A stretch of 38,957 nucleotides of DNA from Deltaproteobacteria bacterium. Its GTDB lineage: Bacteria > Desulfobacterota > Syntrophobacteria > Syntrophobacterales > Syntrophobacteraceae. The notes below the pieces were generated by a model. The model ran no database searches and had not been told where the DNA came from. It saw only the letters and a program-made list of their open reading frames with translations. Where the stretch lies: contig JAJYTC010000023.1 of the NCBI GenBank assembly GCA_021793275.1, forward strand, positions 1 to 38,957. Reading direction: 5' to 3'. Shown piece after piece: positions 1 through 38,957 of the stretch. Both the position numbers and the translations under genes were made by a program. Numbering within the stretch: the stretch's first letter is position 1; every line of letters begins with the position of its first letter.

Positions 1-49
1 AGAGCCGGGCCTAAGCTTGCTGGTGTCTAGTTAAATAACTAGATCATAC

Positions 50-84
50 TAAAATAAAAAATCGAGAGTTGCAAGCTCTCGATT
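50..84 (-). terminator. Rho-independent terminator downstream of the dsbC-like gene
   Basis: A 9-bp perfect inverted repeat (60-68 with 76-84, 7-nt loop) is followed on the minus strand by a T-rich tail, TTTTTTATTTT. The orientation suits termination of the minus-strand dsbC-like transcript about 190 bases after its stop codon. An AT-rich palindrome at 26-43 lies just beyond it. Confidence 0.7.
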
Positions 85-276
85 CGATTTATCAATCAAT
101 TATCTAGTAAAGGGCCAAAGGCGAGAGGGGGGATGATGTCCATCATCTCCCCCCTGACAAGGGTGCCACCGATGGGTCGTATCCACCAGGGGACTTGAGG
201 AGTCAAGCGACGGGTAGAAACCCGCCTCGAAGAATTTCTCAAGATTTTGGTGCTTCGTCCCCTTCCGAGCGGAAGG
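85..276 (-). other. Structured GC-rich 3' region between the dsbC-like gene and its terminator
   Basis: This stretch is rich in potential stems: a G-run/C-run hairpin at about 125-155, CTTGA/TCAAG at 194-207, CGGGT/ACCCG at 211-224, and long-range pairing of GGGGAC (189-194) with GTCCCC (257-262) and of CTTGAG (194-199) with CTCAAG (238-243). Two minus-strand frames stay open through much of it, but neither has an ATG start or a recognised domain. It could be a long 3'UTR, a 3'UTR-derived small RNA or the end of a decayed mobile element. No known RNA family was recognised. Confidence 0.4.
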
Positions 277-1002
277 CTATTTCTTCAAATAATTTTCCAG
301 CGCAGGAATCTGGAGGCCAACAATCCTCGCGCCTGAATCCGTTATGAAAAGCGGTGTTCCATCAACTCCCACCCGGTCTGCAACCGCCTTTTCCTTCGCA
401 AGCAGTTTAACGCCGGCGCTGCATTTTGCATCGCCTACATTCTGGCCCGATATGGCCTTCTTGAATGCGGCCAGCGGGTCGTTTGAGCAGAGGAGCGCAA
501 CCGTTTTTCCGTAGGAATGCGGATGAATGCTCAGGGGATAGAGAAAGACATACAAGGTGTAATTGTTTTGAGTCTTTAACCAGGTATATGCCCTCCGACA
601 AAACGGGCAGTCGACGTCGGCAAACATGATGAGCTTTTTGGCCCCGTTTCCTTTCTTGATCTTGAGGGCCTCGTGCAAGGGCAGCGTCGAAACGTCAACC
701 CGGTTGATCTGCTCCAGCCGCACCCGGGTCAGATTCACCTTGTCCTTGTTGATCAGGTTTCCTCCCACAATCAGGTATGCTCCGTCTTTAGTCGCATAGA
801 ATATATGCTTTTCACCCTGTTGCGGCTGCACCACGAGTTCGTAAATATCCCCCAGGTCTTTCGCTCCGACAATCTTTAGCTGTGGAGGAAACAGGCTTTT
901 GACAACTTCGAGGTTCCTGACCTTCTCCAGGACATTATTGGCCAGGAGAGTGCTTGGAACCAAAAGAATGGCAAGCATTAGCACGAACAGTTTCTTTTTC
1001 AT
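277..1002 (-). CDS. DsbC/DsbG-family thiol:disulfide interchange protein
   Basis: This is a periplasmic protein of 241 residues, close to the usual DsbC/DsbG size. An N-terminal signal peptide (MKKK followed by a hydrophobic run to about residue 22) precedes a cystatin-like dimerisation region. The thioredoxin fold has its active site CPFC at C132/C135. A second Cys pair near 172 and 194 and a cis-Pro loop (GTPLFI) near the C-terminus match the DsbC layout. Family members isomerise or reduce disulfides in exported proteins. The ATG at 1002 is supported by a GGAAGG ribosome site. The gene stands alone, and divergent from the next gene, so its partner (normally DsbD) is not visible here. DsbC and DsbG cannot be told apart by eye. 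Confidence 0.85.
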   Translation of the reverse strand: MKKKLFVLMLAILLVPSTLLANNVLEKVRNLEVVKSLFPPQLKIVGAKDLGDIYELVVQPQQGEKHIFYATKDGAYLIVGGNLINKDKVNLTRVRLEQINRVDVSTLPLHEALKIKKGNGAKKLIMFADVDCPFCRRAYTWLKTQNNYTLYVFLYPLSIHPHSYGKTVALLCSNDPLAAFKKAISGQNVGDAKCSAGVKLLAKEKAVADRVGVDGTPLFITDSGARIVGLQIPALENYLKK

Positions 1003-1184
1003 CGTACACCTTCCGTCATCGATCCGGGAGCAAAACGCCTCCAGGACAAGGTTTCACATTTTCATCTAAAATCGGCCTATCCGCAGACAAATACCCTCTT
1101 TTAAAAGTTTGTGCTATACAAAATATATGGTTTTCATGATACTTTGCACCTCGGCAGACGATAAAGCGCGCATTTTTCAATCAG

Positions 1185-3212
1185 ATGGTGGACATGACGC
1201 TTTTGTTTGATAACATTTCGCTGGAAGGGCCTCTCAAGCCGCGCGAAAAGATGGGCGTCACCTTCATCGGCCCCGATTTTTTCGCCGTCGATGAAAACGG
1301 TGAGTTTTTGAGCCACATTGGCTCCGTCTTTCCCCGATATCGCGCCATAGTCACGGTCCGGGGCATTCACGCGCACCATATTTCGATTATGACAGAGTTC
1401 CTCAAGCCGAGAACGGCCAAAGAGGACCGGATTGAAGCGAGCGAACTCGAAGAGTTGATATGCCTGGACGCAGTACCTCTGGTGTTTCGTGGCGACCTCA
1501 TAATTGTTCGGGCCGATCCTGCAGGGATGGAAAATGTTTTTGCCGCCGACCAGATACTGCAGTCATTTTTCCCGAAAGAACGCATTCAGTTCACAGGGTT
1601 GAATATTCCCGCAATTAGAATGGAGTTTCGCCGCAGGGGCGAATGCTGGCGAATGTCTCCACCGCCCAGGTCGGTCGAGGAAATCTGTCGTTACGTGCGT
1701 GCCAGCAAGATCCAGGCAGGTACGGGCTTGACCGTCTACTACAATGAGTCTACCGGAGGAAGGGTCCTCACCTGCGATGAATTTATGCGAATCAGGTCCC
1801 TGATCGAGCAGGACCGCTCAGAAGCCCTGGCCCGGCTAAGGGAAATACTAAACCTGTCCCACTGCACCAATAGATGGGGAAGCCGCGAATTGAACTTGCT
1901 GCTGCCCGCCGGTAAGGACCTCGATTTTGCGGAACTCGAAAAAGCCGTTTCTATTCTCGAAGCGCTTCCGGCTTCAGAAGATACGGCAAGCGCGCTAAAA
2001 GCATTCGACAGCTTCGCCTCTGTTTTCACCGCGGCTGCCGGTCCCGAACTTGTCAAGGACGATTACAGCGACCCGGTGTGGCGAACGACCATGTTCTGCC
2101 GCCTTTTCGGCATCAATGAAGAAGAGATGGAAGAGTTGGCGCTGGAACTCAGCCCTGAATTTCACCTGAATGTGAAATGGCTGCCCGGGGCATCGGTCGT
2201 CGGCGGGCAACTGCGCTTCGACACCGGTGTGCATCCCCGGATCCATGGTCTTATATCGCACTATTGGGAGCACTCCGGTGGACTTTTGTCGATCAATATT
2301 GGGCAGATACAGGAGTCGCTTAGTTCGAGGGACATTTCCGGAGAGGAAAGGGAAGTCTATCTGGTATCGATGACGACCCGGGATGGAAACGATTCCATCA
2401 GTCTCCTCCGGCTCATGAAATGGGATGTAATACACCGGATAAAGATTGGTATTCCCCTGGAGCAGGCTATCGAGGATACGTTCAAATACCGGGATTACAT
2501 TTTCGACAGGCTCCGTGCTGCGGCCAAGCTGGGCTTTCCAATCCTTACCTACGGCGAGATAAGGCTGGAGCAGCGGGTCCCGGGGCTGGGGCAGGTACCG
2601 GCGTTCTTTTTCGAACGCCAATATGTCACGGGTGTTGTTTCCGACAAACTCCCGATCTCGTGCTACAAAAACCCGGACTTCATAGAGAACCTCTCCAGCC
2701 TGTTGGGCCTTGCCGCCGCTTTCACCCTCGTGCTGGGCAGAGTCAGTTTTCGCACAGGGAAAGTTTTCTACGACGACGGCGACGAATTGATACAACTGGA
2801 TTCCAACTCCATCCCCTCCCGCCTGGTTATAATCGAGACCACAGGATCGTTTACCGACTGGACGACACCGATGCACACCCTGCTGCCGCAATGCCTCAGC
2901 CGGTTCAGAGTTCATCTGGAAAAGGCCGTCGATAGCGGCGTGAGTCTCGAAGTGATTCAGAGGTCTGTGGAGATATTTGCCGAGGCGCTCGGTAATAAGA
3001 TTGATGCAATCAAGGAAGCTGTGTCGGCCCCTTTTTCGGACATCCGCTCTTTGTTCGATGACCACCCCCCGGGGCAAGGAGGAATACGCGACAGGTGGGA
3101 AGGCATAATCCATCGCCTGGAGGCTGTGGACGCGAGATCGTTGCGGAACGACGTTGTCAACAGCCCGCAATTGCGTTTCCCTCAGCCGAGGCAATCAACT
3201 ATTTCCAATTGA
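1185..3212 (+). CDS. Unrecognised 675-residue protein
   Basis: This is a long, uninterrupted frame with codon use like its neighbours, so it is very probably a real gene, but no family was recognised. It appears soluble, with no signal peptide. One Ala/Leu-rich hydrophobic patch sits near residues 500-515 (LLGLAAAFTLVLG), followed by an acidic YDDGDELIQLD stretch that could be a metal or nucleotide site; this is only a visual impression. The start is uncertain: ATG 1185 lacks a good ribosome site, and ATG 1194 three codons on is equally possible. It lies 116 bases upstream of hpnA in the same direction, with a repeat hairpin between, so co-transcription with the hopanoid genes is possible but not shown. 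Confidence 0.7.
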   Translation: MVDMTLLFDNISLEGPLKPREKMGVTFIGPDFFAVDENGEFLSHIGSVFPRYRAIVTVRGIHAHHISIMTEFLKPRTAKEDRIEASELEELICLDAVPLVFRGDLIIVRADPAGMENVFAADQILQSFFPKERIQFTGLNIPAIRMEFRRRGECWRMSPPPRSVEEICRYVRASKIQAGTGLTVYYNESTGGRVLTCDEFMRIRSLIEQDRSEALARLREILNLSHCTNRWGSRELNLLLPAGKDLDFAELEKAVSILEALPASEDTASALKAFDSFASVFTAAAGPELVKDDYSDPVWRTTMFCRLFGINEEEMEELALELSPEFHLNVKWLPGASVVGGQLRFDTGVHPRIHGLISHYWEHSGGLLSINIGQIQESLSSRDISGEEREVYLVSMTTRDGNDSISLLRLMKWDVIHRIKIGIPLEQAIEDTFKYRDYIFDRLRAAAKLGFPILTYGEIRLEQRVPGLGQVPAFFFERQYVTGVVSDKLPISCYKNPDFIENLSSLLGLAAAFTLVLGRVSFRTGKVFYDDGDELIQLDSNSIPSRLVIIETTGSFTDWTTPMHTLLPQCLSRFRVHLEKAVDSGVSLEVIQRSVEIFAEALGNKIDAIKEAVSAPFSDIRSLFDDHPPGQGGIRDRWEGIIHRLEAVDARSLRNDVVNSPQLRFPQPRQSTISN

Positions 3213-3245
3213 GCTACGTTCTGCTATAGGAATGCGGCCGTATCC

Positions 3246-3314
3246 AGTGAGCAGTGAAGAGTGACGAGAGAAAGGATTTTTCTCTTCACTCTTCACTCCT
3301 CACTCTTCACTGCC
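3246..3314. repeat. Mirror hairpin built from GTGAAGAGTGA / TCACTCTTCAC units
   Basis: The left arm (GCAGTGAAGAGTGACGAGAG) and the right arm (CTCTTCACTCTTCACTCC and onward to CACTGCC) form an imperfect long hairpin between the unknown gene and hpnA. The same heptad-like units recur at 28668-28750, so this looks like a dispersed intergenic repeat family. It has only a short T-run in the loop and is not a classical terminator. Confidence 0.7.
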
Positions 3315-3328
3315 ATTAAGGGGAAAAG

Positions 3329-4321
3329 ATGCCTGTCGCTTTTATTACGGGAGCAACAGGGTTCGTTGGACGCCATGTCGCAACCGCCCTGCTTCGCAAT
3401 GGATGGGACCTGAGGGCCCTTTGCCGCGCGCGTTCGCCCCAGTGCATGGATTCGCCGGGCATAGAATGGTTCCCGGGAGACATTCGCAATCCCGCTCAGA
3501 TAGCCGAGGCCATGTCCGGGGCGCAGGCAGTCTTCCATGTTGCGGCCGATTACAGGTTATGGGCCAAAGACCCGAGAGAAATTTACGAAAGCAACGTGAC
3601 CGGGACGATCAACGTCATGCAGGCCGCTTTGGCCGCCCGCGTCGACAGGGTTGTCTATACGAGCAGCGTCGGGGCCCTCGGGCTGACCCGTGACGGGACC
3701 CCGGCCGATGAAAACACTCCCGTCTGCCTCGATGACATGGTAGGACATTACAAAAGATCGAAATTTCTCGCGGAGCGCGAGACCGAGAAATTCTTGCAAA
3801 TTGGACTGCCGGTGGTGTTTGTTCATCCGAGCACGCCGGTAGGTCCGGGAGACCATAAACCAACACCGACCGGTAAGATCATCGTCGATTTTCTTAACAG
3901 GAAAATGCCCGCCTATCTTGAAACCGGTCTTAATATCGTCGATGTTAGGGATGTTGCCGAAGGGCACAGGCTCGCTTTTGAAAAAGGCAAAGCAGGCGAA
4001 AAATACATTCTGGGCAACCGCAACCTGACGCTTGCGCAGATCTTTTCAATGCTCGAAAAGATTTCAGGGGTGCCGGCGCCGACGGTAAAGCTGCCCTATG
4101 GACCAACGTTATGGCTCGCCCGTTTTTTCAAGCTCGTCTCGTTGGTTACCCGCAGCCAGCCGTTGATCCCCTACGAGGGGGTAAGGATGGCGGCAAAGCG
4201 TATGTATTTTGACAGCTCCAAGGCGGTAAGGGACTTAGGGCTGCCTCAGACCCCCGTTGAGACGGCTTTGTCTGATGCAGTGGGCTGGTTTGAACAAAAC
4301 GGATATGTGAAACGGCGCTAG
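3329..4321 (+). CDS. hpnA: Hopanoid-associated sugar epimerase HpnA (extended SDR)
   Basis: This 330-residue protein belongs to the extended short-chain dehydrogenase/epimerase family. The NAD(P)-binding motif TGATGFVG is at residues 7-14. The YxxxK catalytic pair is Y141 and K145 (YKRSK), with the catalytic Ser in TSSVGALG upstream. Its size and start match HpnA of hopanoid clusters, which is thought to modify the sugar-derived side chain. AAGGGG eight bases before the ATG supports the start. hpnH follows 60 bases downstream in the same direction, which strengthens the call. Its exact substrate is not established. A generic NAD-dependent epimerase/dihydroflavonol reductase is the alternative, less likely in this context. 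Confidence 0.85.
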   Translation: MPVAFITGATGFVGRHVATALLRNGWDLRALCRARSPQCMDSPGIEWFPGDIRNPAQIAEAMSGAQAVFHVAADYRLWAKDPREIYESNVTGTINVMQAALAARVDRVVYTSSVGALGLTRDGTPADENTPVCLDDMVGHYKRSKFLAERETEKFLQIGLPVVFVHPSTPVGPGDHKPTPTGKIIVDFLNRKMPAYLETGLNIVDVRDVAEGHRLAFEKGKAGEKYILGNRNLTLAQIFSMLEKISGVPAPTVKLPYGPTLWLARFFKLVSLVTRSQPLIPYEGVRMAAKRMYFDSSKAVRDLGLPQTPVETALSDAVGWFEQNGYVKRR

Positions 4322-4381
4322 AAGCGAAAAAAGCGGCAGCGAAGCAATTACGGCTCACTGCTCAGGAGGATCGAGGTTCGG

Positions 4382-5377
4382 ATGCGTTTTCCAATCAGTC
4401 TTTACATTTCGATGACCGGCTGGCTCGCCGGCAATAAACTTCGTGGAAACGAGCGGTTTCCACTCGTATTGATGCTCGAACCCACTCACAGGTGCAATCT
4501 GACCTGTTCGGGCTGTGGAAGGATTCGAGAATATCACGATACGCTTTCCAAAGAGATGACCCTCGAAGAGTGCCTGACATCGATCGAGGAAGCTAAAACA
4601 CCGGTGGTGACCATTACGGGCGGAGAACCCCTGCTCTACTCGAAGGCCCCGGAACTGGTCCGTGAAGCACTCGCCCGGCGAAAGCACATTTATTTTTGCA
4701 CCAACGGTATGCTGCTCGAGGAATCGTTGTCACTTTTCAAGCCTGACCAGCATTTTACCTGGAACGTCCATTTCGATGGGACCGAGCCGGTTCATGACCT
4801 CATAATCGGAAGGCCGGGAGGGTTCCCAAAAGCCCTTGCGGGCGTAAAAGCCGCCAAGAGCAGGGGCTTTCGCGTAAGCACAAATACCACAGTCTACAGG
4901 GAATCCTCGGTCGAAGACCTCTACAGGCTCTTTGAGCAACTCACGCAGGCCGGGGTGGACGGCATCCTTGTGGCCCCGGGTTTCAGCTACGAAGAAGTCG
5001 TACGGGATGTTTTCCTGACAAAAAACGAGATAGTGAAAAAATTTCAGGAAATCAGCACCTGGGGGAAAAAATTCCCCATTATCAGTAATCCCCTCTACCT
5101 GGAATTCGTAGCCGGGAAAAGATCGCTCAAGTGCACGCCCTGGGGAAATCCAACCCGTAACCCGCTGGGCTGGAAATCGCCGTGCTACCTCATTACGGAC
5201 ACGCATTACCGCACTTTTGCGGAGCTGATGGAGCGCACCGATTGGGACCATTACGCTTCGGGGGCCGACCCCAGATGCGCCCAGTGCATGGTCCACTGCG
5301 GCTACGAGCCGACCATAGTGCGTCAGATGGGATTCAAGGACATGTTACGCATGCTCAAGTGGAACATCAATGTATGA
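4382..5377 (+). CDS. hpnH: Radical SAM adenosylhopane synthase HpnH
   Basis: The radical SAM CX3CX2C motif is C38, C42, C45 (CNLTCSGC), followed by a glycine-rich GGEPLL motif, as in the family. HpnH attaches the adenosyl group of SAM to diploptene to give adenosylhopane, the first step in making C35 hopanoid side chains. The length of 331 residues is typical. AGGAGG at 4364-4369 supports the start. The 3' end overlaps the next gene by 8 bases, implying translational coupling. HpnG, which acts on the HpnH product, is encoded on the other strand at 7411-8178. The C-terminal Cys-rich part (CAQCMVHCGYEP) resembles the auxiliary or SPASM-like ends of this group. Confidence 0.9.
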   Translation: MRFPISLYISMTGWLAGNKLRGNERFPLVLMLEPTHRCNLTCSGCGRIREYHDTLSKEMTLEECLTSIEEAKTPVVTITGGEPLLYSKAPELVREALARRKHIYFCTNGMLLEESLSLFKPDQHFTWNVHFDGTEPVHDLIIGRPGGFPKALAGVKAAKSRGFRVSTNTTVYRESSVEDLYRLFEQLTQAGVDGILVAPGFSYEEVVRDVFLTKNEIVKKFQEISTWGKKFPIISNPLYLEFVAGKRSLKCTPWGNPTRNPLGWKSPCYLITDTHYRTFAELMERTDWDHYASGADPRCAQCMVHCGYEPTIVRQMGFKDMLRMLKWNINV

Positions 5378-6209
5378 GTTCCTGAGACTTCTTTGGGGAA
5401 CCATCCGTCTGCGCCCTTATGTTTTTGCTTTCCTGGCCGTCTATCTTGTAGCGGGCTGGCGCCATTTCGGCTGGAAGAAAACCCTGGTCTATCTTCCCGT
5501 GGGCTACTCGCTGGCATGGCTTTCCGAATTTTCGTCGATTCACTGGGGTTTCCCCTACGGCGATTATTTCTACATAAACACCACCGCCGGCAGGGAATTG
5601 TGGGTTTTAGGGGTCCCGTTCATGGATTCGCTTTCTTACGTTTTTCTTTCTTATTGCAGCTACTCGCTCGCCGTTTTTTTGATGAGCCCGGTTGCGCTCA
5701 GGTCGGGAAATCTTATCACGGGCGAAACCTCGCAAATAAGGCGCTCATGGTCGACGCTGGTCCTGGGAGCGTTCCTTTTCGCGCTGCTGGACGTGATTAT
5801 CGATCCGGTAGCCCTGCAGGGCCGGAAGTGGTTTCTCGGCCTCATTTACGGATACCGGCATGCGGGGTTCTACTTCGGGATCCCGATGAGCAACTTTGGG
5901 GGCTGGCTGCTGGTCGGCTTCGTTTTAACCGCTGCTTTGCAGGCCCTGGAACGTATGGACCCTAAAGGCTCAAAACTCCATTTGCCCGCAGGCCGCGCGT
6001 CATGGATGAGGCTGCTTGGACCCGTGCTCTACTTCTCGGTCCTGCTGTTCAATATAACGATCACCTTTCAGATCGGAGAAATGCTTTTGGGCCTGGTGGA
6101 CCTGCTGCTTGTGGCCACCCTGACCGTGCCGATGGTTTTCTTCACAATCTATAAGATCACCCGCGCCGGGGCAGAAGCTCCCCATGCTTTCGCGCAGTCG
6201 GGTCTTTGA
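5370..6209 (+). CDS. CruF-like / DUF422 carotenoid-biosynthesis membrane protein
   Basis: This 279-residue integral membrane protein has about seven hydrophobic segments. The WGFPYGDYFY and FMDSLSYVFLSY regions and the later DVIIDPVALQGRKW stretch are hallmarks of the COG2324/DUF422 family, whose characterised member CruF hydrates carotenoid ends (1',2'-hydratase). It begins 8 bases inside hpnH, so it belongs to the hopanoid operon. That context suggests it acts on a hopanoid or another isoprenoid in the membrane rather than on carotenoids; this is inference. The last codons (FAQSGL, stop) fall inside the direct repeat that recurs at 7368. Confidence 0.75.
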   Translation: MYEFLRLLWGTIRLRPYVFAFLAVYLVAGWRHFGWKKTLVYLPVGYSLAWLSEFSSIHWGFPYGDYFYINTTAGRELWVLGVPFMDSLSYVFLSYCSYSLAVFLMSPVALRSGNLITGETSQIRRSWSTLVLGAFLFALLDVIIDPVALQGRKWFLGLIYGYRHAGFYFGIPMSNFGGWLLVGFVLTAALQALERMDPKGSKLHLPAGRASWMRLLGPVLYFSVLLFNITITFQIGEMLLGLVDLLLVATLTVPMVFFTIYKITRAGAEAPHAFAQSGL

Positions 6210-6267
6210 GGTGGCGGCCTGCCCTCCCGTCTAACTCCGCTCGACCTTGATCTCAGCCGCCACCGTG
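6187..6267. repeat. Direct repeat copy 1, left border of the toxin-antitoxin island
   Basis: The segment 6191-6227 matches 7371-7407 at 35 of 37 bases, and weaker similarity continues for about 40 more bases. It covers the end and stop of the CruF-like gene plus the end of an hpnG-like reading frame on the other strand. The second copy is on the far side of mqsA-hicB-hicA. Confidence 0.8.
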
Positions 6268-6313
6268 GCTGACTGTAAGCCGGTAGCTTCAAGAAAATGC
6301 TCGGCCTCATCGA
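6231..6313 (-). pseudogene. Remnant of a second hpnG 3' end
   Basis: Reading the minus strand before the TAG at 6231-6233 gives a short open frame ending in FLEATGLQSATVAAEIKVERS with its last residue before the stop. It aligns without gaps to the C-terminus of the intact HpnG (FLHRPASELARMAEQIRVEKS). The shared end IxVExS and the conserved flanking DNA show this is a duplicated, truncated copy, cut off by the hicA side of the island. It has no start and is not expected to make protein. Confidence 0.65.
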
Positions 6314-6535
6314 TTACAGTAATTTCAAAAATTCATCCACGGTCATCCCTGAAAGACTGATGAGCTTGCGCAAGGTCCCTGTTGATAGCTCTTTATGCTG
6401 AGGGATGGAAAGATTGACTCGGGTTCCAGCTTTGACCATCACAAGATGGCTTCCAACTTGGCCGATTGCCTGCCAGCCGGCTTTTTCAAAAGCCTTGGCA
6501 GCTTCCTTGCCCGATATATTACCCAGTTTCCCCAT
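6314..6535 (-). CDS. hicA: HicA-family toxin (mRNA interferase)
   Basis: This 73-residue protein has the HicA double-stranded-RNA-binding-like fold. It shows the N-terminal GKEAAKAFEKAGW helix, then the catalytic His in GSHLVM (H30), then the strand VNLSIPQHKELSTGTLRKL. HicA cleaves mRNA and is neutralised by HicB. It lies 3 bases after hicB, the antitoxin-first order seen in many hicBA pairs, so the two are co-translated. Length and His are intact, so it should be active. Its stop is immediately next to the duplicated hpnG remnant. Confidence 0.9.
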   Translation of the reverse strand: MGKLGNISGKEAAKAFEKAGWQAIGQVGSHLVMVKAGTRVNLSIPQHKELSTGTLRKLISLSGMTVDEFLKLL

Positions 6536-6538
6536 GAT

Positions 6539-6754
6539 TTAAACCGTCACCATCAACGGCTTTTGCCTCTTTTGTTCTGATAGGGCTGCGACGGCTTTTT
6601 GGTCTTCGGCCCAAAGCCATGCAGTTATGGCCTCCTTTATGTTCTCGATTGCCTCTTTCTCATCTTTTCCTTGTGAAACACATCCGGGAAGGGCCGGGCA
6701 CTCGGCGACGATCCAGCCATCCTCGGCTTCTTCAAGAGTGACATGGAAAATCAT
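6539..6754 (-). CDS. hicB: HicB-family antitoxin
   Basis: This 71-residue protein has the partial RNase-H-like HicB domain (HVTLEEAEDGWIVAECPALPGCVSQG, described by its start FHVTLEE and the CPALPGC core, then EAIENIKEAI). It lacks the C-terminal DNA-binding extension present in longer HicB proteins, ending soon after the helix. It can therefore bind the toxin but may not repress transcription itself, a role the upstream MqsA-like gene could fill. TGAGG seven bases before the ATG supports the start. It is 78 bases downstream of mqsA in the same direction. Confidence 0.88.
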   Translation of the reverse strand: MIFHVTLEEAEDGWIVAECPALPGCVSQGKDEKEAIENIKEAITAWLWAEDQKAVAALSEQKRQKPLMVTV

Positions 6755-6832
6755 ATCTCATCCTCATTACATACACCTGGCAAAAACCTATTCCCTTTTC
6801 TCCAAAATCGCGCCTCATTTCTTCGTGTTACG

Positions 6833-7234
6833 CTAAGCCGATTTGACCTCCGTCAGAAGGTCCGGGTGGCGTTCAAGCACCTTTAGCAGCTTTACCAGCG
6901 CCAGTGGCGGCTTGGTCTTGCCGTTCTCGTAGCGTGAAAAGGCATTAACGCCACCGCCAAAAATCTCGCCGGCTTCGCGCTGATCGAGATCGAGCTTCTT
7001 GCGCACACTCGCAATAAATGCCGGATCGACATAGGCGGCGTTGACCTGCCTTTGAAACATTCCAATCAATTCGCTGTAGCGGTCGCCTTGTTCGCGGTTC
7101 AGGACAACCTCGGCGCAAGCAGGGCAGAAATCTCCCGTCACCGATGGAATGATGGTCGTTTCACCCTTGTAGACATAGGATATGTCGCGGGTGTCGTGGA
7201 TCAATTCAGCAGCCCCGCAGCACGGGCATTTCAT
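6833..7234 (-). CDS. mqsA: MqsA-family antitoxin/transcriptional repressor without an adjacent mqsR
   Basis: This 133-residue protein has the two-domain MqsA layout. The N-terminal zinc domain has C3, C6, C37 and C40, the same positions as in E. coli MqsA. The C-terminal helix-turn-helix contains RKKLDLDQREAGEIFGGG and NAFSRYENG, with the DNA-contacting N97 and R101 retained. MqsA binds the MqsR toxin and represses its own promoter. In the usual order mqsR lies immediately upstream, but the 176 bases up to hpnG contain no such frame. hicB and hicA follow instead. AAGGAG seven bases before the ATG supports the start. A likely operator lies upstream at 7299-7313. Confidence 0.9.
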   Translation of the reverse strand: MKCPCCGAAELIHDTRDISYVYKGETTIIPSVTGDFCPACAEVVLNREQGDRYSELIGMFQRQVNAAYVDPAFIASVRKKLDLDQREAGEIFGGGVNAFSRYENGKTKPPLALVKLLKVLERHPDLLTEVKSA

Positions 7235-7298
7235 ATTACAACTCCTTGAAAGAAACTATCAATTCGCAGTGCGGCCTACGCTTTTCCATCCAATAAAA

Positions 7299-7313
7299 TA
7301 ACCTAAATGGTTA
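7299..7313. promoter_or_regulatory. Probable MqsA operator palindrome
   Basis: TAACC and GGTTA arms separated by five bases match the AACCT-spacer-AGGTT style of site known for E. coli MqsA (here AACC/GGTT). It lies 65 bases upstream of the mqsA ATG, where self-repression would act. Promoter boxes are not clear. Confidence 0.5.
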
Positions 7314-7367
7314 ATTTAGCAAGTGGGATAATCATGCCCGAGAGCCGGAAACGCGGCGTGAGCCCCC

Positions 7368-7448
7368 CTTTCGTGCAGCCGGGTCTTTGAGGTGGCGGCC
7401 TGCCCTCCGCTCAACTTTTCTCGACCCTGATCTGTTCCGCCATCCTGG
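7368..7448. repeat. Direct repeat copy 2, right border of the toxin-antitoxin island
   Basis: This copy carries the 3' end of the intact hpnG together with a fragment that, on the plus strand, reads PFVQPGL-stop, matching the FAQSGL-stop end of the CruF-like gene in copy 1. Each border therefore holds one intact gene end and one orphan end, as expected if the cruF/hpnG junction was duplicated around the inserted genes. Confidence 0.8.
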
Positions 7449-8178
7449 CCAGTTCGGAGGCAGGGCGATGCAAAAAAGCGGCGACCGAGGCGCACAGGTT
7501 TTTTGCCGCCAGACTGGAACTGCGCCATAAAAGGTAAAAGGCCAACAGGGTCGAGGGCCTTTTCATGATCGTCGCAAATACGCGCAGAACCCTTACTCTG
7601 CCCTGTTCGTCGGAAATATCCTCCAGGTTGAACCCCAGGTCGTGGTCGACCGGGTCGCTTACCGCTCGGAAACAGATGAAGGGTATTTGACGCGACGAAG
7701 CCTCCTCGGCCACAATCGCGGTTTCCATGTCCAAAACGGCCGGCTCGCCGCAAGCAAGGGCCGAGAGGACCTGCTTATTGCCCGGGGTCTGGGCGGTAAG
7801 CGCCAGGACAGGCGCGACTTGATTTTCGGCCAAAAATTGAGCCAGTTCGTCTGAAAACTCAAAACTATACATCGTCTCAGCCTCGATGCAGCGAGTTTTC
7901 GCCGCAAAGCAGACCGATCCGGCAACCAGATCCGGATGGAGTCCGCCGGCAAATCCCGAAAATAGGAGAAGCTCCGGAAAAAGCCCCTCCAGTTCGCCGG
8001 CTAGCGCTTGTCTAACCGCCTTATCTCCCATGCCGCTTTCGATCAAGATTACTTCTTTTCCCGGCAGATTCCATGCAAATTTTTTGGGCGGCTTTTTCCG
8101 CACAGGGCGCAGAGCCGGGAAAAGCTTCTTAAGCGGCGCGTATTCCTGAGGCAGAGCCGATAAGATCACAATTTTCAT
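7411..8178 (-). CDS. hpnG: Hopanoid-associated nucleoside phosphorylase HpnG
   Basis: This 255-residue protein is of the purine nucleoside phosphorylase / MTA-SAH nucleosidase superfamily. It starts with MKIVILSALPQEY, has the phosphate/ribose-loop region (ESGMGDKAV, FSGFAGGLHPDL) and ends the core with LDMETAIVAEEA and AVSDPVDHDLG, the base- and ribose-binding elements. HpnG removes adenine from adenosylhopane, the product of the nearby HpnH. I chose the ATG at 8178 rather than the upstream in-frame ATG because it gives the family start and overlaps the stop of the phosphodiesterase gene as ATGA (translational coupling). Futalosine hydrolase or an MTA nucleosidase are alternatives from sequence alone; the context favours HpnG. 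Confidence 0.82.
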   Translation of the reverse strand: MKIVILSALPQEYAPLKKLFPALRPVRKKPPKKFAWNLPGKEVILIESGMGDKAVRQALAGELEGLFPELLLFSGFAGGLHPDLVAGSVCFAAKTRCIEAETMYSFEFSDELAQFLAENQVAPVLALTAQTPGNKQVLSALACGEPAVLDMETAIVAEEASSRQIPFICFRAVSDPVDHDLGFNLEDISDEQGRVRVLRVFATIMKRPSTLLAFYLLWRSSSLAAKNLCASVAAFLHRPASELARMAEQIRVEKS

Positions 8179-9035
8179 GAGAATCTCTGAGGAAAATCGG
8201 TAAAAATTCCATCCGCGCCCATCGCCAGACAAGCCCACGCGGACACAGGATTGTTCAAAACCCAGACCAGCACTCCGAACCCCTTTTTCTTCAATCTTCG
8301 AACCTGCATCGGACGAAAAGCGCGAGGCGAGGGATTAAAGGTGAAAGCATCCAACTCGGCCATCAATGCGGCTGGATCGGGCTCCAATCTTTCGGTCAGC
8401 ACGCCGGTTCTTATCTCCTTGTCCAATTTTCGCGCTTGCGCCAGGTAGTAATGATTGAAAGAGGAAACAAGGACCCTCTCGGACGCGCCGGCCTGTCGCA
8501 CCACGGCGATGACCTTTTCGACAACCGACTCATGGCCCGGTCGCCCCGCCAGATCCTTGATCTCTATATTCAGAAGCCAATCGTTTTCGACCGTGAACCG
8601 GATCGCTTCGGTAAGAGTCACTACCTGTTCGCCGCAATATTTTTCGAGTTCCCGTGGAGATACCCGGCCCGCGGCAATCTGTTTGAAAGGATCGGCCTTC
8701 CCGAACCAGGAACCGAGATCAAGGGTCTGGAGTTCCTGCAGAGTAAATTCGTCAACAAGCCAGGGAGCCCGCCCCGGGAATTTATCTTGCGCGTCGGATA
8801 TTCGTTTCAGGTCGAAATCGTGGACCAGCACAGGTTCTCCGTCTCTGCTCAATCGAACGTCGATTTCCCACATAGCGGCGCCTGCGGCAAGGGCCAAACG
8901 GGCTGCAGCCAGGGTGTTTTCAGGCGCAAGCGAGCGCGCTCCACGATGCGCTACGATTAGACGCCGCTTTTTAACGGCGTTAAAAATGGTATGTACCATA
9001 AAAAACCCGTCGGTCGAACCTCCGTAAAATACCAT
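8175..9035 (-). CDS. Glycerophosphodiester phosphodiesterase family protein
   Basis: GDPD TIM-barrel enzyme: the start of the domain IVAHRGARSLAPENTLAA carries the HRG...PENT signature, followed by EIDVRLSRDGEPVLVHD with the metal-binding ExD and the second catalytic His. NIEIKD and the C-terminal GADGIFTDFP motif complete the fold. The family hydrolyses glycerophosphodiesters to glycerol-3-phosphate and an alcohol. The stop overlaps hpnG by four bases, so it is in the hopanoid arm; a role in a polar head group is possible but not shown. The start is uncertain: ATG 9035 (286 residues) or ATG 8999 (274 residues), the latter with GGAGG 18 bases upstream. No signal peptide is evident. Confidence 0.85.
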   Translation of the reverse strand: MVFYGGSTDGFFMVHTIFNAVKKRRLIVAHRGARSLAPENTLAAARLALAAGAAMWEIDVRLSRDGEPVLVHDFDLKRISDAQDKFPGRAPWLVDEFTLQELQTLDLGSWFGKADPFKQIAAGRVSPRELEKYCGEQVVTLTEAIRFTVENDWLLNIEIKDLAGRPGHESVVEKVIAVVRQAGASERVLVSSFNHYYLAQARKLDKEIRTGVLTERLEPDPAALMAELDAFTFNPSPRAFRPMQVRRLKKKGFGVLVWVLNNPVSAWACLAMGADGIFTDFPQRFS

Positions 9036-9184
9036 ATATTGAAAATCATTTAACTTCCATTGGGCTTTATGAAAAAAATACTGCTTTGCGGTAGTAGTTA
9101 TTACTTACTACACTGGATTGTTTTTTATTTTGAAAAGTAAGATATTACGGCCAAGAGTTGGTTTCAAGAAGTACCCTATTCCCC

Positions 9185-9226
9185 GAAAGCCAGGCCCCCT
9201 CCCTCCTCCTGGCTTTCACCTTTTTT
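9185..9226 (+). terminator. Orphan Rho-independent terminator
   Basis: GAAAGCCAGG (9185-9194) pairs perfectly with CCTGGCTTTC (9208-9217) across a pyrimidine-rich loop and is followed by ACC and six T residues. It reads on the plus strand, where no protein gene ends. It therefore ends either a small RNA from about 9060-9180 or a leader transcript (attenuation) of the radical SAM gene. Confidence 0.65.
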
Positions 9227-9249
9227 GGGGCTGAATGAAAAAAATCGCT

Positions 9250-9305
9250 GAATTGGTGAATCGGTTAGTGGCGCCAGTTTCCTCGTCCCATTCACCCATT
9301 CACCC
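9250..9305. repeat. TTCACC/GGTGAA-type imperfect hairpin
   Basis: GGTGAAT on the left and ATTCACCCATTCACC on the right form an imperfect mirror hairpin resembling the CACTCTTCACT elements at 3246 and 28668 in style (tandem heptads) but with a different unit. It lies in the leader of the radical SAM gene. Confidence 0.5.
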
Positions 9306-9405
9306 TCCTCAGATTGCACCCGGTTGAATTATATCCGATCATCTGCTAGACTATTTTATTTAGAAGGGTTTTTCAAATGCAAGTTGTTTGAAGCATGGAG
9401 ACTGG

Positions 9406-11568
9406 ATGAACATAGCTCTTGTTTTTCCCCCCTTCTATTTCGAGCCTATGTACAACCTGCCTCCGCTAGGCCTCATAAATCTTGCCACAGCCCTCAAACC
9501 CTCGCCTCATACAGTAAAAATATTCGATTTTCCGCTCGATATTCGCCGCAAAACGCTGTCGATGGACAAGAATATTTATGCTCGATGCGCCAGGCAAATC
9601 CTCGATTTTTCACCCGATGCAGTCGGATTTTCGGTTCAATGCACAACCTACCCTCCGGCGGTCAATATCGCGCGAGAATTGAAGAAACTGGATCCACTGC
9701 TAAAGATCGTATTCGGTGGCCCCAATGTATCGTCCATAGATGAGCTTACCCTTTCGCGATTCCCGTTTATCGACGCGGTGGTGCGCGGTGAAGGAGAAAT
9801 TGCTTTCCCGGAATTGATCGGGGCTTTCGAAGGCCGGGTTGCCCCGGAATCGGTAGAGGGGGTAACACTGCGCGGATCGGACAGGATAGTGCGTAATCCC
9901 GACCGGGAACTTATAGAAAACCTCGATTGCCTGCCGGTAAGCGATTATACGTTCGTACCTCCTTTCAGCGAATACCGCGACGCCTGCGGGATCGGGCGCT
10001 CGATCGCCATACTGGAGGTCGGCAGGGGGTGTCCGCACCGGTGCGTCTATTGTTCTCAATCGATCATGTGGAGACGAAGGCCAAGGACATTTTCAACAGC
10101 GCGAATCATCCAAGAGATGAAGAACCTGGCCGATCATTTCGGCGCCGAGTGCTTTCTGCTCGCCTTCGACCAGTTTACCGCAAGGAGAAGCTTTGCTGAA
10201 CAATTCTGCCATGGCCTCATAGATGCCGGTCTCGATCGCCTCCCATGGTACTGCATCTCGAGGCTCGACACTGTCGATAAAGAGCTGCTCGATTTGATGC
10301 GCAGGGCCGGATGCGAGACGATGTGCTACGGGATCGACTCCGGATCGAAAAGGACACTGGCTTTCATTCACAAGGACATTGACCGCGAAATCCTCTTCGA
10401 CAGGGTCAGGGAGACCACGGAGGCAGGAATCGTCCCCACCTTGAGCTTCGTGATCGGATTTCCGGAGGAAGAGAGGCAAGATCTCGAAGAGACTCTCGAA
10501 CTCGCATTAAGAGCCGCCGCTACGGGAAATACGAACGTTCTGGTGCAGATGGCCACCATTTTGCCCGGGACCGAGCTGTACACTAAATACAGGCACATGC
10601 TGGTTCGAGAAGTCGACACCTATTTCTCGCTCGGAATCGAGTTCGACGAAGGCAGACGATTGGCATCCGATGACATGCTGATCGATTCGGAACCGACGAT
10701 TTTCAGCAGTTTCCACAACCTGCCCTGCCCTGCCGGGACACTGGAGGAGCTAAATGAGACGGCAAGCTACTTCACCGTAATCGCAGCCCTCTATCCGAGG
10801 AGTTTTCTACTGCTTGGCATCGAGTTGGGCCTGCCCGTCGTCGACCTCTTTTTCCGTTTTCTGGAAAGTGTTGCCCAAAAGGAGATAGAGCTCTCGGGAG
10901 CGGCCTTTTCGCCGGCGATCCCCCAACCGAGTTCAACCGGCGCCGGGCCTCGCCGCCGCCTCTCGCCCCTGGCCTGCCTGGCGCATTTCGAAGATTTTGC
11001 CGCCCAATGCCTTGCCCGGCGTGACGTGGTTGTGCGTGAGTTCATCCCCGAACTCATAAAGTATGAAACGTGCCTTTTCAGGGCCGGTGAAACCGCAGGG
11101 CCGGCTTCGCCGTTTGTCATCGACCCCGGCGGGATACACAGCTTGAAACCGTTGCGTAACCGGAAGGTTTCAATCGAGCGGTTCACATATGATATCCCAG
11201 GTCTTATCTTGCACTTCAGATGCGGCCATTTCCCGGATTCGTGCCGGCAAAGGCCGGTTTTTCTCGCCTTCTCCCGGGCGCCGGGCGGTACGAAGGTTCG
11301 AGAAATTAACGAATTCGGGGTCGATTTTCTCGGGTTGTGTGACGGGCAGATCACCTTAAAGGATATTGCAGACAGACTTTACCTGAAATACGGAGCAGAT
11401 AAAGAGCGCGGCGAATTCGCCGCCGAATGCGCGGAAGCTGCCGCAACGCTTGCCGGTATCGAGCTTCTTGCGCAGGAGGAAAAGCCTTATCACGAAAAGA
11501 AAGGAGGTGAAACGGATGCTCCAGGTGAAGGATATCGAGAAAAAGATCCTTGTAGCGGCAGTCGATGA
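9406..11568 (+). CDS. B12-binding radical SAM enzyme with C-terminal PqqD-like (RRE) region
   Basis: This 720-residue enzyme starts with a cobalamin-binding Rossmann domain (about 1-160; VFGGPNVS, VVRGEGE). The radical SAM core follows (about 200-430) with CX3CX2C at C209, C213, C216 (GCPHRCVYC). An uncharacterised segment (about 430-620) holds a Cys-containing CGHFPDSC. Residues about 625-690 (VREINEFGVDFLGLCDG, then TLKDIADRLYLKYG) look like PqqD, the RiPP precursor recognition element. Related enzymes methylate or epimerise peptide backbones. I start at ATG 9406 because GGAG sits well before it and the B12 fold begins there. The last 18 or so codons are low-complexity because a peptide gene overlaps in another frame. 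It is not HpnP or HpnJ, which lack the PqqD end. Confidence 0.85.
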   Translation: MNIALVFPPFYFEPMYNLPPLGLINLATALKPSPHTVKIFDFPLDIRRKTLSMDKNIYARCARQILDFSPDAVGFSVQCTTYPPAVNIARELKKLDPLLKIVFGGPNVSSIDELTLSRFPFIDAVVRGEGEIAFPELIGAFEGRVAPESVEGVTLRGSDRIVRNPDRELIENLDCLPVSDYTFVPPFSEYRDACGIGRSIAILEVGRGCPHRCVYCSQSIMWRRRPRTFSTARIIQEMKNLADHFGAECFLLAFDQFTARRSFAEQFCHGLIDAGLDRLPWYCISRLDTVDKELLDLMRRAGCETMCYGIDSGSKRTLAFIHKDIDREILFDRVRETTEAGIVPTLSFVIGFPEEERQDLEETLELALRAAATGNTNVLVQMATILPGTELYTKYRHMLVREVDTYFSLGIEFDEGRRLASDDMLIDSEPTIFSSFHNLPCPAGTLEELNETASYFTVIAALYPRSFLLLGIELGLPVVDLFFRFLESVAQKEIELSGAAFSPAIPQPSSTGAGPRRRLSPLACLAHFEDFAAQCLARRDVVVREFIPELIKYETCLFRAGETAGPASPFVIDPGGIHSLKPLRNRKVSIERFTYDIPGLILHFRCGHFPDSCRQRPVFLAFSRAPGGTKVREINEFGVDFLGLCDGQITLKDIADRLYLKYGADKERGEFAAECAEAAATLAGIELLAQEEKPYHEKKGGETDAPGEGYREKDPCSGSR

Positions 11569-11599
11569 GGCGCCGACAACCTTTGTCGTACCGACCTGA
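11516..11599 (+). CDS. Putative 27-residue RiPP precursor peptide
   Basis: A 27-codon frame with the near-ideal ribosome site AAGGAGGTGA six bases before its ATG. The peptide begins MLQVKDIEKKIL (charged, leader-like) and ends in a hydrophobic, Thr/Val/Pro-rich tail APTTFVVPT, a plausible core. It overlaps the last 53 bases of the radical SAM/RRE gene in another frame and is followed by a stem (11614-11630) and a strong terminator, a common precursor-gene layout. No homologous peptide was recognised. The role is inferred from position, size, the ribosome site and the RRE domain of its neighbour. It has no Cys, Ser or Gly repeats, which limits the possible modification chemistry. Confidence 0.55.
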   Translation: MLQVKDIEKKILVAAVDEAPTTFVVPT

Positions 11600-11655
11600 C
11601 ATGCCCCATCGGAATCTCCGGTCCGGAGATAAGAAACCTTGAACCTGCTTAATAT

Positions 11656-11690
11656 TCGGGGGGCGCAGAAATGTGCTCCCCGATTCTTTT
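11656..11690 (+). terminator. Terminator between the peptide gene and the M19 peptidase gene
   Basis: A 12-base stem (11656-11667 with 11672-11683, two G-U pairs) closed by a GAAA tetraloop is followed by TTCTTTT. It would end or attenuate transcription after the peptide gene. Because the ATG at 11671 lies in the loop and right arm, it argues against that ATG as the start of the peptidase. Confidence 0.8.
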
Positions 11691-11736
11691 GGGCAATTCC
11701 ATTCAATCATGGACTACGCGAGGTTTGTTTGACCAA

Positions 11737-12705
11737 ATGACGGTAAATCCCAACTTTGAACCTGCCCGGACTGAGGCGGTTGTCCGAATCGACGGACATG
11801 TCGATGTGCTGTATGAAATGCTTGAAGCGCACAGTGATGTCTCTTTCGATAATTTGCCCGACCTGGCCGTAACTGTGGATAAAATGAAAAGCGTAGACGT
11901 CGTGGCCGCGGTATTTGCGCTTTACTGTCCGGATGAGTATGACGGAAGCGGCTCGAAAGACTTTCTGGCCCATCTCCTGGCTTACGCCGAGCGTCTCCTG
12001 AAGGGGCTTTTTCACATAAAATCCGCCCAAGACCTGAGTGATTGCATCCGGTTGAAAAGACCCGGAATGATCTTGCTCATCGAAAACAGCGACGGCTTGA
12101 TCGAGTTTGATCGTACAATGCTCGCGCAGGCCGGCGTCAGGGTGGCCGGCCTCACGCACATGGGAAGAAACAGGCTCGGGGACGGCAACGCGGTTCCCTT
12201 TCCCGAAGGCCTGACCGAACAGGGAAAGGATCTGGTAAAGGAACTCGCGCGCGAAGGTTTCGCATTCGATGCAGCCCATTTGGCGGAGCCCGGTTTTCGC
12301 GACCTGGTGCGGCTGCACGAGGGACCGCTAATATCCTCGCACACCGGGGTGCGGGCGCTTGCAGACATTCCGAGAAACCTTACCAGAAATCAGGTTGCCG
12401 CCATTATCGAACACAAAGGGGTCATCGGAATAGCCGCCGATCCGAAAATGCTCACACTTTCGGGCAAGGCTTCAATCGACGACATCTTCCATCACATCGA
12501 CTGGATTGCCCAGTCCTTCGGCGCCGACGCCATCGGCATAGGCACCGACTTTTGCGGCTTTGAGGGCATAAACGCCGGGTTCGAAGACATAACGAAGATG
12601 ACCGACCTGGAGCGGATAATGCGCGAACACGGGTATCCGGAAAAAAGTATTCGCGCAATAATGGGAGAAAACTGGCGCATTTTCTATGAATCGCTGCTGC
12701 AATAG
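11737..12705 (+). CDS. M19 (membrane/renal dipeptidase) family peptidase
   Basis: This 322-residue zinc dipeptidase-type TIM barrel has metal-binding HxD in DGHVD near the N-terminus, the bridging Glu in IENSDG, a His in DAAHL, a His in SSHTG, and the Asp of GIGTDFCG, covering the M19 metal and substrate set. Family members hydrolyse dipeptides, including D-amino-acid-containing ones. The frame is open from 11671, but that ATG is within the terminator, so ATG 11737 is preferred although its GAGG is 14 bases away. It follows the radical SAM/peptide pair, so it could trim the modified product or recycle its leader; this is inference. No signal peptide is visible. mscS converges on it downstream. 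Confidence 0.85.
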   Translation: MTVNPNFEPARTEAVVRIDGHVDVLYEMLEAHSDVSFDNLPDLAVTVDKMKSVDVVAAVFALYCPDEYDGSGSKDFLAHLLAYAERLLKGLFHIKSAQDLSDCIRLKRPGMILLIENSDGLIEFDRTMLAQAGVRVAGLTHMGRNRLGDGNAVPFPEGLTEQGKDLVKELAREGFAFDAAHLAEPGFRDLVRLHEGPLISSHTGVRALADIPRNLTRNQVAAIIEHKGVIGIAADPKMLTLSGKASIDDIFHHIDWIAQSFGADAIGIGTDFCGFEGINAGFEDITKMTDLERIMREHGYPEKSIRAIMGENWRIFYESLLQ

Positions 12706-12768
12706 CGCTGGGCGCCTGCGCCCGGTCGGGCCCTTCCGGCCTGTTCTCCTTCCAGTGGTTTCTATGGC

Positions 12769-12802
12769 GCCCCTGTCTAACGATACGAAGTTAGACAGGG
12801 GC
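12769..12802. repeat. Perfect 13-bp inverted repeat between convergent genes
   Basis: GCCCCTGTCTAAC (12769-12781) pairs perfectly with GTTAGACAGGGGC (12790-12802), with an 8-base loop and no T-run. The motif GTTAGACAG recurs at 12846-12854 and a degenerate form GTTACAC at 12866-12872. It may be a terminator-like hairpin between the M19 gene and mscS, or the remnant of a mobile element end. Confidence 0.6.
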
Positions 12803-12933
12803 GAATTGGCGTTTCCTTGCGCGGCTGTTTTGTAGCGGGAGCGCAGTTAGACAGCGGGCCGCGGAGTTACACGGGTCGGTTATACAGCAGCAGGCCTGGG
12901 TGCAAATCCGGCGCCGCAGTATGTCGTTCAGCA

Positions 12934-13749
12934 TCAGAGTCCTTGTCTTGCCAAAAAGACGGGTTGGTCCTCGAGCGGGAACAACAACTCTTTGCTGTCG
13001 AACAGTTCTTTTACTTTTCTCAGGATATAGCCCGTTACGGCGGCATAGTCCTCGGTCTTCACCCACGGTCGCAGCGCAATTTTGACGCTGGTTTCGGTAA
13101 ATTGAGCGATACCGATAGCCGGGGCCGGAGTCTTGAGGATTCGTTCATCACCATCGAGAATCTGCCGAAGGAGTGTTTCGATTTTCTCGATATCATCCTT
13201 GTAATTGAATGCTACCTGGATATCCACGAGACGAGTCGGCTCCGCGGAATAATTAATGATGTTGCCCCCGCCAACCTTGGAATTGGGAACGATGATGGTT
13301 TTGTTGTCGGGACTCTTGAGAATCGTGGTGAAAATCTCGATTTTTTCTACCGTCCCGCTGGTGCCTCCGGCTTCGATAAAGTCACCGACCTTGAAAGGTT
13401 TGAAGACAATCATCAGTACGCCGGCGGCAAAGTTTGACAGTGAGCCTTGGAGCGCCAGGCCCACGGCCAATCCTGCCGCACCCAGAACGGCTATGAAAGA
13501 GGTCGTCTGAATACCCAGTTTCCCGAGGGCGGCGAGTATTACGAAGGCTATCATGGCCACGTAGGAAAGGCTCGCGACAAAAGAAATAAGGGTCGGGTCC
13601 ACCTTCGTTCTATGCATTACATTGTGAATGAGCTTGCGAACGAAATGCGCAATCCATCGGCCGATTAGCAGGATCAGCACGGCCGCAACAGCGTTGAGCC
13701 CGTAAAGGGCTATCAGTTCCTGGGACCGGGCCAGAATATGTTCGAACAT
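12934..13749 (-). CDS. mscS: Small-conductance mechanosensitive channel (MscS family)
   Basis: This 271-residue inner-membrane channel has three N-terminal membrane helices, with the pore helix TM3 rich in Gly/Ala (AVLGAAGLAVGLALQGSLSN), the signature of MscS. The cytoplasmic vestibule follows with PFKVGDFIEAGG and TIIVPNSKV. It opens under membrane tension to release solutes during hypo-osmotic shock. GAGGAGG seven bases before ATG 13749 fixes the start; the upstream in-frame ATG at 13809 has no ribosome site. Length matches E. coli MscS (286). It is monocistronic, divergent from the histidine kinase gene and convergent with the M19 gene. Confidence 0.93.
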   Translation of the reverse strand: MFEHILARSQELIALYGLNAVAAVLILLIGRWIAHFVRKLIHNVMHRTKVDPTLISFVASLSYVAMIAFVILAALGKLGIQTTSFIAVLGAAGLAVGLALQGSLSNFAAGVLMIVFKPFKVGDFIEAGGTSGTVEKIEIFTTILKSPDNKTIIVPNSKVGGGNIINYSAEPTRLVDIQVAFNYKDDIEKIETLLRQILDGDERILKTPAPAIGIAQFTETSVKIALRPWVKTEDYAAVTGYILRKVKELFDSKELLFPLEDQPVFLARQGL

Positions 13750-14049
13750 GTTTTCTGCCTCCTCGGGTTTCCTGAAAAAACAGTAAAAGGATACAATTTT
13801 CGGTTGCAATAAACAACTTATACATCAATGCGCCCGGACTGGCAAAAAGCGCCCATTTCTCAGCATCCTGCTAAAAAAGATTGTCATCCTTGTATATTTC
13901 AGTATAAATTCCTCTGAGAGATTGTGCGAACTCTCTATCTCCGACTTAAACGTTATTCCCCGCCCTTATTCACCAATTCGATATTGTTTGGCCGAGCAAA
14001 AACTCTGTTTGATACATCCCTTGGCTGGATGTTATTTCAGGAGCTGGAA

Positions 14050-16815
14050 ATGCGGGATAAAGACAAGACCAAAGAACAACTGTTATCTGAGCTGCGCGAG
14101 CTGCGCCGTCACGTTGCCGCAGTCGAGATGGTCAATGTAGTGGGTGAACCAACCGGAGCGTATCAAAAGGAGAGCGCCGATACATTCAGGCTCCTCTACG
14201 AGGAAGCACCTCTGCCCTACCAGTCCCTCGATGAAAACGGCAATTTGATCGAGGTAAACAAGGCGTGGCTCGATACACTCGGCTACAACAAAGAGGAAGT
14301 CATCGGGAAGAATTTCGGTGATTTTCTCCATTCCGACCGGGTCGAGCGTTTCAAGGAAAACTTTCAGCGATTCAAGGCCCTGGGAAAGGTCCACGGAGTT
14401 GAATTCGAGATGGTGAGAAAGGATGGATTGACCGTCCTGGTATCTCTTACCGGCAGAATCGGCAGGGATGATCACGGAAACTTCCGGCAGACCCATTGTA
14501 TTTTCCAGGACATCACGCAGCGTCGCGAGGCTGAGCAAGCGACCGAAGCAGCATACCTGCGGCATCGATCCCTTGTTGAAACGGCCATGGATGGATTTTG
14601 GCTTACGGACTTACAGGGCAACCTGATCGAGGTCAACGAGACCTACTGCCGGATGAGCGGATACAGCGAACAAGAACTGCTGACCATGAAGATCAACGAC
14701 GTGGAAGCCTTGGAAACCCCGGTGGACACAGCCGACCGTATCCGGAAAATCATCTTTGCGGGTGAGGACCGATTTGAAAGCCGCCACAAACGAAAAGACG
14801 GATATGTTTTTGATGTCGAGGTGAGCGTTAAATATCGAGCCGAAGAAGGCGGTCAATTAGTCGTTTTTCTGCGAGATATAACCGATCGCAAACTGGCCGA
14901 GGAGGCGTTGCGTGAGAGGGAGGAGCTGTTTAGAAACGTCTTCGAGCACCACTCCGCCGTTAAGCTGATCATCGATCCTGATACGGGAAATATTCAAAAT
15001 GCCAACAAGGCCGCTCAAAGCTTCTATGGATGGTCTGAAGAGCAACTGAAGCGCATGAGTATGCTCGACATCAACACGCTCCCCGCCAAAGAAGTGAGCC
15101 TGCAAATGGACAAGGCCATACGCCGGGAACAGGTGCGTTTTGAGTTTCGTCATCGCCGGGCTGACGGCTCCATTCGGGATGTCGAGGTCTTCAGCGGTAT
15201 AATCGTGGTTAACGAAAAAACACTGCTCCACTCTATCGTCCATGACGTAACGGAGCGCAAAGAGGCGGAACGGCTGCTGCGTGAGAGCGAGGAAAGATAT
15301 CGTCAACTTTTTGACAATATTAAAGATGCGGTTTATGTTTATCTGGGAACCGCGGAAAGAATGCCTGGCCGTATCATCGAGGTCAATGAAGTCGCCTGCA
15401 AGAGCTTGGGCTATACGCGTGAAGAGTTCCTGCAGATGAGCCCCCCCGACATCGATACTCCGGACACACTCGCCAATCTGCCTCGGGTGATGGAGGAACT
15501 CTACCAAAATGGCCAAACGATGTGGGAAGGCGCCCATATGACCAAGGACGGACAGCGCATTCCGGTCGAGATTAGCAACCGGCTCTTCGATTTTCGCGGC
15601 GTTCCCATGATTTTGGCCACGGCCCGCGACCTCAGCGAGCGCAAGAAGGCCGAAGAAGAAAAGGAAGAGCTGCAGGCCCAGTTAAACCATGCGCAGAAGA
15701 TGGAGTCGGTGGGAAGGCTTGCGGGTGGCGTGGCGCACGACTTTAATAACATGTTGGGTGTGATTCTGGGCCATGCGGAAATGGCCATGGGGCAGATTGA
15801 TGAAACGAACCAGCTTTTTGCGGACTTGACGGAAATCACCAAAGCTGCCGAGCGCTCTGCGGAGCTGACCAGACAGTTGCTGGCCTTCGCGCGCAGGCAG
15901 ACCATCTCCCCGAAGATTCTCGATCTGAACGAGACAGTTGAAGGGATGCTCAAAATGCTGCGGAGGTTGATCGGGGAGGACATCGATCTCGCCTGGCTTC
16001 CCGCCAAGAGTCTTTGGCCGGTCAAGGTCGACCCCAGCCAGCTCGATCAGGTCCTGGCCAATCTATGCGTCAATGCTCGAGACGCAATTTCGGGGATAGG
16101 CAAGGTTACCATCGAAACGGGGACCACCTGCTTCGACAACGACTACTGCGCCCGGCATCCGGAGTTTGTGCCGGGCGAGTTCGTAATGCTTGCCGTAAGC
16201 GACGACGGCTGCGGCATGGATAAGGAGACTGTGAGCAAGATTTTCGAACCCTTTTACACCACCAAAAATATGGGCGAAGGAACTGGACTTGGACTGGCGA
16301 CGGTATACGGCATCGTCAGGCAGAACAATGGATTTATCAATGTTTACAGTGAACCGGGACAAGGAACAACGTTCAAGCTCTACATTCCACGCGCCGAAGA
16401 GCAAAAGACAGAGAAGCCGCCCGTACACTCGAACCAAGACCTGCGAGGAAAGGAAACAGTGCTTCTGGTGGAGGACGAAGAGCCGATGCTGGCTCTGGGT
16501 AAGACTATCTTGCAGCGATATGGTTATGAGGTCCTTGCAACCAAGAGTCCGACTGAAGCTTTGGCTATGGCACAAAACCACGCCGGTCCGCTCCATCTGC
16601 TCATTACCGATGTGGTAATGCCCGAAATGAACGGTAGAGATCTTAGAGACAGGCTCGCAGAAATAAAGCCCGGCTTTAAAACCATTTTCATGTCGGGGTA
16701 TACGGCCAATGTCATCGCCCATCACGGAATTCTTGATGAAGGAATCAACTTTTTGCAAAAACCTTTTTCTCTACAGACCATCCTGGAAAAGATTCGGCTG
16801 GTGCTTGACGGATGA
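14050..16815 (+). CDS. Four-PAS hybrid sensor histidine kinase with receiver domain
   Basis: This 921-residue cytoplasmic protein has no membrane segment. A short coiled coil is followed by four PAS modules (about 50-155, 170-290, 305-420, 430-540), each ending in a coiled linker (RxxAE). The HisKA helix holds the phospho-acceptor His in GGVAHDFNNML, then HATPase_c with an N box (NLCVNARDAI), G1 (DDGCGMD) and G2 (GEGTGLGLATV). The C-terminal receiver has acidic residues in LLVEDEEP, the phospho-Asp in LLITDVVMPEMNG and the Lys in LQKPF. The AGGAG before ATG 14050 supports the start; the open frame begins at 13924 without a ribosome site. No dedicated response regulator is adjacent. Confidence 0.92.
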   Translation: MRDKDKTKEQLLSELRELRRHVAAVEMVNVVGEPTGAYQKESADTFRLLYEEAPLPYQSLDENGNLIEVNKAWLDTLGYNKEEVIGKNFGDFLHSDRVERFKENFQRFKALGKVHGVEFEMVRKDGLTVLVSLTGRIGRDDHGNFRQTHCIFQDITQRREAEQATEAAYLRHRSLVETAMDGFWLTDLQGNLIEVNETYCRMSGYSEQELLTMKINDVEALETPVDTADRIRKIIFAGEDRFESRHKRKDGYVFDVEVSVKYRAEEGGQLVVFLRDITDRKLAEEALREREELFRNVFEHHSAVKLIIDPDTGNIQNANKAAQSFYGWSEEQLKRMSMLDINTLPAKEVSLQMDKAIRREQVRFEFRHRRADGSIRDVEVFSGIIVVNEKTLLHSIVHDVTERKEAERLLRESEERYRQLFDNIKDAVYVYLGTAERMPGRIIEVNEVACKSLGYTREEFLQMSPPDIDTPDTLANLPRVMEELYQNGQTMWEGAHMTKDGQRIPVEISNRLFDFRGVPMILATARDLSERKKAEEEKEELQAQLNHAQKMESVGRLAGGVAHDFNNMLGVILGHAEMAMGQIDETNQLFADLTEITKAAERSAELTRQLLAFARRQTISPKILDLNETVEGMLKMLRRLIGEDIDLAWLPAKSLWPVKVDPSQLDQVLANLCVNARDAISGIGKVTIETGTTCFDNDYCARHPEFVPGEFVMLAVSDDGCGMDKETVSKIFEPFYTTKNMGEGTGLGLATVYGIVRQNNGFINVYSEPGQGTTFKLYIPRAEEQKTEKPPVHSNQDLRGKETVLLVEDEEPMLALGKTILQRYGYEVLATKSPTEALAMAQNHAGPLHLLITDVVMPEMNGRDLRDRLAEIKPGFKTIFMSGYTANVIAHHGILDEGINFLQKPFSLQTILEKIRLVLDG

Positions 16816-16884
16816 CACCGGTTTCCAAGACCTTGTTCGAGCGGTGCAGCGGGTATTCTTTCGTCCGGGTCTCGGTCCACCTCG

Positions 16885-17224
16885 ACCAGTTTCGGCGAGA
16901 TGATGCACATGGCGCAGTCGTTGGTCGGAAACGTCTTGTCGAGCCGGGAGATTATGCCGCCTATCGCCGGCGACTTATCCACCAAATGCACGCCGTAGCC
17001 GGAATTTGCGAGATCAAGCGACGCCTGCTTTCCGGCGATGCCGGCCCCAACAACCAGGACAGGGCCTCTGCTGCGACCAGCCTTCTGGTTTGAGATAACC
17101 GTTCCTCCCGGTTCGAAAAACGCAAGGTACGGCCGCTTCCCTCCGTCGCCTTGCTTTGGCTTCCCCTTCGAGAGTTCGGGTCCTCAAGCGCAGGTGTTCC
17201 CGCTGCCGGACTTTCCTCTGGCAT
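16885..17224 (-). pseudogene. Decayed HdrA N-terminal fragment
   Basis: Translated on the minus strand, the segment contains the FAD-binding motif VLVVGAGIAGKQASLDL, then HLVDKSPAIGG and LDKTFPTNDCAMCIISPKLVEV, all close to the start of the intact HdrA at 18065-21172. Similarity stops near 16890, where the frame runs into unrelated sequence before the 3' end of the kinase gene on the other strand. A start at ATG 17224, 14 bases after mvhD, would need a frameshift to reach the HdrA-like part. It is therefore a truncated, frameshifted copy of hdrA, the last member of the operon in transcription order. Confidence 0.75.
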
Positions 17225-17237
17225 AACAATAAACCTG

Positions 17238-18023
17238 TCAGGCTGCGACATAACGCTTCAGCCCTGCATCGTATCGCACAAGTCCCTGCCTCGATGAAAT
17301 ATTGAGCTGTCTTGAAACTTCGGACGGACTAAGGCCCAGGGCCTCGGAGATCTCCCCGGTAGAAAGAGGACCTTCCCGCAAAAGCGACGTGACCTGGCTT
17401 ATCACCAGCTTGCTCACGATCGCATCGTAGAACAGCCTGTTCGTCTCTTCGCTGTTGAAGAATTTATCGTACTCTTTCTCGGGTTCCGAAGAGGCCCTCA
17501 ACTCGCGGGGAGTTCTCAGCCTTTCCCTTTCCACCAGTTTGATGTACGGGATCAGCTTTGCCGCCGCTTCAAGCTTGAACCGCAGCGTCTTTTCGTCTAT
17601 GCCTTCGCTCGATCCGAGAGGACCCAGCTTCTGAATCCCGGGGGCAAATTCGTTCATAATGTTTGCGAAACGGACTCCTTCACCAGCAGACACCCATTCG
17701 AGCCTCAACCTCTCGGAATTGATCCCTATGTGCTCCAGCAGCTTCTTGCATATTTTCACCATGCCCAGCGCATTGTAATTTCCGTTGGTGATATAATGGC
17801 AGTCGTTGAGATGGCATCCCCCGACAAACACCCCGTCCAGGCCGTGTAAAAAAGCGCGGAATATATGCGCCAGATCGACCCTGGCCGAACACATGACCCT
17901 TATAAGCCGTATGTGAGGGGGGTATTGAAGGCGGGAAACCCCGCAAAGGTCGGCCCCTCCGTAGCAGCACCAGTTGCATATAATTCCGAGCAATTTCGGA
18001 TTGTATTCACCACCCGTACCCAT
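17238..18023 (-). CDS. mvhD: MvhD-type iron-sulfur subunit fused to a C-terminal winged helix
   Basis: Residues 1-140 are the MvhD/FrhD delta-subunit domain with ICNWCCYGGADLCGVSR (about 15-31), VMCSARVD and GGCHLNDCHY, cysteines that hold a [2Fe-2S] cluster and pass electrons to HdrA. Typical MvhD is about 140 residues; this one has 261. The extra half contains an ArsR-like helix-turn-helix (REGPLSTGEISEALGLSPSEVSRQL, shown by GPLSTGEIS then LSPSEVSRQL) ending in a wing. GGGGAGG before the ATG supports the start. It follows hdrA by 41 bases. Whether the helix binds DNA or is structural is unknown. The paralogue at 23189 has the same layout. Confidence 0.85.
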   Translation of the reverse strand: MGTGGEYNPKLLGIICNWCCYGGADLCGVSRLQYPPHIRLIRVMCSARVDLAHIFRAFLHGLDGVFVGGCHLNDCHYITNGNYNALGMVKICKKLLEHIGINSERLRLEWVSAGEGVRFANIMNEFAPGIQKLGPLGSSEGIDEKTLRFKLEAAAKLIPYIKLVERERLRTPRELRASSEPEKEYDKFFNSEETNRLFYDAIVSKLVISQVTSLLREGPLSTGEISEALGLSPSEVSRQLNISSRQGLVRYDAGLKRYVAA

Positions 18024-18064
18024 ATACTTACACCTCCCCGTTCAGCTTGCCCCGGATTTGTCCG

Positions 18065-21000
18065 TCAGCAGGCTTCGGCATGCATTGAAGGAACAACCGC
18101 GTCAATCTGGCTGAAGATCTCTTCATCCGTGTAGTGTTTGAGCGATATGGCCGAGGTTGCGCAAACCGTGTTGCAAAGGCCGTCTCCTTTGCAGAGAACC
18201 GGATTCACCACGGCCTTTTTTCCCTTGGGAGTCCGGTAAAAATCTATCGCGCCGTAGCTGCATACCGTGATGCAAGCCCCGCAGGACACACACCTGCTCT
18301 CGTCTACTTCGCAGACCGAACCCGACGCCGCGACGGTATCGTGGGAAAGAAGAGTGAGAGCGCGGCCGGCAGCCCCGTAAGCCTGGCTGACCGCCTCGGA
18401 TATATGTTTTGGATAATGAGCGGTCCCGCACAGGTAAACGCCTTCCGCGCCGAAATCCACGGGCCTCAGTTTTACGTGGGCCTCCTGGAAAAATCCGTCC
18501 GGCCCCAGGGCCACTTTGAACAAGCCGGCGATTTCCTTTATCCCTTCGGAAGGAACGACAGCCGCGGACAAAATCACGCGGTCGGCATCCAGGGCCAGCC
18601 TCTGCCCCAACACGGGATCGGGGACGGTAACTCTCAAGACCGGCCGACCTTCCTCGACGACCGGTTCCACCCGGGGTTTATCCTCCGGAGCGAAACGGAT
18701 GAACTTTACGTCTCTGCCCGCCGCCCCGCGGTAATAATCCTCCCTGAATCCGTACATTCTCATGTCCCGGAAAAGAATCCGGATATCCATCTCCGGGTTT
18801 ATTTCCTTGAGTTTCAAGGCGTTCTTAACGGCGTGGCTGCAGCATATTCTCGCGCAGTAGTTCCTGTCCTCCTGCCTGCAGCCCACGCATTGGATCATGA
18901 CCATGCTCCGGGAATTGATTGTGCCTTGTTCCCGCTCGGCTATCTTCTCCTCGAGCGCGAGCTGGGTCATGACCCTTTCGTCTTCCCCGAAGAGGTATTC
19001 GGAAGGCTTGTATTCCTCGGCCCCTGTGGCGATGACCGCCGCGCCGTGTTTTATCTCCGAAAACCCCCTTCGGGACTTGATCCTGGTCGTGAAGTTTCCG
19101 ACAAAACCCGCGACTTCAAATATTGTGGCCTCCGTGTAGACATGAATTCCGGGATGCCGGTAAACCTTGCCTATGAGGTCGCCGAGGAAGGCCTGAACAT
19201 CCAGACCCTCCAGGGTGTAGTGAATCCTCCGGGCCGTCCCCCCGAGCTCTTTTTCCCTTTCCACCAGGTGAACCTGGTGTCCCTGTTTGGCTATGGACAG
19301 AGCGCACGTCATTCCTGCCACGCCCCCTCCGACCACCAGCGCCGCCTTGTCGACCGGAAGATCGTATTCCCTCAGGGGCTCCAGGCGGCAAGCCCTTGCA
19401 ACCGACATCCGTATTATGTCCTTCGCCTTTTCGGTCGCCTTCTCCTGCTCTTTGGAGTGCACCCAGGAACAGTGTTCACGGATGTTCGCCATGTCGTAGA
19501 AGTATTGATTGATTCCCGCCTCCCGGAGCGTGTCCCGGAAAAGAGGCTCATGCGTTCTCGGGGTGCAGGCGGCTACCACCACGCGGTTAAGCCCTTTTTC
19601 CCGGATCGATTTCGAGAGTTTCTGCGCGGCCTCGGTGGAGCATATAAAAAGGCTTTCCTCGGCGTGCACCACGCTCGGCAGGCTCAAGGCGTAATCGACC
19701 GTCGAGGGCACATCCACTATCCTTCCAATATTTGCCCCGCAGTGGCACACATAGACCCCCACTCTGGGCTCCTCCCTGGAAACATCCCTTTCTTCGGGAT
19801 ATATTCTTTCTTTGGACAATTTCCAGCGCCGGTAGGAAAGGAGTTCGCCGCACTGGGAACCGGCCCCGCTCGCGGTCACCACCGACTCGGGGATATCCAC
19901 CGGGCCCTGGAAAGCGCCGCTTATGAAAACTCCCGGACGCGTGGTCTGCATGGGATTTACCGGGTTGGTCCTGCAGAACCCGTGCGAATTGAGCTCGATG
20001 CCGCATTTGGCCGCGATGTCCTTGAAATCGGCGGGAGGGGTGAGGCCGACGGAAAGCACCACCATGTCGAATTCTTCTTCCTTCACCCCATAGTCGGGAG
20101 TCGAGTACCTGATCGTTACGTTCTTGCTTTCCGGAATTTCTTTGCCTATCGACACGTAGCTCCGGATGAACCGGACCCCGGAAAGGTTCGCCGTTCTTTG
20201 GTAGAACCGCTCGAAGTCTTTACCGTAGGAACGGATATCGTTGTGGAATATGGTGCACTCGGCGTCGGCGTCATGGTCTTTTGTCAGGATAACCTGCTTT
20301 TGCGTGTAGGTGCAGCATACAGCCGAACAGTAGCTGTTTGCGCCCGCAAGGACCTGCCTCGAACCGATGCACTGGATCCAGGCTATCTTGCGGGGGTGTT
20401 TCCCGTCCGAAGCACGCCTTATCTCGCCCCCATACGGGCCGGTAGCGCACAGAAGCCGTTCGTAGTCGAGGCTGGTTACGACGTTTTCCATCCTTCCGTA
20501 ACCGAATTCGTCCCTTAGCTTTGCGTCGAAAGGCTTGAAGCCCGGGGCGAGGATTATCGCCCCCACTTTTACTTCCACTTTTTCCGCCATTTGATTGAAG
20601 TCTATGGCCCCGGTCTTACAGACGGCCGAACAGATACGGCACTTTTTCTCTTTCAGGTAGAGGCAGCTGTCGTCTATGTAGGTGACTAAGGGGGTAGCCT
20701 GCGCGAAGTATATGTGGACGGCTTTGTTCTTCGATATTTCCTGGTTGAACCGGTCGGGGTAAGTGACCGGACAGTATTCCACGCAGGTGGTGCAGCCCGT
20801 ACACTTTTCCTCAATGATGTACCGAGGCTTTTTTAAAATGGTTACCGTGAAGTCCCCGGCTTTTCCTTCTACGCCGTCCAGGTCGGTATAGGTAAGGATC
20901 TCGATGTTAGGGTGTCTGCTGCATTCATTGAACTTGGGGGATTCAATGCACATGGAGCAGTCGTTGGTGGGGAACGTCTTGTCGAGTTGCGCCATGTGGC

Positions 21001-21172
21001 CGCCGATGGTGGGCGATTTTTCGACCAGGTAAACCTTGAAGCCCGCGGCGCCGAGGTCAAGGGCTGCCTGAATGCCGCTTATCCCTCCACCGACGACCAT
21101 GACATCCCCGAAATTGCCGACCGGAACGCCTTTAAGAATCTGCTCGCTAATCATTTCCAGTTCTTTTGCCAC
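18065..21172 (-). CDS. hdrA: Heterodisulfide reductase subunit A, double-module form
   Basis: This 1035-residue flavin/iron-sulfur protein has two FAD-binding modules in one chain. The first begins VMVVGGGISGIQAALDL (about 25) with LVEKSPTIGG and ferredoxin-like CTGCTTCVEYCP and CRICSAVC. The second begins ALVVGGGVAGMTCALSI (about 630) with GCRQEDRNYCARICC. A C-terminal dicluster region has CVSCGACITVC and CKGDGLCNTVC. HdrA is the bifurcating or electron-distributing core of Hdr/Mvh complexes and passes electrons between HdrB/C-type and MvhD subunits. The start is GTG at 21172, with GAGG eight bases upstream. Double-length HdrA is seen in sulfate reducers and some archaea; the physiological redox couple here is not known. 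Confidence 0.9.
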   Translation of the reverse strand: MAKELEMISEQILKGVPVGNFGDVMVVGGGISGIQAALDLGAAGFKVYLVEKSPTIGGHMAQLDKTFPTNDCSMCIESPKFNECSRHPNIEILTYTDLDGVEGKAGDFTVTILKKPRYIIEEKCTGCTTCVEYCPVTYPDRFNQEISKNKAVHIYFAQATPLVTYIDDSCLYLKEKKCRICSAVCKTGAIDFNQMAEKVEVKVGAIILAPGFKPFDAKLRDEFGYGRMENVVTSLDYERLLCATGPYGGEIRRASDGKHPRKIAWIQCIGSRQVLAGANSYCSAVCCTYTQKQVILTKDHDADAECTIFHNDIRSYGKDFERFYQRTANLSGVRFIRSYVSIGKEIPESKNVTIRYSTPDYGVKEEEFDMVVLSVGLTPPADFKDIAAKCGIELNSHGFCRTNPVNPMQTTRPGVFISGAFQGPVDIPESVVTASGAGSQCGELLSYRRWKLSKERIYPEERDVSREEPRVGVYVCHCGANIGRIVDVPSTVDYALSLPSVVHAEESLFICSTEAAQKLSKSIREKGLNRVVVAACTPRTHEPLFRDTLREAGINQYFYDMANIREHCSWVHSKEQEKATEKAKDIIRMSVARACRLEPLREYDLPVDKAALVVGGGVAGMTCALSIAKQGHQVHLVEREKELGGTARRIHYTLEGLDVQAFLGDLIGKVYRHPGIHVYTEATIFEVAGFVGNFTTRIKSRRGFSEIKHGAAVIATGAEEYKPSEYLFGEDERVMTQLALEEKIAEREQGTINSRSMVMIQCVGCRQEDRNYCARICCSHAVKNALKLKEINPEMDIRILFRDMRMYGFREDYYRGAAGRDVKFIRFAPEDKPRVEPVVEEGRPVLRVTVPDPVLGQRLALDADRVILSAAVVPSEGIKEIAGLFKVALGPDGFFQEAHVKLRPVDFGAEGVYLCGTAHYPKHISEAVSQAYGAAGRALTLLSHDTVAASGSVCEVDESRCVSCGACITVCSYGAIDFYRTPKGKKAVVNPVLCKGDGLCNTVCATSAISLKHYTDEEIFSQIDAVVPSMHAEAC

Positions 21173-21263
21173 TTCTATCGCCTCGCAAGGTTGCTTCGGC
21201 CCATTTTATAGAGGGCCCAATGTTTCCCGGGAAGTTTCTTGCCGGGATTTTCGTTACCCGGTT

Positions 21264-21770
21264 TCATTTCCTGCTGCACAGTCCGGGAAAAATCTTCATC
21301 AGGTCCTGCTCGGTAAGATTTTTGAGCAACAGTTCGTAATAGTCGGGTTCGGGCTCGTCCATTCCGGCGTCGCTTTCACCCGGCGTTTGCTCGGCTGCTG
21401 TCTCCTTAACCTCCACTACGGTGTTTCTCCTCTTATCCAGCACAGGCTCCAGACCGGCGTTATTTTTAATCCAGTGATCGCATTCGTCATGGCTGCCAAC
21501 ATATAAAAATGCGATTTTCTCGTTCCGCATTACGCCCACGAGACGGTAGCCCCGCACCAGGTCGAACTTGACGCAGTTCTTGATCCGGGCTTCCCCGTAT
21601 CGGGTAAGCCGTCCCATAAGCTTTGGATCGCGAGTCCCTCCATCAACGAGCTGATCGATTATCGCCTGGGCGTGCCTGGCGGCTGCTGCGGCATTCGCTC
21701 CTCCTTTGAGAAGGGTCTTGAGCTGTTTGGTCTGCTTGGCGTCCTGATATACCAAGAAGCTCCCTTCCAT
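21264..21770 (-). CDS. RelE-like domain protein inside the hdr operon
   Basis: This 168-residue cytoplasmic protein has a central region that reads like the RelE/HigB toxin fold: a helical part, then VKFDLVRGYRLVGVMRN, KIAFLYVGSHDECDHWIKN, matching the family pattern of a basic strand, a hydrophobic strand and GxHDxxD. An Ala-rich helix lies before it, and an acidic, Pro-rich tail (about 120-145) leads to a short helix. GGGAG eight bases before ATG 21770 gives the start; the longer frame from 21860 lacks a ribosome site. It sits 93 bases after hdrCB and 91 before hdrA. No antitoxin gene adjoins it, so toxicity is doubtful and a role in the Hdr complex or its control is possible. Confidence 0.6.
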   Translation of the reverse strand: MEGSFLVYQDAKQTKQLKTLLKGGANAAAAARHAQAIIDQLVDGGTRDPKLMGRLTRYGEARIKNCVKFDLVRGYRLVGVMRNEKIAFLYVGSHDECDHWIKNNAGLEPVLDKRRNTVVEVKETAAEQTPGESDAGMDEPEPDYYELLLKNLTEQDLMKIFPGLCSRK

Positions 21771-21866
21771 CTGGATATCTCCCCTGTTGCGGCTATTAGA
21801 AAACCGTGGGAACAGGCTTCGGCCGTTTATTGCCGATGATGTTTTTGCCTGTTCCCGCAAAAGTAA

Positions 21867-23192
21867 CTATTCTTCCTCTTCGGGCGTGAACCCGAGGCGC
21901 TCCCATTGGGCCTTCGCCTCCTCTTCCGCCCTTTTGACTTCCTCATCGCTCCATGGCTCGAGAACCAGGCTCTCGGCCACGACCTGCCAGATGTATTTCA
22001 CCTCGTAGTTGCAATCCGGATAGAATTTGGGGATTCTTTTCATGATCTGATCGCGGCAGTTGGAACAGCCCACAACGACCACGTTCGCCCCGCTGTTCTT
22101 GATCTGCTCATACTTGTAGCGGGCATGGTAGGCGGATTCCTTCTCGTAGGGCATCGGCCAGTTGCCGCCTCCGGCTCCGCAGCAGAAATTGTTCATGCGA
22201 TTGGGTTGCAACTCTACAAACCGGTCCACGCACTGCTCCAGGATCCATCGCGGCTCTTCGAAGTAGCCCTCGCCGAAGTTACGTTCCAGCTCCCGGCCGT
22301 GTTTACAGGAGTCGTGCCAGGTGAAGATTTTGCCTGCACTACGGCTCTTGTCCAGCGTGATCCTGCCGCTCTCAATGATCTCTTTGAGATAGTCATAGAG
22401 GTAGATATGATTAATCTTATTGTTGGGGTCCTCCAGCACGCACTCTTTCATTCCCTTCCTGCAGCCATAAGACCCGCCGCCGCAGTCCGGCATGATCATC
22501 CGGCCGATCTTATGCTTTTTCATCAAACCAATCTTTCTCCCGGCCAGTTCCCTGGTGGTTGCAGCGTCTCCCGTAAATAACCCCCAGTCTACGGCCTCCC
22601 AGTTTTCCGAAGGGACGGTCCAGTTCTCCCTGGCTGCGTAAAAAATTTTCCACCACCAGAGCATGTCGTCGTTATCGGAAAAGACCTCCTTAGAGTTGGG
22701 AAAAAAGAGAATGTCCGCGTTGTCCTTGTCAATGGGGACGTAAAAACCGGGGCATTGCTCATCGGCAAGCTCACGGCCCATGTCTGACATGAGGAAAAAG
22801 TAGTCTTCCCGGGGAATGGCCATATTGTTGCCGGTAGCCAGCACGTTCAAGACGCCTTTATGCAGAATTCCCGGCACGTTGTCGCGCGGACGCATGGATT
22901 TCATGTATCCCATTATACCCACGATGTCGATTTCCATGGGACAGGCGTGAACGCACCGGCCGCAACCCGTGCAGACCCAGGGGAACATCGATTCAACTAC
23001 TTCGTCCAGCATGCCGAAAGCCAGCATCCGGATGACCTTGCGGACATCCAGGCCATCCAGGGCCGGCGTGCCGGTCGCCGGACATCCGCCGGAGCACGTG
23101 CCGCAGGTAAGGCAAAGATTTAAATCGAATTTACTCAGATATTGTCTAACCGAATCGGGGAGTGCTGTGGGATTCAAAAGAGTGTCTTTCAT
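21867..23192 (-). CDS. HdrC-HdrB fusion (HdrD-type) iron-sulfur protein
   Basis: This protein has 441 residues. The HdrC-like N-terminus has two [4Fe-4S] motifs, CLTCGTCSGGCP and CTGCGRCVHACP. The HdrB-like remainder has the CCG-domain cysteines: PDCGGGSYGC, HDSCKHG, FCCGAGGG, GCSNCRDQ. HdrB/HdrD holds the noncubane cluster site that reduces heterodisulfides or analogous substrates. A fused C-B order is typical of HdrD-like proteins. I start at ATG 23192, which overlaps the stop of the upstream mvhD-like frame as ATGA; the longer frame from 23255 lies inside that gene. It is probably the catalytic partner of HdrA in this operon. The true substrate is unknown. Confidence 0.88.
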   Translation of the reverse strand: MKDTLLNPTALPDSVRQYLSKFDLNLCLTCGTCSGGCPATGTPALDGLDVRKVIRMLAFGMLDEVVESMFPWVCTGCGRCVHACPMEIDIVGIMGYMKSMRPRDNVPGILHKGVLNVLATGNNMAIPREDYFFLMSDMGRELADEQCPGFYVPIDKDNADILFFPNSKEVFSDNDDMLWWWKIFYAARENWTVPSENWEAVDWGLFTGDAATTRELAGRKIGLMKKHKIGRMIMPDCGGGSYGCRKGMKECVLEDPNNKINHIYLYDYLKEIIESGRITLDKSRSAGKIFTWHDSCKHGRELERNFGEGYFEEPRWILEQCVDRFVELQPNRMNNFCCGAGGGNWPMPYEKESAYHARYKYEQIKNSGANVVVVGCSNCRDQIMKRIPKFYPDCNYEVKYIWQVVAESLVLEPWSDEEVKRAEEEAKAQWERLGFTPEEEE

Positions 23193-23776
23193 TTCATCAG
23201 CCTTTCCTGGCACAAAAGTGTTGCCTCGCAGATGTCGATCCCAACGGGTCTGCAACGCGCTGGACCGCTGAAATTTTCATATGCACCCACTCGAATGAAC
23301 CTGGGTGTTTCGCCCTCGAAACTATGGAAGGCGGCTTTGCCTGCTTTTTCGACGTCACCCAGTCGCCGGGAGATTGTGTAGACCGGGAGGCCGCTGCCGG
23401 CTGCGACCTCCCTTACCGATTGAGGGCCCTTCTTGAGCCACTCAAGGATAAGGGCTTTATGACACTCTTCGAGGGCGGCTGCTCCGAGTATCTCTTCATA
23501 CCTCCGCTTGTCTATTTTCTCATTGCATACATTGCCCAGTTCGGTGAGCCGCCGTTTCATTCCGAGGAGCCACCTGAGCCTTACAGACCCGAAAGTTTGG
23601 GCGAGAACCGAAGGATGCAGTCCGAACCTGCTCCTGTCCACGGGCCCAAGCCCGCGGACCACTTCGCTGAGTTCGCAAACCGAACGGGCAAATTCCTGTC
23701 CTTCGGCCGCGCTCACCCAGCGCAGCTGTAAACGTTCACCCCCGATACCGGAGTATTCAAGCAGCTTCCTTGTCAT
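23189..23776 (-). CDS. C-terminal half of an MvhD-like protein with winged helix (surviving frame)
   Basis: The ATG at 23776 lies directly after the TAA that interrupts the mvhD-like gene, so ribosomes could restart there (TAAATG). The 195 residues match the second half of the intact MvhD-HTH at 17238, including the segment RKLLEYSGIGGERLQLRWVSAAEGQEFA, quoted by its start RKLLEY and end WVSAAEGQEF, and the helix-turn-helix region LKKGPQSVREVAAGSGLPV. The cluster-binding cysteines are upstream and would be missing. The stop overlaps hdrCB (ATGA). If made, it could act as a DNA-binding or structural piece. Confidence 0.55.
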   Translation of the reverse strand: MTRKLLEYSGIGGERLQLRWVSAAEGQEFARSVCELSEVVRGLGPVDRSRFGLHPSVLAQTFGSVRLRWLLGMKRRLTELGNVCNEKIDKRRYEEILGAAALEECHKALILEWLKKGPQSVREVAAGSGLPVYTISRRLGDVEKAGKAAFHSFEGETPRFIRVGAYENFSGPARCRPVGIDICEATLLCQERLMK

Positions 23777-23983
23777 TTAAACACGTCTGGCAGTGTGGAA
23801 GTTGCCCTCCAGGTAATGACAATCTCCAAAGTGGCAGCCATAAACGAAAACTGCGTCAAAACCGCTTCGAAGTCCCTCCAGAAGGTGGAGTCCGCCGCTC
23901 AGGGCGGGCCAGGCCTGTCCAGGGGAAGACGCCGCCTGAGATTCAAGCGGAAAACAGCACTGATGATCGCGCCACGCGCTCAC
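23189..23983 (-). pseudogene. mvhD-like gene interrupted by an in-frame TAA
   Basis: The same reading frame runs from 23983 to 23189. Before the stop (TAA, 23777-23779) it reads GFDAVFVYGCHFGDCHYLEGN, aligned here by GCHFGDCHY with GCHLNDCHY of the intact MvhD. After it, RKLLEYSGIGGERL aligns with KKLLEHIGINSERL without a gap, so the TAA replaces what is AAA-type Lys in the paralogue. The first 40 or so codons match poorly and lack the ADxxG Cys region (HQCCF could be the decayed CNWCCY). The gene is therefore either a pseudogene or a split protein. Confidence 0.7.
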
Positions 23984-24465
23984 GTTCTCTTGAGATGTTC
24001 AAACCGGCCAAATGGCGCCGGGACCGTCAAAGAGATTGTGGACAAATCTATGTAGGGATGGCGAAGAGTCGAAAAAACGCAATTCTTCGGCCACGCCATC
24101 CGCCCTGCCGAACACGGGCAGGATGAAAAGCGCTGTTTCAGCCATGGCCGAAAAATTGGTACATGAATGGGCTCCCTTCGGAAAATCTCGACATGCGGGG
24201 GAGAAAATAACTGCCTAACTCCTATATGTCAAATAGAATTTATCTATAGGATCAAAGCTATTGGACTGAATCCGGCTTCGACTGAAAAAATCCTTGCAAC
24301 TGCAAACGAAGTTCTCCAGACTGAGGAACCGGCGGATATCCGCCAATGATGGAATTGTGAAGGAAGCCGGTTAGATAAATTGTGGCCCGGGTTTGCCTCT
24401 CGGTGAGGTTTTTCGCAAGGGGCCGGGGGTTTTTTGAAATGCTCTTTTTACCTTCGGGGTGAGTA
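23984..24465. other. 480-base region upstream of the hdr operon and the PilZ gene
   Basis: No convincing gene was found: short frames lack ribosome sites and recognisable motifs. The part near 23990-24060 may be decayed N-terminal mvhD sequence. The region must hold the operon promoter (minus) and the PilZ gene promoter (plus). A hairpin with a T-run lies at 24384-24435. Confidence 0.5.
24384..24435 (+). terminator. Terminator or attenuator in front of the PilZ gene
   Basis: GGCCC (24384-24388) can pair with GGGCC (24420-24424), with an inner CCTC/GAGG stem (24396-24408), followed by a G-run and six T residues (24430-24435). It lies 30 bases before the PilZ gene ATG on the same strand, with no gene ending upstream. 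It could therefore be a leader attenuator. An unrecognised riboswitch is possible; no known class was matched. Confidence 0.5.
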
Positions 24466-24924
24466 ATGGAAAGGATAAAGGTCTACCTGGACGAAACTCG
24501 CAACGCCTGCATAGTCTGCGGCAATTGCGGAAAAGCCAGAGAGATAAGTTTCTCCGAAAGAGAGGCGCCTCGATCGAGTCTCGTAAAATGTAGTTGCGGC
24601 AACTCTTTTATCGTCTCTTTCGAGAAGAGGCAATATTACCGAAAACAAGTCGACATACGGGGACTGTGCTTTGAAAGCGCGGATCCGACCGAAGGCACAC
24701 CAGTTAAAATAACAGACATTTCCGTCTGCGGATTGCAATTCGATACATCAGGAGACAATAAGTTTCAACTCAACCAGAAACTCAGAGTTATTTTCCGGCT
24801 GGAAGGTCAAATTGTAAATCTGGTGGTTTGCGTTCGTCACATTCGCGGTAAAAAAATCGGAGTTGAAATAATAAGCATAGAAGAACACAGCAAGAAAATA
24901 ATGGGGTTTTATCTTTTGCCTTGA
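24466..24924 (+). CDS. PilZ domain protein with N-terminal zinc-ribbon-like cysteines
   Basis: This 152-residue protein has two parts. The first 50 residues hold five cysteines (C15, C18, C21, C42, C44; CIVCGNC and KCSCG), which may form a zinc ribbon. The PilZ domain then begins with the c-di-GMP-binding RxxxR (R55, R59; RQYYR) and the D/NxSxxG motif DISVCG at 84-89. Both key motifs are present, so it probably binds cyclic di-GMP. The ATG at 24466 is preceded by GGGGTGAG. It stands alone on the plus strand. Which process it regulates cannot be read from the neighbours, though ugd and exopolysaccharide-type functions follow. Confidence 0.85.
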   Translation: MERIKVYLDETRNACIVCGNCGKAREISFSEREAPRSSLVKCSCGNSFIVSFEKRQYYRKQVDIRGLCFESADPTEGTPVKITDISVCGLQFDTSGDNKFQLNQKLRVIFRLEGQIVNLVVCVRHIRGKKIGVEIISIEEHSKKIMGFYLLP

Positions 24925-25240
24925 TAAGTGGCAAAGGACGCTCTGGCTCAAATGGGAAGCGCGGATCGCCTCGATGGTCTTTCGAGCTCTTCGTGGTGAA
25001 AAATAGTCTTACCCCCACAGCTTGTGATGACACCACGAAGGCCGTGAAGAGCACGAAGGCAGGTCGAAAGGCCTTGCTCTGTCCCGATCCATCAGACAGT
25101 TGCTTTTCTTTCACAAAACTGCTATGTAGCGCGACTTATAAGACAGAAAGAGATAATCACCGGCTGAAGAAAAGGGCGGCGCAGGCCTTGGCTTTTTCGG
25201 CTTGCCCGCGTTTAATCAACCCTTCTAAATTGGTCATTTT
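24925..25240. other. 316-base gap with an inverted repeat of CTTCGTGGTG
   Basis: CTTCGTGGTG (24989-24998) and CACCACGAAG (25031-25040) form a perfect 10-bp inverted repeat, followed by GCCGTGAAGAGCACGAAGG, which repeats the CACGAAG unit. This is in the style of a dispersed intergenic repeat. Nothing else was recognised; the ugd promoter is presumably near 25100-25200. Confidence 0.55.
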
Positions 25241-26575
25241 ATGAAAATAGCAGTCATAGGCGCTGGTTACGTTGGACTGGTCAGTGGGGCCTGCCTTGCC
25301 GAATTCGGCCACGAGGTCACGTGCGTTGATAATGATGAATCCAAAATCCTTCGGCTGCGCAATGGGGAAATCCCCATTTATGAGCCGGGCCTTGAAACGA
25401 TGATCAAGAAGAACACTCAGGCGGGTCGCCTCATTTTCTCAACCCAATACACCCCCTGCGTTCCGGAGGCCGAGGTGATTTTCGTTGCCGTGGGAACTCC
25501 GGCCTCGCGGCGGGGCGACGGCTACGCCGATCTTTCGTACGTCTACGAGGCGGCCCGTCAGATGGCGCCCTTTCTGCACGATTACACGGTGGTGATAAAC
25601 AAAAGTACGGTGCCTGTCGGCACTGCCGCACAGGTCAGGAGGATTATCTCCGAAACCAACCCTGATGCCTCTTTCGATGTTGCGAGCAACCCTGAATTCT
25701 TGCGGGAAGGGGCGGCCATAAACGATTTCATGCGTCCGGACCGCATCGTGCTGGGGGTTGATTCGAAAAGGGCCGAAGAAGTTCTTAGATCGGTCTACCG
25801 ACCACTCTATTTGATCGAAACCCCTTTCGTTATAACCACCATCGAGACGGCGGAGCTTACAAAGTACGCGGCCAATGCCTTTCTAGCCACCAAGATCAGT
25901 TTCATAAACGAGGTCGCAAACCTCTGCGAGGAAATCGGGGGCAATGTCCAGGACGTAGCAAAAGGTATAGGCCTTGACGGCAGGATCGGGAAAAAATTTC
26001 TCCACGCCGGTCCGGGCTACGGAGGTTCGTGTTTTCCCAAAGACACCCAGGCACTGCTCAGAATAGCCCAGGAAAACGGGGTGGCTTTTCGCATAATCGA
26101 GGCGGCCATAGAAGTCAATGCCGCTCAAAAGGCCCGCATGACTCGAAAGATCAGGCAGGCCCTTGGCGGGTCTGAAGGAGGCAAAACCATCGCCGTTCTG
26201 GGCCTTGCGTTCAAGCCCGAAACCGACGATGTGAGGGATTCTCCCGCCATAACCATTATTTCGAAGCTGGTCGAACACGGAGCTTCGGTTCGCGCGCACG
26301 ACCCGCAGGCAATGGATGAGGCGGCCAAACTGCTCGCAGGCGTTAGATTTTGCTCCAATCCCTACGAGGCATGCGAGGGGGCCGATGCTCTTGTGTTGAT
26401 GACCGAATGGAACGAATACCGGGCGCTCGACCTGGATCGCATCAAAGGACTGCTCAAGGCCCCCCTGTTCATAGACCTGAGAAACGTTTACAGGCCGGCG
26501 GCGATGCGGCAACTGGGCTTCAACTACTTCAGCGTTGGCAGAGTCACGGTAAATGGCAACACAGCCTCGGTTTAA
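25241..26575 (+). CDS. ugd: UDP-glucose 6-dehydrogenase
   Basis: This 444-residue enzyme oxidises UDP-glucose to UDP-glucuronate with two NAD+. The NAD-binding motif is IGAGYVGLVSG at the N-terminus. TTIETAELTKYAANAFLATKISFINE spans the conserved substrate region (quoted by ETAELTKYAANAF). The catalytic Cys is C264 in GPGYGGSCFPKD. The C-terminal UDP-binding domain carries GLAFKPETDDVRDSP. Length is as usual. The ribosome site before the ATG is weak. Its 3' end overlaps a glutaminyl cyclase gene by 23 bases in another frame, so both are probably in one transcript. The product feeds exopolysaccharide or lipopolysaccharide synthesis. Confidence 0.95.
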   Translation: MKIAVIGAGYVGLVSGACLAEFGHEVTCVDNDESKILRLRNGEIPIYEPGLETMIKKNTQAGRLIFSTQYTPCVPEAEVIFVAVGTPASRRGDGYADLSYVYEAARQMAPFLHDYTVVINKSTVPVGTAAQVRRIISETNPDASFDVASNPEFLREGAAINDFMRPDRIVLGVDSKRAEEVLRSVYRPLYLIETPFVITTIETAELTKYAANAFLATKISFINEVANLCEEIGGNVQDVAKGIGLDGRIGKKFLHAGPGYGGSCFPKDTQALLRIAQENGVAFRIIEAAIEVNAAQKARMTRKIRQALGGSEGGKTIAVLGLAFKPETDDVRDSPAITIISKLVEHGASVRAHDPQAMDEAAKLLAGVRFCSNPYEACEGADALVLMTEWNEYRALDLDRIKGLLKAPLFIDLRNVYRPAAMRQLGFNYFSVGRVTVNGNTASV

Positions 26576-27404
26576 AGGGCCCGACGGGTTTTTTCCCCCG
26601 TGGTTTTTCTTTTTCGCTATCTGGTTGTGCGTCGCCTTTTACGCGACGCACAACAAACCTGCCGTAGCTGCCGAGGCGCCGGGAGTTTCTCCAGCCTGCG
26701 CCACACACCATTTCGCTCCTTTGCTCAAGTTCAAGATCATCAGGAAATACCCGCATGATCCGGAGGCATTTACGCAGGGGCTGCTTTTTACCAACGGATT
26801 TCTCTACGAAAGCACAGGTCTTAACGGCAGGTCGAGCCTGCGGAAGGTTGCACTCAAAACCGGCCGTGTCCTCAAAGAATACGATCTGCCGCCTCAATAC
26901 TTCGGAGAAGGCTTGGCGCTGTGGGACGGATCGCTCATCCAACTCACATGGCTGAACGGAATAGCATTCGAATACAACCTGCACAGTTTTGCGCTCGAGC
27001 GTGAATTCCGGTACCCCGGGCAGGGTTGGGGCCTGACGAACGACAAAAAAAGCCTGATAATGAGCAACGGCAGCTCGAAGCTTCTGTTTATCGATCCCGC
27101 TACCTTTACCGTGCAGCGTTCGGTGCGCGTCCTGGACATGGGGAGGCCGGTCCGACTGCTGAATGAACTCGAGTACATAAACGGCCAGGTTTTCGCCAAC
27201 GTATGGCACGAGGACTACATTGCGAGAATATCTCCGAAAACCGGCGAAGTTACCGGGTGGCTGGATCTTAGGGCTTTGCGCAGCCAATTGCCGCCCAGCG
27301 CGAAGGATTTGAACGGGATCGCCTACGATCCCGAAAAAGACAGGATTTTCATTACCGGAAAGCTCTGGCCTTTTCTCTACGAGATCAAGCTGACGAAACG
27401 TTAG
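26553..27404 (+). CDS. Glutaminyl-peptide cyclotransferase (glutamine cyclotransferase family)
   Basis: This 283-residue protein is of the five-bladed beta-propeller glutaminyl cyclase family (plant/bacterial type). Conserved motifs in order are HDPEAFTQGL, YESTG, YFGEGLAL, GWGLTND, LNELEYI, NVWHEDYI and LNGIAYDPEKDRIFITGKLWP (quoted by LNGIAYD and TGKLWP). An N-terminal hydrophobic segment (about 12-32) is a signal peptide or anchor, so it acts in the periplasm and converts N-terminal Gln to pyroglutamate. It starts inside ugd; the ATG at 26553 has no strong ribosome site and translation is probably coupled. The family is well defined, so the call is firm; the protein target is unknown. Confidence 0.9.
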   Translation: MATQPRFKGPDGFFPPWFFFFAIWLCVAFYATHNKPAVAAEAPGVSPACATHHFAPLLKFKIIRKYPHDPEAFTQGLLFTNGFLYESTGLNGRSSLRKVALKTGRVLKEYDLPPQYFGEGLALWDGSLIQLTWLNGIAFEYNLHSFALEREFRYPGQGWGLTNDKKSLIMSNGSSKLLFIDPATFTVQRSVRVLDMGRPVRLLNELEYINGQVFANVWHEDYIARISPKTGEVTGWLDLRALRSQLPPSAKDLNGIAYDPEKDRIFITGKLWPFLYEIKLTKR

Positions 27405-27430
27405 GAGCACAGCCGATTGCCCCTGTGCAG

Positions 27431-27892
27431 CTAGAATCCCAGGGAAGCCTCTATAATCTTTTTAAAGCCGGTATCCCTCACTTGCCACATTTCCTTGAGA
27501 TCGTTAAAGCGCCATGTTTGGGTCACGTTGACATTTCTAAGAATCGGGGAATTGAGCAACCAGTATTCACAGTGCAAAGTCACCGTGGCGAACCGGTTAT
27601 TTTCGGAAAACTCGATGTCTCTCACTTCGTAGTCGGTGAGCCGGATATTGCGTTTCAGCCTGTCCATTTCCGCCCAGTAATGTTCTACTCGGGTCTTTGG
27701 AACGAAAATCTCCGCATGCTCAAAATCCTGCCACCTTATGTCGCTGTTGAATGCATCGAGCGGAGCTTTCAAAGACTCTTTGATCTTTTGGGCCCTATGA
27801 CCCGCAGTGGCGCAGGATGCGGTAACCAGCGCAAAAAAGAATAAGACGCAGAGCCTGACTATCGGGCCCCCGGTTCTCGTCGTCCGTTTCAT
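27431..27892 (-). CDS. Small exported or lipoprotein-like protein of unknown function
   Basis: This 153-residue protein begins with a basic, hydrophobic N-terminus and a Cys at LVTASC (residue about 26), close to a lipobox, so it may be an outer-membrane lipoprotein. The mature part has strands such as YEVRDIEFSENNRFATVTL and a short Trp-rich motif, reminiscent of NTF2/SnoaL-like folds, but I do not recognise a family. GGAG six bases before ATG 27892 fixes the start; a longer frame from 27955 lacks a ribosome site. It converges on the glutaminyl cyclase with a 26-base gap. Confidence 0.7.
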   Translation of the reverse strand: MKRTTRTGGPIVRLCVLFFFALVTASCATAGHRAQKIKESLKAPLDAFNSDIRWQDFEHAEIFVPKTRVEHYWAEMDRLKRNIRLTDYEVRDIEFSENNRFATVTLHCEYWLLNSPILRNVNVTQTWRFNDLKEMWQVRDTGFKKIIEASLGF

Positions 27893-28077
27893 AACGTCTC
27901 CAGACCAGGTTGATCGTATTGGGCTATTTTCATACAGAACGGTGTTTGCGATCAAGCGAATTCAGATGAATTTTTCTCTTTAAATATGCCCGCGCCGTTC
28001 CATTTCAGTATTATTCAGCAATCTAATGGGTTAGAATGGCCGGTGTCATAAATAACCCCCGCAAAAGAGTGAATTAG

Positions 28078-28665
28078 ATGACCCAATACGTCTGGTGCAA
28101 AAATGACGAGTGCAGGATTCCTGCATTCCGATGCATGTTGTGCCGCTCGGACTGCTATGAAATGCGTGTGCGCAGCCCGGAGGACGCACTGGGCAGAACC
28201 TTCGAAATATTGAGGAATTCCGGTAAATTCAAGGAGCATTTTGTCATGAGGCGCAAGGACGGCGGTAAGATAAGTGATGGACAGCTCTCCTTTTTGGAAA
28301 AAGACCAGAAAGAACAGGTCCTGGAAACCGAGGAACAGAAAACTGACAACGGTGTATTTATTCTGGATAACGGCAGAATAGAGCCGGTTTCCGCGGATTC
28401 ATACACGGCATCCACTCTGTACCGGACAGTGGACTCATTCAGCGTGGAGTGCAGACTGGTAAAACCTGAAGAACCGGGCAGCATGCTTTTCGAGGGCAAA
28501 AAACCTTCCAAAAAGACCGTGCCCATCCTGGTAGGCAGAGATGGAGAATGTGTGCTTTTGAATTCCTGGGAAGAACTGGAGTCGGAGCCTTCCCGGCTTT
28601 CAAACGCCCACGAGGTCCTCGGAGCCTTGCCGGTAAAGCAGGTTTTCGTTTTAAAAAGGAAGTAA
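28078..28665 (+). CDS. Cys-rich unknown protein
   Basis: This 195-residue protein was not recognised. The first 26 residues hold five cysteines (C7, C12, C19, C22, C26; WCKNDECR, CMLCRSDC), a likely zinc- or iron-sulfur-binding knuckle. A basic patch (residues about 28-65) and a variable acidic middle follow, and the C-terminal half is plain. It appears soluble. The ribosome site is weak (AGAGTG). It is followed by the repeat hairpin at 28668 and then the converging asnS gene. No function is claimed. Confidence 0.65.
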   Translation: MTQYVWCKNDECRIPAFRCMLCRSDCYEMRVRSPEDALGRTFEILRNSGKFKEHFVMRRKDGGKISDGQLSFLEKDQKEQVLETEEQKTDNGVFILDNGRIEPVSADSYTASTLYRTVDSFSVECRLVKPEEPGSMLFEGKKPSKKTVPILVGRDGECVLLNSWEELESEPSRLSNAHEVLGALPVKQVFVLKRK

Positions 28666-28667
28666 AC

Positions 28668-28750
28668 AGCAGTGAGGAGTGACGAGTGAGCGGGGCATGG
28701 GATTCCCGCGGCAAATCCCTGGGTCACTCGCTCTTTGCTCTTCACTGCTC
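28668..28750. repeat. Second CACTCTTCACT-type mirror hairpin
   Basis: The left arm AGCAGTGAGGAGTGACGAGTG and the right arm CACTCGCTCTTTGCTCTTCACTGCT can pair (quoted by GCAGTGAGGAGTGACGAG and CTCTTTGCTCTTCACTGC), around a 35-base interior. It shares the GCAGTGA(A/G)GAGTGACGAG unit with 3246-3314. It fills the space between the stops of a forward and a reverse gene, so it could serve as a shared terminator, but it has no T-run. Confidence 0.7.
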
Positions 28751-30153
28751 TAGAACTCCGCGTGTCCGGGCGTTCTCGGAAACGGAATTGCTTCGCGAAT
28801 GTTGGGGATGCCGGTGACGAACTGCACGAGACGTTCGAGTCCCAGGCCGAAGCCCGAATGTGGGGCCGAGCCGAATTCGCGCAACTCTATGTACCAATGG
28901 TAGTCGTCTGTCGGAATCCCTTTTAAGCGCATCTGTTCGAGCAGCACATCGAGCCGCTCTTCCCTCTGTGAGCCTCCGATTATTTCGCCGGTCCCGGGAA
29001 CCAGTATGTCCATGGCCGCCACGGTTTTTTCATCGTCGTTTACGCGCATATAAAAAGGCTTGAGAGCCCTCGGGAAATTGAGGATGCCAACGGGTCTTCC
29101 AAATACCTTTTCGGTAAGATAGCGTTCGTGTTCGGCCTGAAGGTCGAGGCCCCACTCTACGGGGAAAACGAATCGTTCTTTGGATCTGGTGAGGATATCG
29201 ACCGCTTCGGTGTAAGTGATGACCTCAAAAGAGGATTGCGCCGCGTTTTCGAGGCGCTTCATAAGTTCAGGTTCTATGTAGCGGCCGAAAAACTCCACTT
29301 CTTCCGGGCACTCGCCAAGAACCACTCCGATCAGGTATTTAATGAATTCGAGGGCCGTATTAAGGTCGTCTTCGAGATCATAGAAGGCCATTTCCGGCTC
29401 GACCATCCAAAACTCCGCCAGATGGCGGCTGGTGTTGGAATTTTCCGCCCTGAAAGTCGGGCCGAAAGTATAGACTTTACCGAGCGCGAGCGCATAGATT
29501 TCGGCCTGGAGTTGCCCGCTTACGGTGAGAAATGCGGGTTTTGCGAAAAAGTCAGCCTTGTAAGGGTCTTCGGCCTCAGCGCTTATTAGAGGTTGTGCGG
29601 GGTCGAGCGTAGTGACGCGAAAAATTTCCCCCGCCCCTTCGCAATCGCTCGATGTGATTATAGGCGTATGAACGTAATGGAAGCCACGGTCCTGGAAGAA
29701 CTGGTGAATCGCGAAGCTGAGCCGGCTTCGAACTCTTGCCGCCGCTCCTATCGTGTTGGTCCTTGGCCGCAGATGCGCGATCTGGCGCAGATACTCGAAG
29801 GAATGCCTCTTTTTCTGGAGCGGATATGCCGCAGGGTCGGCCCGGCCATAGAGGTGGATTCGTTCGGCTCGAACTTCGATGCTCTGACCTTTGCCCGGCG
29901 AAACGGACACGATTCCTTCCACAAGGATTGCGCTTCCAGTGGTGATTTTCCCGAGCAGCTCGCTGTAACCCCGGCCTTGCTGTTCGGTTATTATCTGAAG
30001 GCCCTTGAGGCTGGAACCGTCGTTTAGCTCAATGAAACCTACACCCGCCTTGGAATCCCGCTTGGTTTTAACCCAACCCTGGACAAGCACCGTTTTGCCC
30101 AGCCATTTCTGCTCGTCTCTAAACAAATCGGCGATTCGTATACCTTTTTCCAT
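28750..30153 (-). CDS. asnS: Asparaginyl-tRNA synthetase
   Basis: This 467-residue class IIb synthetase charges tRNA-Asn with Asn. The N-terminal OB anticodon-binding domain starts [20 protein letters not shown] (quoted by [10 protein letters not shown]), then motif 2 [20 protein letters not shown] (FRAE), and motif 3 GFGLGLERL ending [11 protein letters not shown], which is the AsnRS form (AspRS differs). Length matches E. coli AsnRS at 466. ATG 30153 is chosen because the next in-frame ATG upstream gives an extension not seen in the family. Its stop abuts a repeat hairpin. Most organisms that make Asn-tRNA indirectly lack this gene, so this strain uses direct charging. Confidence 0.95.
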
Positions 30154-30240
30154 ATTCCAAATCCCATCTTCGGGGAGTCTTGGCCGCAACGGTTTCGACG
30201 CCGTCCCGGTAATTATAATTGATTCATCTTCCATATGCAT

Positions 30241-30540
30241 TCATTGATCGACGCCCCCACGGGGCGATGGGCCGCCATAGCGGTCAGTGCAGGCGTAGCG
30301 ATTTTCTTGCCCCGCTTATATTTGACCTCAGACTCCATATGGTTATCTTTAAAGGGGAAAAGAAGCAACTACGGATTTTTGAGTTGCTAATCGCGCCGCG
30401 GCAGGTTTATATTTACTTTTTTAAAATATTTGAGATTTCAGACTGTCCGGCCGGTTGGCTATGCTCGACATAAGATTCATCGACACGGACAGTTTTCGTT
30501 GTCATCCCGAAAGGCTCAATGTTAGAGGGGAGAACCGCCT
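30241..30540. promoter_or_regulatory. 300-base gap between asnS and rpoZ, weak promoter at 30322-30349
   Basis: TTGACC (30322-30327) and TATCTT (30344-30349), 16 bases apart, resemble a sigma-70 promoter reading toward rpoZ. The remainder is AT-rich and holds nothing else I recognise. The match is weak. The asnS promoter on the other strand should also lie in this gap. Confidence 0.35.
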
Positions 30541-30915
30541 ATGGCCCGGGTATCTGTTGAGGATTGTCTGACTAATGTGGACAGCCGCTTTACGCTTGTT
30601 CACCTTGCAGTTCGCCGAGTATTGCAGTTGCGCCATGATGCGCCGCCGACGCTTGAAAACCAAAAAGGCAATAAGGAAGTCGTACTGGCGTTGAGGGAGA
30701 TAGCTGCCGGCGGAATTACTCCGGACAACATCCGTGAGTTCGAAGAATCCAGGCCGATTGCCGCCGAAGAGGCCTTGCCGGAAGCTGAAGCGAAGAGGTC
30801 CGAACTCCAGGAGATCATCGAGGAGGCCGGTTCGTTGGCCGCTTCCGTCGAATACGGTGCTTCGGATCAATATCTGGAGGAAGATCAACCGCCGCAGAGT
30901 CCCGGGGAAGAATAG
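30541..30915 (+). CDS. rpoZ: RNA polymerase omega subunit
   Basis: This 124-residue protein starts MARVSVEDCLTNVDSRFTLVHLAVRR, an RpoZ hallmark (quoted by MARVSVEDCL, then DSRFTLVHLA), followed by NKEVVLALREIAAG. Omega aids assembly of RNA polymerase and binds ppGpp in some bacteria. It is longer than the usual 70-90 residues, with an acidic Glu/Gln-rich tail from about residue 65. GGGGAG 12 bases before the ATG is the ribosome site. dnaJ follows 157 bases later with its own promoter-like box. Confidence 0.93.
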   Translation: MARVSVEDCLTNVDSRFTLVHLAVRRVLQLRHDAPPTLENQKGNKEVVLALREIAAGGITPDNIREFEESRPIAAEEALPEAEAKRSELQEIIEEAGSLAASVEYGASDQYLEEDQPPQSPGEE

Positions 30916-30997
30916 ATTTATGGCGGGTCTTTTATGGGTGAGCAGGTCCGGTACGGGGGCCGGAGGCTGATCCAGGTTGACAAGAGCGCAAATCGTG

Positions 30998-31024
30998 TTT
31001 ACGAATTAGCTGCTTCTGTATAAT
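30998..31024 (+). promoter_or_regulatory. Putative sigma-70-like promoter of dnaJ
   Basis: A perfect TATAAT at 31019-31024 lies 48 bases before the dnaJ ATG, with a weak TTTACG (30998-31003) 15 bases upstream. No CIRCE or sigma-32-like site was found. Confidence 0.4.
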
Positions 31025-31072
31025 CAATTCCCTGTAGGAAAGTATTTCGACTCCAGGAGGCAATCGGTCTTG

Positions 31073-32236
31073 ATGGGTAAAAGAGATTACTACGATGTTT
31101 TAGGCGTGCCGCGGCAGGCGGGCGAGGATGATATCAAAAAATCTTATCGGCAGCTTGCGCTCAAATACCATCCTGACCGAAATCCCGGCGACAAGGAAGC
31201 TGAAGAGAAATTCAAGGAAGCCGCCGAAGCCTACGAGGTGTTGCACGATACTCAAAAGAGACAGCTCTATGATGCATATGGCCATGAAGGCCTGCGCGGC
31301 ACCGGGTTCAGCGGATTCAGAGGTTTTGAAGACATCTTCAGCTCGTTTGGAGATATTTTCCAGGATTTCTTCGCCTTCGGCGGCGGCTTTGGAGGGCAGG
31401 CTCGTCAGCGTACCGCCGAGAGGCCGGGCGACGATCTTCTGGTAACTCTCAATCTCAGTTTCGAAGAGGCTGTTTACGGAACGCAGAAAGATGTCGATAT
31501 AAATACCCTGGTTGCGTGTAGCCAGTGTGGCGGAAGCGGGGCCGAACCGGGCACAAAGCAGACCACTTGCCCGGCTTGCCAGGGTTCTGGCCAGGTGGTG
31601 CAGTCGCAGGGATTTTTCCGAATCAGCACGAGCTGTGCGCGCTGCCAGGGAACCGGCAGGGTGCTTGTGTCTCCCTGCAAGCAATGCCAGGGCCAGGGGC
31701 GAGTGCGGCAAAAAAAACGCGTTCAGGTAAAAGTGCCGGCCGGCGTGGATTCGGGGACTCGACTGAGGTTGAGGGGGGAAGGCGAAAGCGGCTATCGCGG
31801 CGGCGCCTCGGGCGACCTGTACGTGAGAATCGAGGTTGCGCCCCATCCTCATATCGAGCGCGACGGCGACAATCTCTACACCAAGATATCCATTTCATTC
31901 CTGCAGGCCATCCTCGGAGATAAAGTCGAGATGCCCACCCTGGATGGAGAGAAGACACTCAATGTTGCGCCGGGGACTCAGCCGGGTGAAGTGGTGCGTT
32001 TTTCCGGCGAGAGGGTAACCAAATTGAGAGGTTACGGCCGAGGCGATCTTTTTGTCGAGGTCGAGGTAAGAATTCCGAAACAAGTTACGCCCCGTCAGGA
32101 AGAACTTCTGAAGGAGTTCATGGAACTCGAGAAGGAAAAAGAAAAGCACAAGGGTAAAAGGTGGCCCTGGAACCGGCATAAAGAGCACGAAAAGGAAACG
32201 ATGTCGAGCGTTCAACAGGAACTCAACCCTTCCTAG
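31073..32236 (+). CDS. dnaJ: Chaperone DnaJ (type I, zinc-finger)
   Basis: This 387-residue protein has a complete layout. The J domain carries HPD (KYHPDRN), then a Gly/Phe region ([12 protein letters not shown]), then four CxxCxGxG repeats ([32 protein letters not shown]) binding two zincs, then the peptide-binding C-terminal beta domains. It stimulates DnaK ATPase. ATG 31073 lies 13 bases after AGGAGG (31055-31060); a TTG three bases earlier is also possible. Length is normal. No dnaK or grpE adjoins. The next gene, a zinc-ribbon protein, is 7 bases away and probably in one transcript. Confidence 0.95.
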
Positions 32237-32243
32237 GAGTAGC

Positions 32244-32456
32244 ATGTCACCTGCCGCCACTCAAAAACAATTCGAAGAATTCAGGGCATCGGCCCTCTAC
32301 TGTCCCAGGTGCAGGCGGGCCATGCCGGTTCGCAGCAGGCTTCTGCTCGTCCTTCCGGACGGAGAACTGCATGAGTATCTGTGTCAGGCATGCATGAGCT
32401 CTCTTGGGACAAGGACTGTTCGTGACAGCCAGCAGGGCCGAATTATCCTTCCGTGA
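32244..32456 (+). CDS. Small zinc-ribbon protein downstream of dnaJ
   Basis: This 70-residue cytoplasmic protein has two CxxC pairs (CPRCRRAM and LCQACMSS) about 30 residues apart, a probable zinc ribbon. AGGAG five bases before the ATG and the 7-base gap to dnaJ support it as the second gene of that transcript. No family was recognised. Confidence 0.75.
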   Translation: MSPAATQKQFEEFRASALYCPRCRRAMPVRSRLLLVLPDGELHEYLCQACMSSLGTRTVRDSQQGRIILP

Positions 32457-32747
32457 GCACGCAAAATGGAAACTTCTCCATAAAAACAGCCAGAACAGCC
32501 TATAAATCTTTACATCTACGGGTTTTGCTCGGCACTCCGCTCGGCTGCTGAGTATTCCGGAGCCGATGCGGCCGGATTTGATTCCAGGCTGTTGTAACAC
32601 ATTGTAAATACAGTAAAAGCAATGAAAGACTAGCCAAAAAGCTGAAATGGAGATAAGAAGCTGGTCGGTATTCTTCCTGCCAGGAAGAGACCTTGTGTGG
32701 TCCCGGTCGGGACATGTGATGCTGCTGTTGGACGAGGTTAAATTAAA

Positions 32748-33698
32748 ATGATCGAAGCCGAAGGACTGACAAAATTCTATGGTCCCAGGGGGGCCATCCG
32801 GAATGTTTCTTTTGAAATCGACAAAGGCGAAGTGGTTGGCTTTCTGGGTCCGAACGGGGCCGGGAAATCGACTACAATCCGCATCCTGACCTGCTACATG
32901 CCTCCATCGTCGGGTACGGCGAGAGTGGAGGGTCTCGACATTATCGAGGACTCGCTGCGGATCAGGGAAAAAATCGGTTACCTGCCCGAAAGCGTTCCTC
33001 TCTACAAAGAGCTGACCGTCAGACGATTTCTTCGTTTTGCCGCCGGTTCCAAGGGAGTGGAGGCAAAAAAGATACGCTCGGAGGTCAGCCGTGTAATTTC
33101 TGCCTGCGGACTGGAAAAGACAGCCAACAGGGAGATCGGCAATCTCTCGAAGGGTTTCAAGCAGAGGGTCGGGCTGGCCCAGGCGCTTTTGAACAACCCT
33201 TCGGTTCTGATCCTGGACGAGCCCACCATCGGTCTCGATCCTACGCAGATTATCGAAATAAGGCGCATCATCGAGGAATTGCGCGAGGATCGCACGATAC
33301 TTCTGAGCAGCCATATTTTGCCGGAAGTGGCCCAGATTTGTCGCCGGGTGATCATCATCAACAAGGGGGAGATCGTTGCCACCGACAGTCCGGCAAACCT
33401 TACCAGCCAACTGCAGAAAACGGCGACCATCGTGCTGGAGGTAAGCGGGCCGAGCGCAGAGTTCGCACAGGCGCTCGAAAATATGTCCGGCGTGCAGAAG
33501 ATCTCGATGGAGAGCAATGGAACGAGCAAGTTTGAAATAGAGACCGACCCTTCCGTCGATATTCGCCCCGAGATTGCGGCGCTGGCCATGCAGAAGGGAT
33601 GTGGCCTGCTCGAATTGAAAAAGATGCAACTCAGCCTGGAGGATGTATTCATGCAGCTTGTGACCGAAGAGTCCACCGTGGAGGGAGCCGAATCATGA
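32748..33698 (+). CDS. ABC transporter ATP-binding protein (GldA/CcmA-like)
   Basis: This 316-residue ATPase has Walker A GPNGAGKST, the signature LSKGFKQRVGLAQAL, Walker B VLILDEPT and the His switch SSHIL. It has an extra C-terminal domain of about 90 residues, as in drug or gliding-type exporters (GldA/NodI/CcmA). It is first in a four-gene operon with a permease (ATGA overlap), a GldG-like subunit and a DUF4340 protein. This set is found in many non-gliding bacteria and its substrate is unknown. The start lacks a strong ribosome site; GACGAGG lies 11 bases upstream. Confidence 0.9.
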   Translation: MIEAEGLTKFYGPRGAIRNVSFEIDKGEVVGFLGPNGAGKSTTIRILTCYMPPSSGTARVEGLDIIEDSLRIREKIGYLPESVPLYKELTVRRFLRFAAGSKGVEAKKIRSEVSRVISACGLEKTANREIGNLSKGFKQRVGLAQALLNNPSVLILDEPTIGLDPTQIIEIRRIIEELREDRTILLSSHILPEVAQICRRVIIINKGEIVATDSPANLTSQLQKTATIVLEVSGPSAEFAQALENMSGVQKISMESNGTSKFEIETDPSVDIRPEIAALAMQKGCGLLELKKMQLSLEDVFMQLVTEESTVEGAES

Positions 33699-34465
33699 AA
33701 GGTTTTTGGCCCATTTATAAAAAAGAGCTTTACGGGATGTTCATGTCGCCCATCTTCTACGTGGTGGCTTTCTTTTTCCTCCTTATCTGCGGTATTTTTT
33801 TCAACTACATCCTTAGACAGGTCATTATGGTCAGCTACCAGGTGGCGCAAAACCCGGAGCTGGCTCAAAACATCAGCATGCCGGACTTGTTCATGCGTTC
33901 TTTCCTCTGGAACATCAGCGTCGTCATGCTTTTTGTCGCGCCTCTTCTGACCATGAGACTCTATGCAGAAGAACTCAAAAGCGGCACGATCGAGCTGCTC
34001 TATACTTACCCGGTGACGGACCTTGCGACCGTTGCGGCTAAATTCGCAGCATGCATGACGACGTTCACCATCCTCATCGCCGCTACCCTTCCGGGCGTCA
34101 TCATGTTGTCTTCGATTGCCGGATCGTCCTGGAAGCCGATTGTTTGCGGATACGGCGGGCTTTTTTTGCTGGGATGCTCTTTTATCTCCCTGGGAACGTT
34201 CGCGTCTACGCTCACCCGCAATCAGATCGTGGCCGCAATAATCACCTTTGGCATCCTGCTCGTGCTTTGGTTCATAGGACAGGCTAAATCGTCAGCGAGT
34301 CCGCTTGTGGGAAGCATCTTCGGCTACCTTTCCGTATCCGATCATTTCGAAGGACTGGCCAAAGGTTTGCTCGATTCCAGAGATATTGTTTTCTATGTCG
34401 TATTCTCTGCCTTTTTCCTTTTCCTTACGCTAAGGCAGATGAGTTCTTATCGCTGGAGGGGTTAA
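33695..34465 (+). CDS. ABC-2 type permease (GldF-like)
   Basis: This 256-residue integral membrane protein has six hydrophobic segments: an N-terminal helix (FYVVAFFFLLICGIFF), a pair near residues 65-90, and three more before the C-terminus. RLYAEELKSGTIELLYTYPV is the GldF/ABC-2 signature (quoted by EELKSGTIELL). ATG 33695 overlaps the stop of the ATPase gene (ATGA), so the longer frame from 33599 is rejected. It forms the channel with the neighbouring ATPase. The GldG-like gene follows after a 98-base gap. Confidence 0.9.
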   Translation: MKGFWPIYKKELYGMFMSPIFYVVAFFFLLICGIFFNYILRQVIMVSYQVAQNPELAQNISMPDLFMRSFLWNISVVMLFVAPLLTMRLYAEELKSGTIELLYTYPVTDLATVAAKFAACMTTFTILIAATLPGVIMLSSIAGSSWKPIVCGYGGLFLLGCSFISLGTFASTLTRNQIVAAIITFGILLVLWFIGQAKSSASPLVGSIFGYLSVSDHFEGLAKGLLDSRDIVFYVVFSAFFLFLTLRQMSSYRWRG

Positions 34466-34563
34466 CCGGGCAGATCGAGGAATGCTCGAAGTCGATCTCC
34501 TATCGGCCGGGCTCGCCTCCATGCGCCTGGATCATCTAATAGAAACCAAAGAATGACGGAGAT

Positions 34564-35985
34564 ATGAAAATGCCGGCAAAAAGCGGCCGCAAACTCAAAT
34601 GGGCTTATGGCACAAACACCATAGCCTCGACTGTAATTTTCTTCACGATTCTGGTTTTCATCATTCTTATCGCGCAACAAAATCCCTGGCGGCTGGACAT
34701 GACCGGCACGGGCGCTTTCACCCTTTCGCAGCAAACCCGAAAGATCCTCAACACGATAAAATCGCCCATATCGATCAAGGTTTTTATTGCGGAAAGCGGT
34801 CCCGGCGCCCAGGGCAGGGCCAAGATAAAGGATCTTCTCAATACGTACTGCTATTACAGCAAGGAGATCAAATACCAGTTCGTGGACCCGGATGCCCATC
34901 CGCAAATGACCCGCAACTACGGCGTAAAAACCTATGGGACCATTGTCATGGAAGGGTACGGAAAAAGACAGACCATCCAGACGGCCGATGAGCAAAACAT
35001 TACGAACGCGCTTTTAAAACTGGAAAGCAAAGTTGAGGAGAAGGTCTACTTCCTGACCGGCCATGGGGAACATTCCATTACCGCCGCTGGGCGCGAGGGC
35101 TATTCGGTCGCCAAATCGGCGCTGGAAAAAGACTTCTACAAGGTCGGCGAGCTCAACCTGCTGCAGGAAAACGCTATCCCCGCCGACGCCGCCGCTGTAA
35201 TTATCCCCGGACCACAGAAACAGATTCTTCCGCAGGAACAGCAGATACTGACAAACTACCTCGCCCGTGGAGGCAGCGTCTTCCTGATGCTCGATCCTCT
35301 CACCGATACCGGCATGACGAATTTTCTCCAGGGCTACGGCATTCAAATCTGCAAGGACATAGTGGTTGATCCCCTCAGCCGTTTGTTTGGAGGGGGCCCG
35401 ACAATTCCCGTGGTAATGCAATATGGGCAGAGCCAGATTACTCGAGGTTTCAACGAGTCAACTTTCTATCCGTACGCGAGGTCCGTGGTCCCGATGAAAA
35501 ACCCGCCCCAAGGCGTCCGGCTGCAAATTCTCGCAGCCACTTCTCCCAACGCATGGGCGGACCGCGATCTCAGCGATTTGAAAAAAGGCGAGGCTGTTTT
35601 CGATAAAACCAAGGACCTGCGTGGTCCCGTTCCGCTTGTAGTGATGGCCTCCATCAAGGATACGCAAAAGCCGCTGGCGGCGGGAAAGGAAATTGCGGCC
35701 GGGCCGAAGGCAAAGACGGGCAAACTTGTCGTTGCGGGCAACTCGCTATTCGCCGCCGATTCATACTTCAATCAGTTGGGAAACGGGGACTTCTTTCTAA
35801 ATATCGTGAGTTATCTTGCCAATAAGACCAATCTCATAACCATCCAAAGACCCGACGTGAGCAAACCCCTGATGCTTACAAACTACCAGGCAACCTCGAT
35901 TTTCTGGATAGTTCTTATCATGATCCCGCTCGCGGTCCTGCTTTCAGGGATAGCCGTCTACAGGATCAGGAGGTCTCAAAGATGA
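34564..35985 (+). CDS. GldG-like ABC transporter auxiliary protein
   Basis: This 473-residue protein is of the GldG family (Gldg/DUF7088-type): an N-terminal membrane helix (TVIFFTILVFIILIA), then a long extracytoplasmic domain with the motif FTLSQQTRKIL, and ITNALLKLESKVEEKVYFLTGHGEH (quoted by NALLKLES and FLTGHGEH), and a C-terminal membrane helix (about 440-465). It works with the GldA/F-like pair. GGAG before the ATG supports the start. The stop overlaps the DUF4340 gene as ATGA. The exported substrate is unknown. Confidence 0.88.
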   Translation: MKMPAKSGRKLKWAYGTNTIASTVIFFTILVFIILIAQQNPWRLDMTGTGAFTLSQQTRKILNTIKSPISIKVFIAESGPGAQGRAKIKDLLNTYCYYSKEIKYQFVDPDAHPQMTRNYGVKTYGTIVMEGYGKRQTIQTADEQNITNALLKLESKVEEKVYFLTGHGEHSITAAGREGYSVAKSALEKDFYKVGELNLLQENAIPADAAAVIIPGPQKQILPQEQQILTNYLARGGSVFLMLDPLTDTGMTNFLQGYGIQICKDIVVDPLSRLFGGGPTIPVVMQYGQSQITRGFNESTFYPYARSVVPMKNPPQGVRLQILAATSPNAWADRDLSDLKKGEAVFDKTKDLRGPVPLVVMASIKDTQKPLAAGKEIAAGPKAKTGKLVVAGNSLFAADSYFNQLGNGDFFLNIVSYLANKTNLITIQRPDVSKPLMLTNYQATSIFWIVLIMIPLAVLLSGIAVYRIRRSQR

Positions 35986-37391
35986 AATTTCGGTCCACTG
36001 CCGTATATTTGCTCATCCTGCTCGTGATCGGTGCGGTCTATGCCGGGATGAGAGTGGAAAAGCAAAAGGCGGCCAGGAAAAAAGAGCAGGCCAGCCGTGT
36101 TTTCACCTTCGCCCCGAAGAGCGTGAAGCAAATCGAAATCGAGTCGGCGCAGAATAAGGCCATATGCCTCAAAAAAACCAGCAAATGGGCAATCTCCAGT
36201 CCCATTGTTTCCCAAGTCGACAATATGCAATTGACCGGTCTTCTTTCGAGCCTCCATCATGTCCGGATGGAACGTAAAATTGGCAAAGAGTCCGGAAACC
36301 TGAAGGCCTTCGGCCTCGATAAGCCCTCTCTTGTAGTGCGTTTTTTGACTGGCGACAAATGGCACGAACTCGAGACCGGCGCAAAAAACCCCGTTGCAAC
36401 CGACAGGTATGCGATGGCGGACAAAAATGGCGAGGTCTTCCTGATATCCAGCCAGGCCTATGACGATTTGAACAAGAACCTGACGGATCTGCGCAGAAAG
36501 GAACTTTTCTCATGGAAGCCCGGCCAGGTTAAAGCCTTTGAGATCTCATGGCGCAACGGTGACGAGGTCGACATTGTGCGCCAGGGCGACACAGGTTTAT
36601 GGAAATCTAAGAGTCAGCCCAAACTTGAGCTCAGTATCGACAAGGTCGCTAATCTGCTCGAAGGTCTGCACTGGCTGCGAGCCTCGGATTTTCTCGCAAA
36701 AGGCGCCATGCCGGCTACGCCAGACGTGGATGTCAAGGTCCAGCTTAAAGACGGGAAAACAGCCGAGCTGAAGGTTGCACTCCCCGCGCCGGGGCAAAAG
36801 CAGGCTATCGCCACTTCCTCCGAGCTCCAGAGCCCGGTGCTGCTTTCCACCTACTTTCTTTCCTCCATCCCGCACTCGGCGGATGCGCTCGTCGACCGCG
36901 CTCTTGTCTCGTCGGTGCCTTCGGAGATAAACAAGATCACGTGGAAAACGCCGAACGGCAGCGGGGACCTGGTTCGAAAAGGCACTGATAACTGGGGAAG
37001 CGTCGAGGGCAAAGCGGCCCCGAAAACCCTCAAAAATTCCTGGCAGGTCGAAACTTTCCTGGCCTTCATGCATAACACGCAATATATCGGGACCGCCGGC
37101 TCGGCGGGCACTCCGCCGCAAGGCGCGCCGAACTCGCTCCAGTTCGTCAATGCGTTCGGCAAAAAGACTTCGCTCACCTGGAATGCTCCCGACCCCAAGA
37201 CGACCGGCCCCGTGGATGCCTGGCTGGAAAAGAACGGTTTGGTCATGCAGGTGCAGGTAAAACGCCAGGACATCCAGCGCATAGGCGAGTCGCTTGCCCG
37301 GATGAGCCCGACCGAAAGTGCTGCGCCCGAAAAGAAAGGAGCGAACGCCCAAAAGGGAGTAAGCACAAAAAGGGAAGCGAATACTAAATGA
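35982..37391 (+). CDS. DUF4340 domain protein
   Basis: This 469-residue protein has one N-terminal membrane helix (YLLILLVIGAVYAGM) and then a large extracytoplasmic domain with repeated units such as SKWAISSPI and DNWGSVEGKAAP, typical of DUF4340. The C-terminus is Ala/Lys-rich. DUF4340 commonly follows gldG genes and is thought to be an accessory of that exporter. It begins four bases before the GldG-like stop (ATGA). Its mechanism is not known. Confidence 0.88.
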   Translation: MKFRSTAVYLLILLVIGAVYAGMRVEKQKAARKKEQASRVFTFAPKSVKQIEIESAQNKAICLKKTSKWAISSPIVSQVDNMQLTGLLSSLHHVRMERKIGKESGNLKAFGLDKPSLVVRFLTGDKWHELETGAKNPVATDRYAMADKNGEVFLISSQAYDDLNKNLTDLRRKELFSWKPGQVKAFEISWRNGDEVDIVRQGDTGLWKSKSQPKLELSIDKVANLLEGLHWLRASDFLAKGAMPATPDVDVKVQLKDGKTAELKVALPAPGQKQAIATSSELQSPVLLSTYFLSSIPHSADALVDRALVSSVPSEINKITWKTPNGSGDLVRKGTDNWGSVEGKAAPKTLKNSWQVETFLAFMHNTQYIGTAGSAGTPPQGAPNSLQFVNAFGKKTSLTWNAPDPKTTGPVDAWLEKNGLVMQVQVKRQDIQRIGESLARMSPTESAAPEKKGANAQKGVSTKREANTK

Positions 37392-37420
37392 TGCCGATTT
37401 AGTGGAGGCCGGGCGCATCG

Positions 37421-38749
37421 ATGAGAGCTGTCAGCCTTGAAAATCTCGTGGCTCAGCAAAAGAACCTACAAAGCATTCTCGATAATATGCTTGAAGGGAT
37501 AATAGCCCACGATCTCAACCGGCGGATTTTGTTTTTCAACCGCGCGGCCGAAAAGATCACGGGGTATTCTCGGGAAGAAGTGCTCGGGCGCGACTGTCAT
37601 CACGTTTTCGGCTCTCCTTTTTGCGGGAAAAAGTGTTCGTTTTGCGGCCGGCCCATGGAGGCGCTGGAACATCACTCTTACACGCTAAACGTCTCTACCC
37701 GCTCGGGCGACCTGCGCCAACTGGAGATGTCGGTTACCGGAATGTATGAAGACGACGGGGCCTTTGTCGGCGTTCTTGCCGCTTTCCGCGACCTGACCGA
37801 AATTATCAGCCTCCAGTTGCGCCTCGGCGAGCTTACCAGCTTTTCGGGCATTGTGGGTAAAGACCGGAAAATGCTGGAGGTCTACGACCAGATCAGGAAC
37901 CTCTCGGCCACCGATTACCCCGTGCATATAACCGGGGAGACCGGGACCGGAAAGGAGCTGGTGGCCGCCGCGGTTCACAACGAAAGCTCCAGGGCCGGCG
38001 GACCGTTCGTGCCCGTGAACTGCGGCGCCCTCCCCGAAGGACTTCTCGAAAGCGAACTGTTCGGACATGTCAAGGGCGCCTTCTCAGGGGCCATTCGGGA
38101 TAAAAAAGGCCGATTCGAACTTGCCGACGGAGGCACTCTATTCCTCGACGAGGTGGCGGAGCTTCCCAAACACATGCAGGTGAAGCTCCTGCGGGTGCTG
38201 CAGTCAGGCACGTTCGAAAGGGTTGGCGGGGAAAAAACGATTTCGGTCGATGTGCGCATAATCAGCGCCACCAACCGGGACCTCAAACGGATGATGGAGC
38301 GGCAGGATTTCCGGGAGGACCTCTATTACCGGCTGAGCGTTGTCCCGATCAGGATTCCCCCCTTGCGCATGCGCAAGAACGACATTCCGCTCCTGGCCTC
38401 CTATTTTCTCAAACAGGCCGCCGAACAGGGACAGAAGGTCGCAAGGCTTTCCAAAGCGGCCCTGTCTCTTATGATGGACTACAGTTGGCCGGGTAACGTA
38501 CGCGAATTGCAAAACGCACTCCATTTCGCCCTGGTCAAGTCACGCGGCCCCGATATCGAGGTCGAACACCTTCCTCTCGAAATCCGCCAGACGGACTGTT
38601 CGTCTTTCAAACCGGGACCCAAGCCGTTGCTTACCTCCGAGACGGTTTCAGCAGCCATCACCCAGGCGGGCGGAAACCGCTCCAAAGCCGCAAAACTCCT
38701 CGGAGTCGGCCGCGCAACACTTTACAGGTTTCTTGAAAAAGAGCGATAA
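37421..38749 (+). CDS. Sigma-54-dependent transcriptional activator with PAS domain
   Basis: This 442-residue protein begins with a PAS domain (about 10-130) that carries a CX8CX3CX2C set (C59, C68, C72, C75; CHHVFGSPFC, CSFC). The AAA+ module has Walker A GETGTGKE, the sigma-54 contact loop as GAFSGA (219-224; consensus GAFTGA) and Walker B LFLDEV. A Fis-type helix-turn-helix ends the protein (GGNRSKAAKLLGVGRATLYRFL, quoted by AAKLLGVGRATL). It activates sigma-54 promoters in response to a signal, possibly redox or metal via the cysteines. It follows the ABC exporter operon by 29 bases and may control it. GGAGG upstream supports the ATG. Confidence 0.92.
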   Translation: MRAVSLENLVAQQKNLQSILDNMLEGIIAHDLNRRILFFNRAAEKITGYSREEVLGRDCHHVFGSPFCGKKCSFCGRPMEALEHHSYTLNVSTRSGDLRQLEMSVTGMYEDDGAFVGVLAAFRDLTEIISLQLRLGELTSFSGIVGKDRKMLEVYDQIRNLSATDYPVHITGETGTGKELVAAAVHNESSRAGGPFVPVNCGALPEGLLESELFGHVKGAFSGAIRDKKGRFELADGGTLFLDEVAELPKHMQVKLLRVLQSGTFERVGGEKTISVDVRIISATNRDLKRMMERQDFREDLYYRLSVVPIRIPPLRMRKNDIPLLASYFLKQAAEQGQKVARLSKAALSLMMDYSWPGNVRELQNALHFALVKSRGPDIEVEHLPLEIRQTDCSSFKPGPKPLLTSETVSAAITQAGGNRSKAAKLLGVGRATLYRFLEKER

Positions 38750-38957
38750 TATTCGTTTCGAGCCGGAGGGCTTCCGGTTCAGCCTTCAGGCGGGCACACC
38801 GCATGAAACCGGCGCGAGGTTCATTTCTTTGACAGGAGTTTAAGACTTCTTGTATCTGGAAGCGTATTTCCATTGTAAAGTCAATCAGTTAAGTCCAGCC
38901 AACACGTAAGACCCTACCTTTTTATCATAAATATGAATTTAAGTTGCTGAAAAATTA

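Follow-up and report, generated by a model that had tools for sequence, protein, structure and literature searches.

The window analysed here, the whole stretch of 38,957 nucleotides from a deltaproteobacterium of the family Syntrophobacteraceae, carries a gene for a B12-binding radical SAM enzyme (the maturase), a very small candidate precursor gene that overlaps its 3' end and a gene for an M19 metallopeptidase (Table 1). An earlier note on this DNA had placed the enzyme, the peptide and the peptidase in a row; all three are present, but a terminator-like hairpin splits off the M19 gene, which is also less constant in relatives.

Table 1. Features of the maturase-precursor locus (positions in the window)
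Feature	Position	Strand	Remarks
B12-binding radical SAM maturase	9406..11568	+	720 aa from ATG; B12-binding ~16-137, radical SAM core 204-367, then helical linker, RRE ~585-690
RRE domain of maturase (by model)	11158..11475	+	residues 585-690
Shine-Dalgarno sequence of precursor gene	11500..11509	+	AAAGGAGGTG; within maturase gene
Candidate precursor peptide gene	11516..11632	+	38 residues, Sec at 28 (predicted); TAA stop 11630-11632
Leader of precursor			starts MLQVKDIEKK...; leader peptide MLQVKDIEKKILV
Apparent ORF	11516-11599	+	27 residues, closed by UGA
In-frame UGA, predicted to be read as Sec	11597..11599	+	Cys-type orthologues have the Cys of CHAP here
SECIS-like hairpin	11614..11630	+	AUCUCCG-GUC-CGGAGAU; hardly varies across 14 genomes
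Terminator-like hairpin with T-rich tail	11656..11683	+	12 pairs; directly 3' of precursor
M19 (membrane dipeptidase family) metallopeptidase	11671..12705	+	ORF; PF01244

The maturase contains the Pfam domains Radical_SAM (75.5 bits) and B12-binding (57.7 bits) and a CxxxCxxC motif formed by C209, C213 and C216, and its nearest structures are the B12 radical SAM methylases CysS, TsrM, TokK and MgmA together with OxsB and AprD4. The earlier note had ascribed to this B12 radical SAM enzyme a PqqD-like C-terminus with an RRE fold. Pfam recognises PqqD at residues 626-668 with 22.2 bits, below the cut-off of 23.4, and in 12 of 25 maturase orthologues; the assignment as an RRE comes from structure. 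In VIA comparisons the AF2 model of the domain (pLDDT 92) matches the TbiB1-leader complex with a Z score of 9.1, lasso B1 with 8.7 and PqqD with 7.5 and 7.0, and its matches extend across many RREs (Z 9.1-6.1), including MibB, TglHI, CteB and LynD/TruD. Foldseek alone returned nothing significant for the domain (best E 0.037). Judged by this model, which resembles leader-binding domains, the maturase carries a true RRE, and both parts of the earlier description were confirmed.

The tiny gene with a good ribosome-binding site predicted for the 3' end of the enzyme gene was likewise found, its ATG (11516) lying 8 bases past a GGAGG that relatives also have before the precursor at similar spacing. 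A maturase orthologue occurs in 16 of 59 related genomes, nearly all of which have the same leader in the same position; conservation of a short peptide at this place, the point on which the earlier proposal had been made to depend beforehand, is therefore seen. In contrast, the proposed length of 27 residues proved too short: beyond the in-frame UGA at which it seems to end lie a conserved hairpin and further conserved codons, which run on to the TAA. The predicted product is MLQVKDIEKKILVAAVDEAPTTFVVPT-U-HAPSESPVRR, which includes a Sec-His-Ala-Pro motif. Because the UGA resembles a stop codon, gene callers overlook the precursor. Searches of the precursor peptides against NCBIfam and Pfam gave weak, low-complexity matches only.

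To judge from the alignment of relatives, the UGA almost certainly encodes Sec. In 14 genomes it is followed by HAP[ST][EQ]SPVRR and a stop, and the variable columns 3' of it are distributed over codon positions 1/2/3 as 2/0/7; conserved coding sequence flanks the UGA on both sides in these genomes, as is typical of selenoprotein genes. Cys homologues, another selenoprotein hallmark, exist at 12 loci, where CHAP stands at the position of the UGA behind the same leader. Moreover, the U falls in the register of the Cys repeats, as in CHVPT-UHAPT (L048) and SHVPT-UHAPT (L045), and in one genome the Cys precursor and the Sec precursor adjoin. Bacterial SECIS elements have their apical loop 16-37 nt after the UGA, with a G or GU in the loop. 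The hairpin behind the precursor UGA has the features of such an element (apical loop 20-21 nt from the UGA, GGUN in the loop), and the synonymous sites of its TCT, CGG and AGA codons never vary, whereas the third positions of the H, A, P and S/T codons do. An Rfam search of this region matched no SECIS family, and the stem hardly varies, making it too conserved for covariation analysis. The host genome encodes SelA (618 bits) and tRNA-Sec (74 bits, also detected by ARAGORN). A family-model search had suggested that SelB is absent; this was discarded once the SelB of a relative located a copy cut by a contig end in the draft genome. The set of SelA, SelB and tRNA-Sec is thus present, with SelB as a C-terminal fragment only (91% identity), and SelB is full length in every other genome of the host's genus.

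Distant orthologues of the maturase are accompanied by peptides with Cys repeats in place of Sec (CHAPSCHAPSCHAP...), and CHAP arrays occur at loci L049, L050 and L064-L072. Based on their sequences, these are clear Cys counterparts of the Sec precursor, and they are spread over several families within one phylum. The motif varies as [U/C]-H-[A/G/S]-P and occurs once in the Sec form and three to nine times in the Cys forms. The earlier note had taken the C-terminal TTFVVPT as the modified part, which does not hold, as the invariant part is UHAP or CHAP. The UHAP pattern appears once each in 14 of 17 maturase-positive genomes and in none of 43 maturase-negative ones, and tandem CHxP in 11 of 13 maturase-positive genomes versus none of 382 others, a count from which two single chance matches were set aside. 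With the same exception, [CU]HAP peptides are found only where the genome has a maturase. A conserved leader followed by an invariant or repeated core motif, co-occurring with the maturase, is the pattern of a RiPP precursor, and the repeated Cys-His-Ala-Pro of the relatives suggests that anaerobic bacteria have an undescribed pathway for selenium/sulfur peptide modification. The window genome has a second, unlinked precursor of the Cys type. In another genome (G001) the precursor has been lost at the locus and one is present elsewhere.

Several neighbouring genes may contribute to such a pathway. The M19 protein matches PF01244 with 188.6 bits (cut-off 26), has the H-x-D motif (H43, D45) and, in alignment with solved M19 enzymes, further metal ligands, in agreement with its family assignment. 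The start of its ORF falls within the terminator-like hairpin; since relatives align from about residues 15-40, the true start is probably the ATG at 11737. Visual inspection shows comparable hairpins behind the precursor of relatives. Outside the host's genus, 10 of 11 loci have a methyltransferase gene beside the Cys-type precursor, 76-666 bp past the Cys repeats (10 genomes). This gene is present in 13 of 13 maturase-positive genomes versus 32 of 382 other genomes; in Sec-type genomes it is not at the precursor locus but unlinked, and in the window genome it lies at C148:6987-7952. Its best PDB matches are OvsM, OvoM and OvoA, the first two of which are 5-seleno- and 5-thiohistidine N-methyltransferases, and it scores 80.5-111 bits against TIGR04345, below the cut-off of 170. 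A class V PLP enzyme (SufS/SclA/EgtE-like) lies beside the M19 gene at five loci. An amino-acid ABC transporter, hopanoid genes, GDPD and MscS were dismissed as pathway components, being conserved in close relatives only.

Taken together, we propose, with a probability of about 0.78, that the locus encodes a candidate Sec-containing ribosomal precursor and a dedicated, RRE-guided maturase that modifies [U/C]HAP. Decoding of the UGA as Sec would produce a leader, a single U-H-A-P core and a SESPVRR tail. The alternative that the peptide ends at the UGA, with the conserved bases beyond it forming an RNA element such as an attenuator or terminator, draws on the strong conservation of the hairpin and on the terminator-like hairpin that comes after, but is very improbable: variation after the UGA concentrates in third codon positions while the encoded residues are preserved, UHAP matches the CHAP of Cys-type orthologues in register, and the SECIS-like hairpin has no U-run, with the real terminator-like hairpin about 25 bases downstream. 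In addition, the tail past the UGA motif is missing from all Cys-type peptides. Translation through the UGA with Sec, the tail codons doubling as SECIS, is thus regarded as highly likely. In the following step, the C-terminal RRE would bind the leader and the enzyme would modify [U/C]-H-[A/G/S]-P, including that of the unlinked Cys precursor, which the invariance of the motif and its co-occurrence with the maturase make likely. Some B12 radical SAM enzymes use lipids as substrates, and HpnA and HpnH genes lie upstream in the window within about 6 kb of the maturase, as would suit an enzyme acting on a small molecule, e.g., a hopanoid, next to an unrelated small protein. This is very improbable, considering that outside close relatives the hopanoid genes are not kept beside the maturase, that the precursor, found together with the enzyme, is retained in every lineage, and that the RRE matches leader-binding domains.

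What the maturation yields is a more tentative matter. In the proposed third step, the selenium of Sec or the sulfur of Cys would form a bond with the imidazole of the next His, or the two would be modified together, proteolysis and the M19 dipeptidase would free the Sec-His- or Cys-His-derived unit, and the OvsM/OvoM-like methyltransferase would N-methylate the resulting seleno- or thiohistidine. Ovothiol/ovoselenol-type compounds would then arise anaerobically on a peptide scaffold, which is conceivable at somewhat less than even odds, and the complete ribosomal, oxygen-independent pathway, in which Sec-His is fused by the maturase, released by proteases, M19 among them, and N-methylated, is put forward with still more reserve. 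B12 radical SAM enzymes are usually methylases. With methylases and OxsB/AprD4 as the nearest structures of the maturase, one would expect C-methylation no less readily than C-S or C-Se bond formation. The maturase might thus methylate His, Ala, Pro or the Cys/Sec beta-carbons of [CU]HAP, giving a product that stays a peptide and is perhaps redox-active or metal-binding, the latter in keeping with Cys-His every five residues, while the methyltransferase N-methylates His and M19 recycles fragments. In line with this possibility, which concerns the third step and leaves the first two untouched, the best family match of the maturase (below cut-off) is ApyD, a RiPP radical SAM enzyme by annotation. 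The possibility is less likely than not: alone, it leaves unexplained why the methyltransferase beside the precursor is of the OvsM/OvoM type and why a single site has Sec in place of Cys, and a dipeptidase would be odd if the product remains a peptide. M19 could also be a bystander or general dipeptidase outside the pathway, in keeping with the hairpin that separates it from the precursor and with its lack near several Cys-type loci. This seems unlikely, as almost all Sec-type loci of sufficient length have M19 next after the precursor, and so do several Cys-type loci from other families, although the identity is 39-60%. Of the earlier modified-peptide model, the conserved peptide and the RRE remain, whereas its length and modified part were revised; epimerisation with trimming of D-residues by M19 found no support. 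The most informative partners had no place in that model: the Sec insertion, the Cys-His-Ala-Pro repeats, the unlinked second precursor and the OvsM/OvoM-like methyltransferase.

One of the closest known systems is SbtA-SbtM of Geobacter lovleyi (TIGR04081; Lewis et al., 2021), described in the available accounts as a selenobacteriocin, a thio(seleno)oxazole RiPP (PMC13188914, PMC11002830). As presented there, it resembles the predicted arrangement of our locus: Sec is encoded by a UGA in a ribosomal precursor, an insertion element lies beyond this codon, and a Cys/Sec peptide is the substrate of a radical SAM maturase. However, SbtA has the motif SGUG with two Sec according to the review (PMC13188914), versus one UHAP here, and SbtM is characterised as a radical SAM-SPASM enzyme, whereas the present maturase is B12-binding with a C-terminal RRE; Pfam detects B12-binding, Radical_SAM and PqqD but no SPASM in it. 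None of our peptides matches TIGR04081 or has the SGUG motif. Among the 119 prokaryotic selenoprotein families and subfamilies inventoried in 2026, there is one Sec RiPP precursor family only (PMC13188914), to which the present precursor would add a second, unrelated one. The radical SAM half of the maturase is closest to ApyD of the aminopyruvatide cluster (NF050148/NF050149), with 254.7 bits (245.8 and 260.9 in two relatives), below the cut-off of 750. The C-terminal part of two orthologues reaches 29 and 25 bits against ApyI (cut-off 200), and the maturase thus resembles a fused ApyD-ApyI. Unlike in that cluster, the conserved neighbours include no recognised MNIO or P450, and to our knowledge its substrate motif is unrelated to [CU]HAP. 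CefA (NF038108), a RiPP with Cys at every fifth residue, has the Cys spacing of the CHAPx repeats; the Cys-type peptides that match its model score 13.7-19.5 bits, below the cut-off of 30, and the Sec-type peptides do not match.

With ovothiol and ovoselenol biosynthesis (OvoA/OvoM, OvsM), the system has in common the pairing of Cys or a selenium source with His. In the known ovothiol route, an oxidative sulfoxide synthase couples free Cys and free His (PMC12631010), whereas here Cys/Sec-His would lie within a ribosomal peptide, with a B12 radical SAM partner, in anaerobes. Literature searches for a link between thiohistidines and radical SAM RiPPs found none. The locus connects Sec, and with it the genetic code, to radical SAM/B12 peptide chemistry and to thio/selenohistidine methyltransferases. 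It offers anaerobes a possible and testable route to such compounds, one that would need no oxygen-dependent sulfoxide synthase; if true, selenium would reach a small metabolite via the 21st amino acid. The methyltransferase differs from OvsM and OvoM in being partially homologous to them and having an extra Trm112-like N-terminus. In some maturase-negative genomes, its gene adjoins that of a molybdopterin oxidoreductase.

The earlier note had read three consecutive genes, i.e., those for a B12 radical SAM enzyme with an RRE, a 27-residue peptide and an M19 dipeptidase, as a RiPP system, and all three lie where it placed them in this draft genome (completeness 97%). The small gene begins within the enzyme gene, eight bases 3' of a GGAGG. 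The UGA at which the note ended it is almost certainly not a stop: conserved codons and a hairpin lie beyond it in 14 genomes.

Coordinates of the features discussed
Feature	Sequence	Position	Strand	Remark
HicA/HicB-like toxin-antitoxin pair	window	6314-6754	minus	by eye only
MqsA-like zinc/HTH protein	window	6833-7234	minus	by eye only
B12 radical SAM-RRE enzyme	window	9406-11568	plus	720 aa
Precursor	window	11516-11632	plus	ATG at 11516; 38 residues
Predicted Sec codon (UGA)	window	11597-11599	plus	
Terminator-like hairpin	window	11656-11683		strong
M19 peptidase	window	ends 12705		
selD (SelD)	G002:C93	5581-6543		363 bits
yedF (YedF)	G002:C93	6670-7275		211 bits
Unlinked CHAP precursor	G002:C93 (L182)	near 7900-8060		

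The precursor leader, mostly ML[QK][VI]K[ED][VI]EKK, recurs 3' of enzyme orthologues, and in close relatives it is followed by TGA, by CAY GCN CCN [AT]CN [GC]AR TCT CC[GA] GTN CGG AGA and by a stop codon, at which sequence conservation ends. Across the ten codons 3' of the UGA, the 14 genomes show 2, 0 and 7 variable columns at codon positions 1, 2 and 3, respectively, and HAP[ST][EQ]SPVRR is preserved despite this variation. In the hairpin (UCUCCG-GUN-CGGAGA; apical loop 20-21 nt from the UGA) the codons Ser-TCT, Arg-CGG and Arg-AGA do not vary even where a change would be synonymous, unlike the third positions of the codons 5' of it, which drift; this pattern indicates coding plus RNA structure. 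The genome contains tRNA-Sec, SelA (618 bits) and, at a contig edge, the last 158 residues of SelB (91% identity to that of a sister genome). In one relative (G015, tail of locus L047) the final stop is also TGA, giving two in-frame UGA codons with one hairpin.

The residue predicted to be Sec is Cys in distant orthologues, where the gene product is an array such as SCHAPSCHAPSCHAPTCHSPTCHSPSCHGPA. Sec-type peptides keep the five-residue register (SHVPT-UHAPT in locus L045, CHVPT-UHAPT in L048), and one genome, G005, carries Cys-type and Sec-type genes in tandem. A second, unlinked Cys-type precursor, MLQVKEVEKRSAIVNSGENTSCHAPSCHAPACHGPGERGVLLAGKSNS, occurs on contig C139 of the window's genome (G000), and five sister genomes likewise have one. 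At G000:C139, G006:C7, G007:C163 and G010:C36 (loci L180, L183, L184 and L185) it adjoins a BadF/HgdC-type ATPase and 2-hydroxyacyl-CoA dehydratase-like proteins (double-cubane type, by eye). That of G002 immediately precedes a HAD-like gene, yedF and selD, a Cys-type precursor thus adjoining selenium-metabolism genes. G001 retains its unlinked CHAP precursor; at its enzyme locus (L043, 4400-4560 of the reversed locus) the precursor is lost and the tail ESPVRR is fused to the maturase end, by deletion or as a draft artefact.

Of 59 related genomes, 16 contain an orthologue of the enzyme, and other genomes of the phylum have one too. A single match to the UHAP pattern is present in each of 14 of 60 genomes, all enzyme-positive and always at the enzyme locus, and its reversed control gave no matches in the 60. 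Tandem CHxP occurs in eight of the 60, all enzyme-positive. Among 395 phylum genomes it has 13 carriers: 11 have the enzyme and several repeats, and the other two show isolated single matches with no such peptide gene. Peptide and enzyme thus appear to belong together, the Fisher values being indicative only because the genomes share ancestry.

Domain search recognised B12-binding and radical SAM core domains in the enzyme, together with a PqqD match of borderline score. In a confident AF2 model (pLDDT 86.5) the N-terminal two thirds match the B12 radical SAM proteins CysS, AprD4, OxsB, MgmA, TsrM and TokK. The C-terminal domain, modelled alone (pLDDT 92), matches the RREs of TbiB1 with leader (Z 9.1), lasso B1 (8.7), MibB (7.7), PqqD (7.5 and 7.0) and CteB (6.7), and the RRE proposed from sequence is therefore borne out. 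The nearest named family is ApyD, although the score is far under its cut-off; two orthologues have a tail that matches ApyI.

M19 follows the precursor in most Sec-type and several Cys-type loci, in the window beyond a terminator-like hairpin, with comparable hairpins visible 3' of relatives' precursors. In five loci a class V PLP enzyme (SufS/SclA/EgtE group) is convergent to M19. Outside the window's genus, 10 of 11 Cys-type loci carry a methyltransferase gene that begins 76-666 bp beyond the repeats. Among solved structures, its product is closest to OvsM (5-selenohistidine N-methyltransferase), OvoM (5-thiohistidine N-methyltransferase) and OvoA. The window genome's copy, on a separate contig, prefers OvsM (84.6 bits vs 57.5 and 58.6). 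The gene is present in 13/13 enzyme-positive phylum genomes vs 32/382 others; it is not exclusive to the system, since in some enzyme-negative genomes it lies beside a molybdopterin oxidoreductase. In five loci without maturase (L109, L111, L112, L114 and L115) this oxidoreductase (~690 aa, by eye) follows the OvsM/OvoM-like gene, so the family has another conserved context.

What the sequence shows directly is a precursor containing UGA, the pairing of Cys and Sec forms, an enzyme with an RRE, and the co-occurrence of peptide and enzyme; the chemistry is proposed. The enzyme would modify [CU]-H-x-P of the precursor. More speculatively, the product may be a seleno/thiohistidine (probability about 0.4), because Cys or Sec directly precedes His in every motif copy, the linked methyltransferase is of the thio/selenohistidine branch, and both a dipeptidase and a possible C-S/C-Se lyase are available. 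Against this, an imidazole carbon would be an unusual point of attack, and most enzymes of the maturase's fold methylate carbon, which favours the main rival, peptide C-methylation, itself a possible rather than a probable outcome.

Among the 119 prokaryotic selenoprotein families and subfamilies inventoried in 2026 there is one RiPP, the selenobacteriocin TIGR04081 with motif SGUG (PMC13188914), whose maturase is SbtM (PMC11002830). The UHAP system differs from TIGR04081/SbtM in motif, maturase architecture and partners, no NCBIfam model matched the precursors above cut-off, and no description of a UHAP/CHAP system was found in the open literature searched, beyond which papers could exist. 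It is therefore filed here as a Sec-containing RiPP distinct from the selenobacteriocin. A categorically new pathway is a possibility beyond this placement.

Elsewhere in the window (3329-6209 and 7411-8238), the hopanoid genes HpnA and HpnH score above cut-off and an HpnG-like phosphorylase below it; a CruF-like membrane protein is also encoded there.

Follow-up and report, generated by a model that had tools for sequence, protein, structure and literature searches.

Among the 119 prokaryotic selenoprotein families and subfamilies of a 2026 inventory, the single RiPP is the selenobacteriocin (TIGR04081), which has an SGUG motif (PMC13188914). Reference 90 of that paper, Lewis et al. 2021, deals with thio(seleno)oxazole RiPPs, as it is listed there. 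We analyzed a window (the whole stretch of DNA studied, 38,957 nucleotides, from a member of the Syntrophobacteraceae) in which a small gene follows the gene for a cobalamin-type radical SAM enzyme. We read the small gene as a selenocysteine (Sec)-containing RiPP precursor that would occupy positions 11516-11632, use UGA recoding, and pair with the radical SAM enzyme. From sequence comparison, we put the probability of this reading at about 0.88.

The proposed peptide resembles selenobacteriocin in being a Sec-containing RiPP precursor that a radical SAM enzyme would modify. However, selenobacteriocin has the SGUG motif and two Sec residues, whereas the peptide here would have one, in the sequence UHAP. 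Its enzyme also differs, being of the cobalamin type with an RRE-like domain, and its relatives contain CHAP repeats. Membership in the selenobacteriocin family was rejected because the peptide had no TIGR04081 match at an E value of 10. The CefA family (NF038108, a Cys-every-fifth RiPP peptide) shares with the Cys-type relatives a Cys at each fifth residue, but these peptides score 17 to 24 bits against a cut-off of 30, and the Sec type has no match. With a best score of 23.7 bits, CefA membership was also rejected. Outside the enzyme-bearing genomes, most of the NF038108 matches that we inspected lay in pentapeptide-repeat or otherwise unrelated frames.

ApyD (NF050148, aminopyruvatide biosynthesis) is, like the enzyme here, a RiPP-associated cobalamin radical SAM enzyme, and it is the best curated match (254.6 bits). 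However, this falls below the cut-off of 750, only residues 25-447 align, and the precursor and partner enzymes differ, so ApyD membership was rejected. The enzyme passed no curated NCBIfam cut-off, and the peptide exceeded that of no NCBIfam model. For the CHAP-repeat peptides, we found no curated model or paper in the literature covered, which is incomplete and leaves most subscription journals outside. The peptide would be a Sec RiPP distinct from selenobacteriocin, within a CHAP-repeat RiPP family for which we found no curated model.

A small gene behind a cobalamin-type radical SAM enzyme

The enzyme gene lies at 9406-11568 on the plus strand, with a conserved MNIALVFPPF start, and its reading frame can be extended to a TTG at 9388. 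Pfam matches comprise B12-binding (1.4e-15), Radical_SAM (7.3e-21), and PqqD (1.9e-4), the last being weak and just under its cut-off (22.2 versus 23.4 bits). A B12-binding domain with a radical SAM domain carrying CxxxCxxC gives the enzyme a cobalamin-dependent radical SAM architecture. Its AlphaFold model has a mean pLDDT of 83.6, and the closest solved folds found by Foldseek are TsrM, TokK, MgmA, AprD4, and CysS. Residues 589-684 counted from 9406 (11170-11457) form the C-terminal PqqD-like, or RRE-like, domain, modeled as three strands followed by three helices. A search of plasmids with the enzyme gave distant radical SAM proteins and nothing closer (36% over 65% of the query). One of these, on the conjugative plasmid pSmeSM11b of Sinorhizobium meliloti, has a second radical SAM gene after it.

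The small gene starts at ATG 11516. Its translation to the first in-frame TGA (11516-11599, plus strand) is MLQVKDIEKKILVAAVDEAPTTFVVPT*, in a frame different from that of the enzyme ORF (9388-11568), which it overlaps by 53 bases. The ribosome-binding site AAGGAGGTGA (11501-11510) ends five bases 5' of the ATG and is conserved in relatives. The leader MLQVKDIEKK (11516-11545) follows a pattern common to Sec- and Cys-type relatives, ML(Q/K)(V/I)K(D/E)(V/I)EKK, which stands behind the same ribosome site just 3' of the enzyme in every locus but one. The exception is G001 (G000 being the window's own genome and other G numbers those of relatives), where the enzyme is present and the peptide was not found at the locus. 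There, SECIS-like hairpin sequence (4480-4535 of the reverse-complemented locus) encodes ESPVRR, the residues with which the enzyme ends, and it looks as if the peptide was deleted or the assembly collapsed.

A C-terminal tail of the enzyme (11479-11568) runs over the ribosome site and leader of the peptide. It has pLDDT values below 50 from residue 692, and residues 692-720 are predicted to be disordered. Such a run-on tail occurs in three genomes only (that of the window, G006, and G009), whereas most relatives' enzymes end before the peptide gene. The overlap therefore accounts for the low-complexity end of the enzyme, as the first-pass annotation had proposed. That annotation was also right that a small precursor-like gene, with a good ribosome site before its ATG, belongs to the adjoining enzyme, and its frame is conserved among homologous loci. 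Stops and frameshifts were sought in close relatives and did not refute the frame. The sole in-frame stop-like codon is the conserved TGA, which aligns with Cys.

Each of the ten remaining genomes of the genus encodes the enzyme, as do four further genomes from the family and a scattering across the phylum. It also turned up in five named MAG records labeled Deltaproteobacteria or Syntrophobacteraceae. Traits of a RiPP precursor are present: a small conserved gene beside a peptide-modifying enzyme, and a conserved leader with a repeated or variable core (1 to 10 CHAP repeats). The gene is thus RiPP precursor-like, of a family without a previous catalogue entry, and the first-pass interpretation as a whole is partly supported.

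Elsewhere in the window, 4382-5377 encodes an HpnH-type adenosyl-hopene transferase that scores over the curated cut-off, and small minus-strand genes at 6314-7234 resemble, by sequence, HicA/HicB and MqsA-type toxin-antitoxin parts. In four Sec-lineage loci (L036, L037, L039, and L040), amino-acid ABC transporter-like genes lie upstream of the enzyme.

The in-frame TGA at 11597 and the Cys-type relatives

Where the window has its TGA (11597-11599), distant relatives have Cys, and behind the same leader they carry tandem CHAP[A/S] repeats that number as many as ten. MIEIKEVEKKVSYAAS-CHAPA-CHAPS-CHAPE-... is an example of such a Cys-type precursor. Of 395 genomes of the phylum, 11 had triple CHAP repeats, and the enzyme was present in each of the 11. 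Cys codons in these precursors are ordinary, the genes end in TAA or TAG, and a hairpin of the Sec type is not present. In the enzyme tree, the Sec and Cys types are two sides of one branch (support, 100/99), and a single Sec/Cys change is therefore the simplest history.

The TGA very probably is not a stop but a Sec codon. Reading through it gives a predicted 38-residue precursor, MLQVKDIEKKILVAAVDEAPTTFVVPT-U-HAPSESPVRR, ending at TAA 11630-11632. In all 14 genomes with the motif, HAP[S/T][E/Q]SPVRR follows the UGA and a stop comes at the same codon position. This last stop is TAA, TAG, or TGA, an interchange indicating that it is kept as a function and not as a sequence. Within the core repeat U-H-A-P-S (11597-11611), the H, A, and P codons differ at the third base only in these genomes. 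Over the first five codons, third positions vary in 5 of 5 cases and first and second positions in 2 of 10 (Fisher P = 0.007, uncorrected for relatedness). From SPVRR on, third bases are frozen except at the hairpin loop, with the family pattern TCTCC-GGTNC-GGAGA. This looks like a coding constraint followed by an RNA constraint.

In bacterial SECIS elements, a hairpin lies just 3' of the UGA, its apical loop opens with G, and GGUC loops occur. A SECIS-like hairpin, ATCTCC-GGTCC-GGAGAT, is present at 11614-11630, its loop beginning 20 nt after the UGA. One genome (G010) has AGUUC as its loop, and the stem is invariant, so that covariation cannot support the hairpin. The combination of UGA and hairpin was found a single time in each of 14 of the 15 family genomes with the enzyme, G001 being the exception, and in none of the 11 without it (Fisher P = 1.6e-6, uncorrected for relatedness). 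A separate terminator-like hairpin with a T-rich tail (11656-11690) lies between the peptide and dipeptidase genes.

Sec machinery is also present. All 26 genomes checked, G000 included, have tRNA-Sec (in G000 at C140:1127-1221, 74 bits), and SelB scored over its cut-off in 23 of 24. In G000 itself, SelB was seen in pieces only, at C166 and C90 among others. Its formate dehydrogenase (C174) contains a UGA, in ART-U-HAPTVAGL, with a GGACU-loop hairpin 18 nt after it. The formate dehydrogenase site is like that of the peptide in its Sec-H-A-P-T sequence and its hairpin 18 to 20 nt downstream with a loop starting in GG. However, formate dehydrogenase is a large molybdoenzyme, and we saw no sequence in common beyond five residues. 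The agreement of UHAP plus T/S at 11597-11611 with these Sec site residues may be convergence or borrowing.

These comparisons move the end of the gene and its core. The first-pass annotation gave the gene as 11516-11599, of which the start stands, whereas coding probably runs through the TGA to the stop at 11630-11632. It took the APTTFVVPT tail as the core, with Thr, Val, and Pro as the modified residues. The conserved core is instead U-H-A-P, directly past the apparent stop. Conservation is poor in the tails that precede the UGA (FVVPT, YVVAI, YVPN, and SHVPT), and TFVVPT (11579-11596) aligns with CHVPT or CHAPS of relatives as a decayed core repeat. Other forms at this position are SHVPT (G012), CHVPN (G021), RHVPT (G015), and CHVPT (G013). 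A Thr/Val/Pro core was rejected because the stretch is variable and a repeat remnant. Nor does the absence of a Cys-type residue hold, since Sec is predicted at the TGA, where relatives have Cys.

Two further arrangements were seen. In G005, a Cys-repeat precursor (10109-10300 of locus L039) and a Sec precursor (10579-10682) are adjacent behind one enzyme. G000 has a second precursor of the Cys type on contig C139, MLQVKEVEKRSAIVNSGENTSCHAPSCHAPACHGP..., with repeats at 3036-3076. It is flanked by genes that by sequence resemble the activase and D-component of 2-hydroxyacyl-CoA dehydratase-type systems.

Partner genes and a possible route to thio- or selenohistidine

After the peptide comes an M19 (renal-type) dipeptidase gene (11671-12705, plus strand; Pfam, 2.1e-55), with a likelier start at ATG 11737. 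The dipeptidase is next after the peptide in Sec-lineage loci with room downstream, and it also occurs in several Cys-type loci, preceded there by a Trm112-methyltransferase gene. GliJ-type M19 dipeptidases act in a sulfur natural-product pathway. The dipeptidase here matches GliJ-type structures (PDB 5nrt and others), but this similarity is at the family level only.

In 10 of 11 Cys-type loci, the Trm112-methyltransferase gene is the peptide's neighbor (G233 and G373 are among the loci checked). Among curated families, the methyltransferase matches the OvoA C-terminal domain best (TIGR04345; 7.8e-33), and among solved structures it is closest to OvsM (5-selenohistidine N-methyltransferase), OvoA, and OvoM. 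At 114 bits it is below the TIGR04345 cut-off of 170, and membership by score was rejected. The window lineage has its methyltransferase gene away from this locus. The G000 orthologue is at C148, and a PDB search with it gives only OvsM, OvoA, and OvoM. Among 59 relatives, the methyltransferase is present in 16 of 17 with the enzyme, compared with a full-length relative in 7 of the 42 others (P = 3e-8). Some loci also have a linked gene for a class V PLP enzyme (SufS/Sec lyase/EgtE-like). This PLP enzyme is present in 8 of 17 genomes with the radical SAM enzyme versus 1 of 42 others; one of the linked type was not found in G000. Three genomes (L119, L120, and L122) have molybdopterin oxidoreductase-like genes, as read from sequence, next to methyltransferases of a different OvoA-C-like Trm112 subgroup.

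For comparison, we used the ovothiol pathway steps described previously (PMC12631010). The ovothiol/ovoselenol pathway (OvoA, OvoB, OvoM, and OvsM) and the clusters here are alike in methyltransferase family, Cys/His chemistry, and PLP lyase logic. However, the clusters here are without a sulfoxide synthase and add an M19 dipeptidase, and the proposed substrate is a ribosomal peptide with adjacent Cys or Sec and His.

In the route that we propose, SelB and tRNA-Sec would decode UGA 11597 as Sec, steered by the hairpin at 11614-11630, and in the window lineage selenium would enter the product via the genetic code. The RRE-like domain is predicted to bind the precursor leader, and the radical SAM enzyme would modify the U-H-A-P core, the counterpart of the Cys-His-Ala-Pro repeats of the Cys type. 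With good support, we infer that the RRE-like domain binds the leader and that the enzyme acts on CHAP/UHAP units. In the chemistry that we favor, the enzyme would bond Se (or S) to the imidazole of the neighboring His. Proteolysis would then free the modified unit, the M19 dipeptidase would cut the final Cys-His or Sec-His dipeptide, and the PLP lyase would release 5-thio- or 5-selenohistidine. Finally, the OvoM/OvsM-like methyltransferase would N-methylate 5-seleno- or 5-thiohistidine to an ovothiol- or ovoselenol-type product. Such an O2-independent ribosomal route to thio- or selenohistidine, with the S/Se-to-His bond made in CHAP/UHAP before release and methylation, is a tentative proposal to which we give clearly less than even odds.

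Alternative readings and meaning for the family

With its short length and its overlap with the enzyme gene in the window genome, the small ORF could be taken for a chance overlap without a product. However, about 25 loci from several families conserve its leader, ribosome site, and core, so a chance ORF was rejected as having practically no likelihood. If the TGA were a true stop, the 27-residue peptide would be whole, and the block downstream would be an RNA element such as a transcript stabilizer or attenuator. The hairpin is indeed conserved as RNA, with its invariant stem, and a terminator-like hairpin comes after it. But an RNA element does not fit HAP codons that vary at third positions only or a last stop that is kept functionally. 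Also, the block aligns with the CHAP repeats of the same peptide family, and it is the tails ahead of the UGA that are poorly conserved. Termination at the TGA is very unlikely.

A Sec precursor need not yield a histidine derivative. The enzyme may instead C-methylate the core, so that the product would be a modified Cys/Sec-His peptide, which might serve as a metal ligand or in redox chemistry. This is a serious alternative, only a little short of an even chance, because the structurally best-known cobalamin radical SAM enzymes are mostly C-methyltransferases. Among the nearest folds, TsrM, TokK, and CysS are methyltransferases, the best curated match (ApyD) is a RiPP radical SAM protein, and metal binding would fit Cys-His repeats. 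However, the dipeptidase and the OvoM/OvsM-like methyltransferase point to breakdown into a small His-derived molecule, and Cys-type clusters have the ovothiol-type methyltransferase linked to them. That methyltransferase could also act on the His of the peptide itself or of CHxP proteins (formate dehydrogenase), with the peptide mimicking the UHAPT active-site loop. The G000 formate dehydrogenase contains the identical UHAPT, and the related subgroup beside molybdopterin oxidoreductase-like genes would suit this. But tandem CHAP repeats in many copies resemble released product units, and that subgroup has NILEK and not NLIDK, with a different C terminus, which makes the idea improbable.

As a Sec-containing precursor recoded at UGA, the peptide would add a second type to the selenocysteine RiPPs, and Cys and Sec would clearly have been exchanged within a single family. 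One could trace stepwise how as many as ten Cys repeats shrank to a single Sec unit. A frame finder that halts at the UGA truncates the gene, and such genes are therefore easily missed. If the thio/selenohistidine reading is true, then strict anaerobes could produce ovothiol-type molecules independently of OvoA, which uses O2, and UGA decoding would put the selenium in place.
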